Assembly (NCBI GenBank): GCA_017640725.1
Contig: JAEPQB010000003.1
Location: forward strand, 248,001-312,000
DNA: 64,000 bases
Reading direction: 5' to 3'
From: Kordiimonadaceae bacterium
GTDB taxonomy: Bacteria; Pseudomonadota; Alphaproteobacteria; Sphingomonadales; Kordiimonadaceae
Part shown: positions 1 through 64,000 of the stretch, one piece after another
How the letters are laid out: every line of letters begins with the position of its first letter
How positions within the stretch are numbered: the first letter of the stretch is position 1
Made by a program: the position numbers and the translations under genes
Notes under the pieces: model-generated
Told to the model about the DNA's origin: nothing
Databases searched by the model: none
What the model saw: the letters and a program-made list of their open reading frames with translations, nothing else

Positions 1-759
1 ACTCATAGCGGTACGATCACTCAACAGGTCAACACTGATTTCCCGATGCAGGTTTTGCTCAATCCAGTTGATCAGACCATGAAAACGGCTTTCCCGAGAC
101 TGCGCCTGCAATAGGCTACTGAACTGGCGTTGGTCACCAGAGCGCTGCAAATAGACAAGCATGCGCTTGGCTACTCTGGAAGCCACGTCTTTACCGCAGT
201 CTTCGGTGATGATGTGCAGGGCAAGGTCAATGCCTGCAGTAACACCACCCGAAGAATATAATTTGCCGGACTGCACAAAAATGCGTTCTTCTTTGACGTC
301 GAGGGCCGGGAATGCCTGGCGTAAATAAAACGCATCATTCCAGTGTGTTGTTACCGGCTGCGTATCGACTAGGCCTGTTTCTGCGAGCACAAATATGCCG
401 GAACAAATGCATACCCATTTGTTGCTTATGGCCGCTTGGGACCGCACCCATTCTGTTAAGGCCGGCGTTAGATATGATTTGTCCTCTGGGTGCATCATTC
501 CGGGTATCAGTAAAATTTCAGCTTGTTCGCACCCTTGTGAAAATGTCTGGTGGGGTGTGATGCCTATGGAAGATGACGACGTTTGGGGTCCTGTGTTTTC
601 CCCAACCAAAACAATGTCATAGCTTGTGGCAGCTGATAACCGGGAAGCGTAATTGAAGGCTTCAACAGGCCCAACCATATCGAGCGCCACCATGCCGGGA
701 TACACAAGCACAGCTATTCTGCGCCGATCACGTTCAATGCTATTCTGTCCTTTTCCCAC
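1..759 (-). CDS. GlxA-family AraC-type transcriptional regulator, C-terminus cut by window edge
   Basis: The frame is open to position 1, giving 253 visible residues. The N-terminal part (about residues 15-190) is a DJ-1/PfpI-like class I glutamine-amidotransferase fold: RIAVLVYPGMVALDMVGPVEAF at its start, and the nucleophile-elbow region VCICSGIFVLAETGL followed by TTHW. It then enters an AraC-type helix-turn-helix (INWIEQNLHREISVDLLSD) that the window edge interrupts. This architecture is that of GlxA-like transcriptional regulators; the amidase-like domain usually senses a ligand rather than acting as an enzyme. I chose the GTG at 759 because AAGGA lies 8 nt upstream. An in-frame ATG at 813 has no ribosome-binding site and would leave only 22 bp before the divergent P460 gene. 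The target is unknown; the divergent neighbour is the obvious candidate. Confidence 0.85.
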   Translation of the reverse strand, partial: MGKGQNSIERDRRRIAVLVYPGMVALDMVGPVEAFNYASRLSAATSYDIVLVGENTGPQTSSSSIGITPHQTFSQGCEQAEILLIPGMMHPEDKSYLTPALTEWVRSQAAISNKWVCICSGIFVLAETGLVDTQPVTTHWNDAFYLRQAFPALDVKEERIFVQSGKLYSSGGVTAGIDLALHIITEDCGKDVASRVAKRMLVYLQRSGDQRQFSSLLQAQSRESRFHGLINWIEQNLHREISVDLLSDRTAMS

Positions 760-835
760 GAATGTTTGTCCTTCAACCGCGGTTGAGCGCCCATTAACTA
801 TTTTTGCATTCATATCAGATAGTTAGGCAGCGAAA

Positions 836-1420
836 ATGAAAATAAAAGCAATACTTGCAACAGTCGGCATCGTTTCTGTTGCGATAGGCGGAACGGTCGT
901 TGGTTCTTCCGCTGAAGAAACAGTTCCAATCAAGTTACACATAGCGAAATTTGAAGAAGATAACCTGCTGATTTGGCCCGAAAAATTCGAAAGCTGGGTC
1001 TTTTTGGGCACCACCATGGGCATGACATATTTCGACGAAGCGCCAAACCCAGAGGACCCAGGGCTAATGTCCTCCGTTTACATAGCGCCTGAAGCTTACG
1101 AGCATTTTGAAAAATATGGAGAGTTTGCAGATGGCACAGTATTTGTGAAGTCGGTGAAAGAAACGCTCACCGAAGGTGGCGGGTTTTTCATGGGCGATGA
1201 ATTGGGCATTGAAGTGCATATTAAGGACAGCAAGCGGTTCCCGAAAAACGGTTACAATTTCTATTTTTTTCCTGCTGGACAGAAGACAGCAGAAGCTATG
1301 CCGGAAGACAATATCTGCGTTTCTTGCCATGAAGAAAATGCAGCTTTTGACAATGTGTTCACGCAATTTTACCCGCCAATTCGCAAAAAGCTGGAACAAA
1401 AGCATTCCGGCAGTGAATAA
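836..1420 (+). CDS. Cytochrome P460-like periplasmic c-type heme protein
   Basis: This is a 194-residue protein with an N-terminal signal peptide (MKIKAILATVGIVSVAIGG, cleavage expected near residue 25) and one C-type heme attachment motif, CVSCH, at residues 161-165. The motif is followed by ENAAFDNVFTQFYP. That C-terminal heme plus A-x-D-x-VF-x-QFYP arrangement is characteristic of the cytochrome P460 family, whose studied members oxidise hydroxylamine or bind NO. Many environmental homologues have no established role, so the substrate here is inferred only at family level. The crosslinking lysine of bona fide P460 was not located with certainty. The gene is divergent from a GlxA-type regulator across a short shared promoter region. 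No other nitrogen-cycle gene is nearby. Confidence 0.8.
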   Translation: MKIKAILATVGIVSVAIGGTVVGSSAEETVPIKLHIAKFEEDNLLIWPEKFESWVFLGTTMGMTYFDEAPNPEDPGLMSSVYIAPEAYEHFEKYGEFADGTVFVKSVKETLTEGGGFFMGDELGIEVHIKDSKRFPKNGYNFYFFPAGQKTAEAMPEDNICVSCHEENAAFDNVFTQFYPPIRKKLEQKHSGSE

Positions 1421-1446
1421 CGCTTGAAGAGTGAAAAAACCAAAGG

Positions 1447-1473
1447 CGCCGCAGAAAATGTGCTTCTGCGGCG
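1447..1473. terminator. Strong hairpin downstream of the P460 gene
   Basis: Perfect 10-bp inverted repeat (1447-1456 with 1464-1473) with a 7-nt loop, 27 bp after the P460 stop. There is no T-run on the + strand side. The A-run on its left gives a T-rich tract only for transcription from the right. It may end or stabilise the P460 transcript. Confidence 0.5.
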
Positions 1474-2980
<1,507 letters not shown>

Positions 2981-2983
2981 CCC

Positions 2984-4000
2984 ATGCCACAGATGAACAT
3001 GATTGAAGCCATCCGTGATGCGATGGACGTAAAAATGGCTGAAGACGACAATGTGGTCGTGTTTGGTGAAGACGTGGGTTATTTCGGCGGCGTATTCCGC
3101 TGTACTCACGGCTTGCAGGAAAAGTACGGCACGTCCCGTGTGTTCGACAGCCCGATCAACGAAAGCGGCATCGTCGGTACAGCGATTGGCATGGCGGCCT
3201 ACGGCCTGCGTCCATGTGTGGAAATCCAGTTCGCGGATTATATCTACCCCGCTTATGACCAAATCGTTTCTGAAGCCGCGCGCATGCGCTACCGCTCAAG
3301 CGCGGAGTTCACATCACCGCTGGTGATCCGCACCCCTTGTGGTGGTGGTATCTTTGGCGGTCAAACGCACAGCCAAAGCCCAGAGGCTTTGTTCACACAT
3401 ATTTCTGGTGTGAAAACGGTGATTGTGTCTAATCCGTATGACGCAAAAGGGATGCTGATCAGCGCGATTGAAGACAACGACCCTGTCATCTTCTTTGAAC
3501 CAAAACGCCTCTACAATGGCCCGTTCGACGGTCACCATGACCGTCCGGCTAAAAACTGGAATTCGCATCCAAAGGGCGACGTGCCAGAGGGCCACTATAC
3601 CGTGCCAATCGGCAAGGCAGATGTGGTGAGCGAGGGTTCTGACGTTACCATCCTCACATACGGCACCATGGTCTATGTGGCAGAAGCAGTGAAAGAAGAA
3701 ACCGGCGTTGACGCCGAGATCATTGATCTGCGCTCATTGCTGCCTCTTGATATCGACACAATCGAAGCGTCTGTTAAGAAAACTGGCCGTTGCATGGTAT
3801 TGCATGAAGCAACACTCACCAGCGGCTTTGGCGCCGAGCTGGCGGCACAGGTGCAGGAGCGCTGCTTCTATCACCTGGAAACGCCTGTTGAGCGTGTAAC
3901 CGGTTGGGACACACCGTACCCACATGCGCAGGAGTGGGATTATTTCCCTGGTCCGGCGCGCGTTGGTGCAGCGCTTAAAGCCATGATGGAGGCAGTCTAA
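2984..4000 (+). CDS. bkdA2: 2-oxoisovalerate dehydrogenase E1 component, beta subunit
   Basis: A 338-residue transketolase-like E1 beta subunit that pairs with the E1 alpha just upstream. Recognisable blocks are the N-terminal NMIEAIRDAMD and VVVFGEDVGYFGGVFRCTHGL, the cofactor-side Glu in FDSPINESGIVGTAIGMA, the ADYIYPAYDQI helix, and the C-terminal DLRSLLPLDIDTI. The CTHGL and PCGGGIFGG segments are those of the branched-chain rather than the pyruvate enzyme. The stop codon overlaps the start of the E2 gene (TAATG), which indicates translational coupling. The E1 heterotetramer docks on the peripheral-subunit-binding domain of E2 encoded next. Confidence 0.95.
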   Translation: MPQMNMIEAIRDAMDVKMAEDDNVVVFGEDVGYFGGVFRCTHGLQEKYGTSRVFDSPINESGIVGTAIGMAAYGLRPCVEIQFADYIYPAYDQIVSEAARMRYRSSAEFTSPLVIRTPCGGGIFGGQTHSQSPEALFTHISGVKTVIVSNPYDAKGMLISAIEDNDPVIFFEPKRLYNGPFDGHHDRPAKNWNSHPKGDVPEGHYTVPIGKADVVSEGSDVTILTYGTMVYVAEAVKEETGVDAEIIDLRSLLPLDIDTIEASVKKTGRCMVLHEATLTSGFGAELAAQVQERCFYHLETPVERVTGWDTPYPHAQEWDYFPGPARVGAALKAMMEAV

Positions 4001-5316
4001 TGGGTTTGCATAAAATTCAAATGCCAGACGTCGGTGAAGGTATCACCGAAGCTGAAGTTGTTGGCTGGAACGTCAAGGTTGGTGACGTGGTGCGCGAGGA
4101 TGACGTTCTTGCAGAAGTCATGACCGACAAAGCCACCGTTGAAATCCCGTCCCCTGTTGATGGAACTGTTCAGGCCATCACGGGCGAAGTCGGTGAAATG
4201 GTGGCGGTTGGTACCGTAATCATCAGCCTTGAAGTTGAGGGCGAGGGTAATGAAGCTGAGATTTCAGCCGAAGCCAGCGCGCCGGCACCCGCTCCAGAGC
4301 CTGCGCCGGCACCAGCCCCAGAACCTGAAGCAGCGCCAGCGCCAGCCCCCAAGGCTGCCGCTCCAAAAGCAGCCGCAGTTGTGCAAAAACCGACTGTTAC
4401 GGGCAAGGCGCCTGCTGCCTCCAGCCGACGCGCCGAGGGTGAAAAGCCAATCGCATCACCAGCCGTGCGCAAACGTGCCATGGAGGCAGGCGTTAAGCTT
4501 GCCTACGTTCAAGGCTCTGGCCCTGCGGGCCGCATTACCCACGATGATCTAGATGCTTATATGGCTGGCGCATCAGCGCCTGTTGGCGGTGGCATGGCGA
4601 GCCGTGCCCCAAACATGAGTGTTGAAGAAATCAAGGTGATTGGCCTGCGCCGCAAGATCGCAGAACGCATGCAGGATGCCAAAAGCCGCATTCCGCACAT
4701 CACCTATGTTGAAGAAGTGGATGTGACAGAGGTTGAAAGCTTGCGCGAACACCTGAACGCCAACCGCAAGGAAGGCCAGCACAAGCTGACGATCCTGCCT
4801 TTCATCATGAAGGCGATGGTTGTTGCACTGAGGGATTATCCAAAGCTCAGCTCGCATTATGATGATGGCAATGATCTTCTGTACCAATACGGCGCGGCCC
4901 ACATCGGCATGGCGGCGCAAACGCCAGGTGGCCTTATGGTGCCAGTGATCAAGCATGCTGAAACCCATGACATTTGGGGCTTGGCGGCGGAAAGCAAACG
5001 CCTTGCGGACGCGGCACGGGATGGGTCGATCACCCGTGACGAACTCACAGGTTCAACCATCACCATCTCAAGCCTTGGCAAGATGGGTGGCATTGTCTCT
5101 ACGCCGGTTATCAACAGCCCAGAAGTGGCTATTGTCGGCGTCAACAAAGTGATGACACAGCCTGTCTACAAAGATGGTGGATTTGTGCCGCGCAAGATCA
5201 TGAACCTGTCGTCTTCGTTCGACCATCGCATCGTTGATGGTTGGGACGCTGCCGAGTTTATCCAGCGCATCCGTGGGCTTCTTGAGAATCCCGCAACGCT
5301 CTTTATGGAGGGTTAA
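4000..5316 (+). CDS. bkdB: Lipoamide acyltransferase E2 of branched-chain 2-oxoacid dehydrogenase
   Basis: This is the core E2 subunit, which transfers the branched acyl group from lipoamide to CoA. One N-terminal lipoyl domain carries the lipoylated lysine K44 within DKATVEIPSP. A low-complexity alanine/proline linker (about residues 86-145) follows, made almost entirely of AP and EP repeats. Next comes a peripheral-subunit-binding domain (about 151-188, ASPAVRKRAMEAG to ITHDDLDAYM) and the catalytic acyltransferase domain ending with DHRIVDG at about 408-414, whose His and Asp are catalytic. The gene starts inside the stop of E1 beta and stops directly before the E3 ATG. A single lipoyl domain is usual for this class. 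Confidence 0.95.
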   Translation: MGLHKIQMPDVGEGITEAEVVGWNVKVGDVVREDDVLAEVMTDKATVEIPSPVDGTVQAITGEVGEMVAVGTVIISLEVEGEGNEAEISAEASAPAPAPEPAPAPAPEPEAAPAPAPKAAAPKAAAVVQKPTVTGKAPAASSRRAEGEKPIASPAVRKRAMEAGVKLAYVQGSGPAGRITHDDLDAYMAGASAPVGGGMASRAPNMSVEEIKVIGLRRKIAERMQDAKSRIPHITYVEEVDVTEVESLREHLNANRKEGQHKLTILPFIMKAMVVALRDYPKLSSHYDDGNDLLYQYGAAHIGMAAQTPGGLMVPVIKHAETHDIWGLAAESKRLADAARDGSITRDELTGSTITISSLGKMGGIVSTPVINSPEVAIVGVNKVMTQPVYKDGGFVPRKIMNLSSSFDHRIVDGWDAAEFIQRIRGLLENPATLFMEG

Positions 5317-6711
5317 ATGGAAACTTTGACCTGTAATACACTTGTGCTGGGGGCTGGCCCTGGTGGATATGTTGCCGCAATCAGGGCAGGGCAACTTGGC
5401 CTGGATACCGTCATCGTTGAAGGTGAAGCCCATGGTGGCACCTGCCTGAATGTTGGCTGTATTCCGTCTAAAGCGCTTATTCACGCCGCAGACGAGTTTG
5501 AAAAAGCCACGCATTTTGCAAATGGCAACCCGCTTGGCATCTCAGCGGGCAAGCCAAAGCTTGAGCTTTCCAAAACTATTGAATGGAAAGACGGCATCGT
5601 TGATCGCCTAACGGGCGGCGTTGGTGGCCTGTTGAAGAAGAACAAAGTTCGCTCTGTTATGGGTTGGGGCCGCATGATTGACGGCAAAACCTGCGAAGTG
5701 ACCACCAAAGACGGAACGGTTACCATCAAGGCAAAGAATGTCATTCTGGCGACAGGCTCCACTGCCGTTGAAATCCCAAGCCTGCCATTTGGCGACAATG
5801 TGATTTCCTCCACTGAGGCGCTGGCACTTGAGAAGGTGCCGGGCAAACTTGTGGTTATTGGTGGTGGGTACATCGGCCTCGAGCTTGGAATCGCCTACGC
5901 CAAGATGGGCGCCAAGGTCACTGTTGTTGAGGCGATGGAACGTATCCTGCCGCAGTATGACAAAGACCTCACCAAGCCGGTTATGGCAAGCCTGAAGGCG
6001 CTTGGCATTGAGGTGATGCTGCACACCAAAGCCAAAGGCCTGACCGATGACGGCCAGGGCTTGCTTGTGGAAGTGAACGGCGACGGTGAGAAGACGCTTG
6101 AGGCCGACAAAATCCTCGTCACTGTGGGCCGCCGTGCCAAAACCGATGGTTGGGGCCTCGATGAGCTCGACCTCTCGATGAACGGACCGTTTATCTGGAT
6201 CAACGACAAGTGCCAGACCTCCATGACCGGCGTGTATGCGATCGGGGACGTGACCGGGGAGCCGATGCTGGCGCACCGTGCGATGGCACAGGGTGAGATG
6301 GTTGCCGAGATTATTGCCGGCAAGAACCGCGCATTCGATAAAGTTTCTATCCCGGCGGTGTGCTTCACTGACCCTGAGATTGTCACAACAGGCCTGTCGC
6401 CTGACGAAGCGAAAGCGCAGGGCTTTGACACCCGCGTGGGAACCTTCCCGTTTGCTGCCAACGGCCGCGCCATGACCATGGAAGGTGAAACCGGTTTCAT
6501 CCGTATCGTTGCCCGCAAAGACAATGATCTGGTGCTTGGTATTCAGGGTGTGGGTAAAGGTGTTTCAGAGCTGTCTGCGGCGTTTTCGCTGGCGCTGGAG
6601 ATGGGCGCAACACTTGATGATGTGGCGGGCACGATCCACGCCCATCCAACACAAAGCGAAGGCTTCCAGGAAGCAGCCCTTAAGGCGCTTGGCCACGCGC
6701 TGCATATCTGA
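5317..6711 (+). CDS. lpdA: Dihydrolipoyl dehydrogenase (E3)
   Basis: A 464-residue FAD/NAD-dependent disulfide oxidoreductase that reoxidises the lipoamide of the complex. The FAD-binding [10 protein letters not shown] lies near residues 12-21, the redox disulfide in [13 protein letters not shown] near 40-52, the NAD-binding [10 protein letters not shown] near 185, and the C-terminal [13 protein letters not shown] holds the catalytic His-Glu pair near 443. It starts immediately after the E2 stop. The operon position indicates an E3 dedicated to the branched-chain complex (often called LpdV). Whether it also serves pyruvate and 2-oxoglutarate dehydrogenases cannot be told from this window. Confidence 0.95.
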
Positions 6712-6732
6712 TCAAAACTGAATCAATACATA

Positions 6733-6769
6733 AAAAAAGCCCGCTAAGCCTATGACTAGCGGGCTTTTT
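6733..6769. terminator. Bidirectional terminator between bkd operon and leucine dehydrogenase
   Basis: A 9-bp GC-rich stem (AGCCCGCTA with TAGCGGGCT) is flanked by A5 on the left and T5 on the right, so it works in both directions between the convergent lpdA and leucine dehydrogenase genes. Confidence 0.9.
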
Positions 6770-6784
6770 GTTGTTTCGTGTTGG

Positions 6785-7894
6785 TTAGGCTTTTTTCGCT
6801 GCAGCCTTGGCGATGATGTCTTCCGCCATTTCGTTGGCGATTGTGCCGGTTGGACGGCTTTCTCGGTCGCTCGCTTCAAATACGCGGGTCAGCGTATCTC
6901 CAATGCGGCGTACTTTGGCTTCACGGTCTGCATCTGAGACTTTCTCTCGGTGCACTTCGGCTTCAACCGAAATAATGCCACCTGCGTTGATGACATAATC
7001 AGGGGCATACAGAATACCGCGCTGGCGAAGGTCCTCGTCTTGCACGCCTTCGTGCTCCAGCTGATTGTTGGCGGCGCCGGCAATCACGGTGGCTTTAATG
7101 TCCGGGATAGTTGTTGGGTTCAAACCGCCGCCAAGCGCGCAAGGCGCAAACACATCACAGTCCACAGCGTGGATGGCCGCTGGCTCAACAACGGTGACGT
7201 CGCCCTTGGCCTTTGCCGCTTCGATGTTGCTTGCAACAATATCAGTGATGGTGACTTTGGCGCCTGCGTTCAACAGGTATTCAACAAGATAGATGCCGAC
7301 ATGGCCAACACCTTGAACGGCAACATGCACGCCTGAGAGGTCGGTTTTCTGCAAACGATGCTTCACCGCAGACTGGATGCCCACGAATACGCCGAGGGCG
7401 GTGTGTGGGGAAGGGTCGCCTGTTGCAAACTCACCGTCATCAAGGCCAGAAACATAGTTTGTTTCTTCCGCCATGGCAGCGAGCATGGCTGGACTTGTAC
7501 CCACATCCTCTGCCGCATAATAGCTGCCACTCAGGCGATCAACGAAACGACCAAAAGCGCGCATCAGGTCTGGCGTGCCAATTTCTTTTGGATTGCCGAT
7601 GATTACAGACTTGCCGCCACCCAGGCGCAGGCCAGCCATGGCGTTTTTGTAGGACATGCCGCGCGACAGCCGCAGTACATCATAAACTGCATCCTGTTCA
7701 CCGCGGGTTTCAGCCACATCGCTGGGCGCATTGTTGCGGTGTGCTGCTGCGTAATCCCAAAAACGGATACCACCGCCCGCAGGGCCGCAGGCTGTTGAAT
7801 GCACGGCAACGATGGCCTTCAGGCCAGTTGCTGCGTCTGAGCAAAAGACCACTTGTTCGTGATCCTGGAAACTTCTTGAATCGAACACTGGCAT
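6785..7894 (-). CDS. ldh: Leucine dehydrogenase (Glu/Leu/Phe/Val dehydrogenase family)
   Basis: NAD-dependent oxidative deamination of leucine, valine and isoleucine to the 2-oxoacids used by the neighbouring bkd complex. The 369-residue protein has the substrate-binding lysine K83 in MSYKNAMAGL, the catalytic lysine K95 in LGGGKSVI, and a Rossmann dinucleotide motif GVGHVG in the second domain. The length and the GGGK context fit leucine rather than glutamate dehydrogenase. I chose the ATG at 7894, preceded by GAGGGA about 8 nt upstream; the open frame extends further but without a ribosome-binding site. It converges on the bkd operon and shares its terminator. Confidence 0.9.
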   Translation of the reverse strand: MPVFDSRSFQDHEQVVFCSDAATGLKAIVAVHSTACGPAGGGIRFWDYAAAHRNNAPSDVAETRGEQDAVYDVLRLSRGMSYKNAMAGLRLGGGKSVIIGNPKEIGTPDLMRAFGRFVDRLSGSYYAAEDVGTSPAMLAAMAEETNYVSGLDDGEFATGDPSPHTALGVFVGIQSAVKHRLQKTDLSGVHVAVQGVGHVGIYLVEYLLNAGAKVTITDIVASNIEAAKAKGDVTVVEPAAIHAVDCDVFAPCALGGGLNPTTIPDIKATVIAGAANNQLEHEGVQDEDLRQRGILYAPDYVINAGGIISVEAEVHREKVSDADREAKVRRIGDTLTRVFEASDRESRPTGTIANEMAEDIIAKAAAKKA

Positions 7895-8075
7895 GAACCG
7901 TCCCTCTTCGCTTATGCCGCATGTGGAAGTGCAGGGCGGACCAGCCCCGCGAACTGCAGGCAGTATGGCACTTAAAAAGCGAAATGAACTTTCGAATATT
8001 GCGCAATTGAGCAACGAATAGTGATTTTGGCGCCGGTTTTTGAAACAAGATGTCGCCCGAATTGATTGCGCAAAG

Positions 8076-8100
8076 AAAAAGGGGCGCAGAACGCCCCTTT
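8076..8100 (-). terminator. Terminator of the prohibitin-like gene
   Basis: On the minus strand, stem GGGGCG/CGCCCC with a 5-nt loop, extended by A-T pairs and followed by TTTTT, about 25 nt after the stop codon. Confidence 0.85.
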
Positions 8101-8123
8101 CGATCGATTTGCCGAGACTCGAC

Positions 8124-8999
8124 CTATTTGTTCAGGTTCAGGATCGGCAGGGCACCGTTGCTGCCCATCACTGTGGCTGGCAATACACCGTCCCAGTTTT
8201 GAGCCTGGGTGAGTTGGATAATCAGCGGATTATCCTTAAGTGCCTTACCTTTTGCTTCAATGGCTTTGGCTTCCGCCAGGCCTTTGATTTCCGTTGCTTT
8301 GGCTTCAGCCTCGGCAACTTTGAGGATACCCTGCGCTTGTGCATCCGCGGTGTTTACCTCGCGAAGCGCCTCAAGCTTTTGACGTTCCAGACGGAATTTC
8401 TCGGCGTCAGCCAGGTTTTTCTCGGTCTGTTTGGTCTCAATGCTCTCCAGGTATTTGCGCGGCAGCACGATGTTCTCGATCTGGATATTGTCCACCTTCA
8501 CCGGGAAGGCCTCCATTTCCTTGATCAGTTCGGTTTCAATACCAGCAATGGCGACTGCACGGTCCTGAATGAGCTGCTCAGCAGTATATTTCGGTATTAC
8601 CGACTTGGTTGCCGAACGGAAGCGTGGGTCAAGAATACGCTGCTCGAACTGGGTCAGGCCGCCGTATTTGCGGAACAAATCAATTGCTGCTTCTTTGTTC
8701 ACGGTCCAGTTCACCGATGCTTCCACCGTCACTGGCATTTGCTCGCCTGTGCTGGATTGCATCTTTTCGATGTTTTTGCGGGTCCGCACCTCGATCTCTT
8801 CAACCGTGTCTACAAACGGAACCTTGAAATGCAAGCCAGGGTTCACTTGTTGTTTGGCTTCCGAAAAGCGTTTCACGATTCCGACATGGCCTTCTTCAAC
8901 CGTGAAAAAGCTGCTGACGGCCATACCCAAACCGAGGGCAGCCACGAGAGCGACACCGCCCATTTTACCTACATTTGAATTGGTCTCTAATTTTGCCAT
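8124..8999 (-). CDS. Prohibitin-like SPFH-domain membrane protein
   Basis: A 291-residue protein with one N-terminal membrane segment (about residues 12-32), then an SPFH/band-7 domain starting at EEGHVGIVKRFSEAKQQVNPGLHFKVPFVDTV. The C-terminal half is a charged, alanine-rich coiled coil (EKNLADAEKFRLERQKLEALREVNTADAQAQG). These features match bacterial prohibitin homologues, which form ring-like membrane scaffolds and can protect or modulate membrane proteases such as FtsH. The ATG at 8999 is chosen because GAGGAAAGGG lies just upstream; a longer reading frame has no such signal. The gene is monocistronic between the leucine dehydrogenase promoter region and the toxin-antitoxin unit. The exact role is not deducible. 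Confidence 0.85.
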   Translation of the reverse strand: MAKLETNSNVGKMGGVALVAALGLGMAVSSFFTVEEGHVGIVKRFSEAKQQVNPGLHFKVPFVDTVEEIEVRTRKNIEKMQSSTGEQMPVTVEASVNWTVNKEAAIDLFRKYGGLTQFEQRILDPRFRSATKSVIPKYTAEQLIQDRAVAIAGIETELIKEMEAFPVKVDNIQIENIVLPRKYLESIETKQTEKNLADAEKFRLERQKLEALREVNTADAQAQGILKVAEAEAKATEIKGLAEAKAIEAKGKALKDNPLIIQLTQAQNWDGVLPATVMGSNGALPILNLNK

Positions 9000-9087
9000 T
9001 AAAAATCCCTTTCCTCGTCTGATTATACGAGGCCCCAGACCAGCCACGCCTGGTTGTCCCACCCGCGTTTCAGATCATGTGCCTTGA

Positions 9088-9147
9088 TATAGTCCATATA
9101 ATGGTCCATAATGGAATTTCAAGATATATGGACCACCTTTTGGACCA
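9088..9147 (+). promoter_or_regulatory. Repeated TGGACCA/TGGTCCA operator of the toxin-antitoxin operon
   Basis: The heptamer TGGTCCA (9102-9108) and its inverse TGGACCA (9129-9135 and 9141-9147), plus a partial copy AGTCCATATA (9091-9100), precede the antitoxin ATG at 9162. Such inverted repeats fit autoregulation by a toxin-antitoxin complex. Confidence 0.65.
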
Positions 9148-9161
9148 AAAAAGGACGAATT

Positions 9162-9422
9162 ATGATTGAAATGTCGGTGGCAATGGCAAAAGGGCGCCTT
9201 TCTGAGCTCATCAACCGTGCGCTTGCAGGTGAACGTGTGCTTCTTACCAAGCATGGCAAACCGGTGGCGCAGATCCAACCTGTGGAGGGCTACAAGTCAG
9301 AGGACCAGAAAAGACGCGCCCTGAAGCAAATTCTGGCGGAAGCCGCCGAAGTGAGCACCACCGGGTTTGACGGTGAAAACGCCGGCAAGAACCTGTATGG
9401 GCCGGATGGGATGCCGTCATGA
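9162..9422 (+). CDS. Phd/YefM-type antitoxin
   Basis: An 86-residue protein whose N-terminal half (MIEMSVAMAKGRLSELINRA, then GERVLLTKHGKPVAQI) is the DNA-binding Phd/YefM fold used by type II antitoxins. The C-terminal part is charged and likely disordered, as expected for the toxin-neutralising segment. The ATG at 9162 follows AAGGA at good spacing; an earlier in-frame ATG at 9111 falls among the operator repeats and is unlikely. Its stop overlaps the toxin start (ATGA), the classic coupling of antitoxin and toxin. It should neutralise the PIN-domain nuclease encoded next and repress its own promoter through the TGGACCA repeats. Confidence 0.85.
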   Translation: MIEMSVAMAKGRLSELINRALAGERVLLTKHGKPVAQIQPVEGYKSEDQKRRALKQILAEAAEVSTTGFDGENAGKNLYGPDGMPS

Positions 9423-9808
9423 TCGTTCTTGATACGTCGGCGGTTATGGCTTTGTTGCTTGAAGACGAGAGCACGGATGCGCTTGCGGACGCGGTTGTCT
9501 CAGAAGACCTCATCATGTCCGCCGGCACATACAGCGAACTTTTGGTTGTCGCGCTTAACCGCGGCCTGGCTGACACCGTAAAGCGGTTTGTAGCAGACTT
9601 GGGCGTGCGGATTTCGCCGGTTGATGCAGACGCGGCGCAGCAAGTCGCCAACGCTTTCCAAACATGGGGTAGGGGGCGGCACGCAGCCGGGCTCAACTTC
9701 GCCGACTGCTACGCTTATGCGCTCGCAGTGGACCGGGAGCTAAATTTATTGTGCGCCGGGCCACATTTCGCAAAAACGGACGTGGAATTGCACCCTGCGT
9801 CGGCTTGA
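9419..9808 (+). CDS. vapC: PIN-domain ribonuclease toxin (VapC family)
   Basis: A 129-residue PIN-domain protein with the expected acidic metal site: D5 in IVLDTSAVMAL, E40 in AGTYSELLVV, D96 in NFADCYAYALA and D121 in FAKTDV. VapC toxins are Mg-dependent ribonucleases that usually cleave tRNA or rRNA; this target is unknown. The start overlaps the antitoxin stop by 4 nt. Pairing of a VapC-type toxin with a Phd-type antitoxin is common. The gene converges closely (10 bp) on a hydrolase gene with no visible terminator between. Confidence 0.88.
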   Translation: MIVLDTSAVMALLLEDESTDALADAVVSEDLIMSAGTYSELLVVALNRGLADTVKRFVADLGVRISPVDADAAQQVANAFQTWGRGRHAAGLNFADCYAYALAVDRELNLLCAGPHFAKTDVELHPASA

Positions 9809-9818
9809 GGCGTTGCGG

Positions 9819-10652
9819 TTACTGTGCTGCGGACTCCGCAGATAGCTCGCCATTCATCTCTGATATTTTATCTAGGAGCGAGATGAAAATCTGTCTGTGC
9901 AGGAATATGTTGTGTTCACCTTCAAGAAGGGTCAGCTCCGCCGTTTTGCCTTGAGCGCGCAGCGCTTCCAAATATTCCTGGCTGAGATAGGGCCGGGCGA
10001 CGTTGTCACTTCTTCCAACGAATATGGAGATCGTCAGTTTGTCTGATATGTCAGAAACAAGATCAACGGGCGAGACCACATCCAATGGACCATTGAACCC
10101 CTCGAATTCAGTCATTTCATACATATCTTTGCGCCATTTCGTGACATTGCACGGGCAGGACACAATAACCGCATGATCAACCAGGTCTCGGTACACAGCA
10201 ACCAACTTAGCGGCGATTGCCGCCCCACCCGAATGGGCAGCGAGTATAATTTCGCTGGCGTTATAGTGTGCGGCCAGTTGCTGGATAGCCGCAGCAATTT
10301 GGTTGATCCGTGTCGCGTCATAATTATCGCCAACGGTTTCACCCATAACACCGTCTGAGCTTCTACCCTCTCGGTCCGAATAGCCCGGACGCAACATGCC
10401 AACACTGATTGTGTTTTTTGAGTTTTCCGCAACAATTCTGGCAAACTCATACTGGTACGATGCATTAGGCAAATCACCGTGCAATGCAACCACCAGAATG
10501 GGTTCGTGAGTGAGCCCTTCGCTCTGGTATGTCTGGACAAAAGTTTTGGTGGACTCAACGACAATTTCGTCTGGTGAAACAGTGGGTTGCGCCTTGGCAG
10601 GAGCTGCCAGGGCGATCGCAAGCCATGTCAATGCAAAATACAAATTCCTCAT
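9819..10652 (-). CDS. Secreted alpha/beta-hydrolase-like protein
   Basis: A 277-residue protein beginning with a signal peptide (NLYFALTWLAIALAAPAKAQ), so periplasmic or exported. An alpha/beta hydrolase core is suggested by LVVALHGDL (strand and oxyanion region), the nucleophile elbow AAHSGGAA with its Ser, and a late EGEHNIF containing the likely catalytic His. The substrate is unknown. It lies 25 nt after the isovaleryl-CoA dehydrogenase stop on the same strand, so it may be transcribed with the leucine-degradation operon. An exported hydrolase has no obvious place in that pathway, so read-through may be incidental. Confidence 0.7.
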   Translation of the reverse strand: MRNLYFALTWLAIALAAPAKAQPTVSPDEIVVESTKTFVQTYQSEGLTHEPILVVALHGDLPNASYQYEFARIVAENSKNTISVGMLRPGYSDREGRSSDGVMGETVGDNYDATRINQIAAAIQQLAAHYNASEIILAAHSGGAAIAAKLVAVYRDLVDHAVIVSCPCNVTKWRKDMYEMTEFEGFNGPLDVVSPVDLVSDISDKLTISIFVGRSDNVARPYLSQEYLEALRAQGKTAELTLLEGEHNIFLHRQIFISLLDKISEMNGELSAESAAQ

Positions 10653-10677
10653 GAGCGGAACCTATACAAGATGCATC

Positions 10678-11844
10678 TTAGCGTGTCTCGTTAAAGAGTT
10701 CGCGGCCAATGAGCATGCGGCGAATTTCGCTGGTGCCGGCGCCAATTTCGTAAAGCTTGGCATCGCGCCACAGGCGGCCAGTTGGATACTCATTGATATA
10801 CCCATTGCCACCAAGGGACTGGATGGCTTCGCCCGCCATCCAGGTGGCTTTTTCTGCTGCGAGCAGAATGCAGGCTGCCGCATCCTTGCGGGTGGTTTCA
10901 CCGCGGTCACAGGCTTGCGCCACGGCGTAAACATAGGCACGTGTGGACGCCCATGTGGCGTACATGTCCGCGATTTTGCCCTGCATAAGCTGGAACGTGC
11001 CGATCGGCTGGCCAAACTGTTGGCGCTCGTGCACGTAAGGCATCACTGTGTCCAGGCATGCCCTCATGATACCCAGCGAACCGCCTGAGAGCACCACACG
11101 CTCATAATCAAGGCCCGACATAAGAACACGAACACCGCTGCCTTCTTCGCCGATGCGATTTTCGAACGGCACAAAGCAGTCTTCAAATACAAGTTCACAG
11201 GTGTTGGAGCCACGCATGCCAAGCTTGTCGAGCTTCTGCGCTGTGGAGAAACCTTCCATGCCTTTTTCGATCAGGAACGCCGTGATGCCACGCGGGCCTG
11301 CGTCCATGTCGGTTTTGGCGTACACCAGCAGTGTGTCGGCATCCGGTCCGTTGGTGATCCACATTTTGTTGCCGTTGAGCACATAACCGCGATTGGTTTT
11401 CTCTGCCTTGAGGCGCATGGAAACAACGTCAGAGCCTGCACCGGGTTCGCTCATGGCAAGCGCGCCAACATGTTCACCCGAAATCAGCTTGGGCAGATAT
11501 TTTTCTTTCTGCTCGGCGCTCGCGTTCTTCACGATCTGGTTTACGCACAGATTTGAATGTGCACCGTAACTCAGGCCAACTGACGCAGACGCGCGGCTGA
11601 TCTCTTCGATCGCGATAACATGGGCAAGGTACCCCATGTTGCTGCCACCGTATTCTTCCGGGGCTGTCATGCCCAGAAGGCCGAGTTCACCCATTTTCTC
11701 CCACAGGTCCATGGGGAACTGGTTGCTCTCGTCAATCTCAGCCGCGCGCGGCGCGATTTCGTCCTTGGCAAAGCGCTGAACCATGTCTCGCAGCATGTCC
11801 ACGTCTTCACCGTGATTAAATTGTAGATGCGGAAACTCAAACAT
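10678..11844 (-). CDS. ivd: Isovaleryl-CoA dehydrogenase
   Basis: FAD-dependent acyl-CoA dehydrogenase converting isovaleryl-CoA, the leucine product of the bkd complex, to 3-methylcrotonyl-CoA. The 388 residues show the family order: N-terminal helical domain ([14 protein letters not shown]), middle FAD region ([33 protein letters not shown]), and C-terminal domain ending [16 protein letters not shown]. The glutamate in [12 protein letters not shown] sits where isovaleryl-CoA dehydrogenases carry their catalytic base, unlike short- and medium-chain enzymes. AGGGA precedes the ATG. It follows the biotin carboxylase gene in the liu operon. Confidence 0.93.
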
Positions 11845-11874
11845 AACCTGTCCCTAACTGTTTGATTTCTAGTG

Positions 11875-13896
11875 TTATTCTGTATCTTCGATGGTGATCA
11901 GCACATGACCGTCACCAACCTGATCGCCAGTATTGGCACCAATGGATGCCACCTTGCCGTCGCGCGGCGCCGTTATGGTTTGCTCCATTTTCATGGCTTC
12001 CATAACCAGGAGCGCGTCGCCTTTGGCGACTGTGTCGCCAGCACTGACCTTGAGCTCAAGAATTTTGCCGGGCATGGGCGCAACGATTGTGCCCGGGCCG
12101 TCGGTGTCGTCACCACCGCCACCGTCACGCGCGTGGCGCTTCAGAGTGAGTGTGCGGCTTGCGTCCACCAAGTCGACGGTGCTGTCTGTCACATGCACAA
12201 ACAGCTGCTTGCGAAGGCCGCCTTCGCTGTAGCTCAAAACACTGCCGTGCAGGGCAACCTCTGAAGCTTGAAGTGATACTTCACCGGCCGAAACGCTAAT
12301 GCCGTCTTCCTCTTGCGTGAGGTTCACCACAACCAAGTCCCCTTTCGCATCCTCAAACTTGAGGTCTTCGCCGTGGGGCAAATTCATGCGGTAGCCATCC
12401 AGCGCCGACCATGGGTCGTTTGACGCTTCTGCATGTGCAGCACGATTTGCAAAAATCGCGAGGGCAGCCAAGAGGTACTCAGGTGCACCAACGTCATGTG
12501 GCGTCAACAGGTATTCTTCAAACTGGCTGATGAAGCCCGTGTGCACGTCACCTTTGATGAACTCTGGGTGCGTCAGCGCACGCAGTAAAAAATCCCGGTT
12601 CGTGGCAAGGCCAATCACCGGCGTTTCTGAAATCAGGCCCGCGAGCGCATGAATGGCATCATCGCGGTTTTCACCCCAAGCGATCAGTTTGCCGATCATT
12701 GGGTCATAGTGGATGGAAACTTCGTCACCATGCTGAACGCCAGCGTCAATGCGGGTGTTGGCGCCCGTTTCAGCAAACGGGTTGAAGAGACCAACTGTGC
12801 CGATTGAAGGCAAAAAGCCATTAAACGGATCTTCTGCATACAGGCGCACCTCAACCGCATGACCGTTCGTGAGCACATCAATTTCGTCCTGTGACAATGG
12901 AATGGCATTGCCTTCCGCAACCGTAATTTGCCACTCAACAAGGTCTTGCCCTGTGATCATTTCCGTCACCGGGTGTTCCACCTGCAGGCGGGTGTTCATT
13001 TCCATGAAATAGAAGGGTGCATCATCAAGGCCGTCCGCGACATCAACGATGAACTCAACCGTACCAGCGCCAACATAATTGATTGCCTGCGCCGCTTTTA
13101 CCGCTGCTTCACCCATGGCGCGACGCATCTCACTGCTCATGCCGGGGGCAGGGGCTTCTTCAACCACTTTCTGGTGACGACGCTGCAGCGAGCAATCCCG
13201 TTCAAACAAGTGAACGGCATGGCCATTTTGGTCACCAAATACTTGCAGCTCAATGTGGCGCGGTTTCTGAATTAGTTTTTCAATCAACAACTTGCCGTTG
13301 CCAAAGCTGTTCTCGCCTTCGCGCCGTGCGGCTTCAATGGCGCTAGAAACTTCGCTGGCGTCGTTCACAATGCGCATGCCTTTACCGCCACCGCCAGCAA
13401 CCGCCTTGATGAGTACAGGGAAACCGATTTTCTCGGCTTCTGCCGCGAGCAGTTCTGGTGACTGGTCGTCACCATGATACCCGGGCACCACGGGCACGTC
13501 GGCGTCGGTCATCAGTTTTTTGGCTGCACCCTTCAAGGCCATCGCTTCCATCGAGGCTGCACTTGGGCCAATGAAAATGATGTTGTTTTGTGCGCAGGCG
13601 TTTGCAAATGTGGGGTTTTCCGACAGGAAACCATAGCCTGGGTGTATAGCGTCCGCGCCTGTTGCCTTGGCAGCCCCAATAATCTTATCGATCACCAGAT
13701 AGCTCTCGGTGGCGGCAGGCGCGCCGATGTGCACGGCTTCGTCGGCCATCGCCACATGCATGGCGTTTTTATCGGCTTCCGAATAAACCGCCACGGTTTT
13801 GATGCCAAGCGATTGGCAGGTCATCATCACACGGCAAGCGATCTCGCCCCGGTTGGCGATCAACAGCTTACGGATTTTGCGGGTGTCATTAGTCAT
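11875..13896 (-). CDS. liuD: 3-methylcrotonyl-CoA carboxylase, biotin-containing alpha subunit
   Basis: Biotin carboxylase plus biotin carrier subunit (673 residues) that carboxylates biotin with ATP and bicarbonate for the leucine pathway. The N-terminal KLLIANRGEIACRVM and the ATP-grasp loop AGGGGKGMR mark the biotin carboxylase domain (about 1-450). A linking region follows, and the C-terminal biotinyl domain carries the biotin lysine in MEAMKMEQT near residue 640. The ATG at 13896 is preceded by GGAG 9 nt upstream and overlaps the stop of the hydratase gene. The partner carboxyltransferase is two genes upstream. Pairing with ivd and the hydratase makes methylcrotonyl-CoA carboxylase more likely than propionyl- or geranyl-CoA carboxylase. 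Confidence 0.92.
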   Translation of the reverse strand: MTNDTRKIRKLLIANRGEIACRVMMTCQSLGIKTVAVYSEADKNAMHVAMADEAVHIGAPAATESYLVIDKIIGAAKATGADAIHPGYGFLSENPTFANACAQNNIIFIGPSAASMEAMALKGAAKKLMTDADVPVVPGYHGDDQSPELLAAEAEKIGFPVLIKAVAGGGGKGMRIVNDASEVSSAIEAARREGENSFGNGKLLIEKLIQKPRHIELQVFGDQNGHAVHLFERDCSLQRRHQKVVEEAPAPGMSSEMRRAMGEAAVKAAQAINYVGAGTVEFIVDVADGLDDAPFYFMEMNTRLQVEHPVTEMITGQDLVEWQITVAEGNAIPLSQDEIDVLTNGHAVEVRLYAEDPFNGFLPSIGTVGLFNPFAETGANTRIDAGVQHGDEVSIHYDPMIGKLIAWGENRDDAIHALAGLISETPVIGLATNRDFLLRALTHPEFIKGDVHTGFISQFEEYLLTPHDVGAPEYLLAALAIFANRAAHAEASNDPWSALDGYRMNLPHGEDLKFEDAKGDLVVVNLTQEEDGISVSAGEVSLQASEVALHGSVLSYSEGGLRKQLFVHVTDSTVDLVDASRTLTLKRHARDGGGGDDTDGPGTIVAPMPGKILELKVSAGDTVAKGDALLVMEAMKMEQTITAPRDGKVASIGANTGDQVGDGHVLITIEDTE

Positions 13897-14686
13897 GGTC
13901 CACGCTCCAGCTTGGTTTGCGTTTCTCAAAAAAGGCTGTCAGGCCTTCCTGGCCTTCGTCACTTGTGCGGCGCGCTGCAATGCGTTTTGCCGTTTCTTCT
14001 CGAACAGATGTATCGATGTCGCGGCCGGCGACAAAGGTAATCAGCTCCTTGCAGTCCGCCTGCGCGGTCGGCCCGCCAGACAGGAGTTGCGTGATGATGC
14101 CGTTCAGGATCATGTCTGCTTCGTCGGGCGACTGCGCAATTTCATGCACAAGACCAATCCGCCGTGCTTCAATACCGTCAAAGCGCTCGCCGGTCAGGAA
14201 ATAGCGCTGGGCCGCGCGTGCGCCGATTGCGCGAACGACGTAAGGCGAGATAGTCGCCGGTGTAAGGCCAAGCTTGACTTCTGAGAGCGAGAAAATGGCG
14301 GTTGAGAGCGCAATGCCTATATCACAGCAAGCCGTCAGGCCAACGCCGCCGCCAAACGCCGCACCATTCACAAGCGCGATTGTGGGTTTTGGGCAATTGG
14401 CGAGCGTTGACAGCATGCCAGACAGGCGCATCGCGTCGGCCTGATTTTCGTCAGTGCTATAGGTTGCTGTTTGTTTCATCCAGCCCAGGTCAGCGCCAGC
14501 CGAGAAGCTTTTGCCTGCCCCGGTCAAGACGATCACACGAACCGTTTCGTTGGCGCCGAGTGTGGCAAATGCGTCGTCGAGTTCAGCGATCACTGCATCA
14601 TTGAAGGCATTGTGCTTTTCTGCGCGGTTTATTGTGACAGTCGCCACGCCGCGTGCATCAATACTGATAAGAAGATTGTCAGCCAT
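13889..14686 (-). CDS. liuC: Methylglutaconyl-CoA hydratase (enoyl-CoA hydratase family)
   Basis: A 265-residue crotonase-fold enzyme expected to hydrate 3-methylglutaconyl-CoA to HMG-CoA. The oxyanion-hole blocks are visible as KSFSAGADLGWMK and ALVNGAAFGGGVGL, and the catalytic segment as FSLSEVKLGLTPATISPYVV. The ADLGWMK signature and the location between the two methylcrotonyl-CoA carboxylase genes are typical of LiuC rather than of general fatty-acid hydratases. AAGGG lies about 6 nt before the ATG. Its stop overlaps the start of the biotin carboxylase gene, suggesting coupled translation. Confidence 0.92.
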   Translation of the reverse strand: MADNLLISIDARGVATVTINRAEKHNAFNDAVIAELDDAFATLGANETVRVIVLTGAGKSFSAGADLGWMKQTATYSTDENQADAMRLSGMLSTLANCPKPTIALVNGAAFGGGVGLTACCDIGIALSTAIFSLSEVKLGLTPATISPYVVRAIGARAAQRYFLTGERFDGIEARRIGLVHEIAQSPDEADMILNGIITQLLSGGPTAQADCKELITFVAGRDIDTSVREETAKRIAARRTSDEGQEGLTAFFEKRKPSWSVDHD

Positions 14687-14695
14687 AATCTGCCC

Positions 14696-16303
14696 TTACA
14701 TCCGGAACACGCCGAACTTGGTCGGCTCAATGGGGGCGTTCATCGCGGCAGAAAGGCCGAGGCCCAGCACCCGGCGCGTGTCCGCTGGATCAATGACGCC
14801 GTCGTCCCAAAGGCGCGCGCTTGCGTAATAGGGGTGGCCTTGCTCTTCATACATGTCGCGGATCGGCGCCTTGAAGGCTTCTTCTTCGTCCGCGGACCAG
14901 TTTTCACCACGTGCTTCCATGCCGTCTCGCTTGACGGTCGAGAGAACGCCGGCTGCCTGCTCACCGCCCATTACGGAAATCCGTGCATTTGGCCACATCC
15001 ACATGAAGCGCGGCTGGTAGGCCCGGCCACACATGCCGTAGTTGCCGGCGCCAAAGCTGCCGCCAATGATCACAGTGAACTTGGGCACGTTGGCACAGGC
15101 AACTGCGGTCACCATCTTGGCACCATCGCGGGCAATGCCACCATTTTCATACTTTTGGCCGACCATGAAGCCGGTGATGTTTTGCAGGAATAACAGCGGA
15201 ATGCCGCGCTGGGAGCAAAGCTCAACAAAATGCGCTCCTTTGCGGGCACTTTCAGCAAACAGCACGCCGTTGTTGGCGACAATGCCAACAGGGAAGCCAT
15301 GGATGTGGGCAAAACCACACACCAATGTTTCACCGTAAAGCTTTTTAAATTCGTCAAATTCGCTGCCGTCTACCAGGCGGGCGATCACTTCGCGCACATC
15401 ATAGGGCTGGCGCACATCCTGTGGGATGAGACCGTAAATTTCCTTAGGGTCGTAGAGGGGCGCAACAGGCTCGCGCATGGCAACACCCGGTGTTTTTGTC
15501 CGGTTGAGGTTTGAGACAATCCGGCGTGCCATTCCAAGCGCATGCTCATCATCCTTCGCCAGATGATCCACAACGCCAGACGTGCGCGCGTGCACGTCAC
15601 CGCCGCCCAGGTCTTCTGCGCTAACAACTTCTCCGGTGGCTGCCTTCACCAGGGGTGGTCCACCAAGGAAGATGGTGCCCTGGTTCTGTACGATAATGCT
15701 TTCGTCTGCCATGGCGGGAACGTATGCACCGCCAGCGGTGCAGCTGCCCATCACAACGGCAATTTGCGGGATGCCTTCTGAGGAAAGTTGCGCCTGATTG
15801 TAGAAAATGCGGCCAAAATGATCGCGGTCCGGGAACACTTCGTCCTGGTTCGGCAGGTTGGCGCCGCCGCTATCGACAAGATAAACGCAGGGCAGCTTGT
15901 TCTCGCGGGCAATTTCCTGCGCGCGCAGGTGCTTTTTTACTGTCACAGGATAGTAAGTGCCGCCTTTAACCGTCGCATCATTGCAAACAACGACACACTC
16001 GGTGCCTTCAATCCGGCCGATGCCTGTGATGATGCCGCCAGCGGAGATGTCCGCGTCATACATATTGTGGGCGGCCAGCTGTGACAGTTCCAGAAACGGG
16101 GTACCAGGGTCGAGGAGAGCATTTACCCGGTCCCTGGGCAGCAGCTTACCGCGCGACAGGTGCTTTTCACGGGCACGATCCGAGCCACCTTTGGCGATAC
16201 TGCCAATTGTTGCATTCAGATCATCAATTTGCGTTTGCATATGGTCCGCATTGTTACGGAAGGCCTCTGACGTTGTGTCCAACGCCGATTGCAGCACAGA
16301 CAT
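14696..16303 (-). CDS. liuB: 3-methylcrotonyl-CoA carboxylase, carboxyltransferase beta subunit
   Basis: Carboxyltransferase subunit (535 residues) that moves CO2 from carboxybiotin to 3-methylcrotonyl-CoA. The crotonase-like N domain includes [16 protein letters not shown] and [19 protein letters not shown]; the C domain includes [17 protein letters not shown] and [20 protein letters not shown], both conserved in MCC beta subunits. The ATG at 16303 has AGGAGAG 8 nt upstream; the frame remains open beyond it but without a start signal. It is the first gene of the liu operon and is divergent from a LysR gene. Later steps (HMG-CoA lyase and acetoacetate activation) are not encoded in the window. 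Confidence 0.93.
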
Positions 16304-16434
16304 ATATGTCTCTCCTGTTGGCCGGGCGACACTGTCGCCGTGGCGTGTCTTGGTCGTGGGGATAAATGCCCAAACAGCTTGGCAGCATACAGTTTCATCT
16401 GTTATTGGTACAATCGAACACAAAAATACAATCA

Positions 16435-16449
16435 ATAGACAGTGTCTAT
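16435..16449. promoter_or_regulatory. Palindromic LysR-type binding site (T-N11-A)
   Basis: ATAGACA-G-TGTCTAT is a perfect 7-bp inverted repeat around a single base. It contains the LysR-type core T-N11-A and lies just before the LysR ATG, in the 147-bp region shared with the divergent liu operon. Confidence 0.7.
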
Positions 16450-16450
16450 A

Positions 16451-17317
16451 ATGGATATATACCTACTGAGATACTTTTTGGCGGTGGTGGAAACCGGTAG
16501 CTTCACGCGGGCCGCAGATCGTGCTTTTGTCACTCAGCCGACGTTATCAGCGGGCATCAAGAAACTTGAGCAACAGCTTGGTCACACTCTGTTTGAGCGA
16601 ACAAACAGGCGCGTTTTCCTGACAGATGCCGGGACCCGCTTTTTACCGCGTGCAAAGGCTATATTGCACGAGTGTAATATGGCGCAGCAAGCACTGGATG
16701 AGGCAGGGAATTCACCCTTGTTGCGTATCGGGGTTTTGACAACTTTATCCAATCGCAAAGTTGGCAGTTTGCTGGCATCTTTCCGGGAGAAGGCGCCGCA
16801 TGCTGCGGTTGAAATTGTTGATGGCACGGAGCAGGAGCTGGAAAACAGGCTTGAAGACAGAAGCCTGGATTTTGCTCTTTCTGTGTACCGGGGGGAGCCT
16901 GAAGATCGCTCCATACCTTTGGGATCAGAACCCTATGTATTTATACTGCCAACCGACCATCCGCTTGCTGGTCGCACCCGCGTTGGTGCCCAGGATTTGG
17001 CAGAAGATTATATGATCGTGCGAAGTCGCTGCGAAGTTTTGTCTGAAACCAGTCGGTATTTTACAGACCGAAATGTGCGACCCAGGCTGGTATATCGCAC
17101 GCCCAACGACAGCCGAGCGGTCGCGATGGTCGCAGCAGGCGTTGGGGGTACCGTAGTGCCGCAAAGCCTGGTTGATGAACGGGTGAGAGCCGTAAAACTT
17201 ACTGGCTTTGAGCATGAACGCCGCATCGGCCTGTTTTTGCCGCGCAGCGATCTGCCGACTGAGACACTGTCTGCGGCAGAAGCTTTCAAATCGCATGTGC
17301 GTGATAAATGGGCCTGA
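16451..17317 (+). CDS. LysR-family transcriptional regulator
   Basis: A 288-residue LysR protein with an N-terminal winged helix-turn-helix ([40 protein letters not shown]) and a periplasmic-binding-protein-like effector domain from about residue 90. The ATG at 16451 matches the usual family start, although no clear ribosome-binding site precedes it; a GTG 9 nt earlier would fall inside the palindromic site. It is divergent from the liu leucine-degradation operon, making it the likely regulator of that operon and of itself. Known proteobacterial leucine regulators are MerR-type LiuR and TetR-type LiuQ, so a LysR here would be an alternative. It could instead act on the efflux genes 142 bp downstream. 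Confidence 0.9.
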
Positions 17318-17459
17318 CAGCATAACACGCTAAAGTGAATACGAATAATCCACACGGGCTCAATGGTGTGATAATTGTTCTATCTCAATGATCTAGCACG
17401 CGTTTCCTGCGTAAAGGAAAGCGCTAGGAAAAATTGTTAACGTGAAGAGGGTTTGTGCC

Positions 17460-18584
17460 ATGGGGTCTGGGCGCATCGTGCTTGTTGCTGTTTTGATCGC
17501 ACTTGTTGGATCAGCAGCGTGGCTTTTAACGCAAGATAATAAATCGGGTCAGCGTGGGCGCTTTGGTGGCCGCATGGTGACTGTCGTGACCGAACCAGTG
17601 GAAAACCGCGAGTTCAGCGACATTGTTGAAGCGCTTGGCACGGCACGAGCGCGCGAAAGCGTAACTTTAAGCCCGCGGGTTTCTGATACTGTTAGTCAGG
17701 TCGCATTTGAAGACGGTCAAATGGTGAAAAAGGGTGACCTTCTCGTGGCACTTGAAGACGCGGAAGAGCAGGCCCAGCTTGAAGAAGCCCGCGCGAACCT
17801 GTTTGAAGCGGAAAGCCAGTTTGCCCGTACTGAAGACCTTGTGACACGCGGCAATGCGTCAACAGCAGCGCTGGACGCGCAGCGCCGCGCGGTTCAAGAG
17901 TCAAAATATCGGCTTGTAGCTGCCGAAGCTCGTCTTGCCGACCGGCGGATTGTGGCGCCATTTGACGGTGTGCTGGGCCTGCGGCAGATCAGTGAAGGCT
18001 CGCTTGTCACCCAAAACAACCCGATCACCACCATTGATGCGATCGATATTATCAATCTGGATTTTTCCGTGCCGGAGCGCTTTATCGCGACATTGGCACC
18101 GGGACAGAAAGTCAACGCCCGGGTCGAGGCTTACCCGGAACGTATTTTTGAAGGCATTGTCAAAACTGTAGACAGTCGAGTTGACCCCGTGACGCGCTCA
18201 GTGATCGTGCGCGCCGAAGTGCAAAATGATGACCGTGCACTCCGCCCGGGCCTTCTCATGGCTGTTGAGGTGATCAGCCGCACATGGCAGGGGCTGTCGG
18301 TGCCTGAAGAGTCTGTGGTTCCATCTGGCGGACATGCTTATGTGTTTGTTTCCAATGAGGGCGTGGCCGAGCGTCGCCAGGTTGAATTAGGTATTCGGCG
18401 TCCGGGATATGTGGAAGTTCTGGAAGGCCTTAGTGCAGGCGAGCGTGTGGTGACTGAAGGCACGCTTCGGCTTGGTCGTGCGGGCATTCGTATTCGGGAA
18501 GCGGGCGAAAACACTGGTGATGGCGGTGGTGGCACTGGACGCCGTCGACCGGGTGGCGGACAATCAGGGGGAACAGGCCAATGA
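17460..18584 (+). CDS. RND efflux pump periplasmic adaptor (membrane fusion protein)
   Basis: A 374-residue HlyD/AcrA-type adaptor linking the inner-membrane RND transporter to an outer-membrane channel. There is an N-terminal membrane anchor (IVLVAVLIALVGSAAWLL), a barrel-sandwich half-motif (VSQVAFEDGQMVKKGDLLVALED), an alpha-helical hairpin (AQLEEARANLFEAESQFARTEDLV), the returning half (APFDGVLGLRQISEGSLV), and a glycine-rich C-terminal tail. The ATG at 17460 is preceded by GAAGAGG; a GTG 18 nt earlier is less likely. The stop overlaps the transporter start (ATGA). No outer-membrane factor gene is nearby, so a shared TolC-type channel is inferred. Confidence 0.9.
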   Translation: MGSGRIVLVAVLIALVGSAAWLLTQDNKSGQRGRFGGRMVTVVTEPVENREFSDIVEALGTARARESVTLSPRVSDTVSQVAFEDGQMVKKGDLLVALEDAEEQAQLEEARANLFEAESQFARTEDLVTRGNASTAALDAQRRAVQESKYRLVAAEARLADRRIVAPFDGVLGLRQISEGSLVTQNNPITTIDAIDIINLDFSVPERFIATLAPGQKVNARVEAYPERIFEGIVKTVDSRVDPVTRSVIVRAEVQNDDRALRPGLLMAVEVISRTWQGLSVPEESVVPSGGHAYVFVSNEGVAERRQVELGIRRPGYVEVLEGLSAGERVVTEGTLRLGRAGIRIREAGENTGDGGGGTGRRRPGGGQSGGTGQ

Positions 18585-21500
18585 TCCTTTCTGACGTTTC
18601 CGTCAAGCGCCCCGTTTTTGCCACCGTCATCAGTCTTATGCTGGTGGCTTTTGGCGTTATTTCGTTTGGAAATATTCCGGTCCGGGAACTCCCGGATGTT
18701 GATCCGCCGATTGTGAGCGTGCGCACCAACTATCCGGGCGCAAATGCGGCGGTGGTTGAAACCCGCGTTACTCAGATTGTCGAAAGCGCCATCGCGGGTG
18801 TGCAGGGTATCAAAACCATCGAAAGCACCAGCCGGGACGGGCGCTCTGATATCACCATCGAATTTAACCTGGACCGGGATATCGATTCTGGTGCCAATGA
18901 CGTGCGCGACCGCGTGAGCCGGGTGCTCAACAATCTGCCTGAAGAAGTTGAACCGCCAGAGGTCGCCAAAGCCGACAACGACACGCAGCCTATCATGTGG
19001 TTTAACCTAACGAGCCCGGTGATGGACGTTTTGCAGCTAACGGATTATGCCGAGCGCAATATCGTGGATCGCTTGTCCGTGGTGGACGGCGTGTCGGGTG
19101 TGCGCATTGGTGGCCAGAAACGCTATGCCATCAGGGTTCAGCTGGACCGGCAAGCCATGGCCGCGCGCGGCATCACAGTCAACGATATTGAAACTGTCAT
19201 GCGGGCAGAAAACGTGGAGCTTCCCGCTGGTGAGATTGAAAGCATCCAGCGCGACACCATCGTGCGCCTAAACCGCGAATATGCAAGCGCCTCAGACTTT
19301 GAAACCATGGTGATCCGCGAAGGCGGCGACGGTGGTTTTGTGCGCCTTGGCGATGTGGCCGACGTCGAGCTCGCCGCCGAGCGCGAAGAGCGCACCTTCC
19401 GTGGTAACGGCAAACCCGTCATTGGTTTGGGTGTCATCAAGCAGTCCACTGGCAATACGCTCTCGGTTGCGATGGGCGTAAAAGCAGAGATGGAACGCAT
19501 CCGCGAAACACTGCCGGAAAGCATGGAGTTGTTGGTGGCTTACGACACCTCCATCTTCATCGAAAAGGCGATTTCCGAAGTGTATTTCACGCTCGCGATT
19601 TCAATGTCGCTGGTGGTGTTGGTGCTTTATTTGTTCCTCGGTAATGTGAAGACAGTGATTGTGCCTGCGGTAACAGTGCCTGTTTGCATTATCGCAAGCT
19701 TCTGGGTGCTGTCACTGACGGGGGTATCGATCAATCTGATCACATTGCTGGCGCTTGTGCTCGCAATCGGCCTCGTGGTGGATGACGCGATTGTTGTTCT
19801 GGAAAACATTTACCGCCGCGTGGAAGAGGGTGAGCCCGGCCTTGTGGCGGCTTACCGCGGCGCGCGCCAAGTGGGTTTTGCGGTGATCGCGACAACACTG
19901 GTGCTGATCGGCGTATTTGTGCCGATCTTCTTCCTGACAGGCAATGTCGGCCGACTGTTCGGCGAGCTTGCCATCGCCATGACAGCTGCGGTGGCTTTTT
20001 CAAGCCTTATCGCGCTGACGCTCACGCCGATGATGTGCTCGAAGCTCGTTCGTCGCCGCAATAAAAAGCCGGCCTTTGCCAAGTTCCTGGACCGAGTGTT
20101 TCACAGCATTCAGGAAGGCTATGGCCGTTTCCTCGAAGTTTGCGTGAACAACAAGCTGCTCGTGGTCGCGAGCTTCCTCACTTGCTTTATCCTCATTGCT
20201 GCTGTGTTCGAAAAAGTGCCGCAGGAACTCGCCCCCGTTGAAGATCGGGGCAGCTTCTTCATGCGCCTGCGCGGCCCTGAGGGCGCGAGCCATACTTTCA
20301 TGCAAAAGCAGATGGTGAAAATCGAAGAGCAGGTCATGCCCTATGTTGAAGGCGGCGAGATGGAACGCCTGCTTGTGCGCGTTGACGGCAACGGCGGCTT
20401 CGGTTTCATGATCCTGAAACCATGGGAAGAGCGGGACCGCAGCTCGACCGAAATCCTCAATGAACTGCGCCCCAAACTGATCAACAATGTCACAGGTGCG
20501 CTGGCTATTCCGATTGAAGGCTCTGGCCTCTCGCGCCGCGGTGGTGGCGCCGAGGCGTTCCAATTCGTGATCGGCGGCGATACGTACGAAGACCTTGGCC
20601 GCTTTAAGCAGGTGATGCTTGAAGAAATGGGGAATTACCCCGGCCTTGTGAATGTGGATGCGGATTACCGCGAAACCCAGCCGCAGTTCAAGGTGCAGAT
20701 CGACCGCGAACGTGCAGCAGACATTGGCGTTTCGATCCAGTCCATCGGTCGCACGCTCGAGACCATGATGGGGGGCAGGCGTGTCACAACATTTGTGCAG
20801 GACGGCGAAGAATATGACGTGATCCTGCAGGCGAAAAAGTCTGACCGCCGCCAGCCGCTGGATATGGAAAACATTCATGTGGCCTCTGGGCGCACCGGTG
20901 AGCTCGTGCCACTATCAAACCTGGTTGCGGTGACGGAAGACTCGGGCGCAGGCGCACTGCGACGGTTTAACCGGGTGAGGGCGCTGACGATCTCTGCGAA
21001 CCTCGCGCCGGGATACACCATTGGTGAAGCTACCGCATGGATGGAAGACAAAGTGCGCGAAGTGCTGCCTGATGTTTCAAGCATCGATTACAAGGGTGCC
21101 ACGCGCGAATACAAAGAGGCGGGCGATGACGTCTATTTCATCTTTGTGCTCGCGCTTGTGGTGGTATTCCTTGTGCTTGCCGCACAGTTTGAAAGCTTCA
21201 TTCACCCCTTCATCATTATGCTTACAGTGCCGCTTGCGGTGCTGGGCGGCCTGTTCGGGCTTTATATGGCGGGCAGCACGCTCAACATCTATAGCCAGCT
21301 TGGGCTGATCATGCTGATTGGCCTCGCGGCCAAAAACGGCATCCTGATTGTGGAGTTTGCCAACCAGCTGCGGGACGAAGGCCAAAGCGTACGTGATGCA
21401 CTCATTAACAGCGCTAAAACACGCCTTCGCCCCATCATGATGACTGGTCTTTCAACTGCGATGGGCGCAGTGCCTCTCATGATGGCAACAGGCGCAGGTG

Positions 21501-21685
21501 CAAACAGCCGCGGTACAATTGGCGTGACGGTATTCTCTGGCGTGCTGATCGCCACTTTCTTCACGCTGTTTGTCGTGCCCGTGTTTTATGACGCGCTGGC
21601 GAAATATACACGCTCGCCCGGTGCGTTGGCTGATGAGCTGTCTGACTTTGAAGACAAAGAGGCAAAGGGTATTCCGGCGGAATAG
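18581..21685 (+). CDS. RND-family efflux transporter permease (HAE1-like)
   Basis: A 1034-residue proton-driven inner-membrane exporter of the AcrB/MexF class. It begins with SVKRPVFATVISLMLVAFGVISF (TM1), followed by the porter-domain signature PDVDPPIVSVRTNYPGANAAVVE. The proton-relay aspartate pair is in AIGLVVDDAIVVLENIYRR, and the conserved lysine lies in GLAAKNGILIVEFANQL. Full length and two large periplasmic loops match the hydrophobe/amphiphile efflux family. It is translationally coupled to the adaptor. Substrates cannot be predicted, and a role in envelope or signal-molecule export is as possible as drug efflux. Confidence 0.93.
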   Translation: MILSDVSVKRPVFATVISLMLVAFGVISFGNIPVRELPDVDPPIVSVRTNYPGANAAVVETRVTQIVESAIAGVQGIKTIESTSRDGRSDITIEFNLDRDIDSGANDVRDRVSRVLNNLPEEVEPPEVAKADNDTQPIMWFNLTSPVMDVLQLTDYAERNIVDRLSVVDGVSGVRIGGQKRYAIRVQLDRQAMAARGITVNDIETVMRAENVELPAGEIESIQRDTIVRLNREYASASDFETMVIREGGDGGFVRLGDVADVELAAEREERTFRGNGKPVIGLGVIKQSTGNTLSVAMGVKAEMERIRETLPESMELLVAYDTSIFIEKAISEVYFTLAISMSLVVLVLYLFLGNVKTVIVPAVTVPVCIIASFWVLSLTGVSINLITLLALVLAIGLVVDDAIVVLENIYRRVEEGEPGLVAAYRGARQVGFAVIATTLVLIGVFVPIFFLTGNVGRLFGELAIAMTAAVAFSSLIALTLTPMMCSKLVRRRNKKPAFAKFLDRVFHSIQEGYGRFLEVCVNNKLLVVASFLTCFILIAAVFEKVPQELAPVEDRGSFFMRLRGPEGASHTFMQKQMVKIEEQVMPYVEGGEMERLLVRVDGNGGFGFMILKPWEERDRSSTEILNELRPKLINNVTGALAIPIEGSGLSRRGGGAEAFQFVIGGDTYEDLGRFKQVMLEEMGNYPGLVNVDADYRETQPQFKVQIDRERAADIGVSIQSIGRTLETMMGGRRVTTFVQDGEEYDVILQAKKSDRRQPLDMENIHVASGRTGELVPLSNLVAVTEDSGAGALRRFNRVRALTISANLAPGYTIGEATAWMEDKVREVLPDVSSIDYKGATREYKEAGDDVYFIFVLALVVVFLVLAAQFESFIHPFIIMLTVPLAVLGGLFGLYMAGSTLNIYSQLGLIMLIGLAAKNGILIVEFANQLRDEGQSVRDALINSAKTRLRPIMMTGLSTAMGAVPLMMATGAGANSRGTIGVTVFSGVLIATFFTLFVVPVFYDALAKYTRSPGALADELSDFEDKEAKGIPAE

Positions 21686-21847
21686 CAAAACTCTATGGCT
21701 TCAATGGCCACATTCGCTGAAACGCTGTTTTCTGTGTCTGCACAGCGCCCGTAACCGGCTGATAAACCAAACCAAATGCAGACTTCCCAAAGTGCAATCT
21801 GCCCGTTAAGTTTGCGGGCAACTATGCATGTCTTTGGGGAGGGTTTC

Positions 21848-23908
21848 ATGAAATTATCTACACTAATGCTGGGCGCGAGCCTTGGGGTAATGTTGGCTGG
21901 CTGCAGTGAGCCTGCAAGTGACACGGAAGCGGCAGTGACTGAAGTTGCAAAGCCCATGATCGAGCCATGGGGTTATCCGCTCGATGCGTTCGACCGCGAA
22001 ACCCGCCCGCAGGATAATCTGTATCAGTTTGCAAATGGTGGCTGGCTGGCTGCCACAGACATTCCCGGCGACCGCAGCGGTGTTGGCTTCTCACAGGGCA
22101 TGCGGGACCGAAACGATGAGCGCATTAAGTCAGTCATCGCTGAGTTGCAGGGTGCTGAATTGGCCGCTGGCAGTGACCAGCAGAAAATCCGTGATTTGCA
22201 TGCGTCCTACATGAACATTGAGGCTATCAATGCGGCGGGCATGGACCCAATTACGCCGATGATGGAACGTATCGCCAGTATTTCGAGCCACGAAGGTGTC
22301 GCCACCGCGATGATGGATGCGCAGCTGGGTGCGCGCTCGCTGTTTGGCCTGTTTATCGGGATTGATAGCAAGCAGCCGACTGATTATGCGCTTTATGCAA
22401 CGCACGCTGGCACGGCCTTGCCCGACAAAAGCTATTATGAGCGCGAGAGCGAGCGCCTTGATGCGCTGCGTGTATCATACGTTGATTATATGGAAGCTGT
22501 ATTCACCCGTTTGGGCCGGAGCGATGCGCGCAGTGCGGCAGAGGCGGTGTTTGAGCTGGAAAAATCGATTGCCTCCAATCACTGGACACGCGCAGAGCGC
22601 CGTGATGCGGACCGCACCTATAATGCGATGACGCTGGCGGAACTCGCTGAGTTCGCGCCGGGTTTCCCTTGGGCGGCGGCCATTCAGGCCTATGGTGTTG
22701 AAAATGTAGAAAAAATCGTGGTGCGCGAAAGCACCAGCTTCCCTGGAATGGCCGCTTTGTTTGCGGACACGAGTGTGGACGTGTGGAAGGATTATCTGAC
22801 CTTCCATCTGATCGCGAGCCATGGTCGGTATCTTTCTGACGAGATCGCAGAAGAAGCTTTTGGCTTCTTTGGCACGGTCCTGAGGGGGCAACAGCAGCAA
22901 CGCGCCCGAGAAGACAGGGCGATCCTGTTTGTGAATGATCAGCTGGACCAGGCTGTCGGCAAAATCTATATCGACCGTTTTTTCCCTGAAAAGTCAAAAG
23001 AGCTTGTCGCCGAGATGTTTGAGAACATTCGCGCCGAACTTGGGGAACGGATTGATAACCTCAGCTGGATGACCGACGCGACCAAGGCCGTTGCGCGCGT
23101 GAAGCTTTCGAAAATGAGTGCCAAGATCGCGTATCCGGACAAATGGACTGACTATTCACCCGTTACCATTGGCGCGGATAACCTGATGGATAATGTGGTT
23201 GCCATGCGGGTGTTTGAGCATGAGCGCGAGCTTGCCCGCCTTGGTGCGCCGGTGGATAAGGCCGAATGGTTCCGCGGGCCGCAAACGGTGAATGCTTTCT
23301 ATAGCCCAACCCGGAATGAAGCTTTTATTCCAGCGGGTTACATCCAGTCACCCCTGTTTGACCCGAACGCGGACCCGGCGCTGAATTACGGGGCGCTCGG
23401 CAGCATCATCGGCCACGAAATCGGCCATGGATTTGATGACCAGGGCAGCAAGTATGACGGCGACGGTGTGCTGCAGGCCTGGTGGTCAGAAGAGGACAGG
23501 GCGGCGTTTAATGCGCTGGGTGACGGATTGGCAGCGCAGTTTGACCAGTATCAGCCCCTTGAAGGATTGAATGTGAATGGTCGTCAGACGCTGGGTGAAA
23601 ACATCGGCGACCTTGCGGGCATGATTGTCGCCTTTCATGCGTATGAGCGCTCACTCGACGGTGCGGAGGCGCCAGTCCTGGATGGTTTCACTGGCGCGCA
23701 GCGCTTCTTCCTTGGCCGCGCGCAAGGCAGACGCTTCAAACGTACGGAAGAAAGCTTGCGTCAGCGGCTCCTCAGCGCACCGCACAGCCCGATGTATCTG
23801 CGCGTGAACGGCATGGCGCGAAACATGGACGAGTTTTACCAGGCGTTCGACGTGCAACCGGGTGACGCCATGTACCTGGCGCCAAAAGATCGGGTGAAGA
23901 TTTGGTAG
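21848..23908 (+). CDS. M13-family zinc metallopeptidase, predicted lipoprotein
   Basis: A 686-residue neprilysin-like endopeptidase, probably degrading small peptides in the envelope. The N-terminus is a lipoprotein signal with lipobox LAGC (MKLSTLMLGASLGVMLAGC), placing it on a membrane facing the periplasm. The zinc site is the HEIGH in GSIIGHEIGHGFDDQGSKYDGDG (near residue 522) with the downstream glutamate in ENIGDLAG (near 584). NAFYSPTRNEAFIPAGY contains the substrate-backbone-binding segment, and the protein ends RVKIW, the normal M13 terminus. GGGGAGGG lies before the ATG at 21848. It is monocistronic or co-transcribed with the small gene 7 nt downstream. Confidence 0.9.
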   Translation: MKLSTLMLGASLGVMLAGCSEPASDTEAAVTEVAKPMIEPWGYPLDAFDRETRPQDNLYQFANGGWLAATDIPGDRSGVGFSQGMRDRNDERIKSVIAELQGAELAAGSDQQKIRDLHASYMNIEAINAAGMDPITPMMERIASISSHEGVATAMMDAQLGARSLFGLFIGIDSKQPTDYALYATHAGTALPDKSYYERESERLDALRVSYVDYMEAVFTRLGRSDARSAAEAVFELEKSIASNHWTRAERRDADRTYNAMTLAELAEFAPGFPWAAAIQAYGVENVEKIVVRESTSFPGMAALFADTSVDVWKDYLTFHLIASHGRYLSDEIAEEAFGFFGTVLRGQQQQRAREDRAILFVNDQLDQAVGKIYIDRFFPEKSKELVAEMFENIRAELGERIDNLSWMTDATKAVARVKLSKMSAKIAYPDKWTDYSPVTIGADNLMDNVVAMRVFEHERELARLGAPVDKAEWFRGPQTVNAFYSPTRNEAFIPAGYIQSPLFDPNADPALNYGALGSIIGHEIGHGFDDQGSKYDGDGVLQAWWSEEDRAAFNALGDGLAAQFDQYQPLEGLNVNGRQTLGENIGDLAGMIVAFHAYERSLDGAEAPVLDGFTGAQRFFLGRAQGRRFKRTEESLRQRLLSAPHSPMYLRVNGMARNMDEFYQAFDVQPGDAMYLAPKDRVKIW

Positions 23909-23915
23909 TTCATGT

Positions 23916-24209
23916 ATGTCTGAACAAGTTTTGAGAGTGGAGTTTTCCGAGTTTTTCTATTATCTCGAAGAAGGCGAAGCCGCTATTCAGTTTGTGCCTG
24001 AGTTTCGGGAGTTTTCGATCATTTGTTCCACGGATGGTTCTTGTATTACTCTCAAATACTGTCCCTGGAGTGGAAAGGAATTTCCCGATTCTTTGACTGA
24101 GCAGTGGTTTGGAGAACTGGAAAAGCTTGGCATAGACGATCCATTTGGAGACGCAATAATTCCAACGGAGTTTCGTTCTGATCAATGGTGGATTAACAGA
24201 GGCCTATAG
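23916..24209 (+). CDS. Small protein resembling the CPWCG-type DUF6980 family
   Basis: A 97-residue soluble protein. From memory of the family it resembles small proteins of the DUF6980 kind, which carry an N-terminal Cys pair, a central CPWCGKKLP motif, and an ending like P-x-E-F-x-S-D-x-WW-x-x-RGL. Here the tail is intact (IPTEFRSDQWWINRGL) and SLTEQWFGELEKLGIDDPF fits, but the motif reads CPWSGKEFP (C49, S52) and the N-terminal Cys pair is missing. The putative metal site is therefore incomplete. The start at 23916 has no clear ribosome-binding site, 7 nt after the peptidase stop. The gene looks more AT-rich than its neighbours. No function is known to me. Confidence 0.6.
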   Translation: MSEQVLRVEFSEFFYYLEEGEAAIQFVPEFREFSIICSTDGSCITLKYCPWSGKEFPDSLTEQWFGELEKLGIDDPFGDAIIPTEFRSDQWWINRGL

Positions 24210-24299
24210 CAGGCTTTGTCGGGCCAGACGATCGACCCACGATATAGACAGCAGCTACTAGGCACGCACGGAGACCGTGCATGCGTAGTCTGTAACACT

Positions 24300-24932
24300 C
24301 TACTTGCCGCGCAATAGGGCGATGCCCACCCACAAGAACCAGACAATCTGGCCAAGTCCAAAGATGGCCGCACCAACTTCGCTGATTGGGGGAATGATTG
24401 TCAGGGTGCCTGCGGCGCCCACAAGAATACCAAGATAATTCAATGGTTTCGGCAACCTTAAACCGCGCAGGCCTGCGATGCTCAGCAGCAACAACCATAT
24501 GCCGCCGACAACCTCAACACCGCCGCCAAGGCCTTCCTGGATAGTTGAGATCGATTGCAACAGTGAAGCCGCGCCCGTCGGGTCCGTTGCATTCAGGGCG
24601 ACAACTGCGTCTGCGCCCACAACGGCGATCATACCTGTTGCGATCACCAGACCGGCCCAGATGAATCCAAAAACAGTGGCGGTTTGCATCAGTGCTTCTG
24701 CGCCTGTTTTCAGCCGTTCATGGAGCGCGAGTGCAAGCACCACCAGAAACACGCCAAACAGCGTATAAATGACGATGTTTCCGATATATTGCGCCGTTTG
24801 CGTTTCCGCCAGAAATGCGACCTTTTTTTCATAACCGGTTGGGTCCAGATAGCCTAGGAACAGCCAAAAGCCGAATATGTAAGCTGCGGCTTCAAAGAGG
24901 GCGGCGAGCCCTCCAAATTTTTGCAGGTTCAT
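24300..24932 (-). CDS. Six-helix membrane protein (DUF4386-like)
   Basis: A 210-residue hydrophobic protein with about six transmembrane segments: FEAAAYIFGFWLFLGYL, NIVIYTLFGVFLVVLALAL, a segment around FGFIWAGLVIATGMIAVVGA, GVEVVGGIWLLLLSIAGL, LGILVGAAGTLTIIPPI, and a last one ending in GLGQIVWFLWVGIALLRGK. The layout, with a conserved-looking YLDP loop and a short basic C-terminus, resembles DUF4386-type membrane proteins of unknown function. It stands alone between a hairpin-containing gap and a 267-bp gap with no recognisable gene. Confidence 0.65.
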   Translation of the reverse strand: MNLQKFGGLAALFEAAAYIFGFWLFLGYLDPTGYEKKVAFLAETQTAQYIGNIVIYTLFGVFLVVLALALHERLKTGAEALMQTATVFGFIWAGLVIATGMIAVVGADAVVALNATDPTGAASLLQSISTIQEGLGGGVEVVGGIWLLLLSIAGLRGLRLPKPLNYLGILVGAAGTLTIIPPISEVGAAIFGLGQIVWFLWVGIALLRGK

Positions 24933-25199
24933 TGTTCACTTCCTCCACATGTAGCGGCTGCTGGCCATCATAGGACCACAGCTCATTATTTACCGCGAGC
25001 ATTTCTTTGTCGCTCACCGTTTTATTGTGCCCTCATGGGCAATATTGTTAGGGAAGCTTTGGCCCAAATGGCTGCATGTTCCCCCCTGTCGTCATAGTAC
25101 GCCGATCATTCGCCGGCGCTTATCGTTATGGTCGTCGGTAAGATACATTTGGCAGTGGCTGAACAGATTTTCAACCAGCGAATGACACCTGCGGCAAAG
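24933..25199. other. Gene-free gap
   Basis: This stretch separates the membrane protein start from the threonine ammonia-lyase stop. I see no reading frame with a start signal, no tRNA and no clear terminator in it. Confidence 0.4.
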
Positions 25200-26438
25200 T
25201 TATACCGTCAGTGCGTAATCCACTTTAAAGTTGGCATCCTCTAGCGCGTGTACCAGCGCTTGAGCATGCTCCTGGTCCTTGGCTTCAATCACCAGTTCCA
25301 TTTCAGTTTGCTTGAGGCTGATGGCGCCAAACTCGCGGTGGTGGCGCATTTCAAGAATGTTGGTGCCAATGGCGGCCACAATGTCGGTCACCTTTGCAAG
25401 CGCACCGGGCTGGTCCATCATGGTAATGCGCAACCGCGCCAGGCGTCCATCACGGGCCATGCCGCGCATGATCGCGCTCGCCAGCATGCGGCTGTCGATA
25501 TTGCCACCAGAGAGCACCATGCCAACTTTGTGGCCTTTGAATAAATCGGGGTACTGCGTTACGGCGGCAAGGCTGATGGCGCCGGCGCCTTCCACAATCA
25601 CTTTCTCGATTTCCATGATGGCCACAATCGCGCGTTCAATCTGTCGCTCCGAGACCGTTACGATCTCGTCCACCAGTTCTTCGACCACGGCCTGCGTGCG
25701 CTCGCCGGGTTTGTTAACAGCGATGCCTTCCGCGATGGAGATATTGTCGCCCTTCAGTTTGGAGCCATCAACACGCTCTTTCATCGCAGGGAAAGCTTCG
25801 GTTTGCACACCGACGATGCGGATGTCGGGGTTGATATGTTTGGCGATTGTTGCAATGCCAGAGATCAGGCCACCGCCGCCGATGGGCACCACAAGTGTGT
25901 CGAGGTCCGGTTCGTCTTCCATCATCTCAAGGCCGACAGTGCCTTGCCCTGCCATGACGCGGGCGTCATCAAACGGATGAACATAGGTGAGGTTTTCATC
26001 GTCAGCCATTTTGTAAGCGGCTTGCGTCGCGGCTTCAAAGTCTGCACCCGTCAACACAACTCGCGCGCCAAGTTCTTCGGTGCGTTTCACTTTATTGAAA
26101 GGTGTACCTTCAGGCATGACAATCGTCGCGGGAATGCCCAGCCGGCCCGCATGGTAGCTGATACCCTGCGCATGGTTGCCTGCACTGGCCGCAATCACGC
26201 CCTTGGTATCAGCGGGCAGGGCGAGCAGGCGGTTGAGCGCACCGCGCTCCTTATAGGCTGCGGTGAACTGGAAAATCTCGAATTTCAGATAGCACTCCGC
26301 CCCGGTAATTGAGGACAGGGTTTTGGAGTGATTGAGGGGAGTGCGCACTACCGCGTCCTGAATGGCGGTTTGCGCGGCATAGACGTCATCAGCGCTGATC
26401 GCGAGCGCAGACATTTCTTGTAATTTTCTTTCGTCCAT
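25200..26438 (-). CDS. ilvA: Threonine ammonia-lyase with C-terminal ACT domain
   Basis: A PLP-dependent enzyme converting threonine to 2-oxobutanoate and ammonia. In the 412 residues the PLP lysine lies in FTAAYKERGALNRL, the substrate loop is ASAGNHAQG, and the phosphate-binding glycine loop is PIGGGGLISG. The last 75 or so residues (RITMMDQPGALAKVTDIVAAIGTNI) form a single ACT domain. One short ACT domain is the arrangement of the roughly 400-residue form, rather than the two-domain isoleucine-sensitive IlvA of enterics. The role could be isoleucine biosynthesis or threonine catabolism. The 2-oxobutanoate produced could also feed the bkd complex. Confidence 0.88.
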   Translation of the reverse strand: MDERKLQEMSALAISADDVYAAQTAIQDAVVRTPLNHSKTLSSITGAECYLKFEIFQFTAAYKERGALNRLLALPADTKGVIAASAGNHAQGISYHAGRLGIPATIVMPEGTPFNKVKRTEELGARVVLTGADFEAATQAAYKMADDENLTYVHPFDDARVMAGQGTVGLEMMEDEPDLDTLVVPIGGGGLISGIATIAKHINPDIRIVGVQTEAFPAMKERVDGSKLKGDNISIAEGIAVNKPGERTQAVVEELVDEIVTVSERQIERAIVAIMEIEKVIVEGAGAISLAAVTQYPDLFKGHKVGMVLSGGNIDSRMLASAIMRGMARDGRLARLRITMMDQPGALAKVTDIVAAIGTNILEMRHHREFGAISLKQTEMELVIEAKDQEHAQALVHALEDANFKVDYALTV

Positions 26439-26542
26439 AACAATGCACCTGAAACTTTATTACAGAAGGCGAGCATTGCCACAGGCTCAATCGCCTGTCC
26501 AGAAAAAAGCTTCAAGGAACAGCGCTTGCGAGAAAAAAACCT

Positions 26543-27400
26543 CTAAAGAAACCGGTCAATAAGTCCATCAATGGCGGCTTGCACTTCTGGCTCGCGCATC
26601 AGGGGCACATGACCCATGTCAGGCACAGTGACCGGCACCAGATCCGGGTGTTCCGTCGCCATGCGTTGGAGCGTAGTGGCTGAAAGAATGTCTGAAATAC
26701 CACCGCGCAGAACCACCATCGGTATGGAATGCATCTGTGCGAACAGCGGCCACAAATCAGGCGCCGCCTGGTCGTCATTTTCATCGAAGTTCTTCCGGAG
26801 CGCGGGGTCATACTGCGCCGCTGGCCTGCCGTCTTTGTCTTCATAGAGAAGATGTGTGACCATCAACCAGTCTTGGTCCGAAAACTTGGGGTAAACACCG
26901 CGGTTTGCGAACTTAACCGCCTCCACGGCTTCTTCCCACGTGGCAGGGGGCGTGCCAACGCCAACATAAGACTTGATGCGGGCAATGCCGGCTGGGTCAA
27001 TTTCGGGGCCGATATCATTGATAACCGCTGCTTTGATCACACCGGGATAGAGGGCATTCATCATGATGGTCATCAGGCCACCAAGTGAGGTGCCAATCGT
27101 GATGATTTCTGCAACATCCAGATGCTGCAGCAGGGCCATCATGTCTTCCACATAGACATTTGGTGCATAGCGGCTTGGGTCGGGGTCCCACTCTGACCAG
27201 CCGCGCCCGCGCTGCTCCACGCAAATCAGGCGGCACCGGTCTTTCAGGTGATCTGCAATAAACCCGAAGTCTTTGGCGTTACGGGTTAAACCCGGCATGC
27301 ACAGCACCAGTGGTGCGCCGTCAGGGGCCACATTATAGTCGCGGTAATGCTGCTTAAGGCCATCTGTGTTGGTGAAATACTCGTCGGTATAGTCAGCCAT
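26543..27400 (-). CDS. Alpha/beta hydrolase
   Basis: A 285-residue cytoplasmic alpha/beta-fold hydrolase. Visible elements are the oxyanion strand LVLCMPGLTRNAKDF, the early RGRGWSEW segment, the nucleophile elbow TIGTSLGGLM with its serine, and a late VPDMGHVPLM with the catalytic histidine. The ATG at 27400 has AAGGA 9 nt upstream and overlaps the acyl-CoA ligase stop by 8 nt, so translation is coupled. The frame is open further upstream, but that part is overlap with the ligase. Context with a CoA ligase and TonB receptor under a TetR gene suggests cleavage of an ester or ring-fission product in a catabolic route; the substrate is unknown. Confidence 0.82.
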   Translation of the reverse strand: MADYTDEYFTNTDGLKQHYRDYNVAPDGAPLVLCMPGLTRNAKDFGFIADHLKDRCRLICVEQRGRGWSEWDPDPSRYAPNVYVEDMMALLQHLDVAEIITIGTSLGGLMTIMMNALYPGVIKAAVINDIGPEIDPAGIARIKSYVGVGTPPATWEEAVEAVKFANRGVYPKFSDQDWLMVTHLLYEDKDGRPAAQYDPALRKNFDENDDQAAPDLWPLFAQMHSIPMVVLRGGISDILSATTLQRMATEHPDLVPVTVPDMGHVPLMREPEVQAAIDGLIDRFL

Positions 27401-28931
27401 GCTGCCAATCCTTGTGGGTTTCTCGAAGGTCGCGCTTGAGTATTTTCCCGTTTGGATTTCTAGGCAAGCATTCTGTGAACACGGCGCCCGCAACACGTTG
27501 TTGCTTACCAAGTTTGCTGTTTGCCCAAGCGATGATATCGGCCTCGCTTTCTCGGCTGCCTTCTTCACAGACAATGATGGCAAGCGGGGTTTCGCCCCAT
27601 TTGTCGCTCGGTACGCCAATCACGGCAACTTCGTTGACGGCGGGGTGCTTGACAAGCACTGCTTCTATGTCTTGCGGATAGATGTTTTGCCCACCAGACA
27701 AGATCATGTCTTTCTTGCGATCAACGATATAGAGGTAGCCTTCTTCATCAAGCAGACCGATGTCACCCGTGCGCATCCATTGGCGGCCATCAGGGCTCGT
27801 CCAGGTAGCGTCCACCGTTGCTTCTGGCCGGTTTAGGTAACCGGGCATAACAATGCGGCCCACGCCAACCACCTCACCGGATTGCCCTGCGGGCACTTCG
27901 TTATCGTCATCACCGATGATCTTGATATCTGTGCCAAGCAGGGGCTTGCCGACTGACGCCATGCGCCCTTCAGCCTCTTCCGGTTCGAGTGTCGTAATGA
28001 TGCCCTCGGTCAGGCCAAACAGCTCTATGACTGAGGAAGGACCCAGCCGTTCAAAAAGGCGTTCTTTTAAGTCTGCATGCAGAGGTGAGCCGCAGCTCAT
28101 GATCGCCTGAACGGACGATAGATCAAAATCATCGCAGCCTGGCACTTCAAGCAGGCGCTGGAGTTGGATGGGGACCATCGCGAAATTGGTAATTTTTTCG
28201 GCCTGGATCAGGTCAAGCGCACGCGTGGCATCAAAGGACTTTTCAACCACCATTGTGCCGCCCGCGAGGAGCGTGCACAGCATGCCGACCCAACTGATGT
28301 TGGAGTACAAGCCGATTGTGAAAAGCGTGCGCGCAGAGCCATTGTATCTGAGTGCGACTGCGAGGTCGTAAGCCCAGTCTCGCCGTCCTTTATGGGTATG
28401 CACAATCCCTTTGGGCATGCCCGTGGTGCCGGAACTGTAGATAACATTCAGAAGGTCATCGGCATTTATTTCTATCTTGGGTGATGAGCTTGAGCTGTTT
28501 TCTTTTAGTTTCGCGAGGCCTGTTTCGCCTTCAATGGCGTTTACATCGGTGTGTCTTGAGAGAAAAGTCGATAACCTTGTCGTTTGATCCTCGGTCGCAA
28601 CGATAGCGGAAACCTTGGCATCTTCCAGCATGGCGTTCATGGCGTCATCGGTAACAGACAGGTTGATCGGCACACTGCATGCACCGGATTTCATGATGCC
28701 CACCAGCGTTTCGACCATAGCGCGCCCGTTTGACATGACGACACCCACCATGTGGCCACGGCTGATACCGCGAGCAATAAGTCCATGGGCAATTTTATTG
28801 GTCTCGGCTTCAAACTCTGCCCATGTCAGCGTTTCTGAACCGCAGACGAGGGCAGGTTTGTTTGCCTTCCATTTTCCGTGAAGCGACAGAATTTCAGGCA
28901 ATAGTGGAGCGTGATCATCAAATGCATTCAT
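27393..28931 (-). CDS. Class I adenylate-forming acyl-CoA ligase
   Basis: A 512-residue AMP-dependent synthetase that activates a carboxylic acid to its CoA thioester. The ATP/AMP loop is YSSGTTGMPKGIVHTHKG. The A5-like region is ELFGLTEGIITT and the A8 hinge is TGDIGLLDEEGYLYIVDRKKD. The C-terminal catalytic lysine lies in PRNPNGKILKRDLRE. Length and absence of targeting signal fit soluble aryl- or acyl-CoA synthetases. AAGGA precedes the ATG. It lies between a TonB-dependent receptor and a hydrolase on the same strand, suggesting intracellular activation of an imported acid. The acid itself cannot be named from sequence. Confidence 0.88.
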   Translation of the reverse strand: MNAFDDHAPLLPEILSLHGKWKANKPALVCGSETLTWAEFEAETNKIAHGLIARGISRGHMVGVVMSNGRAMVETLVGIMKSGACSVPINLSVTDDAMNAMLEDAKVSAIVATEDQTTRLSTFLSRHTDVNAIEGETGLAKLKENSSSSSPKIEINADDLLNVIYSSGTTGMPKGIVHTHKGRRDWAYDLAVALRYNGSARTLFTIGLYSNISWVGMLCTLLAGGTMVVEKSFDATRALDLIQAEKITNFAMVPIQLQRLLEVPGCDDFDLSSVQAIMSCGSPLHADLKERLFERLGPSSVIELFGLTEGIITTLEPEEAEGRMASVGKPLLGTDIKIIGDDDNEVPAGQSGEVVGVGRIVMPGYLNRPEATVDATWTSPDGRQWMRTGDIGLLDEEGYLYIVDRKKDMILSGGQNIYPQDIEAVLVKHPAVNEVAVIGVPSDKWGETPLAIIVCEEGSRESEADIIAWANSKLGKQQRVAGAVFTECLPRNPNGKILKRDLRETHKDWQHG

Positions 28932-28958
28932 TTGATTTTCCTTGAAATTCAGGGGTGT

Positions 28959-29006
28959 TGGCCGGAGGGAGAGGGGAGCAAATGCTCATGGGGAGCCCTC
29001 CGGCCA
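28959..29006. other. Long intercistronic hairpin between receptor and ligase genes
   Basis: Arms of 11 perfectly paired bases (28959-28969 with 28996-29006) enclose a second small hairpin GAGC-AAAT-GCTC. No T-run follows on the minus strand, so it more likely sets the receptor:enzyme transcript ratio, by stability or partial termination, than ends transcription fully. Confidence 0.65.
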
Positions 29007-29020
29007 AGCTGCGCCAAAGT

Positions 29021-31390
29021 CTAGAAACGAAGCCCGACGGTGGCCGTGACTGTGAGTGGCGGTCCGTAAAAGGCGGAAGCGATACCCTCCAAACCAAGCG
29101 TGGACGCTGTCCCCGTCGCGTTGGCGAAATTATAGCCAGCCACAATATACTCTTTGTCGGTCAGGTTCTTACCGTGCAGACCAACCTCATATTTGCCGTC
29201 GTCAGAAACCCAGACGATACTGGCGTCAAAGAGGGAGTAACCCGGCTGATCCAGGAACTGACTGGCAATCTCAAATTGATGCGTCAGGCTTTTGTAAGAC
29301 CATGCACCAATGATGGAGAGCGAGCCACTTTCACCGAACAATTCAGTTGGGCGGTTGTATGAAAGCCGCAGGTTCGTGCTCCACTCAGGTGTGTTTTGAA
29401 TAACACGCTGGTCTGAAACGTCCTGCAGGGTTGTGATACCGCTCACTGGATCGGTTACCGCGGTGATAAACTCGTCATACTCGGCATCAATCCAGCCCAG
29501 GGCGAAGTCAGCGACAACACTGTCACCATTCACCCCGGAGTTTTCGGCGAGAATGGCACTACCCTCAAGTTCTACACCAAAGAAGTCGGCTGCACCGGCG
29601 TTTGTTGTGATGCCAGAGAAGCTGTCATTGATGCCGTCGCCTGTGGTGTCCACACCAATGGAACCGGGCACCTGCACATTGGTATAGTCACTGTAGAAGA
29701 CCGCCAGGTTAGTGGTCAGTTTGCCTTCGGCCCAAGTGGATTTTGCACCTGCCTCGTAGGTGGTGATTTCTTCCGGGTCAAAATTGATGAAATCAAAGAT
29801 CTCTTGATCAGAAGTAACACCATCATTGTTCAGGTCGGGGGCAGCGGTGCTTTGGGCGCGTGGGTCAAAGCTGCCGCCTTTGAAACCTTCACTATAGGAC
29901 AAGTACAGTGTTTGGTCGTCGTTGGGCTGCCAGGACAAGCTCACACGCGGCGAAAAGTCGGTGTATTTTTGTTCGCCGTTAAAATCAGACGTCGTGGCGA
30001 TCTGTGTCGCACTGCCGCCAAATGTCTCAGAGTTGCCGCCAATGAAAGTACGGCGCAGAATAGTGGAGTTGCGCGTGTCTTCTGTATAACGACCACCGAT
30101 ATTCAGCTCCAGATTACTGTCCATGCCGAATGCGGCATCAAGATCGATGCTGAAGTCACCGAAGATTGACCAGGTTTCTGTTTCAACATCGCCGAGCGTG
30201 TTGGCGTTCAGACCGGGTAGGCCGATCAGGTCGCCCGTTTGCCCGAGGACTACGTCAAATTCGTTAAAGGCAGTGGCGTCCAGATAGTAGAAGCCAAACA
30301 CACCGCTGACGGCATCATCGGTGTATAGAACCTGGAACTCTTCGCTGAACTGATCGTTCTTGTAAAGAACAGGCACATCAACATCCACAACGGGCAGACT
30401 GTCAAAGTCAATCAGTTGGAAGCTCTCGTCTTCGCGGTAAGAAAGGATGTTTTTGATGGTGACTTTATCATTCACTTCATACTCAATGAGAGCGGAACCA
30501 CCATACCATTCAGCTTCATTGCGGCCCTGGATGCCAGCGCGGGTATCATACACGTCATCCAAAACCGGTGCGCCGCCGAACAGGCCCGGGATCAGGCGGT
30601 GGCCTGACTTCGGATTTGATTTGTCTTCCAGGTAGTCGCCTGACAAACGAATGAACAGCTCCGGTGACGGCGTAAGTTCCACGCTGCCGCGGAAAGCCAG
30701 AATGTCTTTGTCATAGTGCTCTTGGCCAGTCTCAAGGTTTTCACCAAAGCCATTGCGCTGCAGGTAAGCGACGGAGCCACCCACGCGAACAGTATCCGTG
30801 ATCGGGGCTTCACCGGTTGCGATAATGTCGTGCTGGCCATAGGTGCCGCCGTTGAGGCGCAGCTTAAACGAAGGGTCTTCGCCCAGGCGCTTGGTGACAT
30901 ATTTGATGGCACCACCGATCGTGTTGCGCCCATAAAGGGTGCCTTGCGGACCGCGCAGGACCTCAACACGTTCCACATCATAAATATCAAGCACCGCGCC
31001 TTGAGGACGGTTTAAGTAGACGTCATCAATATAAAGGCCAACGCCGGCTTCAAATCCAGCGACCGGGTCCTGCTGACCCACACCACGAATGAAAGCGGTG
31101 ATGGTGGTGTTAGTGCCGCGAGAAACCTCCAACGTGATGTTGGGTGTGGTCTGTGCAATGAAGGTGATGTCTGTTGCACCCAGCCGCGCGAGTTCTGCGC
31201 CCGTCACAGCGGTTACGGCAATTGGTACGTCTTGCAGACTTTCACTACGCCGCCGTGCAGTGACAGTGATTTCTTCAAGGGCCACGGTTGATTGTTCGCT
31301 GTCTTGCGCAACGGTTGGAGCTCCAGCAATCAGACCACCTGATGCGGCACCCGCAAGTAACATTGCACGAATACTTTTCTTGGAATTCAT
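29021..31390 (-). CDS. TonB-dependent outer-membrane receptor
   Basis: A 789-residue outer-membrane transporter. A signal peptide (KSIRAMLLAGAASGGLIAGAPTVAQ) is followed by a TonB-box-like EEITVTARRR. The plug domain follows (ESLQDVPIAVTAVTG, then GLYIDDVYLNRPQGAVLDIYDVERVEVLRGPQGTLYGRNTIGG), and then a beta-barrel ending in aromatic VGLRF. The ATG at 31390 follows GGAGAG; a longer frame lacks this signal and would break the signal peptide. Such family members in this plug class import diverse substrates beyond iron, and no siderophore genes are near. Co-orientation with the ligase and hydrolase, and divergence from TetR, suggest uptake of a hydrophobic or aromatic acid. Confidence 0.92.
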   Translation of the reverse strand: MNSKKSIRAMLLAGAASGGLIAGAPTVAQDSEQSTVALEEITVTARRRSESLQDVPIAVTAVTGAELARLGATDITFIAQTTPNITLEVSRGTNTTITAFIRGVGQQDPVAGFEAGVGLYIDDVYLNRPQGAVLDIYDVERVEVLRGPQGTLYGRNTIGGAIKYVTKRLGEDPSFKLRLNGGTYGQHDIIATGEAPITDTVRVGGSVAYLQRNGFGENLETGQEHYDKDILAFRGSVELTPSPELFIRLSGDYLEDKSNPKSGHRLIPGLFGGAPVLDDVYDTRAGIQGRNEAEWYGGSALIEYEVNDKVTIKNILSYREDESFQLIDFDSLPVVDVDVPVLYKNDQFSEEFQVLYTDDAVSGVFGFYYLDATAFNEFDVVLGQTGDLIGLPGLNANTLGDVETETWSIFGDFSIDLDAAFGMDSNLELNIGGRYTEDTRNSTILRRTFIGGNSETFGGSATQIATTSDFNGEQKYTDFSPRVSLSWQPNDDQTLYLSYSEGFKGGSFDPRAQSTAAPDLNNDGVTSDQEIFDFINFDPEEITTYEAGAKSTWAEGKLTTNLAVFYSDYTNVQVPGSIGVDTTGDGINDSFSGITTNAGAADFFGVELEGSAILAENSGVNGDSVVADFALGWIDAEYDEFITAVTDPVSGITTLQDVSDQRVIQNTPEWSTNLRLSYNRPTELFGESGSLSIIGAWSYKSLTHQFEIASQFLDQPGYSLFDASIVWVSDDGKYEVGLHGKNLTDKEYIVAGYNFANATGTASTLGLEGIASAFYGPPLTVTATVGLRF

Positions 31391-31460
31391 TATTCTCTCC
31401 CCAAGGGCACGGCGCACCAGCTCCCATACCGATGCACTTTCCCAATTCGCATTCAATTAA

Positions 31461-31506
31461 TTTCAACAAATGTTGAAAGTCAATAGAAATTTCAACAATC
31501 ATTGAA
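31461..31506. promoter_or_regulatory. Tandem palindromes, likely TetR operators
   Basis: A perfect 8-bp inverted repeat TTTCAACA-AA-TGTTGAAA (31461-31478) and a second, weaker copy TTCAA-N6-TTGAA (31491-31506) begin 30 bp apart. They sit in the divergent region between the TonB receptor and the TetR gene, where a TetR-family repressor would act on both. Confidence 0.72.
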
Positions 31507-31577
31507 TTTTATAAAAAGTGCGTTGTCGCCAGCCGGTGGATTGGCTAATAATATCAACAGGTAACGAGGAGCAGCCC

Positions 31578-32231
31578 ATGGCCGATGGTGGGGCAAATTC
31601 CAAGGTGAAACGCAAAGACCGTATTCTGGATGCAGCAGAAGCCCTGTTCGCCAAACACGGATTTGACGGCGTTTCCATGCGTAAGGTTGCGGAAGAAGCC
31701 GGTGTGGACCTTGCGCTTTCCAGCTATCATTTTGGCAACAAACGCGGGCTGTTTGACGCAGTATTAATGCGCCGAGCGGAAGTCCTCAACGAAACACGCC
31801 TAGCTGCGTTAGAGCGCTGTAAGGCAGAGGCAGGCGAGGGTGGCCCGACAGTCGAAGCCATCATCAATGCGTTTCTCGAGCCTATGTTGGCGCATGGCTA
31901 TCAGGAAGACGAAGGCTGGCGCCACTATTTCGAACTTGTGGCACAGGTGAACAGTTCGTTCGAATGGGGCGGTCAGTTGATGACCAAATATTTTGACCCA
32001 CTGGTACGCAAGTTTATTGACGCGCTTAAGGTGGCGCTGCCAAACGCGGATCCGGCCGACCTTTATTGGTGCTACCATTTCCTTTCCGGGGCGCTGACAC
32101 TCACGTTCGCGCACACTGGCCGGATCGATCAGCTCTCAGACGGCATCGCCAAGTCAGAAGACATGGTCGGTGCCTATGAACGCATGGTGCCTTTTGTTGC
32201 AGCCGGTTTCCGGCGTTTGTGCGACAAATAG
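31578..32231 (+). CDS. TetR-family transcriptional regulator
   Basis: A 217-residue TetR protein with an N-terminal helix-turn-helix: KRKDRILDAAEALFAKHGFDGVSMRKVAEEAGV followed by LSSYHFGNKRGLFDAVL. The ligand domain (EGWRHYFELVAQVNSSFEWGG, then DLYWCYHFLSGALTLTF) resembles the C-terminal domain of TetR members that respond to fatty or aromatic acids or their CoA esters, though this is only a resemblance. GAGGAG precedes the ATG at 31578. It is divergent from the TonB receptor, with palindromes between them, so it probably represses the receptor-ligase-hydrolase unit and itself. Confidence 0.9.
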   Translation: MADGGANSKVKRKDRILDAAEALFAKHGFDGVSMRKVAEEAGVDLALSSYHFGNKRGLFDAVLMRRAEVLNETRLAALERCKAEAGEGGPTVEAIINAFLEPMLAHGYQEDEGWRHYFELVAQVNSSFEWGGQLMTKYFDPLVRKFIDALKVALPNADPADLYWCYHFLSGALTLTFAHTGRIDQLSDGIAKSEDMVGAYERMVPFVAAGFRRLCDK

Positions 32232-32254
32232 TTCTTTATAATTGGAGGTTTTTT

Positions 32255-32785
32255 ATGAGAATGCGCTCTGTGGCGTTGGGATTGATATTGCTCATTACTC
32301 ACTTCACTCAGGTTGCAACGGCGACTGAATTTGAAAAGGGCCCGCTTATTACTGAATATGGTCCGGTCGTTATTGTTGATGGCGCCCAGCCGCTGCCTGC
32401 GGATACCGGTTTCAGTGTTGCTTTTGACGTGACAGCTCGCGGTGCTGAGGGCGCATTAAATCGCAAGTTTGAAAGCGCGGCCCGTTTTTTGAACATGCAT
32501 GCTGCCGTTGGGGTGAAGGCTGACAATATGCGGCTTGCTGTTGTTGTGCACGGCCCGGCTGTTCTGGACTTAACAGGCGCTGCCAGGTTTGGCGGCGCCA
32601 ACCCAAATGCCGACATGATTGAAACCTTACAAGCGCATGGCGTGCGTTTCATCGTTTGCGGGCAGTCTGCCGCCTTCCAGAATGTTGGCAAAGAAGATCT
32701 GCTGCCTGGGGTAGAACTTGCTGTGTCTGCCATGACCGCGCATGCGCTATTGCAGCAGGCTGGTTACACACTAAACCCTTTCTGA
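32255..32785 (+). CDS. Exported DsrE-like protein
   Basis: A 176-residue protein with a signal peptide (RSVALGLILLITHFTQVATA) and a DsrE/DsrF-like fold. NMRLAVVVHGPAVLDL is the first strand pair, and the C-terminal VRFIVCGQSAAFQNVGKEDLLPGVELAVSAMTAHALLQQAGY contains the single conserved cysteine of this group. DsrE-like proteins take part in sulfur relay, but the many periplasmic members with this VCGQ-type motif have no defined role. TGGAGG lies about 7 nt before the ATG at 32255. It begins 24 nt after the TetR stop, so the two may be co-transcribed. Confidence 0.8.
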   Translation: MRMRSVALGLILLITHFTQVATATEFEKGPLITEYGPVVIVDGAQPLPADTGFSVAFDVTARGAEGALNRKFESAARFLNMHAAVGVKADNMRLAVVVHGPAVLDLTGAARFGGANPNADMIETLQAHGVRFIVCGQSAAFQNVGKEDLLPGVELAVSAMTAHALLQQAGYTLNPF

Positions 32786-32863
32786 GCGCTGAATTGGCTT
32801 GCCTACGCCCTGAAACAAGCTAGAACAATAGTCGGTCACAGTTAGTCTGAGTGGGGACAATCC

Positions 32864-35059
32864 ATGATAAAATATTGCTTGGCATCTGCCATGTTGCTTT
32901 CGCTGCCTGCTGCAGCGCAGGAATTTACCATTGAGCGGCTTTCAGCGAGCCCGAACATCAATGGCGCGAGCGTGCAGGGCCTTAAAATGGCGCCTGATGG
33001 TAAACGCATCACTTTTTTGCGGGGCAAGGCGGAAAACGCGGCGCAGCTTGATCTTTGGGAGTTTGATATCGACTCGGGCGAATCGCGCTTGCTTGTTGAT
33101 TCGGCAAGCCTGCTTGAAGGTGGCAGCGAAGTGCTGAGCGAAGAAGAGAAAGCGCGCCGTGAACGCAACCGCGCCATCACCGGAAAGACCGGTATAGTCA
33201 GCTATTTCTGGTCCGCGGACAGCAGCACATTGTTGTTTCCAATCAGTGGCGACGTTTATGTGTTGCCACTTGGTGGTTCTGTAAAACGCTTAACCGATAC
33301 GCCGCAGTATGAAACGGACATCAAATTCAGTCCACAAGGCACATATGTATCTTTCGTTCGCGACCGTGAAGTCTATGTGGTCGATATCGCAAGTGGTGCT
33401 GAGACCAAACTGACGAGCGGCTCAACAGACACTATTGCGAACGGCATGTCTGAGTTTGTGGCGCAAGAGGAGCTTTCGCGCTTCACAGGATACTGGTGGT
33501 CACCAGATGAAACCCGTGTTGCGTTCGAACAATTTGATGAGAGCAGGGTCCTTGTCAAAGACCGCTACGAAGTGCAGCCAGACGGCGGTGTCGTGACGCT
33601 GAAGCAACGGTACCCTGAAGCTGGCAGCCAAAATGTTGAAGTGAAACTGGGCATTGTAACTGTCGCGGACCAATCGGTCAGCTGGGTCGATCTGGGTGAC
33701 AATGACGACATTTACCTCGCCCGTGTAAACTGGACGCCAGACAGCCAAGCGGTTGCTGTGCAGCGTCTTAACCGCGAGCAAACCACGCTTGATATCCTGA
33801 TGTCTGACGTGAGTGGCGCCACAAACACGTTTGTGAGCGAAAGTTCAGATATCTGGATTAATCTCGACAACAATATGCGTTTCTTGAGCGATGGCACGAT
33901 GATCCGCACGAACGAGACGAGTGGATTTAAGCATATTGTTCGCCACAACATGGAAACGGGTGAGGCAACCGCGATTACGTCCGGCGACTGGGTGGTGAGT
34001 GCGATTGAAAAAATCGACGAAGAAGCGGGTACCATCTATTTTTCCGGCTTTAAAGACACGCCGATTGAACAGCATTTGTATGCTGTGCCACTTGCTGGCG
34101 GCGACATCACGCGCATTAGCCAGGAACGTGGCTGGCACAATGCGACCGTTGGTTCCGAAGTTTACATCGATAATTTTTCAAGCCCGGAGCAACCGCCGCA
34201 GGTGACGATCAGAAGCCTTGCTGATGGTGGTTTAAGGTCGGTTGTGCTTGCAAATGCACTCGATGAAAACCATCCGTATTTTGATTTCAAAGACAGCACT
34301 CCAAACCAGACATTTGGTACAATCGATGCCGTTGATGGCAGCAAGCTGTACTACCGCCTGTACACGCCGCTCAATATGGAAGAAGGCAAGCGGTATCCCG
34401 CTATTTTGGCACCATATGGTGGTCCTCACGGTCAGAGGGTCCGCAACCAATGGTCCGTGAACTTTAACGACATTCTGGCGCGCAATGGCTTTGTTGTCAT
34501 GGTGCTGGACAACCGCGGCATGTGGAACCGTGGCCTTGAGTTTGAGGGCCATGTGAAAAACGCCATGGGCACGGTTGAGGTGCAGGATCAGGTATCTGGT
34601 GCTGAATATCTCAAGACGCTGTCATACGTTGATGGCGACAACATCGGCACCTGGGGCTGGTCGTATGGTGGTTACATGACGCTGATGAGCATGTTCAAAG
34701 AGCCTGATGTCTTTAAAGCTGGTGTTTCCGTATCCCCTGTTACTGACTGGCGCCTGTATGACACTGCTTATACAGAACGCTATCTTGGCCACCCAAATGC
34801 ACCGGGTGACGTTTACGCAAACACAAGCGTGTTCAAGTATGTAGACGGTTTTAAAGGCGATCTACTGCTGATCCACGGCATGGCAGATGACAACGTATTC
34901 TTTGATCACACCGTCAAGTTGCTCTCAGTTCTGCAAAACAAAGGCAAACCGTTTGAGCTGATGACATACCCGGGCAAAAAGCATGGCATTCGCGGCGAAA
35001 AAACCCGTAGTCATTTGTGGAACCAAGCGCTGGATTTCTTCAATCGTAAACTGAAGTAG
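32864..35059 (+). CDS. S9 prolyl oligopeptidase family, dipeptidyl peptidase IV-like
   Basis: A 731-residue exported serine peptidase that should remove N-terminal dipeptides. It has a signal peptide (YCLASAMLLSLPAAAQ), then an eight-bladed propeller. Within the propeller, FVAQEELSRFTGYWWSPD near residue 196 holds the Glu pair that binds the free N-terminus in DPP-IV. The C-terminal alpha/beta-hydrolase domain has the nucleophile in GWSYGGYM near 600, Asp in GMADDNVFFD near 672 and His in KKHGIRG near 707. The Glu pair makes DPP-IV/DPP8-like activity more likely than acylaminoacyl-peptidase. It is followed by a strong terminator, so probably monocistronic. Confidence 0.9.
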   Translation: MIKYCLASAMLLSLPAAAQEFTIERLSASPNINGASVQGLKMAPDGKRITFLRGKAENAAQLDLWEFDIDSGESRLLVDSASLLEGGSEVLSEEEKARRERNRAITGKTGIVSYFWSADSSTLLFPISGDVYVLPLGGSVKRLTDTPQYETDIKFSPQGTYVSFVRDREVYVVDIASGAETKLTSGSTDTIANGMSEFVAQEELSRFTGYWWSPDETRVAFEQFDESRVLVKDRYEVQPDGGVVTLKQRYPEAGSQNVEVKLGIVTVADQSVSWVDLGDNDDIYLARVNWTPDSQAVAVQRLNREQTTLDILMSDVSGATNTFVSESSDIWINLDNNMRFLSDGTMIRTNETSGFKHIVRHNMETGEATAITSGDWVVSAIEKIDEEAGTIYFSGFKDTPIEQHLYAVPLAGGDITRISQERGWHNATVGSEVYIDNFSSPEQPPQVTIRSLADGGLRSVVLANALDENHPYFDFKDSTPNQTFGTIDAVDGSKLYYRLYTPLNMEEGKRYPAILAPYGGPHGQRVRNQWSVNFNDILARNGFVVMVLDNRGMWNRGLEFEGHVKNAMGTVEVQDQVSGAEYLKTLSYVDGDNIGTWGWSYGGYMTLMSMFKEPDVFKAGVSVSPVTDWRLYDTAYTERYLGHPNAPGDVYANTSVFKYVDGFKGDLLLIHGMADDNVFFDHTVKLLSVLQNKGKPFELMTYPGKKHGIRGEKTRSHLWNQALDFFNRKLK

Positions 35060-35073
35060 TCCAAACCACTTCA

Positions 35074-35112
35074 AAAAGGCGCCGTCTTGCAGGGCAGGGC
35101 GGCGCTTTTTTT
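35074..35112 (+). terminator. Rho-independent terminator after the DPP-IV-like gene
   Basis: GC-rich stem (35078-35084 with 35100-35106, one G-U pair), flanked by A5 and followed by T7, 15 nt after the stop. Confidence 0.85.
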
Positions 35113-35279
35113 ATGTTCGTCGATCATAATTGACAATAGTCAAACACTCTACTGGACGAGTTGGCTACGCCATGATTGGGCGGCGGGGGTGCACAGAGCC
35201 CCGTTCCAGCGCATCGGAATCCCTAGTTCGCGAGCTAGAGCGGGACCGTCGCCCATCCACCAACAATGGAGGGTGCGCC

Positions 35280-35738
35280 ATGAGCATGAGCGAAACATTC
35301 ACATCTCCGTCCCTGATAACGCGGATCGCCATCGGCAAGGCGGTTGGACTGGTAATCGGTTTGCTCGGGTTTCTTTTGGCCCCGGCAATGATACCCGACA
35401 TAGACATCTATTTCAGATGGGGGCTTTTGCTTTGGTACGCCTCAATCGGTGCTGTAATTGGTGTGTTTGGTGTGTTCACTTACCATCCAATTCTGAAATT
35501 GCCGATGCCTTGGTGGGTGAGGGCACCCATTATTGGCGCCTGGTTTAATTTCGTATTGGCTCTGTTTACATTCGACAAACTTGGAACTTATATGAGCGCA
35601 ATTTTATCTGACGGCGGTCGAACAGCGTCTCCTTTCTGGGTTGTTCTTGAAGGCGCACTTATTGGGCTGCTAATTGGCTTCCTTTGCACGCGCTATGGCG
35701 GTGAGGGCCGTGAAACAATTCCTCAGACACCAGAATAA
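35280..35738 (+). CDS. Four-helix membrane protein of unknown function
   Basis: A 152-residue protein with about four transmembrane helices: AVGLVIGLLGFLLAPAMI, WGLLLWYASIGAVIGVFGVF, APIIGAWFNFVLALFTF, and FWVVLEGALIGLLIGFLCT. It ends in a short polar tail (YGGEGRETIPQTPE). I do not recognise a family. The ATG at 35280 is preceded by GGAGGG; the frame is open upstream but the extra part is basic and lacks a start signal. It is a single gene between the DPP-IV terminator and a candidate sRNA. Confidence 0.6.
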   Translation: MSMSETFTSPSLITRIAIGKAVGLVIGLLGFLLAPAMIPDIDIYFRWGLLLWYASIGAVIGVFGVFTYHPILKLPMPWWVRAPIIGAWFNFVLALFTFDKLGTYMSAILSDGGRTASPFWVVLEGALIGLLIGFLCTRYGGEGRETIPQTPE

Positions 35739-35847
35739 TGACGCTTTTTACTGATTTTAGCTCAACGGAAACAGTGACTTAATAATTCTTGACTAAAAAG
35801 TTAGGAATGGGCCTTGAAACCCCTTTGTTAACACCCATATTGGGGGT

Positions 35848-35975
35848 GTTGACGATAACAGAATCTGTTTGTTTGCTTTGGGTCCGACCCTCCCCCCTCC
35901 CCCTTCAGTCGACTTGGGGCAGACAGACATGATACGATAGGCCGGAGCTGGATGTATTCGCTCCGGCCTTTTTCG
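35848..35975 (+). ncRNA. Candidate C-rich small RNA with its own terminator
   Basis: No gene ends close to the strong rightward terminator at 35939-35973, and the next + strand gene is almost 2 kb away. A possible promoter (TTGAAA at 35814, CATATT at 35836) would give a transcript of about 128 nt. It contains CCCTCCCCCCTCCCCC at 35888-35903, a C-rich stretch of the kind that pairs with ribosome-binding sites in known alphaproteobacterial sRNAs. The ends are inferred. Confidence 0.35.
35939..35973 (+). terminator. Orphan rho-independent terminator
   Basis: A perfect 10-bp stem (AGGCCGGAGC with GCTCCGGCCT) and 11-nt loop, followed by T5 on the + strand. It lies 200 bp beyond the nearest + strand stop codon and points away from the minus-strand amidohydrolase. 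Confidence 0.85.
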
Positions 35976-35994
35976 TTTAGTCAGGGTGTGAACG

Positions 35995-37686
35995 TTATTG
36001 ACCGCTAGTGAAGACGGACTTTCCTGCAACCCAGGTTGAAAGCACCTTGATCTCTTTAATAGAGGCTGGGGCCACGTCAAAGGGGTCTGCGTCCAGGATC
36101 ACGAAATCGGCCCACTTGCCAATACTCAGACTGCCAATATTTGTGTCCTGAAACGCGGCATGGGCACCGGCCGCGGTCATGGCGTAAACAGCCTCCGCCG
36201 AGGTGAGGGCTTCCTCAGCGTACCACCCTTCACCTGTTGGGTTATCAAGTTTGTTGCGCGTCACAGCAAAATAGAGCGTTTCCATCGGTTCCCATGGCTC
36301 GCCGGGCAAATCGCTGTTCAGAATGACTGGCGCGCCAGCGTTCAGCATTTTCCGCCAGGCATAGGCATATTGAATGCGCATGGGGCCAACCCGGTCTTCT
36401 GCCCAGCCACTATCACCGACCGCGTGGGACGACTGAACGCTTGAAACCACCCCAAGATTGGCCGCACGTTCAAAATAGTCTGGCAAAACCACTTGTGCAT
36501 GTTCGATACGCCACCGGTGATCCTGATCAGGGTAGGGCTGTAACGCTTGTTCGTATATCGACAGAGTGCGATTGTTGCCTTCATCGCCAATGGCATGCAC
36601 AGCCATCTGAAAGCCTTTCTCTGCCGCATTTTCAGCCAACCATGTGAGCTTTTCTGGCGTTATTCGCTCGGTGGGGTTGGCCGCCCCAGGCCGGTCACTG
36701 TAGGGCTCAAGCATCAAGGCGGTGCGAGACCCGAGTGAGCCATCGTAGAATACTTTAATGGATCGCACGGCAAACATGGCATCAGCTTGTTCGTGGATAC
36801 CACGCGCAAACCAGTGATCCATCAACTCTTTATCGTTGCCATTTAACAGGCCATAAACCCGGATTGGTAGCTTGTTTTCACGCGCCAGTGCCATAAAGGC
36901 TTCGATGTCAGGTTTCATCATGCCAGCTTCATGAACACTGGTGACGCCAGCTTTCCGCATAATCTCAAGGCCGGTGACGATCGCATCTTTGCGCATTTCA
37001 ACTGAAGCGGCGGGAACATGGCGCGTGACAAGGTTTTGCGCAAGCGTCAGCATCACGCCGGTTGCGCTGCCATCTTCCCGGCGCAGGATTTGCCCGACAC
37101 CGGGATTTGGTGTTTCATCGGTGATGCCAGCAACGTCAAGGGCAGCACCATTATAGAACCCGGCAAACCCATGCAGGGACTCAAGATAGACGGGATTGTT
37201 TGGAAAAGCCTCGTCAAGTGCTGCGCGATCAGGATAGCCTTCGCTGCCGAACCATCCTTCATCCCAACCCTGGCCAATCAGCCACTCGCCGGGTGTGGGG
37301 TTTGGGTAGCGAGCCTGCAGGCGCTCGACAATGTCCTCTGCGCTTCGAACGCCAACCAAATTCGCCTTGTTGGCGTCCATGCCCAATTCACGGACGTGCA
37401 CATGGCTATCGATAAAGCCGGGCAACACAGTTTTGCCATCGAGGTCTAAACGCTGTGCCTCCGGCGCAAGTGCCGACACGGAAGAGTAGGTTCCCACCGC
37501 TGACACTTTTCCGTCTGTTATCAGCATGGCTTCTGCGGTTGGAGTATGTTCGTCAACCGTGTGAATGGTTCCTCCATGTAGCAGAAGCGGGGCATCCGCA
37601 TTTGATGTGCCCGCCAAAAGGAGCATGCAAATCACGCTAATACCCATTTCAAGTGTTGTTTTCGAGAATTTCACCTGTGCCCCCAT
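35995..37686 (-). CDS. Exported amidohydrolase (YtcJ-like, amidohydrolase family 3)
   Basis: A roughly 563-residue metal-dependent hydrolase with a signal peptide (MGISVICMLLLAGTSNADA), hence periplasmic. LLLHGGTIHTVDEHTPTAEAMLITDGKVSAVG is the N-terminal beta-sandwich start. Metal ligands are in GFIDSHVHVRELG; later conserved blocks are VHAIGDEGNN, WRIEHAQVV and NSDLPGEPWEPMETL. The C-terminus has the usual IGSLSIGKWADFVILDADPF. Start choice is uncertain: the ATG at 37686 has AAGGG 6 nt upstream, and tandem ATGs lie 15-18 nt further out. YtcJ-like enzymes are broad amide/ester hydrolases; the substrate is unknown. Confidence 0.85.
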   Translation of the reverse strand: MGAQVKFSKTTLEMGISVICMLLLAGTSNADAPLLLHGGTIHTVDEHTPTAEAMLITDGKVSAVGTYSSVSALAPEAQRLDLDGKTVLPGFIDSHVHVRELGMDANKANLVGVRSAEDIVERLQARYPNPTPGEWLIGQGWDEGWFGSEGYPDRAALDEAFPNNPVYLESLHGFAGFYNGAALDVAGITDETPNPGVGQILRREDGSATGVMLTLAQNLVTRHVPAASVEMRKDAIVTGLEIMRKAGVTSVHEAGMMKPDIEAFMALARENKLPIRVYGLLNGNDKELMDHWFARGIHEQADAMFAVRSIKVFYDGSLGSRTALMLEPYSDRPGAANPTERITPEKLTWLAENAAEKGFQMAVHAIGDEGNNRTLSIYEQALQPYPDQDHRWRIEHAQVVLPDYFERAANLGVVSSVQSSHAVGDSGWAEDRVGPMRIQYAYAWRKMLNAGAPVILNSDLPGEPWEPMETLYFAVTRNKLDNPTGEGWYAEEALTSAEAVYAMTAAGAHAAFQDTNIGSLSIGKWADFVILDADPFDVAPASIKEIKVLSTWVAGKSVFTSGQ

Positions 37687-37885
37687 TTGACCCTTTGTCA
37701 TCACAAAATGTAATCAAAGCATGAGCTTAGGCTTATTGCGCCTTTCCAAACAAGGGGAGAAGGCGAAAAGTTTGGAGGCAATTACCTGGGACTTCAAATT
37801 TCGCGCCGTCCTTTGGCACGACTTTCCTCTTTCCAATGCAGAAAAAATCGCTAGGGTGCGCGCAAACAACTGACCTGATTTATGG

Positions 37886-39481
37886 ATGCTTGCTGGCATG
37901 GCTTTTGACCAGGAAATTGAAAAACGACGCACTTTTGCGATCATTTCTCACCCCGATGCGGGTAAAACCACGCTGACGGAAAAACTGCTTTTGTTTGGTG
38001 GTGCCATTCAAGCGGCCGGTGAGGTGAAAGCCCGCGGTGAGCGCAGGCGTGCCAGGTCTGACTGGATGAAAGTGGAGCAAGAGCGCGGCATTTCTGTTGC
38101 GTCGTCCGTTATGACCTTCGACTTTGAAGGCAACACCTTCAACTTGCTCGACACTCCGGGTCACGAAGACTTCTCGGAAGATACATATCGTACGCTTTCT
38201 GCGGTAGATAGCGCCGTCATGGTACTCGACGCTGCGAAGGGCATCGAAACTCAAACCCGCAAGCTTTTTGAGGTTTGCCGGTTGCGTGACATGCCGATCA
38301 CAACCTTCATCAACAAAATGGACCGGGAAGCGAAAGACCCGTTTGAGCTATTGGATGAAGTTGAGCAAACACTGGCGCTTGACGTGTCGCCCGCCAGTTG
38401 GCCGATCGGTATGGGACGTGATTTTCTGGGGTGTTATGACCTGATTTTGGATCAGCTTGTATTGTTTGACCGTGGCAAGGGTGATCAGCTGGCCGAAGGC
38501 ATCAAGTGCGAGGGTCTTGATGATCCAAAACTTGATGAGCTGTTGCCAGATTACGCCGTCGAAAAACTGCGCGAAGACGTGGAGATGGTGCGCGAACTGT
38601 GCCCCGCGTTTGACCTTGAGGCCTACCTAGATGGTACGCAAACCCCAGTATTCTTTGGCTCAGCCATCAATAATTTTGGTGTGCAGGAGCTATTGAAGGG
38701 TGTTGGAGAGTTTGCGCCCAACCCAAGGCCCGGCAAAGCGCTTGAGCGCGAAGTGGAACCCAATGAAGACAAGGTAACAGGCTTCGTTTTCAAAATTCAG
38801 GCAAACATGGACCCCAAGCACAGGGACCGCATTGCGTTTCTGCGCCTTGTATCGGGCAAGTTCAAAAAAGGCATGAAGCTGAAGCATGTGCGCAGCGGCA
38901 AAACCCTGGCGATCCATAATGCGCAGCTGTTTTTGGCCCAGGACCGCGAGGTAGCAGAAGAGGCCTTTGCGGGTGACATTATGGGGCTGCCAAACCACGG
39001 CAACTTGCGCATTGGCGATACGCTCACGGAAGGCGAGATTGTGCGCTATACCGGCGTGCCGTCATTTGCCCCGGAAATCCTGCAGAAAGTCCGGGCGGAC
39101 GATCCGATGAAAGCAAAGCACCTTGGCCGCGCGTTGGAGCAACTGGCGGAAGAGGGCGCCGCTCGCGTATTCAAGCCGTTCCTCGGCAGTGACTGGGTGG
39201 TGGGCGTGGTTGGTCCGTTGCAATTTGATGTTCTCTCCGATCGTATTCGCACGGAGTATCAAATTCCCTGCAAGTTTGAGCCAACAACCTTGATGACCGC
39301 GGAATGGATTGAAGGTGAAGCGCGCGAGGTAAAAGCATTCACCGACCAGAACCGGGCGTCCATGGCCACTGACCATGCTGGTGCACCAGTTTATCTGGCA
39401 CGCAATAACTGGCACCTGGACAAGGCTAAAGAAGACTATCCCTCGCTTAAGTTCCTGAAAACAAAAGAAGAAGTCTTTTAA
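37886..39481 (+). CDS. prfC: Peptide chain release factor 3
   Basis: A translational GTPase that recycles RF1/RF2 from the ribosome after termination. In the 531 residues, G1 is HPDAGKTTLTEK, G3 is DTPGHEDFSED and G4 is NKMDRE. EIEKRRTFAIISHPDAGKTT is the RF3 signature, and the RARSDWMKVEQERGISVASSVM switch region is typical. No strong ribosome-binding site marks the start. An in-frame ATG at 37898 (MAFDQEIEKRR) aligns better with usual RF3 N-termini and may be the true start. Its stop lies 6 bp from the convergent sulfatase stop with no terminator between. Confidence 0.93.
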   Translation: MLAGMAFDQEIEKRRTFAIISHPDAGKTTLTEKLLLFGGAIQAAGEVKARGERRRARSDWMKVEQERGISVASSVMTFDFEGNTFNLLDTPGHEDFSEDTYRTLSAVDSAVMVLDAAKGIETQTRKLFEVCRLRDMPITTFINKMDREAKDPFELLDEVEQTLALDVSPASWPIGMGRDFLGCYDLILDQLVLFDRGKGDQLAEGIKCEGLDDPKLDELLPDYAVEKLREDVEMVRELCPAFDLEAYLDGTQTPVFFGSAINNFGVQELLKGVGEFAPNPRPGKALEREVEPNEDKVTGFVFKIQANMDPKHRDRIAFLRLVSGKFKKGMKLKHVRSGKTLAIHNAQLFLAQDREVAEEAFAGDIMGLPNHGNLRIGDTLTEGEIVRYTGVPSFAPEILQKVRADDPMKAKHLGRALEQLAEEGAARVFKPFLGSDWVVGVVGPLQFDVLSDRIRTEYQIPCKFEPTTLMTAEWIEGEAREVKAFTDQNRASMATDHAGAPVYLARNNWHLDKAKEDYPSLKFLKTKEEVF

Positions 39482-39487
39482 GTTTCT

Positions 39488-40915
39488 TCAGTTTTGGGGG
39501 CGCCACTGGGTGTCCCATTCAGGGCGAAGTGGATCCGCGGCTACATCAGCAATATAGTCTTGCATCAGCAGGAGCAGTTCAGCGGTTTTCTCAGGGTTTG
39601 AGGCGCGCAAATCGTTCATCTCATAGCGATCGGCGGCCAGGTTATAGAGGGCCATGGGCTGCACGTCTTCGGTCGCCAAAAGTTTCCACCCGTTTTGCAA
39701 TACAACATAATGAGGCCCGCCTTTTGCGGCCGGGAAGGCCCAGAAAAGTGGCTTTTCCCTACTGGGTGTCTGACCTTCAAACAAAGGCGATATGTCGATC
39801 CCATCTATCGCACGGCCAGTTGGCATGTCTAGGCCTAACAGCGCGGTTAAGGTGGGGAAAATGTCATAACCACTGACCGGATAGTCCGACACTTGGCCGG
39901 CGTCGATTACACCGGGAAACCGGATCATGCCAGGCACACGAATGCCCCCTTCATAGAGATCTGCCTTGCGCCCTCTGTAACCGCCAGTGTCACCGTACAG
40001 ATTAACTTCCCACCAGGCTCGCCAGTCTATCGTAACGGGGCCATTATCACTGAAGAACATAACGACGGTGTTGTCGCGTAAACCGTTTGCATCAAGATAC
40101 TCAAGCAAGCGCCCAACTTGTTCATCGAGGAAGCTCACATTGGCGTAATATTCGCCCGGGCCACGGGCTTCAACGCCCTCCGGGAAACCAGGTTGGTCGT
40201 TCACGACAGGAATTGGTTCACCCTTGGTATACCGCTCGTATTTCTCAAGAAAATGCTCAGGGCTATGGATCGTACCGTGGGGCTCGATGAAGGGTACATA
40301 TAGAAAGAACGGTGCGTCTTCCTCCCGTTCGTCCATCCAGCGCATGGCTTCATCGGCCACAATCTGTGCCGTAAAGCCCTTCACTTCCCCCAATGGTTCA
40401 CCGTTCGCGTAAAAATTGGTCGGATTGTTCTGGTGGGGTAGAGGGAAGGCATGCAATACGTAGGTATGGTCAAATCCATGGTCTCTTGGCTGCGCGTGAT
40501 CTTCGTTAGACAGGCCGCCGTTTAAGTGCCATTTTCCTACAATGGCTGTTTGATAGCCAGTGTCTTTTAGCCAAGTGGCAATGGTGATTTCATTTTCCGA
40601 CAAATAGGCTGGTGTGTTTTCTGGTATCCAACTCTTTATCCCGGTTCGGTAGGGAGTGCGGCCTGTCATTAACGCGGCGCGTGAGGGAGAACAAAGCGGC
40701 GAAGGTGCGTAAAAGGACGTTAACTTCAAACCATCGGCTGCAAGCGCATCGATGTTGGGCGTTTCTATGATCGGATGCCCGTAAGAAGCTAAGTCTCCGT
40801 ATCCCAGGTCGTCGACATACATCAGAACGATATTGGGCCTATCTTCCGCTGTTGCGGGGAGCGCAAAAAGTGCGAGCAAACACAGCAGTTTTGTCAGTCG
40901 TCCAAACAAACTCAT
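39488..40915 (-). CDS. Exported type I sulfatase
   Basis: A 475-residue formylglycine-dependent sulfatase with a signal peptide (KLLCLLALFALPATA). RPNIVLMYVDDLGYGDLASYG supplies the calcium-binding Asp pair. PLCSPSRAALMTGR contains the C-x-P-S-R motif with Cys75, which must be converted to formylglycine. KWHLNGG and FFLYVPFIEPHG hold further active-site residues, and MFFSDNGP completes the metal site. The family includes arylsulfatases and carbohydrate sulfatases; marine bacteria often use these on algal polysaccharides. No maturase or glycoside hydrolase is in the window, so the substrate cannot be named. Confidence 0.9.
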   Translation of the reverse strand: MSLFGRLTKLLCLLALFALPATAEDRPNIVLMYVDDLGYGDLASYGHPIIETPNIDALAADGLKLTSFYAPSPLCSPSRAALMTGRTPYRTGIKSWIPENTPAYLSENEITIATWLKDTGYQTAIVGKWHLNGGLSNEDHAQPRDHGFDHTYVLHAFPLPHQNNPTNFYANGEPLGEVKGFTAQIVADEAMRWMDEREEDAPFFLYVPFIEPHGTIHSPEHFLEKYERYTKGEPIPVVNDQPGFPEGVEARGPGEYYANVSFLDEQVGRLLEYLDANGLRDNTVVMFFSDNGPVTIDWRAWWEVNLYGDTGGYRGRKADLYEGGIRVPGMIRFPGVIDAGQVSDYPVSGYDIFPTLTALLGLDMPTGRAIDGIDISPLFEGQTPSREKPLFWAFPAAKGGPHYVVLQNGWKLLATEDVQPMALYNLAADRYEMNDLRASNPEKTAELLLLMQDYIADVAADPLRPEWDTQWRPQN

Positions 40916-41089
40916 CAGCTACTCCCGTTGCATTTTCCACAACCTTAGCTCTGATGATCAAACAAGAACAGTTGAAAGCATGATCAAGGTGTCGACTTAA
41001 TTGTGGTAATACTCCAACCTCACCCTTTCGGGTGAGCCAAATCGAGCCCTCTTGTGCTACTGTCAGGTATGGCAAAAGAGGAGGGCAGC

Positions 41090-41506
41090 ATGTCAAATGA
41101 AGGCAAAGTTACCGGGATAGGTGGCGTTTTTGTTAAGAGCAAAGACACAGACGCGCTGGTGAAATGGTACCGCGAAATACTGGGGTTTCCCTTTGATGGT
41201 TATGGCTCAAGCTTTCTAATGCGAGAGCATGAAAACCCTGAAGAAGAGGGGTACAATGTTTGGGGTCCCTTCAAAGCAGACACCGAATATTTTGAGCCTT
41301 CCAAAAAAGATTTTATGATCAATCTGCGCGTACAAAACCTGGACGCTTTGATGGAACGCCTGCTGGCGGCTGGCATCAAAGAAGTGAAACCCCGAGAAAG
41401 CCACGACTATGGCAAATTTGCCTGGATCGTAGACCCCGACGGCACAAAACTTGAACTGTGGGAGCAGGTGGGTCCAGTGCCTGAGACCAACCCTGAGGGT
41501 GTTTAG
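41090..41506 (+). CDS. VOC-superfamily (glyoxalase/bleomycin-resistance-like) protein
   Basis: A 138-residue vicinal-oxygen-chelate protein of one beta-alpha-beta-beta-beta repeat pair. It opens with GIGGVFVKSKDTDALVKWYREILGF and ends FAWIVDPDGTKLELWEQ, where the final Glu is the usual metal ligand. Such proteins act as lyases, dioxygenases or resistance factors; the activity here is undetermined. GAGGAGGG precedes the ATG at 41090. The 3' end overlaps the convergent LysE-family gene by 4 bp. Confidence 0.82.
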   Translation: MSNEGKVTGIGGVFVKSKDTDALVKWYREILGFPFDGYGSSFLMREHENPEEEGYNVWGPFKADTEYFEPSKKDFMINLRVQNLDALMERLLAAGIKEVKPRESHDYGKFAWIVDPDGTKLELWEQVGPVPETNPEGV

Positions 41507-42117
41507 TTTCTAGCCGCCACAAATATACCAGTGCCGATCAATAGTGTGCCTGCCGCGCGGTCAAAACGTTTTTTGATGGTGGGTTGACGCAAAGACTGGC
41601 CAACACGTCGGGCGCCGTAAATATAGCTACCCAATATGATGTAAGACAAAGCCGCCGTAATGAATGCCATGATGCCAACGTCGGTCGCATTAATGGCTTG
41701 CAGATCCACAAATGTCGGCAAAAATGCCAAATAAAACACGATAACTTTCGGATTGGACAGGCTAATCAAAAAGCCGGCGATGAAGCTGCGAGCCTTTGCC
41801 GGCGACGGGGCTGTATGGTCAATTGTTTTGGGCGCTCTCCAACTGGTCCAGCCCAGCCAGATAAGGTAAGCGGCGCCTGCATATCGTAACAGCGTGAATG
41901 CTTCCCCAAACTGCTGTGCCAGCAGGCCAAGACCGGTGGCTGCTGCAACAAGATAAATGATATCTGACACAATAAGCCCGGTTAGCATGGCGTAGGCGGG
42001 CGCAGTGCCTTTGGTAACCGCCTGCGCCACAGTTGCAAATACTCCAGGGCCTGGGGTTGCTGCCAAAAGGCCCATTGCAAATGCGTAGGCGATGATCGTT
42101 TCAATGCTCATGCTCAT
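41503..42117 (-). CDS. LysE-family amino-acid/metabolite exporter
   Basis: A 204-residue inner-membrane protein with about six helices. Its N-terminal AFAMGLLAATPGPGVFA contains the TPGPG motif of the LysE/RhtB family, and the mid-protein SLSNPKVIVFYLAFLP is the matching second signature. Family members export basic amino acids, threonine, homoserine lactones and similar small metabolites. Its ATG overlaps the stop of the small secreted protein upstream (ATGA), so the two are translationally coupled. Its stop overlaps that of the convergent VOC gene. Confidence 0.88.
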   Translation of the reverse strand: MSMSIETIIAYAFAMGLLAATPGPGVFATVAQAVTKGTAPAYAMLTGLIVSDIIYLVAAATGLGLLAQQFGEAFTLLRYAGAAYLIWLGWTSWRAPKTIDHTAPSPAKARSFIAGFLISLSNPKVIVFYLAFLPTFVDLQAINATDVGIMAFITAALSYIILGSYIYGARRVGQSLRQPTIKKRFDRAAGTLLIGTGIFVAARN

Positions 42118-42464
42118 TTTACTTTTCCTGAACTACTGATTCTGGCCCAAATCAGCCCGGTTTGACATGCGGCTCTGAGTTCCGAAAACGGAATTGCCGG
42201 TGCAAACTGCGATCCGGCATCCTGATAGGTCGCTGTGCATTGATCGAGCAACACCAGGTATGCATCCATTGAGTCGGCGGCAGGCGCGCCGAAAACCAGC
42301 ATGCCGCCAGTTTTGCAAGCTCGAGATTGCTCCAGGGTAACGAACTCTTTGTTGCACATACGCTCAAGTTGATCTGTGAAGGCTTCAAAACCAGCGGCGT
42401 TTTGTTGTGCCACCACAGGAAATGCCGTCAGAATGGCGACAAAGCCAGCGAACAAGATTTTCAT
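42114..42464 (-). CDS. Small secreted cysteine-containing protein, unknown family
   Basis: A 116-residue protein with a signal peptide (KILFAGFVAILTAFPVVAQ) and four cysteines in the mature part (C37, C49, C76 and C100, spaced as RMCNKEF, SRACKTG, DQCTATY and RAACQTG), suitable for two disulfides in the periplasm. I do not recognise a family. It is coupled by a 4-nt overlap to a LysE-type exporter, which may be functional linkage or just operon packing. Confidence 0.65.
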   Translation of the reverse strand: MKILFAGFVAILTAFPVVAQQNAAGFEAFTDQLERMCNKEFVTLEQSRACKTGGMLVFGAPAADSMDAYLVLLDQCTATYQDAGSQFAPAIPFSELRAACQTGLIWARISSSGKVK

Positions 42465-42624
42465 GTGCCGATCTCCTATGCAATTCAGCGTGATAATGTG
42501 GATGCACGCTTCATGCCGACCTTGATAAGCCTCCCACGGGCACGCTCAAATGACAAGATTTGAATGAATGTCTTCAGTTGGGTATGCTTTGCCCGCAAAT
42601 GGGGTCAGGGTAGGGATGCCTTAG

Positions 42625-43692
42625 ATGAAAAAGTTGATTGCAGTTGTCATTGTCGTTTTTCTAGCTTGGTTTGTGCTGAGCCCGGCACCGATTGACCCAG
42701 TTGCCTGGCAGCCCCCAGAAGACGAGGGTTTCATAGGTCCATTTGCGGAAAACAGCGTTTTAACGGATGCAGAAATTTTCCCGCTAGTTGATGGTGCCGG
42801 CCCTGAGGACGTTGCTGTTGACAGATATGGCCGGATTTTTGGAGGGCTGCATGATGGGCGCATCGTTCGCTACAGCTACGATGGCGTGCTTCAGGAAACA
42901 TTCGTGACAATTGAAGGCGGTCGCCCCTTGGGCCTGCATTTCGACGCAAACGGCAATCTGATTGTTGCTGACGCCTGGAAGGGACTTCTTTCTGTCTCGG
43001 AAGAAGGCGAGATAACGGTGCTCTCGACGGAGCATGGCGGCAGGCCCTTTGCTTTCGCCGACGACCTTGATATCGCGTCAGACGGCAAAATATATTTCTC
43101 CGACGCGAGCGATACCTATAACCAGCCAGATTATTTGCTGGATTTGGTTGAAGGTCGTCCGCATGGCAGATTGCTGGTTTATGATCCCGCGACCGGACAA
43201 ACGGACATGCTGTTGGATGAGCTCTATTTCGCGAACGGGATTGCTCTCTCGCAAAATGAAGATTTTGTCCTGGTCAACGAAACAGGTCGGTATCAAATCA
43301 CCCGCTATTGGCTCAAAGGCGAAAAAGCAGGCACCAGCGATGTTTTCATCGATAACCTGCCCGGGTTTCCTGACGGCGTTTCCGCCAACAGAGAGGGGAC
43401 GTTTTGGCTCGCGATCCCGTCGCCGCGCAATCCTCAAATGGATAACATGCATCCTTCGCCGTTTATGAAAGGCCTGGTGACCAAACTTCCAACTTGGCTG
43501 CAGCCGGGAGCGATAAAGCGCGGCTTGGTGGTCTCGCTAGATGAAGCTGGCAATGTAACCGGGGCTTATCACGACCCAGAAGGGGAACGCGTTTATATGG
43601 TCACCTCGGTTCAGCAAGAAGGCGAATTCCTGTACCTCGGCAGTCTCGAGGCACCGTTTGTTGCTCGGATTAGACTGGATCAGTTGGACTAG
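42625..43692 (+). CDS. Strictosidine synthase-like / SMP-30-like beta-propeller protein
   Basis: A 355-residue six-bladed propeller protein with an N-terminal anchor (KKLIAVVIVVFLAWFVLS). Blade-like repeats include GPEDVAVDRYGRIFGGLHDGRIVRY, PLGLHFDANGNLIVADAWKGLLSV and FADDLDIASDGKIYFSDAS. FANGIALSQNEDFVLVNETGRYQITRYW and FPDGVSANREGTFWLAI are typical of strictosidine synthase-like (APMAP-type) proteins, which are related to gluconolactonases. Bacterial members are thought to act as lactonases or esterases, so a membrane-tethered periplasmic hydrolase is the best guess. The gene is monocistronic; its stop directly abuts the convergent fliP stop. Confidence 0.8.
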   Translation: MKKLIAVVIVVFLAWFVLSPAPIDPVAWQPPEDEGFIGPFAENSVLTDAEIFPLVDGAGPEDVAVDRYGRIFGGLHDGRIVRYSYDGVLQETFVTIEGGRPLGLHFDANGNLIVADAWKGLLSVSEEGEITVLSTEHGGRPFAFADDLDIASDGKIYFSDASDTYNQPDYLLDLVEGRPHGRLLVYDPATGQTDMLLDELYFANGIALSQNEDFVLVNETGRYQITRYWLKGEKAGTSDVFIDNLPGFPDGVSANREGTFWLAIPSPRNPQMDNMHPSPFMKGLVTKLPTWLQPGAIKRGLVVSLDEAGNVTGAYHDPEGERVYMVTSVQQEGEFLYLGSLEAPFVARIRLDQLD

Positions 43693-44526
43693 TTAGCCTG
43701 TCCCGGGTGGTGCCGTTCCAAAGCTTTGAACAAGTGACCCCACCACCAGATTCCAGCCATCCACAAGCACAAAGAATATCAGCTTGAACGGCATGGCAAT
43801 CATGACAGGTGGCAGCATCATCATTCCCATCGACATAAGGATCGAAGCCACGACCATGTCGATCACAATGAAAGGCACGTAAAGCAAAAAGCCAATCTCG
43901 AACGCGCGTCTGATTTCGCTGATCATAAACGCTGGCACGATTGTCGTCAGAGACACATCGGCCGGATTTGCTGTGGCGCTGTCGCCCCCAGACATATCGA
44001 TAAACAGGGCCAAGTCTTTGTCACGCACATGTGTCAGCATGAATTGTTTCAGGGGCGTAGTTGCACGATTGAAGGCCTCTACTTCATCAATTTGTTGTTC
44101 AATCAATGGGTTGACGCCTTGTTCCCAAGCCGCGGTAAGGGTTGGTGCCATGACATACCCTGTCAAAAACAATGACAGTGAAACCAGCACAATATTTGGT
44201 GGACTTTGCTGCGTTCCCATAGCGCTCCTAAGCATGGAAAACACAATAATCATGCGAATAAAACTGGTCATCATTACCAGGATGCTGGGCGCCAAACTGA
44301 GAACCGTGATCAGCAGGATCATTTGAACGACGCGGCCAGACAGGTTGCCCTCGTCACCCAAATCCAGATTGATCGACTGCGCCAACACGTCGCCTGCGCC
44401 GAACGTCACCAGCGCGCCGGACAGCGGAAGAAAGAACAAAGCCAGCTTCAATAGCGACCATTTCGTTGGCTTCAATTGGGCCAGCCGTTCTTTTAGTGAT
44501 TGCACAGGTGGATTATGTACGGTCAT
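43693..44526 (-). CDS. fliP: Flagellar export apparatus protein FliP
   Basis: A core channel subunit of the flagellar type III export gate (277 residues), forming the FliPQR complex. An N-terminal signal-like segment (LLKLALFFLPLSGALVTFG) precedes the mature protein. Hallmark stretches are SFIRMIIVFSMLRSAMGTQQSPPNIVLVSLSLFLT and FEIGFLLYVPFIVIDMVVASILMSMGMMMLPP. The ATG at 44526 follows GGGAGGG and overlaps the fliO end by 14 nt; the open frame upstream of it is not used. FliQ and FliR are encoded on the opposite strand 2 kb away. Confidence 0.95.
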   Translation of the reverse strand: MTVHNPPVQSLKERLAQLKPTKWSLLKLALFFLPLSGALVTFGAGDVLAQSINLDLGDEGNLSGRVVQMILLITVLSLAPSILVMMTSFIRMIIVFSMLRSAMGTQQSPPNIVLVSLSLFLTGYVMAPTLTAAWEQGVNPLIEQQIDEVEAFNRATTPLKQFMLTHVRDKDLALFIDMSGGDSATANPADVSLTTIVPAFMISEIRRAFEIGFLLYVPFIVIDMVVASILMSMGMMMLPPVMIAMPFKLIFFVLVDGWNLVVGSLVQSFGTAPPGTG

Positions 44527-44806
44527 CAAGCCCTCCCACATTAGAGGGTGTGTCTTCTGATGCGATGGGTTTGATGCCGTCTGCGCCAAAAGCCAGCAGG
44601 TAATCTTTACCGCGCCAGCGAGCGACAACGAGTTTACTTCGGGCGTCGATCATACGGCTTTCGATGATTTCCAGTTCTTTGGAGCCTTTGCCGAACTTGG
44701 GCTGACCCGGCATGAACCCAAATCTTTTCAGGCTCCAGGCGAACAAGCCCAGCAGGCCAATCACAAAAATCAGGGCAGCAAACGCGCCAAATGCTTCGTC
44801 CAGCAT
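44513..44806 (-). CDS. fliO: Flagellar export gate assembly protein FliO
   Basis: A 97-residue single-pass protein: one membrane helix (FAALIFVIGLLGLFAWSL) followed by a small cytoplasmic domain with LEIIESRMIDARSKLVVARWRGKDYLLAFG, the conserved FliO core. FliO stabilises FliP during assembly of the export gate. It overlaps the upstream flhX-like gene by 1 nt and fliP by 14 nt, consistent with coupled synthesis. Confidence 0.88.
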   Translation of the reverse strand: MLDEAFGAFAALIFVIGLLGLFAWSLKRFGFMPGQPKFGKGSKELEIIESRMIDARSKLVVARWRGKDYLLAFGADGIKPIASEDTPSNVGGLDDRT

Positions 44807-45228
44807 TAACTAAACCCCTCTGGTTCGGCTGGTGGTTGGCTATCCTCGACTGGTATCGGGTCGCCGGTGCTTCCGTCAAGAGTGGTGTTTTTGATCGGTC
44901 CACTTGCGCTTGGGTCGACCAAGTCCTCGTCACCTGATTCTGCCATGCGCTGGTTTTCCGCGTAAACCCGCTCAAGGATCAGAGACACTGTGTGTAGCGC
45001 CTCCAGCGGGACAGGGCTATCTACATCAAAAGCGTCAAGGAGTTCGGTAAGGTCTTTGTCCTGCCGGACCTTCACTCCTTCCGCAAAAGCAATTTCCAGG
45101 ATTCGCTCCGCGAGATCGCCAGTGCCTTTGGCAATTATTTTGGGAGCAGCATTGTCGGACAATGGGTCTGTGCCCTTGATGGCAACAGCTTTGGTGCCGT
45201 CAGTCCTTTGTTTATCCGTCCCACTCAT
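44806..45228 (-). CDS. flhX: FlhB C-terminal-domain homologue (FlhX-like)
   Basis: A 140-residue soluble protein whose middle (APKIIAKGTGDLAERILEIAFAEGVKVRQDKDLTELLDAFDVDSPVPLEALHTVSLILERVYAEN) matches the post-cleavage part of the FlhB cytoplasmic domain. The NPTH autocleavage motif is absent. Such stand-alone homologues (FlhX/FhlB) can substitute for the cleaved FlhB fragment and occur next to fliO or fliP. The C-terminal tail is acidic and proline-rich. It starts the fliO-fliP operon, opposite to flgB; full-length flhB is also present at 47703-48791. Confidence 0.82.
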   Translation of the reverse strand: MSGTDKQRTDGTKAVAIKGTDPLSDNAAPKIIAKGTGDLAERILEIAFAEGVKVRQDKDLTELLDAFDVDSPVPLEALHTVSLILERVYAENQRMAESGDEDLVDPSASGPIKNTTLDGSTGDPIPVEDSQPPAEPEGFS

Positions 45229-45291
45229 GGAAGCATAGAGCGACAGATCAACAAAAAATGCAAGCTATGCGGTCGAATATATACAGTTTGA

Positions 45292-45331
45292 TTAACCGAG
45301 TTTAGAAACCGGCGTTTGCAACTTGTTAACC
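45292..45331. promoter_or_regulatory. Two TTAACC half-sites between divergent flagellar operons
   Basis: TTAACC occurs at 45292-45297 and 45326-45331 in the gap between flhX and flgB. It matches a half of the CtrA recognition sequence, but neither copy has a perfect second TTAA half. Regulation by CtrA is plausible given cckA nearby but unproven. Confidence 0.35.
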
Positions 45332-45401
45332 TTATTTATGTCATGTTAGTCTTGAAAAAAATTGTACCGGATGGCTGGCGCTTGCTGGCAAGAGAAAAAG
45401 C

Positions 45402-45842
45402 ATGGATTTGAATTCGATCCCGCTGATGGCGGCTCTCAAGAAACGGATGCATTGGTTGCACTCAAACCAATCCGTGCTCAGCCAAAATGTGGCCAACGCC
45501 GACACGCCCGGATACAAAGCGCAAGAGCTTGAAAAACAAGATTTTTCCGGCCTTGTTGATGACTTGTCCGGCGGTGGTAGCAACCAGCGGACACCTTCAA
45601 CAATTAAGATGCAGGCAACCAGCGCTGGCCACATGGCAGCGGGTGGTTCAATGGCAGATGCTCCAGACCCACAAGAGTTGAAGGGTGGGGAAGAATCACC
45701 AACAGGTAATTCTGTAGTTCTGGAAGAAGAGATGATCAAAGTAGCGGATAACCAAATGCAATATAGCATGGTGGTTAACCTCTATAAAAAGAACATGGGG
45801 CTATTGAAAATAGCTTTGGGTAAAGGTCGCGGTGGAGCTTAG
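45402..45842 (+). CDS. flgB: Flagellar basal-body rod protein FlgB
   Basis: Proximal rod component (146 residues). The N-terminal helix with SVLSQNVANADTPGYKAQELEKQDF is the rod/hook-family signature, and the C-terminal VLEEEMIKVADNQMQYSMVVNLYKKNMGLLKIALG is the paired helix. The mid-part is glycine- and serine-rich. It begins a six-gene operon (flgB, flgC, fliE, fliQ, fliR, flhB) running into cckA, and is divergent from flhX-fliO-fliP. Confidence 0.93.
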   Translation: MDLNSIPLMAALKKRMHWLHSNQSVLSQNVANADTPGYKAQELEKQDFSGLVDDLSGGGSNQRTPSTIKMQATSAGHMAAGGSMADAPDPQELKGGEESPTGNSVVLEEEMIKVADNQMQYSMVVNLYKKNMGLLKIALGKGRGGA

Positions 45843-45888
45843 AAAAGCTTACTAGCGTTTGGCGCGTTGGCGCTGTGCTGAGGTTAAA

Positions 45889-46296
45889 ATGGATCTACAG
45901 AAAGCAATGATTGCTTCTGCATCTGGACTGCGGGCTCAGTCCGTCAGGATGCGGGTGATTTCAGAAAACATCGCAAACCAGAACTCTCTGTCCTCAAGCC
46001 CGCTTGAAGACCCGTATCGCCGCAAAATTGTTACGTTCCAAACGGAACTGGACCGGGTGAATGGTGTGGAAGTGGTCAAACCTGGCAAAATTGCATTTGA
46101 CCAGAAGGAATTCACCAAAAAATATGATCCGGGTAATCCTGCTGCGGATGAGGCTGGGTACGTGAAACAGTCCAATGTGAACGGATTGATTGAAATGATG
46201 GACATGCGCCAGGCGCAGCGCACCTATCAATCCAACTTGAATGCTTTAGAGGCAAGCAGACGCATGGCGTCGATTACGCTCGAACTTTTGCGGTGA
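45889..46296 (+). CDS. flgC: Flagellar basal-body rod protein FlgC
   Basis: Proximal rod protein of 135 residues. The N-terminus MIASASGLRAQSVRMRVISENIANQNS is the FlgC-type rod motif; the C-terminus NGLIEMMDMRQAQRTYQSNLNALEASRRMASITLELL is the matching helix. The ATG at 45889 has GAGG upstream; the frame is open 30 nt further but without signal. It is secreted through the export gate encoded in the same operon. Confidence 0.95.
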   Translation: MDLQKAMIASASGLRAQSVRMRVISENIANQNSLSSSPLEDPYRRKIVTFQTELDRVNGVEVVKPGKIAFDQKEFTKKYDPGNPAADEAGYVKQSNVNGLIEMMDMRQAQRTYQSNLNALEASRRMASITLELLR

Positions 46297-46323
46297 TATG
46301 ATCTGGGTGCTGGGAGTTAAGCT

Positions 46324-46650
46324 ATGAACGTAAAACAACTTGATGCCGTAAATGCTTATTCGCAAGCGTCGAAGCAGCTTCAGCAAGGTTTGACCGGCGC
46401 AAGAGACGGTGCAGAAGATGGTTTGAAAAACGAGTCAGCATTCTCGACCTTGGTGACAGACTCGCTTGGTGACGTGAAACAGTCTTCAGAGAACCTGGAA
46501 GTGACAACGGCCAAAGCCTTGGTAGATCAAGCAGACATTGTCGATGTGGCTACGGCGGTCTCTAATGCAGAAATGGTGGTTGAAACGGTCGTTACGGTTC
46601 GCGACAAAGTTATTGGCGCTTACAACGACATATTGAAAATGCCTATTTAG
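46324..46650 (+). CDS. fliE: Flagellar hook-basal body protein FliE
   Basis: A 108-residue adaptor between the MS ring/export gate and the rod. The C-terminal DIVDVATAVSNAEMVVETVVTVRDKVIGAYNDILKMPI is the conserved FliE end (PxI terminus). It lies between flgC and fliQ, the usual alphaproteobacterial order. Confidence 0.93.
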   Translation: MNVKQLDAVNAYSQASKQLQQGLTGARDGAEDGLKNESAFSTLVTDSLGDVKQSSENLEVTTAKALVDQADIVDVATAVSNAEMVVETVVTVRDKVIGAYNDILKMPI

Positions 46651-46671
46651 GCCTGTTTGGGGGATTTTGGC

Positions 46672-46938
46672 ATGACCGGACCTGAAGTTCTGGACATCGC
46701 CCGGCTTGCGCTGACCACGTTGATCAGCACATCAGGTCCAATTCTGGCAATTGGCCTTACTGTTGGTTTGTCAATTGCCCTGTTTCAGACGATCACCCAA
46801 CTGCAGGAAATGACCCTGACGTTTGTTCCGAAAATTGTCGCCGTTTTCACGTCTCTACTGATTTTGTTCCCGTATATGGGCCGCAACCTTGCCGACTTGA
46901 TGGTGCAGATCACTGATCGTATCGCAGCAGGCGGTTAG
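46672..46938 (+). CDS. fliQ: Flagellar export apparatus protein FliQ
   Basis: An 88-residue two-helix export-gate subunit: SGPILAIGLTVGLSIALFQTITQLQEMTLTFVPKIVAVF followed by LLILFPYMGRNLADLM. The ATG at 46672 follows GGGGGA; a TTG 15 nt earlier is in frame but less likely. It is packed against FliR, whose gene starts 3 nt after its stop. Confidence 0.95.
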   Translation: MTGPEVLDIARLALTTLISTSGPILAIGLTVGLSIALFQTITQLQEMTLTFVPKIVAVFTSLLILFPYMGRNLADLMVQITDRIAAGG

Positions 46939-46940
46939 CC

Positions 46941-47699
46941 ATGCTGGGGCAGGTATTGCCGGCGGAAGCCTTTGCTTTTTTGATGATATTGATGCGCATG
47001 ACCCCACTGGTGATGCTGATGCCGGTGCTCGGGGACAGGTCCATTCCAACGCGTGTTCGAACAAGCCTGGCGTTACTGCTTACGGTAATAATCTACGGTA
47101 TGCATGCCGACAAAATTCCTGCCATGCCGGCGCAAACGTTCGAAATGCTGACGTTAATGGTGCGCGAATTGCTCGTAGGCTCTATGTTGGCGTTAACAGC
47201 CCGTATTCTTCTCTCGGCGACACACACCGCGGGTACTGTTATCGCCTTCCAAACCGGGCTCGCGGCCGCTCAGTCTTTCGATCCTGCCCAAGGCAGCCAA
47301 AGTGTGATTGTAGCTTCTTTTGTCTCGTTGACGGCGATCACACTGATAGTCGTGACTGATCTGCATCACGTTATGATCGAAGGCTTTGCGCACAGCTATG
47401 TTAAATTCCCTGTTGGCGAGCCAATTCCGCTTGAAGATTTTGCTACCCTCATAACCAGGTTTGTATCAGACAGTTTTGCGCTCGGTTTTCAGTTGGCGTC
47501 TCCATTCATTGTTTATGCTATGATATTCAATATTAGCCTGGGACTGATTGCCAGAATGATACAGGGATTCCAGGTGTTTTTCATTGGGATGCCCATGAAT
47601 CTATTTATGGGTTTTCTATTGATGAGCTTGCTGATCGGCTCATTGATGCAATTGTTTATGGACAGGTTTGAAAGTCATCTGCTTTCTTTCCTGGGGTGA
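46941..47699 (+). CDS. fliR: Flagellar export apparatus protein FliR
   Basis: A 252-residue polytopic export-gate protein. Typical blocks are FAFLMILMRMTPLVMLMPVLGDRSIPTRVRTSLALLLT, GTVIAFQTGLAAAQSFDPAQGSQS, and FQVFFIGMPMNLFMGFLLMSLLIGSLMQLF. It completes the FliPQR channel with FliQ just upstream and FliP from the opposite-strand operon. The flhB start follows 3 nt after its stop. Confidence 0.95.
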   Translation: MLGQVLPAEAFAFLMILMRMTPLVMLMPVLGDRSIPTRVRTSLALLLTVIIYGMHADKIPAMPAQTFEMLTLMVRELLVGSMLALTARILLSATHTAGTVIAFQTGLAAAQSFDPAQGSQSVIVASFVSLTAITLIVVTDLHHVMIEGFAHSYVKFPVGEPIPLEDFATLITRFVSDSFALGFQLASPFIVYAMIFNISLGLIARMIQGFQVFFIGMPMNLFMGFLLMSLLIGSLMQLFMDRFESHLLSFLG

Positions 47700-47702
47700 T
47701 GC

Positions 47703-48791
47703 ATGGCCGAAGAAGACGACAGTCAGAAAACCGAAGAACCCACGCCGAAAAAGCTTGAGGAAGCCAGGAAAAAAGGTGAGGTGGCTCAAAGTCAGGAATT
47801 AAAGACCTGGTTTATGTTGGCCGCTGGCGCTGCGGTTTTGGCTGGCGCAGGAAACAGAATTGGTGCAGGCATTCGTGATCCACTCCGCGGCTATATGGGG
47901 CGCGTTCACGCAATTGAAGTGGATGGCCCCGGCACGTTTTCAGCAATGATAACTTTGCTTGTTGATATCGTGCTGATCTTAATGATTCCACTCGGTGTCT
48001 TCATTGTAGCGGCAATAGTGGGGAACCGCATTCAGCACTCTGGTGTGTTTACCCTCGAAAAATTGAAACCAGATATCACCAAACTCAATCCAGTTAATGG
48101 TTTAAAGAAGTTTGGATCTTCAAAAATCCCGGTCGATTTGGCCAAAGCGTTGGGCAAACTGGTGGCGTTGGGCGTCATCGTATTTCTTATAGTATATCCG
48201 GAGCGGTCCAAGCTTGATACCATCATGCTTTTGCCACCCATTGAGATCCTCCAGTTAATCCATTTAATGGCTGTGAAGCTGATAGTGGGTGTACTGATTT
48301 TGCTAACAATTATTGCCGCCGCTGATTTTTCCTATCAGAAGTATCAGCACACCAAAAAGCTTCGCATGACCAAGCAAGAAGTCAAAGACGAACGCAAGCA
48401 AACGGACGGCGACCCAAAGGTTAAGTCTAGGCTTCGCGCTATTAGGATGGAACGCCACGTTCAGCGCATGATGGCTGCGGTGCCACGTGCCGACGTTGTT
48501 ATCACCAACCCGACGCACTATGCCGTCGCTCTTGAGTACAAACACGGCCAAATGGACGTGCCCGTTCTCATTGCCAAGGGTGTGGATGATGTCGCCATGC
48601 GTATCCGTGAAGTGGCGCAGGAGCACGGCGTACCATTTGTCGAAAATCCACCACTTGCGCGCGCACTGTTTGCCTCAGTCGAAATTGATGACGAAGTACC
48701 GCCAGATCACTACAAAGCCGTCGCAGAAGTGATCAGTTACGTCATGAAATTACGGCGTTCAGGTTTGGCGCCTCGGGCCAAAGCCTCCTGA
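47703..48791 (+). CDS. flhB: Flagellar export switch protein FlhB
   Basis: A 362-residue membrane protein controlling substrate specificity of flagellar export. The N-terminal KTEEPTPKKLEEARKKGEVAQSQEL is the family start, followed by four membrane helices and a cytoplasmic domain with the autocleavage motif NPTH (in ADVVITNPTHYAVALEYK, near residue 269). PVLIAKGVDDVAMRIREVA and ENPPLARALFASVEIDDEVP match the post-cleavage fragment that the separate FlhX-like protein at 44806-45228 resembles. It is the last flagellar gene before cckA. Confidence 0.95.
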   Translation: MAEEDDSQKTEEPTPKKLEEARKKGEVAQSQELKTWFMLAAGAAVLAGAGNRIGAGIRDPLRGYMGRVHAIEVDGPGTFSAMITLLVDIVLILMIPLGVFIVAAIVGNRIQHSGVFTLEKLKPDITKLNPVNGLKKFGSSKIPVDLAKALGKLVALGVIVFLIVYPERSKLDTIMLLPPIEILQLIHLMAVKLIVGVLILLTIIAAADFSYQKYQHTKKLRMTKQEVKDERKQTDGDPKVKSRLRAIRMERHVQRMMAAVPRADVVITNPTHYAVALEYKHGQMDVPVLIAKGVDDVAMRIREVAQEHGVPFVENPPLARALFASVEIDDEVPPDHYKAVAEVISYVMKLRRSGLAPRAKAS

Positions 48792-48917
48792 ACCATCACG
48801 CCTGGTTGGGTGAAGAAAATTGCCTGCCCATTCGGTGTGTTAGCAATCCTTGCACATTGCGTTTGATCCCGGTTAAGCTTTGCCCATCACGCTAGAACGC
48901 TTGCCGGGAATACCTTT

Positions 48918-51314
48918 ATGGAAAGTCAGCTACCACTGCCCATCCGTGATGCCCTCATGAATAACGAGGTCAAATCGGGGCTTCGACTTTTGGCGCTAGC
49001 CCTGTCAGGCTTGATTGGTGCCGGCGGGGTTTCCGTTCTTGTTTATTTGTTTTGGGGCGATGCGGCTGCCGTTGGGGTTGGCGGGCTGACATTGATTATT
49101 ACGGCGTTCACTCTTATCCGGGCTCTCCGAAATTTGGACCGTCCGGTCGCCACGGGGGAAAGGGTCGACCGCGAACTTTTGCAGAATTTGGTATCAATGG
49201 ACCGGCGTGCTTTGATCGTCACGCAATTGGACGGTGTCACACTGGCCGCCAACCGTGCATTTGAGGCCCTTAACGAGAAACCTGTTCAGCGTTTGCAGGA
49301 CATGGTGATGAGTGACGAGGGCCGGCAGTCGGTCAGCACGGTACTTAATACCGTGCGCCAAGCAGGCAATGGCGCCGCGCAAATTGATCTTTCCGAAGAT
49401 GAGGATGACGAACTAACTCTCGTTGGCAAACGGGTTGGCAACCATCTGATTTGGCAAGTATCTCGGCAGAACCAAAAAGCGCGGCTGGACCGGGAGAAAT
49501 CTATGGTGTCCGGCTGGGCAGAGCCGGTTTTTGAAAAGCTGGAATGCGGCGTCGTGCTCGAGGACTCCAACGGCAAAGTTCACTATGCCAATGACGTTCT
49601 ACTGGATTGGCTCGGTATCGAAGACCGAACAAACTTGCCGCTCAAGATCCAGCTGAAGGCGCAGGACAGCCAACTGATTGTTGGCGGCAGGCAGCGGATC
49701 GATGTCGAGGTCACAAATATCCCGCTTAGTGCGCGCGAAGAAGGGCGCGAAATTGGTCAATACCGTTTTATCCGGCGACTAGACCAGCTTCGCAGCAGCC
49801 TTGTGCCCATTGAGCGAGAATTTTTGATAGATCCCATTCTGGACGCTGCGCCAATTGCCATTGCGATTGTGGACCGCGAAGGGGCCGTGAAGGAGTTTAA
49901 CCAGCCGCTTAAACTGCACCCCTCTGGTGTTCGTATTCGCGGTGGCTCGAACATCACCGACATTGTTGTGGACGAAGACCGTGATGCCCTTAAGGAGCTG
50001 ATTGAATTTGCTCATGATGGCAGACCAGCGTCGGTGCCGCTTGACGTGACTTACAGCGGTCAGCCGGAGCGGGTGGGGCAGGTGGTGTCAACCTCGATCA
50101 CCAAAGGTGAAGACAAGTACGCAATCCTGTATCTGATTGATACAACACAGGAAAAGAGCTTTGAGCGCCAGTTTGTTCAGGCGCAGAAAATGCAGGCTGT
50201 TGGCCAACTTGCTGGCGGTGTGGCGCACGATTTCAATAACTTGCTAACGGCCATTATTGGCTTCTGCGACCTTTTGCTGGTGCGGCATGACGCGGGCGAC
50301 CAGTCCTTTTCCGATATCATTCAGATCAAGCAGAATGCCAACCGTGCCGCCAACCTGGTTCGGCAACTGCTGGCATTCTCTCGGCAGCAGACCCTGCGCC
50401 CGAAGGTGCTTGAAGTAACCGATGTGCTTGCGGACCTGTCGAGCCTTATCCGCAGGCTGATTGGCGAAACGATTGAGCTCAAGGTCATCCATGGTCGCGA
50501 TCTGCCGAGTGTGAAAGTTGACCAGGGCCAGTTGGAGCAGGTGATCATCAACCTCGCTGTTAACGCGCGCGACGCCATGGCTAACGGTGGGCGCCTGGAG
50601 ATGCGCACACGTGTGGTCGCCGATGATGATCCGCTGGTGGAGAAGTATGATGTGCTGGTTCCTGACACATACATTCTTGTTGAAGTGGAAGACACGGGGT
50701 GCGGCATTCCGGAAGAAAACCTTAACAAGATTTTCGAACCTTTCTTCACAACAAAAGAAGTTGGGGAGGGCACGGGCCTGGGCCTTGCTACTGTTTACGG
50801 CATTGTCAAACAAACTGGCGGCTTTGTGTTTGTGGAGTCGGAAGTGGGGCAGGGCACAACCTTCCTGCTGCTTCTGAAAGCGCATCAGGGCGAAGAGCAA
50901 GCGGCCAGTGCAGCAGCCAAGACAATTGACGCCCCGGCTCAAGATCTGACGGGCAAGGGCACAATCCTGATTGTAGAAGACGAAGACCCTGTGCGCATGT
51001 TCGCGCGACGCGCGCTCGAGAATAAAGGCTACAGGGTGCTGGAAGCCGACTCTGGCGAATCCGGTCTCGAAGTTCTAAACGGCACAGAAGACAAGATCGA
51101 CCTGATGATCAGTGATGTGGTCATGCCCAATATGGATGGCCCGACGCTTGTTAATGAGGCGCGCAAGAAGCGCCCAGACATGCCGGTGATTTTCATCTCA
51201 GGTTACGCAGAAGATATGTTCCGCAAAGACCTGGAAGCTGAAGAGTTCCAGTTCCTGCCCAAGCCCTTCACCCTGAAGGCACTTGCTGAGACTGTTAAGG
51301 ACATTCTGGGATAG
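48918..51314 (+). CDS. cckA: CckA-type hybrid sensor histidine kinase
   Basis: A 798-residue hybrid kinase that in alphaproteobacteria phosphorylates CtrA through ChpT. Two N-terminal membrane helices ([38 protein letters not shown]) are followed by PAS-like sensor regions (about 90-400). The HisKA domain has its phospho-histidine in [17 protein letters not shown] near residue 436. The ATPase domain has [33 protein letters not shown] and [13 protein letters not shown]. The C-terminal receiver is [19 protein letters not shown] with its Asp in [14 protein letters not shown] near 732. This architecture and its place after flhB identify CckA. Flagellar genes beside it are classic CtrA targets. 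Confidence 0.93.
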
Positions 51315-51380
51315 ACGGCTTTCCCAAGTTCTCAATATTTTCAAGTGCTTAGCCTTAGTTCGATGCATACACAAGTATAT

Positions 51381-51430
51381 GAGAACAAAAGGTGAATATT
51401 TTTTCTTGGCAAAGGAGAACAAAATGTGTA
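51381..51430. promoter_or_regulatory. Direct repeat resembling alphaproteobacterial SOS boxes upstream of recA
   Basis: GAGAACAAAA occurs twice (51381-51390 and 51415-51424). The copies read GAAC-N7-GAAT and GAAC-N7-GTAC, each one base from the GAAC-N7-GAAC (reverse GTTC-N7-GTTC) LexA site of alphaproteobacteria. Both lie within 100 bp of the recA start. Confidence 0.5.
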
Positions 51431-51481
51431 CAAACATTCCATTGCAAGCATCAAGCGGCTATGGAATAAGGAGACCCGACA

Positions 51482-52552
51482 ATGGCATCGCCAGAACTTC
51501 AGTTGGTTAAAGGAGCATCCATGGACAAGAGCAAAGCGCTCGAGGCTGCGCTTGGTCAGATCGACCGTGCGTTTGGTAAAGGGTCAGTTATGAAACTGGG
51601 CCAGCGGGACAGCAGCATCGAGGTGGAAGCCATCTCTACTGGCTCGCTGAACCTGGATATTGCTCTTGGTATTGGTGGTTTTCCCAAAGGCCGGATCATC
51701 GAGATCTACGGGCCTGAAAGCTCTGGTAAAACGACATTGGCACTTCATGCAGTAGCAGAAGCGCAAAAAGCAGGTGGCATCGCCGCATTTGTTGATGCAG
51801 AGCACGCACTTGACCCCGTTTATGCCCGTAAAGTTGGTGTTGATGTGAACGAACTTCTCGTGAGCCAGCCGGACACGGGTGAGCAGGCGCTTGAGATCGC
51901 AGATACGCTCGTGCGCTCTGGAGCTGTTGATATTTTGGTTGTGGACAGTGTGGCGGCACTGACGCCGCGTGCGGAACTTGAAGGCGAGATGGGCGACAGC
52001 CATGTGGGCCTTCAGGCACGCCTTATGAGCCAGGCACTGCGGAAGCTCACGGCCTCTATTTCAAAGTCCAACACTATTGTTATTTTCATCAACCAGATCC
52101 GTATGAAGATTGGTGTGATGTACGGTAGCCCCGAGACCACGACAGGCGGTAATGCGCTGAAGTTCTATGCTTCCGTAAGGCTGGACATTCGCCGCATTGG
52201 CCAGATTAAGGAAAAAGACGAAATTGTCGGTAACGCAACCCGAGTGAAGGTGGTGAAGAACAAAGTTGCACCACCATTCAAACAAGTTGAGTTTGACATC
52301 ATGTACGGCGTTGGCGTGTCCAAGATGGGCGAGATTATTGACCTTGGCGTGAAAGCCGGCGTGGTTGAAAAATCAGGTTCCTGGTACAGCTACTCAAGCC
52401 AGCGCATCGGCCAAGGTCGAGAAAACGCCAAGCGGTTCTTGCTGGAAAACGAAGATATTGCAAACGAGATTGAGCGCTCAATCCGTCAGAATGCTGGCCT
52501 TGTGAATGAGGCGATGCTGACGGACCCATCCATGGATGATGGCGACGACTAG
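51482..52552 (+). CDS. recA: Recombinase RecA
   Basis: A DNA strand-exchange ATPase and SOS co-protease (356 residues). [25 protein letters not shown] is the N-terminal oligomerisation region; Walker A is GPESSGKTT near residue 74; [20 protein letters not shown] and [28 protein letters not shown] are standard. The C-terminal tail is short and acidic (DPSMDDGDD). Two starts are plausible: ATG 51482 with AAGGAG upstream, and ATG 51521 with AAAGGAG upstream. I keep 51482 because alphaproteobacterial RecA usually has this short extension. It is followed by a terminator and alaS. Confidence 0.97.
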
Positions 52553-52584
52553 ATTTTCCGTCCCGATACCCGGAAATCGACTGG

Positions 52585-52608
52585 AGGGCGCGCAAGCGCC
52601 CTTTTTTT
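52585..52608 (+). terminator. Rho-independent terminator after recA
   Basis: Stem GGGCGC/GCGCCC with a GCAA loop, followed by T7, about 33 nt after the recA stop. Confidence 0.92.
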
Positions 52609-52724
52609 ATGGACGAAGCCAGTAAACCGCACAATTTCCTTGAGAAATATGCCGCCTGCTTTACATAGTCGGCTTAAGAAAGCTGCCAGCTGGGCAGCCA
52701 GGATTTGAGTTTATGAGGCCAACT

Positions 52725-55388
52725 ATGTCTTCGAAGACAACCGGTTCAATGCACAGCACCAATGAGATACGCAAAACATTCCTAGATTTTTTTGCGGCGA
52801 ATGGTCATGAGGTTGTGCCATCAGCGCCTTTGGTACCCATCAATGATCCAACTTTGATGTTCACCAACGCGGGCATGGTGCCATTCAAGAATGTGTTCAC
52901 TGGCGCCGAAACTCGTGGCTATACGCAGGCGACTTCGTCTCAGAAATGTGTCCGTGCGGGTGGTAAGCATAATGACCTCGACAATGTTGGTTATACAGCG
53001 CGCCACCACACGTTTTTTGAGATGCTTGGTAACTTCTCATTCGGTGACTATTTCAAGGACCAGGCAATTGAAATGGCCTGGAGGCTGATCACCAAAGACT
53101 ATGGTATCGACGCTGATCGTCTGACCGTAACGGTTTACCACGACGATGACGCTGCATTTGACCTGTGGCGCAAGATTTCTGGTCTGCCGGAAGAGCGCAT
53201 CATCCGCATCGCAACCAGTGACAACTTCTGGTCGATGGGTGACGTAGGCCCCTGTGGTCCTTGCTCAGAGATTTTCTACGATCACGGTGATCACATCTGG
53301 GGCGGCCCTCCCGGTACGCCGGAAGAAGACGGCGACCGCTTCGTTGAGATCTGGAACCTTGTTTTCATGCAATATGAGCAACGAGGCCCTGGTGATCGCG
53401 TAGACCTGCCAAAACCCAGCATCGATACAGGCATGGGTCTGGAGCGGATCTCTGCACTTTTGCAAGGCACCCATGACAATTATGAAACAGATACCTTCAA
53501 GCGCCTGATTGGCAGTTCAATTGAAGCAACAGGCGCCGCAGAAACAGATATTACGCGCGCATCACACCGGGTTATCGCAGATCATCTACGCGCTTGTAGT
53601 TTTTTGATCGCTGATGGTGTTCTCCCGTCCAATGAGGGCAGGGGCTATGTTCTGCGCCGCATTATGCGCCGTGCCATGCGGCATGCGCATTTGCTCGGCG
53701 CAAAAGACCTGGTTATGCACCGCCTAACGCCGACATTGGTTGCGGAAATGGGCGCGGCATTTCCTGAGTTGGGACGGGCCGAAAAACTGATCGAAGAAAC
53801 GCTGAAACTTGAGGAATCCAAATTCCGTGCGATGCTTGAAAAAGGGCTTCGTCTCCTGGATGACGAGGTTGGCAAGCTTTCAGGCGATACCCTCGCAGGG
53901 GACGTGGCCTTCAAACTCTATGACACTTACGGCTTCCCGCTCGATCTTACTCAAGATGCGCTTCGGGCTCAGAACCTGAAAGTGGATGTTGATGGGTTCA
54001 ACAGCTCCATGGAAGAGCAACGCGCCAAAGCGCGCGCCGCCTGGTCTGGCTCAGGCGATGCAGCAACAGAAACCGTATGGTTTGACCTGCACGACAAAGA
54101 GGGCGCGACCGAGTTTGTTGGATATACGTCAGAGCAAGCTGAAGGCCAAGTTGTAGCACTGGTGAAGGACGGTGAACTCGTTGAAGAAGTAAACGCTGGT
54201 GACGATGTTTTGCTGGTGACTAACCAAACCCCATTTTATGGCGAGTCTGGTGGTCAGATGGGTGACACCGGCACGCTGGTGGCGGATGGCACGCTTGTTT
54301 CTGTTTCTGACACGCTCAAAAAAGTAGGCGCGATGCATGTGCATGTTGCTTCTGTTGATCAGGGGTCAGTTTCCGTCGGTATGGCGCTCGACATGAAAAT
54401 TGATGGCGTTCGTCGCCGTCAGTTGAAAGCCAACCACTCTGCGACTCATCTGTTGCATGAAGTGCTGCGCCGCGAACTTGGTGAGCATGTCACACAGAAG
54501 GGCTCCCTTGTGGCGCCCGATCGCTTGCGTTTTGATATCTCGCACCCCAAAGCGATTGAGGCTGACGAACTGGCGCGCATCGAAGTGGCTGTCAATGATC
54601 TTGTGCGTGAAAACACGGACGTGACAACACGCTTGCTTAGCTACGACGACGCGATTGAAGCTGGTGCTATGGCACTGTTTGGAGAGAAGTACGGTGACGA
54701 AGTACGCGTAATTTCCATGGGCGACGGCGACGCACAACGCTCAGACTTCTCTGTTGAGCTTTGTGGTGGCACTCACGTTGATCGGCTTGGTGACATCGGC
54801 CTGTTCACGATCACATCTGAAAGTGCAGTTTCCTCTGGTGTTCGCAGAATTGAAGCGCTTACCGGGGCGGCCGCTCATGCACATTTGGTGCACCAGCAGG
54901 CGCTTTTGAAGCAGGCCGCTGCAACCATCAAGGCCAGCCCCGATGACCTGGTTGACCGTGTCGCAGCCCTCCAGGCTGAGCGCAAAACCCTTGAAAAAGA
55001 ACTAGCTGAAGCCCGGAAGCAAGCCGCGATGGGTGGCGGAAGCTCTGGCCCCGAAGCAAAGTTCGTGAATGGAACGTCATTCCTTGGGCAGGTGCTGAAC
55101 GGCGTCAGCCCCAAGGACCTGCGGGGTCTTGCTGACGAAGCCAAGTCCAAACTGGGCAGCGGCGTGGTGACACTGGTGGCGGTCAATGATGGCAAAGCCG
55201 CTGTTCTGGTTGGCGTGACAGACGATCTGATAGGAACGTTTAGTGCCGTCGACCTGGTGCGTGCTGCATCAGCAGCCGTTGGCGGAAAAGGCGGAGGCGG
55301 GCGCCCAGATATGGCACAGGCTGGCGGGCCGGACGGTGCACAAGCCCAAGCTGCGCTTGACGCGGTTGAGGCGGTTTTGGCAGGCTAG
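52725..55388 (+). CDS. alaS: Alanyl-tRNA synthetase
   Basis: A class II aminoacyl-tRNA synthetase, about 887 residues. The catalytic part runs from [26 protein letters not shown] through [15 protein letters not shown] and [20 protein letters not shown]. The editing domain carries [11 protein letters not shown] (Zn His pair) and [13 protein letters not shown]. The C-terminal C-Ala region ends with the glycine-rich [16 protein letters not shown]. The ATG at 52725 has GAGG 7 nt upstream; ATGs at 52713 and 52749 are alternatives. The recA-alaS neighbourhood is common in alphaproteobacteria. Confidence 0.96.
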
Positions 55389-55472
55389 GCTAATGCCTAG
55401 TCTGAGGAGGACCTGATTAAACGCAGCGATGACAATCGTACTTTAATTCGGCGAACATCTGACTTTTTTGAG

Positions 55473-56654
55473 TTGGGCCGTTTCGCTGGGCGATATGCGG
55501 CTGCGTTTGAATACTTCATGATTGTATTGATCTTGGCCAACGTTGCTGCGGTGGCCCTTGAAACCGTTCCTGGCCTTTGGGCGCGGTACAGTCATGTTTT
55601 CTTCATCTTTGACATGGTTTCTGTAGCTATTTTCACCGCTGAGTATCTCTTGCGAGTTTGGTCAAGCGCGGAGTATGTCGGCGCGCAGGGACGTACTAAC
55701 TTCGAAAAGAGATGTCGCTATATTGTGTCGCCCCTCGCAGTCGTTGATTTGCTTGCGATATTACCATTCTATCTAGGCGCTTTCATAAACTTGGACTTAA
55801 GAGCACTCCGGATATTCCGGCTGTTGCGCCTTTTCAAACTGGTGCGTTATTCCCCGGCAATTACGTCACTATCGCGCGTTTTTGTGCGAGAGAGGCATGC
55901 CCTGTTCGCGGCCTTTTTGATCATGATTGGCATTTTGTTTGTGACTGCGACGCTGGCTCACTTAATTGAAGGCAAAGCACAACCAGCAGCCTTTGGTACC
56001 ATACCGGACGCCTTGTGGTGGTCGCTCACCACGCTCACCACGGTCGGGTATGGTGACGTGGTGCCGATAACTGATTTGGGGCGCATACTCGGCGCGTTTG
56101 TCATGTTGGTGGGTTTTGCCTTTTATGCGGTTCCCATTGGCATTATTGCGTCCGGCTTTGCTGATGAAGTGCATCAACGCGCATTTGTGGTCCCAGTGAG
56201 GCTCATTGAAAATGTGCCGATATTTCAAGGGCTTGACCCAAGTGTCGCTAAAGAAATTGCCAACCATTTGCGCACATTGAATGTGCCTCCGGGTACGGTT
56301 GTCACGCATAAGATGGACGTCAACAATGGGCTTTATTGCATAGTTTCTGGTGACGTTGTCGCCTTTCACCATCATCGACCGATTGAACTACAGGGCGGAG
56401 ACTTCTTCGGTGAACTTGGCATTGTATCAGAGGATGGGGACCAGCCGTCAACTATTACAAGAAGTTGGGTGCGTCTGATGAAACTTGACAGCGTTGATCT
56501 GCATACGTTGCTATCGGTGTTTCCTGAGATGTCATCAAGCGTACTGGAGTATGCCAACAAACGGCTGGCTGACTTCGTTGAAAGTGGCTGTCTGGATGCA
56601 GAAGAACGATCAGTAATTCTGGAACAACTCCGGAGCAAAATTGATCGGGGCTAG
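55473..56654 (+). CDS. Voltage-gated potassium-channel-like protein with C-terminal cyclic-nucleotide-binding domain
   Basis: A six-helix ion channel (393 residues from this start). S1-S4 run from FEYFMIVLILANVAAVALE to the arginine-bearing LRALRIFRLLRLFKLVRYS. The selectivity filter TTVGYGDV is near residue 188, and S6 is AFVMLVGFAFYAVPIGIIASGF. A C-terminal cNMP-binding-like domain follows (FQGLDPSVAKEIANHLRTLNVPPGTVV, GLYCIVSGDVV, GGDFFGELGIVSEDG). The overall plan resembles MlotiK1-type channels. The start is doubtful: TTG at 55473 has no ribosome-binding site, whereas a strong GAGGAGG at 55404-55410 faces only in-frame CTG (55413) or ATT (55416), which would add about 19 residues. Confidence 0.85.
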   Translation: MGRFAGRYAAAFEYFMIVLILANVAAVALETVPGLWARYSHVFFIFDMVSVAIFTAEYLLRVWSSAEYVGAQGRTNFEKRCRYIVSPLAVVDLLAILPFYLGAFINLDLRALRIFRLLRLFKLVRYSPAITSLSRVFVRERHALFAAFLIMIGILFVTATLAHLIEGKAQPAAFGTIPDALWWSLTTLTTVGYGDVVPITDLGRILGAFVMLVGFAFYAVPIGIIASGFADEVHQRAFVVPVRLIENVPIFQGLDPSVAKEIANHLRTLNVPPGTVVTHKMDVNNGLYCIVSGDVVAFHHHRPIELQGGDFFGELGIVSEDGDQPSTITRSWVRLMKLDSVDLHTLLSVFPEMSSSVLEYANKRLADFVESGCLDAEERSVILEQLRSKIDRG

Positions 56655-56678
56655 TCTAATTGAAAGAGAGCACCCAAC

Positions 56679-56711
56679 AAAAAAAGCCGCCCAAACTTGA
56701 GCGGCTTTTTC
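56679..56711. terminator. Bidirectional terminator between channel gene and icd
   Basis: Stem AAGCCGC/GCGGCTT with a 10-nt loop, with A-run on the left and T-run on the right. It serves both the channel gene and the convergent icd. Confidence 0.92.
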
Positions 56712-56732
56712 GATCGTTGGGTGTTGGCCTGA

Positions 56733-57947
56733 TTAAGCCATGCGCTCTTTCAAGTTAGAGTCGATCTTGTCAAAGAACTGGCCAGTCGTCATCCAGCTTT
56801 GGTTCGGGCCAATCAGCAGCGCCAAGTCTTTGGTCATGGAACCTTGCTCTACAGTCTCGATACAAGTCTGTTCGATCAGTTCCGCAAATTTGGTCACTTC
56901 AGGCGTGCCGTCCATCATGCCGCGATACTTCAGGCCGCGCGTCCAGGCGAAGATCGAAGCGATAGGGTTGGTTGACGTTTCTTTGCCTTCCTGGTGCTGA
57001 CGATAGTGACGTGTCACCGTGCCATGCGCCGCTTCCGCTTCAACGGTTTTCCCGTCTGGGGTCATCAGAACAGAAGTCATCAGGCCGAGTGAGCCAAAGC
57101 CTTGTGCCACAGTGTCAGACTGTACGTCACCGTCATAGTTCTTACATGCCCAAACAAAGCCACCAGCCCACTTGAGGGCACAGGCAACCATGTCATCAAT
57201 CAGGCGGTGTTCGTAGGTGATGCCGGCATCTTTGAACTTGTCGGCAAATTCATTTTCGAACACTTCTTCGAACAGGTCTTTGAAGCGGCCGTCATAGGCT
57301 TTCATAATGGTGTTCTTGGTAGACAGATAAACTGGCCACTTGCGGTCCAAGCCATAGTTCATGCAGGCACGACCAAAGTCACGGATGCTTTCATCCAGGT
57401 TGTACATGCCCATGGCGACACCAGAGTCTGCAAATTCATAAACTTCACGCTCGATAGCTTCGCCACCATCTGCAGGTTCGAATTTCATGGTGAGCTTGCC
57501 AGCACCGGGTACCAAAAAGTCTGTGGCACGATACTGGTCCCCAAATGCGTGGCGGCCAATCACGATTGGCTTGGTCCAGCCCGGAACCAGACGTGGAACA
57601 TTTTTGATGATGATTGGCTCACGGAATACGGTACCGCCCAAAATGTTGCGGATGGTGCCGTTCGGGCTGCGCCACATTTTCTTGAGGTCAAACTCTTCAA
57701 CGCGCTGTTCATCGGGTGTGATGGTCGCACACTTAACACCAACGCCGTGTTCTTTGATGGCGTTCGCAGCATCAACAGTGATCTGGTCGTCAGTTTCATC
57801 ACGTTTCTGAACGGACAGATCATAATACAGTAGATCCACATCCATATAAGGCTGGACCAAGCGCTCGCGGATCCATTGCCAAATGATGCGGGTCATTTCG
57901 TCGCCGTCAATTTCGACAATCGGGTTTTTGACTAGGATTTTACTCAT
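56733..57947 (-). CDS. icd: NADP-dependent isocitrate dehydrogenase
   Basis: TCA-cycle enzyme producing 2-oxoglutarate and NADPH (404 residues). [53 protein letters not shown] and the coenzyme-binding [33 protein letters not shown] mark the eukaryote-like, homodimeric class II enzyme of alphaproteobacteria, not the E. coli class I type. It is monocistronic, with the terminator shared with the channel gene. Confidence 0.96.
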
Positions 57948-58114
57948 ATGTCCCTCAACTCTTTTTAGTTTCAGCGCCTTAACCGGTGGGGAAGGCGAGG
58001 CCAGAAAGGCCTGGGTCGATAATTTGCGCGCACCCTAACACTTCACCCTTCAGAGTTGAAGCGCAAACTGACCAAAGTTGTCATAATTTTAGGGCGACCT
58101 CAAACAGTTGCAAA

Positions 58115-58684
58115 TCAACGGTTTGTGTTGAATTGCTCGATCAGTTTAATTGCACCCTCAGGGTCGTCGGCAACCGACAACAAGTTGGCGTTTTCCGGCG
58201 CGGCAAATCCATCGCTTACAACATGCTCGACAAGTTCCAGAAGTGGCGACCAATAGTTGTTGGTATTCACGATAATAATGGGTTTTTCGTGCAGGCTGAG
58301 TTGGGCCCATGTCATCATTTCCAGAGTTTCATCAAGTGTTCCGAGACCGCCGGGAAGCACGATGAAAGCATCTGACTTTTCGAACATCATTTTTTTTCGC
58401 TGATGCATATCATCAGTTACATGCAGTTCTGACAAACCGTCCTGAGTGATTTCAACATCGTCAAGGTGGGAGGGAATAATACCAATAACATCAGCGCCGT
58501 TTTCGCGGGCTGACCTTGCCACAACGCCCATCAATCCGACACTGCCCGCACCGTACACGAGCGACAGCCCTGCGTTAGCGATACGTTGCCCCAGCTCATC
58601 CGCCTGTTCCTGATAGTAAGGTTTGTTGCCAAGCCTTGACCCGCAATAAACACATACTGTTTTTATGGTCGTTGATAGGCTCAT
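58115..58684 (-). CDS. LOG-family protein (TIGR00730 type)
   Basis: A 189-residue Rossmann-like protein. TVCVYCGSRLGNKPYY starts the fold; DDMHQRKKMMFEKSDAFIVLPGGLGTLDETLEMMTWAQL contains the PGGxGTxxE motif with its upstream Arg-Lys pair, which in LOG proteins form the active site for cleavage of cytokinin riboside monophosphates or AMP-like nucleotides. The often used label lysine decarboxylase is not supported for this family. The bacterial role is generally unsettled. It is monocistronic, between icd and a divergent LysM protein. Confidence 0.88.
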   Translation of the reverse strand: MSLSTTIKTVCVYCGSRLGNKPYYQEQADELGQRIANAGLSLVYGAGSVGLMGVVARSARENGADVIGIIPSHLDDVEITQDGLSELHVTDDMHQRKKMMFEKSDAFIVLPGGLGTLDETLEMMTWAQLSLHEKPIIIVNTNNYWSPLLELVEHVVSDGFAAPENANLLSVADDPEGAIKLIEQFNTNR

Positions 58685-58726
58685 TCGGACACTCCTGAAA
58701 TGTATGCAGCACGGTAGGTCAAACTT

Positions 58727-58757
58727 TTGACACGATTGTGATAAAATTATCTATAAT
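58727..58757 (+). promoter_or_regulatory. Possible promoter of the LysM gene
   Basis: TTGACA (58727-58732) and TATAAT (58752-58757) are both perfect but separated by 19 bp, longer than the usual 17. They lie 85 bp before the LysM gene start. Confidence 0.45.
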
Positions 58758-58841
58758 AATAAAAGCCAGATTGATAATACTTGGCATAAACCGGGAAGAG
58801 AGCCAACGACAGCGCTCGTCCTATGTGAGTAGTGAGACAAT

Positions 58842-59852
58842 ATGGCCTTGCTGGCAAACGCCTCTGGACGCAACAATTTAATCGCTTTCTTCGCAGTTCT
58901 TCTGGGACTGGCGCTTGTGCTTGCGTACGTGTTCACAGGCGGTGAAGAAACTCTAACACCACCACCTGCCCAACCGGAACTAACCGCAGATAACCAAGAA
59001 GAAGTGAGCCAGGTTGCCCCTGAGTTTGATTTGGTGCGCATTTCACGCGGCGGCACAGGGGTTATTGCCGGTCGAATGGCCGCCGGCGCTGATGTCGCTT
59101 TATTTGCCAACGGCGTCAAAATCGCTGAAGTCGTTGCCAACGAGGATGGCGAGTGGGTCATCATTCTTGATGAGCCCTTGGAAGCCGGGTCTGTAGAGCT
59201 CAATTTGAGGGCCACAGATAAAGCGACCCAAGAATCCACAGAAGCAGAAAATGTTGTTGTGGTGTCGGTGCCGGAGCGCGAAACCGACCGTTTCGTGGAG
59301 CGTCGGCAAAACGGCGTTGTTGCCGTGTTGTCGCCGAAGGACGGCGAGGGCGCCAGCCAGGTGTTGCAAAAGCCAGGTGTGGCTGCATTTGCTGAGGTCG
59401 GCGAGAGCTTGAGTGTGGACACCATTGATTATGGTGCAGGGTCAGGCGCCGTTGTTACCGGTCGCTCGTTGCCGCGTGTTGATGTTCGGCTTTATCTTGA
59501 TGGGCAGTTTGTCAACAGTATTCGCGCCGATGACAGTGGTCGTTGGTCAATTGCGCTAGAGGGCATCACTGTCGCGCCTGGCAATCACATTATTCGTGTT
59601 GATCAGACCGTTGGAGACGGTCAAGTGCAATTGCGTGTTGAGCAGCCCTTCAACACAGGAGAACCCATTGACCAGTCGCTTGCTGAAGGTGGGGTTTTTG
59701 TGCGCCCAGGCAACACGCTTTGGCAGATCGCGCGCCAGCTGTACGGCTCGGGCGTTCGCTACACGCTTATTTTCGGTGAAAACAGCGAGCAAATTACCGA
59801 CCCGGATCTCATATACCCCGGTCAAGTATTCAAACTGCCGCCCAAAAGCTAA
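58842..59852 (+). CDS. Membrane-anchored protein with two Ig-like repeats and a C-terminal LysM domain
   Basis: A 336-residue envelope protein. An N-terminal helix (NLIAFFAVLLGLALVLAYVF) anchors it. Two Ig-like modules follow, recognisable as parallel repeats: one around TGVIAGRMAAGADVALFANG with DEDGEW-like NEDGEWVII, the other around AVVTGRSLPRVDVRLYLDG with DDSGRWSIAL. The C-terminal LysM domain is VRPGNTLWQIARQLYGSGVRYTLIFGENSEQI to PGQVFKLPPK, which binds peptidoglycan. It probably spans the periplasm between the inner membrane and the wall. Its partner is unknown. Confidence 0.85.
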   Translation: MALLANASGRNNLIAFFAVLLGLALVLAYVFTGGEETLTPPPAQPELTADNQEEVSQVAPEFDLVRISRGGTGVIAGRMAAGADVALFANGVKIAEVVANEDGEWVIILDEPLEAGSVELNLRATDKATQESTEAENVVVVSVPERETDRFVERRQNGVVAVLSPKDGEGASQVLQKPGVAAFAEVGESLSVDTIDYGAGSGAVVTGRSLPRVDVRLYLDGQFVNSIRADDSGRWSIALEGITVAPGNHIIRVDQTVGDGQVQLRVEQPFNTGEPIDQSLAEGGVFVRPGNTLWQIARQLYGSGVRYTLIFGENSEQITDPDLIYPGQVFKLPPKS

Positions 59853-59873
59853 GATCTCTAGAGACTTGTGTTT

Positions 59874-60290
59874 TTAAGCAGCCAGCTCGTTCGGCTTGAG
59901 GTGGGATTTCAGCGTGCGTAGATGCGTTTCGGTTTGCAACAGAATGGTGGTAACCGCTGTTACCAGAGCTTTGCCAACAAGCTTTTCCTGAGTTTTTGTC
60001 AGGCACTGAAAAAGAACTTGGCCGGAATTGTCTACTGAATAGGCGCCGTCGACGGCCCGGTTATTCGAATACAGGCGTTCAATTGCCATGGTTCTGTGGG
60101 CAGAATTCTCAATCGTAAAATACAAACGCCCCAAGTTTGCCTGCAGCCTGATCAAGCCACCGCCAGCTTTGTCTTCGGAGCTCGCCTTGAAACGGATGCC
60201 TTCCCAGTCAAAAGACAGCTGGTCAAATTTTTGATCTTCAAGGGCTTGAAGATGCGATTCGACTTTCTGGAGCTGGTCCTGAAGTTTCAT
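59874..60290 (-). CDS. Hypothetical cytoplasmic protein with helical ends
   Basis: A 138-residue protein with no signal or membrane segment. An N-terminal coiled-coil-like helix (KLQDQLQKVESHLQALEDQKFDQL) is followed by a beta-rich middle (FDWEGIRFKASSED, GGGLIRLQANLGRLYFTIE), and it ends with a long helix (KALVTAVTTILLQTETHLRTLKSHL). I do not recognise the family. A perfect CtrA-type box lies 58 bp upstream of its ATG, suggesting cell-cycle or motility-linked expression. Confidence 0.6.
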   Translation of the reverse strand: MKLQDQLQKVESHLQALEDQKFDQLSFDWEGIRFKASSEDKAGGGLIRLQANLGRLYFTIENSAHRTMAIERLYSNNRAVDGAYSVDNSGQVLFQCLTKTQEKLVGKALVTAVTTILLQTETHLRTLKSHLKPNELAA

Positions 60291-60347
60291 TTGATTGCCT
60301 GAAGTGCCTTTAACTGACGTTCATTTTCCTACCATCGCTGACGAGGC

Positions 60348-60363
60348 TTAAACAAGCGTTAAC
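60348..60363. promoter_or_regulatory. Perfect CtrA-type box TTAA-N7-TTAAC
   Basis: TTAA (60348-60351), seven bases, then TTAAC (60359-60363). This is the full CtrA consensus. It lies 58 bp upstream of the minus-strand hypothetical gene and about 140 bp upstream of psd; the closer gene is the likelier target. Confidence 0.6.
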
Positions 60364-60500
60364 ACGATAAAATCTTTCATGATATTATGCAGTCGATATG
60401 GCCAATTGCTTGACCTTGGGACACAAAATCGCCAGTGTGTGCGAAAATTCAGTCGCAGTCGGCAGGATAGCCAGACAGCGTCAACAGTGAGGCGAGTATA

Positions 60501-61163
60501 ATGAAAGCAACTGATGTCGTTTTGACACCCATTCATAAAGAAGGGCACACCTATATTGCCATCTTCTTTGCCGCAGCTTTGGCACTGCATTTTTTCATTT
60601 CACCATTCTTAGGTTGGGTCGGAATTGTACTGACCGCCTGGTGCATTTACTTTTTCCGTGACCCCAACCGGGTTGTGCCGGACCACAAAGGTGTTCTTGT
60701 CAGCCCGGCCGATGGCACTGTATGTGCCGTAGTTGACGCTGTTCCACCCGCTGAACTTGGCATGGGAGACGAGCCGAGAACGCGCGTATCCATATTTCTC
60801 TCAGTATTCAACGTGCATGTGAACCGTGTACCGGCTGCGGGTAAGGTGACGGGCTTGGCGTATGTTCCAGGCAAATATCTGAATGCTGCGGCGTCCGAGG
60901 CGAGCGAGGAGAACGAGCGGCAACTGGTACGCATGACAACAGAGGATGGTCACGACATCGCATTCGCGCAGGTAGCCGGGCTTGTTGCTCGCCGGATTAT
61001 TTGTGACTTGAAAGAGGGCGATGAAGTAGGCCGAGGCGACCGCTTTGGCCTTATTCGATTTGGAAGCCGGACAGACATATATTTGGACAAGGGATTGAGT
61101 GCTCAGGTCGCCGTTGGCCAAACGATGATAGGCGGCGAAACCATTATCGCGCGTAGCGAATAG
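60501..61163 (+). CDS. psd: Phosphatidylserine decarboxylase, short proenzyme form
   Basis: A pyruvoyl enzyme making phosphatidylethanolamine (220 residues, the short form found in alphaproteobacteria). A hydrophobic N-terminus (IAIFFAAALALHFFISPFLGWVGIVLTAWCIYFF) precedes DPNRVVPDHKGVLVSPADGTVCAV and the catalytic FLSVFNVHVNRVPAAGKV. The self-cleavage site is the Gly-Ser of RFGSRTD near residues 187-188, which would yield the pyruvoyl group on the alpha subunit. The partner synthase gene follows 30 nt later. Confidence 0.93.
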   Translation: MKATDVVLTPIHKEGHTYIAIFFAAALALHFFISPFLGWVGIVLTAWCIYFFRDPNRVVPDHKGVLVSPADGTVCAVVDAVPPAELGMGDEPRTRVSIFLSVFNVHVNRVPAAGKVTGLAYVPGKYLNAAASEASEENERQLVRMTTEDGHDIAFAQVAGLVARRIICDLKEGDEVGRGDRFGLIRFGSRTDIYLDKGLSAQVAVGQTMIGGETIIARSE

Positions 61164-61193
61164 CTACCACCAGCCTAATCTGGAGCAGATTTC

Positions 61194-61940
61194 ATGCGGG
61201 CCATATCCATCAGGACGATCTTGCCAAATGTCGTGACACTTTGTGCTTTCATGGCCGGTGTGACGTCCATTAGGTTTGCACTGGCCGGCAAGTGGGAACT
61301 TGCCGTTGCGGCGATCGCCTTGGCAGGCATATTTGATGGCTTGGACGGTACTGTCGCCAGGTTGTTGAAAAGTACCAGCAAGTTTGGTGCAGAACTCGAT
61401 AGCCTTTCAGATGTTGTTGCGTTTGGCGTTGCTCCGGCTGTCATTCTGTATTTGTGGACGTTGGAAGGCCTGGACAGGTTGGGGTGGGGCGTTGCTCTTA
61501 TTTATGCGACGGCAATGGCTCTGCGGTTGGCCCGCTTTAACGCGCGTCTTGAAGATGAGGAAGAACCCAAGAAACGCCTCGGCTATTTGACGGGTGTTCC
61601 GGCGCCGATGGGGGCAGGGCTTCTGCTGATGCCCATGATGCTGGACTTGGCATTGCCGGGCCAAACTATCCGCGACTATAGCGAACTTGTGGCGCTTTAT
61701 AGCGTGACGGTGGCCCTGTTGATTGTGTCGACAATCCCTACATTGTCGTTGAAAGCTCTGAGAGTAAGGCGCACGTTTTTTGTACCTGTTATGCTGATTA
61801 TTGGCATTGTTATTACAGGTCTGTTTGTCAGAACATGGGCCGTGATGTTCGGGATAGGAGTGTTCTATCTAATCAGTCTGCCGTTCACCATTTTCGGCTT
61901 CAAGCGGCGAAGTGCGGAAAAAGACGAGCGCCGCCGGTAA
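61194..61940 (+). CDS. pssA: CDP-diacylglycerol-serine O-phosphatidyltransferase
   Basis: Phosphatidylserine synthase of the CDP-alcohol phosphotransferase family (248 residues, about eight helices). The motif D-G-x2-A-R-x8-G-x3-D-x3-D is complete at residues 51-73 (DGTVARLLKSTSKFGAELDS followed by LSD). The membrane-type synthase plus Psd gives the two-step route to phosphatidylethanolamine. It is in an operon with psd. Confidence 0.93.
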   Translation: MRAISIRTILPNVVTLCAFMAGVTSIRFALAGKWELAVAAIALAGIFDGLDGTVARLLKSTSKFGAELDSLSDVVAFGVAPAVILYLWTLEGLDRLGWGVALIYATAMALRLARFNARLEDEEEPKKRLGYLTGVPAPMGAGLLLMPMMLDLALPGQTIRDYSELVALYSVTVALLIVSTIPTLSLKALRVRRTFFVPVMLIIGIVITGLFVRTWAVMFGIGVFYLISLPFTIFGFKRRSAEKDERRR

Positions 61941-62058
61941 GACTTTTCGCGCTATTGGCATCACATTTGCTTAGTTATTCATCGAAAATCAGCATTTTTT
62001 TGGCGAGAAAAGTTTTTCGCGGAAAATCAGATGCTTAAGCGCATGAAAGGCAGGCAAA

Positions 62059-62877
62059 ATGGTACAGGTGTATCGTGGAACAACTGATAAACTGGTGAAA
62101 ATTGCCCGATTAGCGTCGACTGCAGGAGCGCTATTGGTACTCTCTGCATGCGGAAGTCAAAACCTTTGGCAGGGTGAGGAAGTCCTTGTTGAGGCACGGC
62201 AAGAAGCGCTCGAACAGAACGTTGGATTTGTGTCCGAAGATCATCGGGAACTGAAAGACAGATTTGACGCTCTAGAACGATTGTATGTTGAACTGGTTCG
62301 CCATGTTCAGGCACAGGAGACCCAAATTTCTGCGATGAGCCAAAAAATGGCGACGGTGGAAAAAGATCCGCAAGTAGAGGCGTCTGTCAATCGAGTTCGC
62401 AATGACATGACGGTTATTCGTGACCAGCTCAAGGAACTCGAGAACAGATTGTTTTCAATGGAGATGGCTGACGCAAGTGAACCAGCTTTTGTTGCGGAAG
62501 CTGCACCAACAGGCCGCGCTGAAACAGCAGCCGACGCCGGCACGTCTTCTCCAGTGATTGCAGATGATGCAACACCTGTTGCAAATGTGGAACGCAATGA
62601 CGAATCATTCTTCGGTGTGCATCTGGCGTCATTCCGCAGTCGGGATCAGGTCGACAGTGGCTGGAGCAATCTTGCACAAACCTTTGCTGGCGACTTGCAA
62701 GGGTTGACACCATTGCTCTACATCCAAAGCCAAGAAGGTATTGGAACTTTCATGCGGTTGGTTGCTGGTCCGTTGATCAACGAACAAGAAGCGGATGCTT
62801 TGTGTACCCGTATCAAACGGGTTAGTCCTGACCAATATTGCCGCGTGTCAGAATATCAGGGCGAGCCAATCGGCTAG
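62059..62877 (+). CDS. Coiled-coil lipoprotein with SPOR-like C-terminal region
   Basis: A 272-residue predicted lipoprotein: signal with lipobox LSAC (ASTAGALLVLSACGS). A long coiled coil follows (about 45-140; LKDRFDALERLYVELVRHVQAQETQIS, VRNDMTVIRDQLKELENRLFSME), then an acidic, alanine-rich linker. The C-terminal domain (FFGVHLASFRSRDQVDSGWSNLA to FMRLVAGPLINEQEADALCTRI) resembles the SPOR fold that binds denuded peptidoglycan at division sites. It would act in the periplasm; whether it is a division protein is not shown. It ends at a strong terminator. Confidence 0.78.
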   Translation: MVQVYRGTTDKLVKIARLASTAGALLVLSACGSQNLWQGEEVLVEARQEALEQNVGFVSEDHRELKDRFDALERLYVELVRHVQAQETQISAMSQKMATVEKDPQVEASVNRVRNDMTVIRDQLKELENRLFSMEMADASEPAFVAEAAPTGRAETAADAGTSSPVIADDATPVANVERNDESFFGVHLASFRSRDQVDSGWSNLAQTFAGDLQGLTPLLYIQSQEGIGTFMRLVAGPLINEQEADALCTRIKRVSPDQYCRVSEYQGEPIG

Positions 62878-62895
62878 GCTAAAAAAACTACCGTG

Positions 62896-62925
62896 AAAAA
62901 GCTCGCCGGTTGGCGGGCTTTTTTT
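62896..62925 (+). terminator. Rho-independent terminator after the SPOR-like gene
   Basis: Stem 62901-62907 with 62912-62918 (one G-U pair) and a GGTT loop, extended by A-T pairs and followed by T7. Confidence 0.92.
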
Positions 62926-62990
62926 GTGCTGTTTTTTGGTCACAGAATTACACCGAATTTGCGAATTATTAATTTTTTGTGAACGGAAAC

Positions 62991-63019
62991 TTGACAGCAG
63001 CGCTCGAATACAGTTCGAT
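62991..63019 (+). promoter_or_regulatory. Possible promoter of the small structured unit
   Basis: Perfect TTGACA at 62991-62996, 17-bp spacer, then TTCGAT (three of six consensus bases). It lies 27 bp before the small ORF and after the previous gene's terminator. Confidence 0.45.
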
Positions 63020-63045
63020 GGCAATCCGTCGGGCGATTTAGGCTT

Positions 63046-63150
63046 ATGATTGACGAACTTGGGGAGGTGATGTCAGTCGAAAGGCGCAAGAAATTGCAGC
63101 CGCCTAAGGTCCTGACACCGGGCTTCACCTGGGGGTTTCGCTCGGAATAG
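63046..63150 (+). CDS. Possible 34-residue microprotein
   Basis: A short frame starting MIDELGEVMSVERRKKLQPP and ending VLTPGFTWGFRSE. The N-terminal half is charged and the C-terminal half is aromatic and proline-containing; there is no signal peptide or membrane helix. The best ribosome-binding-like sequence (GGGGAGGTG, 63061-63069) lies inside the frame and only 2 nt before an internal ATG at 63070, too close for normal initiation. The first ATG has no clear site. The stop codon overlaps the terminator stem. It may be a real microprotein, or incidental to a structured RNA covering the same bases. Confidence 0.35.
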   Translation: MIDELGEVMSVERRKKLQPPKVLTPGFTWGFRSE

Positions 63151-63197
63151 GCGCGGTGCCAATGCCATTCGGCAAAGCACCGCGCCTTTATTTTTTT
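63061..63197 (+). ncRNA. Candidate structured RNA with consecutive helices and terminator
   Basis: TGTCAG (63071-63076) pairs with CTGACA (63112-63117). Inside lies GGC-GCAA-GAAA-TTGC-A-GCC (63083-63101), a GNRA tetraloop hairpin with one bulge. Directly after, CCGGGC (63118-63123) pairs with GCTCGG (63140-63145). The terminator stem follows. AGGTG (63065-63069) can also pair with CACCT (63126-63130) in the loop of the last helix, a pseudoknot-like contact. I do not recognise a known RNA family. Confidence 0.4.
63150..63197 (+). terminator. Strong rho-independent terminator of the small unit
   Basis: Perfect 10-bp GC-rich stem (GGCGCGGTGC with GCACCGCGCC), 17-nt loop, then TTTATTTTTTT. Confidence 0.92.
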
Positions 63198-63214
63198 ACA
63201 ACCCAAAAAATTAG

Positions 63215-63240
63215 AAAACGCTTGGCTATAAAGCTAAGCG
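63215..63240 (-). terminator. Terminator for the minus-strand small ORF
   Basis: On the minus strand CGCTTAGCT-TTAT-AGCCAAGCG (one mismatch in 9 bp) is followed by TTTT and then another T6 a few bases on. It lies 30 nt after the small ORF stop. Confidence 0.6.
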
Positions 63241-63270
63241 CTTGGCTACATTTTACCGAAAAACAGGGTG

Positions 63271-63453
63271 CTACTTCCAGGACAGTTTTTGGCTATCGAC
63301 AGTAGACGTCAACGCAAAGACACTAGCCTTACCAACGGGGTTGGACCTTTTAAAGGTAGAAAAAATAAGTGACAAAGACGTCTGCATAGACGCTAAACCT
63401 AAGCTACCAAAGAATACAAAAAATCCAAGAATAAAAATGTGGCCAATAGTCAT
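63271..63453 (-). CDS. Possible 60-residue single-pass membrane or exported peptide
   Basis: The frame begins MTIGHIFILGFFVFFGSLGL, a hydrophobic helix that could be a signal peptide or anchor, followed by a polar, serine- and threonine-rich tail. GAGGGG lies 6 nt before the ATG. A promoter (TTGACA, 17-bp spacer, TAGAAC) lies just upstream and a terminator follows, so this short frame has a full set of expression signals. No family is recognised. Confidence 0.5.
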   Translation of the reverse strand: MTIGHIFILGFFVFFGSLGLASMQTSLSLIFSTFKRSNPVGKASVFALTSTVDSQKLSWK

Positions 63454-63478
63454 CGTGTGCCCCTCATGTTCTGTTTAT

Positions 63479-63507
63479 GTTCTATTTTCGATTATATGTT
63501 TTGTCAA
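63479..63507 (-). promoter_or_regulatory. Promoter-like sequence for the minus-strand small ORF
   Basis: On the minus strand TTGACA (63507-63502), a 17-bp spacer and TAGAAC (63484-63479, four of six consensus bases). The predicted leader before the ATG is about 20 nt and holds the ribosome-binding site. Confidence 0.5.
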
Positions 63508-63651
63508 GAACAAAAAAAGAACAAAAGGCCAAATATTGCGAATTGGGGACCAGCATAAATTCCAGCTGCTCCATTGGCAGAGCGCGTTTTTGCTGATAGA
63601 AAGGGGGCAAGTGAGCTGATCTTTCAGCGAAAAGAATGAACGAGAAAATTG

Positions 63652-64000
63652 ATGTCTCTGGATACAACAGTAAACCAGAGCGCGGAACGTCAGTCCGGCG
63701 AGACAGATAAAAGCCGGAAGAACAGGGCCAAAAACAGGGAAGCTGAACCCAATAAGGCCCCATTTGACGACCGAGACCAAGATGTCTCCCGCGCCAAGAA
63801 CAAGAGTTCCGAAAAACGCTCCAAGTTTGGAAAGCGCGGAAAATCTTTCAGATCTGGCAATAACAAAGGCGCTGGCCATCGCAATGATGATGGTGGCTCA
63901 TCCAGTAAAAGTTCGTCTGGTAAAGATCAAAAACACCCTGCGGACAATTCGGCTAAACCCGTCAAACAAAAACGCGCCCCGCGTCATCGCAAAAGTTTCA
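63652..64000 (+). CDS. N-terminal part of a basic, low-complexity protein (cut by window edge)
   Basis: An open frame of 116 codons to the window end, starting MSLDTTVNQSAERQSGETDK. It is rich in Lys, Arg, Ser, Asn and Gly (KRSKFGKRGKSFRSGNNKG, SSSKSSSGKDQ), so likely disordered and RNA-binding. Such N-terminal extensions occur on alphaproteobacterial 23S rRNA pseudouridine synthases and RNA helicases, but no diagnostic domain is within the window. ATG 63652 has only a weak GAG upstream. Confidence 0.6.
   Translation, partial: MSLDTTVNQSAERQSGETDKSRKNRAKNREAEPNKAPFDDRDQDVSRAKNKSSEKRSKFGKRGKSFRSGNNKGAGHRNDDGGSSSKSSSGKDQKHPADNSAKPVKQKRAPRHRKSF

Follow-up and report, generated by a model that had tools for sequence, protein, structure and literature searches.

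In this study we asked where translation begins in a potassium channel gene that lies directly behind alaS in the window, by which we mean the whole stretch of 64,000 nucleotides analysed here, and why an unusual start codon should be kept there. The preliminary description of this DNA had reported a strong Shine-Dalgarno (SD) sequence that no standard start codon follows. Re-reading the leader on the + strand, we find GAGGAGG at 55404-55410, CTG at 55413-55415, ATT at 55416-55418 and TTG at 55473-55475. The channel frame is open from its upstream in-frame stop, TAG 55398, to the stop codon at 56652-56654, and it holds no ATG, GTG or TTG between TAG 55398 and TTG 55473, which bears out both the coordinates and the absence. 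The SD duplex energy is -11.5 kcal/mol for ATT 55416 versus -0.8 kcal/mol for TTG 55473. The features concerned are as follows.

52713-55388, + strand: alaS (alanyl-tRNA synthetase), the open reading frame directly upstream, named from its translation; 27 nt from its stop codon to the ATT
55404-55410, + strand: Shine-Dalgarno sequence GAGGAGG (core AGGAGG, 55405-55410), 5 nt ahead of the ATT; duplex energy -11.5 kcal/mol
55416-55418, + strand: proposed start codon ATT; five of six clade members have ATT and one has ATC followed by ATA, with an SD before each
55416-56654, + strand: coding sequence of the channel, 412 codons and a stop codon; Pfam Ion_trans and a degenerate cNMP_binding domain
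55419-55442, + strand: codons 2-9, not conserved between species; pS 0.76 and pN 0.64 in a gap-free alignment of six species
55443-55472, + strand: conserved N-terminal segment LIRRTSDFFE, which in all six species precedes the first canonical codon; belongs to a predicted pre-S1 helix
55473-55475, + strand: TTG, the first standard start codon in the frame; not accepted as the start; no SD; CTN in the other five clade members

From the comparison with related species we conclude that the channel is very probably translated from ATT 55416 and not from TTG 55473, as had been proposed before and as six species now support.

A near-cognate start shared by six species

The genomes searched were 59 (the window's own included), 29 of its own family and 396 drawn from its order, in overlapping sets. 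The order search gave 42 orthologue rows from 41 genomes, one genome (G108) contributing two rows and another (G087) a fragment; left out of the rows were low-scoring f5 matches, G054, G024, two further matches in G092 (its second and third), and G069 and G081, which are fragmented. A search of genome contigs gave 37 channel loci, several of them on the same contigs as order rows. These loci reach at most 51% identity over a long match and are therefore too distant to add members to the clade described here; judged by eye, an ATG stands close to the corresponding position at 27 of the 37, the others being GTG, TTG, cut or unclear. The sampling takes one genome per species and covers part of the species. 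In a maximum-likelihood tree of the 42 rows, into which G009 was entered by the part after its frameshift, six species of the same genus (G000, which is the window, G005, G018, G015, G009 and G014) form one clade with support of 100/95. Its sister, G017, starts with ATG and has hardly any SD (-0.5 kcal/mol).

From the upstream in-frame stop as far as the conserved motif SDFFELGRF, none of the six clade members has an ATG, GTG or TTG in frame. Five of them (G000, G018, G015, G009 and G014) have ATT at the place of the start, while G005 has ATC-ATA, and an SD precedes each, with energies of -11.5 (G000), -9.4 (G018), -6.6 (G015), -14.6 (G009), -7.2 (G014) and -10.8 kcal/mol (G005). The position is also similar: counted back from SDFFELGRF, the start is 14 codons away in four species and 15 in G015, and G014 has ATT at both 15 and 16. 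The first in-frame canonical codon comes later: four species have an ATG 20 residues into the SDFFELGRF motif, G014 has a TTG at 15 residues, and in the window it is TTG 55473. In every species but the window it falls inside the predicted helix S1, which spans residues 26-49 in the window model. Five other species have ATT or ATC at the corresponding position, and this rules out, in practice, a sequencing error at 55416, which had been named as a finding that would undo the claim. Because six related species share such a start, the near-cognate AUU/AUC start with its compensating SD looks like a real feature that has been kept in the clade.

The median SD energy is -10.1 kcal/mol in the six clade genes versus -5.05 in 34 canonical orthologue rows (Mann-Whitney p = 0.0015), a comparison among related rows, two of them from one genome, which favours the canonical rows because each was scored by the best SD among its candidates. 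The SD is strong in four of the six species and only moderate in G015 and G014. The stronger SDs of the clade are as expected if they compensate for a weak codon.

How easily might such a leader arise by chance? We shuffled the leaders with stops and canonical starts forbidden, and scored ATT, ATC or ATA together with an SD of -6.5 kcal/mol or lower. For the window gene alone P was 0.085, a value at which chance could account for a single gene. The product over the six species was 3.8e-6, and ATT in at least five of six gave 1.2e-6; both values treat related species as independent and are approximate, even though silent sites are saturated. Within the genome, AGGAGG-N4-6-ATT occurs at 28 sites, versus 19 for the pattern read backwards, while the control with TTA replacing ATT occurs at 12 sites and, read backwards, at 40, so there is no clear genome-wide excess of SD-ATT sites. 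The channel is the only one of the 28 with more than 150 open codons from the ATT and no upstream in-frame canonical codon, in a screen confined to AGGAGG-N4-6-ATT.

Two observations from outside the clade can be added. The orthologue in G019 (L129, locus ~3980-4010; same family, other genus) is without ATG, GTG or TTG before the conserved N-terminus and has a CTG after AAGGGGA. That in G036 (L128, another family) has an ATT after AAGGA near the ATG of its homologues, with a TTG nine codons before it and another four after. Both are candidates only for further lineages with a non-canonical start.

Selection on the N-terminal segment

If translation begins at the ATT, the codons ahead of TTG 55473 should evolve as protein, and the preliminary description had suggested looking for conservation over 55416-55472. 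The expectation holds from 55443 onwards and fails for codons 2-9, where pN is 0.64. Among the six species the ten codons 55443-55472 have a pS of 0.85 and a pN of 0.12, and the pattern is lost in the shifted frames (pS 0.16-0.20, pN 0.31-0.34). Extended to 55443-55517, the values are much the same (pS 0.85, pN 0.14). As the comparison shows at the level of sequence, a protein under purifying selection begins ahead of every canonical codon, and the feature that the species share there is ATT or ATC behind an SD. Since codons 2-9 are not conserved as protein, the exact start rests on the SD and on the recurrence of ATT/ATC.

An AlphaFold model of the channel (38 rows; mean pLDDT 83.4), with residues counted from the ATT, predicts a helix at 10-23 (pLDDT ~70-75) followed by a helix at 26-49 (S1); residues 1-6 are below 50. 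In this model a start at TTG 55473, which is residue 20, would keep just four residues of helix 10-23.

Other possible start sites

The best placed of the alternative sites is TTG 55473 itself, the first standard codon in frame; on this reading the counterpart in the relatives would be a canonical codon in helix S1, and the homology upstream would be untranslated. Homologues with ATG at or after this position had been named as evidence that would count against the ATT, and 18 of the 42 rows (loci L108-L126) do have ATG in the alignment column of 55473, all of them outside the clade and only one (G006) in the genus. However, 17 of these 18 also have an upstream canonical codon near the matching start, with G036, the eighteenth, ambiguous, and the clade has no ATG there in any of its six members; the codon in the other five is CTC, CTA, CTT, CTC and CTT. 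In three rows (G108, G108b and G106) the upstream GTG has a weaker SD than this internal ATG, and a shorter second product is therefore possible in other families. TTG 55473 has no SD of its own, and a start there would lose most of the pre-S1 helix and, in the relatives, part of S1. It would also leave the protein-like evolution of the ten codons ahead of it unaccounted for, and these codons have counterparts in orthologues whose ATG start lies upstream of that column; in the five ATG-starting orthologues of the same genus the ATG precedes the conserved Leu of LxRR by 2-5 codons. We regard a start at TTG 55473 as very unlikely.

CTG 55413, which the preliminary description had allowed as a second possible start, is in frame, near-cognate and 2 nt from GAGGAGG, but its short spacing gives a best SD of -7.4 versus -11.5 kcal/mol for the ATT, and the codon is GAT, AAC, GAT, GGT and CAA in the other five clade members; it is hardly conceivable as the start, and because it is not conserved only the ATT survives of the two.

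Equally hard to credit is entry into the channel frame from elsewhere, by a frameshift from an out-of-frame reading frame or by read-through of the alaS stop. The ATG at 55393 opens seven codons with a tandem AGG AGG and a TGA end that overlaps the A of the ATT, and an upstream out-of-frame ATG is also found in G015 and G014, but the positions differ between species, and G005, G018 and G009 have only TTG or GTG within 45 nt. As for read-through, the distance from the alaS stop to the start is 27, 33, 36, 33 and 33 nt in five clade members, which places the start in the alaS frame in five of six. In G005 it is 32 nt and the frame is different, and further in-frame stops stand between alaS and the start in G000, G015, G009 and G014; a single read-through event would thus work only in G018.

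One further element had been suggested as a control on the channel:

55429-55446, + strand: out-of-frame five-codon ATG frame; position not conserved

Out-of-frame ATGs occur at +13, +16 and +19 in three of the six species, where they end at a shared stop, and are absent in the other three, which leaves this element unsupported. Set against the relatives, then, TTG 55473, CTG 55413, the frameshift from ATG 55393, alaS read-through and the five-codon ATG element are all rejected or unsupported.

The channel and its product

By its sequence the product is a six-transmembrane potassium channel with a degenerate cNMP-binding domain. Pfam finds Ion_trans (PF00520, 1.2e-37) and Ion_trans_2 (PF07885, 7.3e-15), and the translation carries the selectivity-filter motif TTVGYGD, so that an Ion_trans fold and TVGYGD occur together. 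Among solved structures the closest in sequence is MlotiK1 (mll3241; PDB 2zd9, 3beh; E 3.3e-42), a cyclic-nucleotide-gated K+ channel which likewise has a C-terminal cNMP-binding fold and a GYGD filter. Unlike MlotiK1, the channel has a cNMP-binding domain that scores just under the Pfam cut-off (cNMP_binding, PF00027, 27.4 versus 27.5 bits). The residue aligned with the R of MlotiK1 FGEMALISGEPRSAT, which we take to be the phosphate-binding residue (the cassette arginine), is D, H, R and E in the four intact clade members. It is doubtful that the channel binds a cyclic nucleotide, because the domain scores below the cut-off and the cassette arginine is not conserved. The f8 rows shown in the alignment have FGA where MlotiK1 has FGE, and FGV in one.

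Known near-cognate starts

In the literature consulted on this topic, conserved near-cognate starts are named for only a handful of bacterial genes. It gives infC and pcnB as the two AUU genes of E. coli (PMC9410913), and in pcnB the AUU start limits expression (Binns and Masters 2002, as cited in PMC13009471 and PMC9410913). Staphylococcus aureus cvfC1 (AUU), ccpN (AUA) and infC (AUA) are described as having extended SDs, and near-cognate starts in this species as giving about 10% of the AUG output in poor medium (PMC13009471). Listeria monocytogenes is reported to have infC with ATT and rnhC with ATC, and a reporter ranking of ATG > ATA > ATT (PMC13068326). In Salmonella Typhimurium the new N-terminal proteoforms described include one AUU among six near-cognate starts (PMC11005335), and excess IF3 is described as inhibiting non-canonical starts (PMC2268962). 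For channels that start at AUU our literature search found no bacterial case, only a rat channel in a reference list, and a search on Kordiimonas start codons found nothing related.

The best reading by sequence criteria is that the channel is a further member of the infC/pcnB class, with a near-cognate AUU/AUC/AUA start, and it would add an ion channel to the genes named. It resembles E. coli pcnB as an AUU-start gene other than infC, with limited expression that is shown for pcnB in the sources consulted and suggested for the channel; in contrast to pcnB, it is a channel gene, in an alphaproteobacterium and behind alaS. With infC it shares a conserved near-cognate start behind an SD, and infC is IF3-sensitive where tested, as far as the sources describe it. 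The channel does not encode IF3, however, and so there would be no closed feedback loop. The S. aureus genes cvfC1 and ccpN share the design, a clade-conserved near-cognate start with an unusually strong SD, but theirs is described as shown by Ribo-Ret and reporters (PMC13009471) whereas ours comes from comparison, in another phylum and another gene.

The family of the window appears to have an unusual start in infC as well. We searched 29 of its genomes for infC with TIGR00168; the gene is cut in one, and in the other 28, all readable, an in-frame ATA follows an SD that contains GGAGA. At these loci (L079-L106, L089 among them) the ATA is followed by CGT, or by GGT in two. That ATA is the infC start in this family is suggested by analogy, because three genomes (G001, G011 and G023) have an in-frame ATG two codons before the ATA and some have canonical codons further off.

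Why the start is kept

In the mechanism that we propose, AUU 55416 would be read by the initiator tRNA as formyl-methionine, the near-consensus AGGAGG bringing the 30S subunit to the weak start codon. The AUU/AUC codon would lower initiation to a fraction of the AUG level, and low initiation would keep the membrane channel scarce despite its distance of 27-36 nt behind a presumably well expressed alaS. IF3 is the factor that rejects non-canonical P-site pairing, and the AUU/AUC start could also make channel synthesis respond to it. Throttling of channel synthesis is, in our judgement, probably the kept function of the start. A real IF3 response is possible, and we put it forward more tentatively.

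The main rival for why the start is kept is gene decay, which concerns the reason for the codon and not the place where translation starts: the ATT would be used, but as a degraded start that is tolerated as a step in decay and has no regulatory role. The channel copies of two of the six clade members are frameshifted in their draft assemblies, in G009 about 60 codons in, at six consecutive T (L009/L133), and in G014 in the cNMP-binding domain near codon 325 (L012/L132), and 8 of the 19 genomes of the genus lack a close orthologue (two of the eight are just 76% complete). The gene is thus dispensable. The branch leading to the window copy is also long (0.51 versus 0.2 for G005), and this copy evolves fast. 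Against decay, the whole gene has a pS of 0.74-0.81, which is saturated, versus a pN of only 0.19-0.26 among the four intact clade members, the start class is kept in six lineages with SDs stronger than usual, and the break in G009, lying in a T run, may be an assembly error. We consider decay an unlikely explanation, and throttling remains our preferred reading.

The case shows a weak codon kept alongside its SD. It also has a practical side, as a gene finder limited to ATG, GTG and TTG would misannotate the channel, either cutting off a conserved helix or placing the start inside the first membrane helix. An AUA infC and an AUU channel in one genome would form a pair for asking whether IF3 controls anything besides itself. 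A bolder suggestion, which we think improbable as a whole, is that the level of IF3, from its AUA-started infC, sets the channel dose through the AUU start, that there is a small IF3 regulon beyond infC, and that G019 and G036 are independent gains of the same throttle. If this were true, membrane potassium conductance would follow the state of translation initiation, for example when IF3 falls relative to ribosomes.

Genomic setting and leader RNA

Genes that we name recA-like and alaS-like from reading their translations stand in a row with the channel on the + strand. The pairing of the tRNA synthetase gene alaS with an ion channel is kept in 41 of the 42 orthologue rows of the order, with the alaS stop 7-186 nt before the aligned region; the exception, row G106, lies near a contig end. 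A consensus scan, which carries little weight, found no promoter in the interval between alaS and the channel and one promoter-like site, inside the gene. Two predicted hairpins flank the channel:

55381-55404, + strand: hairpin of 10 bp that spans the alaS stop codon and ends at the SD; -34.9 kcal/mol for the 90-nt fold (z -3.9)
56681-56710, strand not assigned: hairpin with A and T flanks, 3' of the channel gene; -15.1 kcal/mol, z -4.05

We looked for a conserved structure in the leader RNA, and the other five clade members have no significant fold (z -0.4 to +1.1). The fold of G018 also has a stem over its alaS stop, despite its non-significant z. The leader hairpin may couple channel translation to alaS in the window species only. 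A terminator pattern scan reported none, the hairpin at 56681-56710 included. With its A and T flanks, this hairpin is probably a two-way terminator shared with the converging minus-strand gene at 56733-57947.
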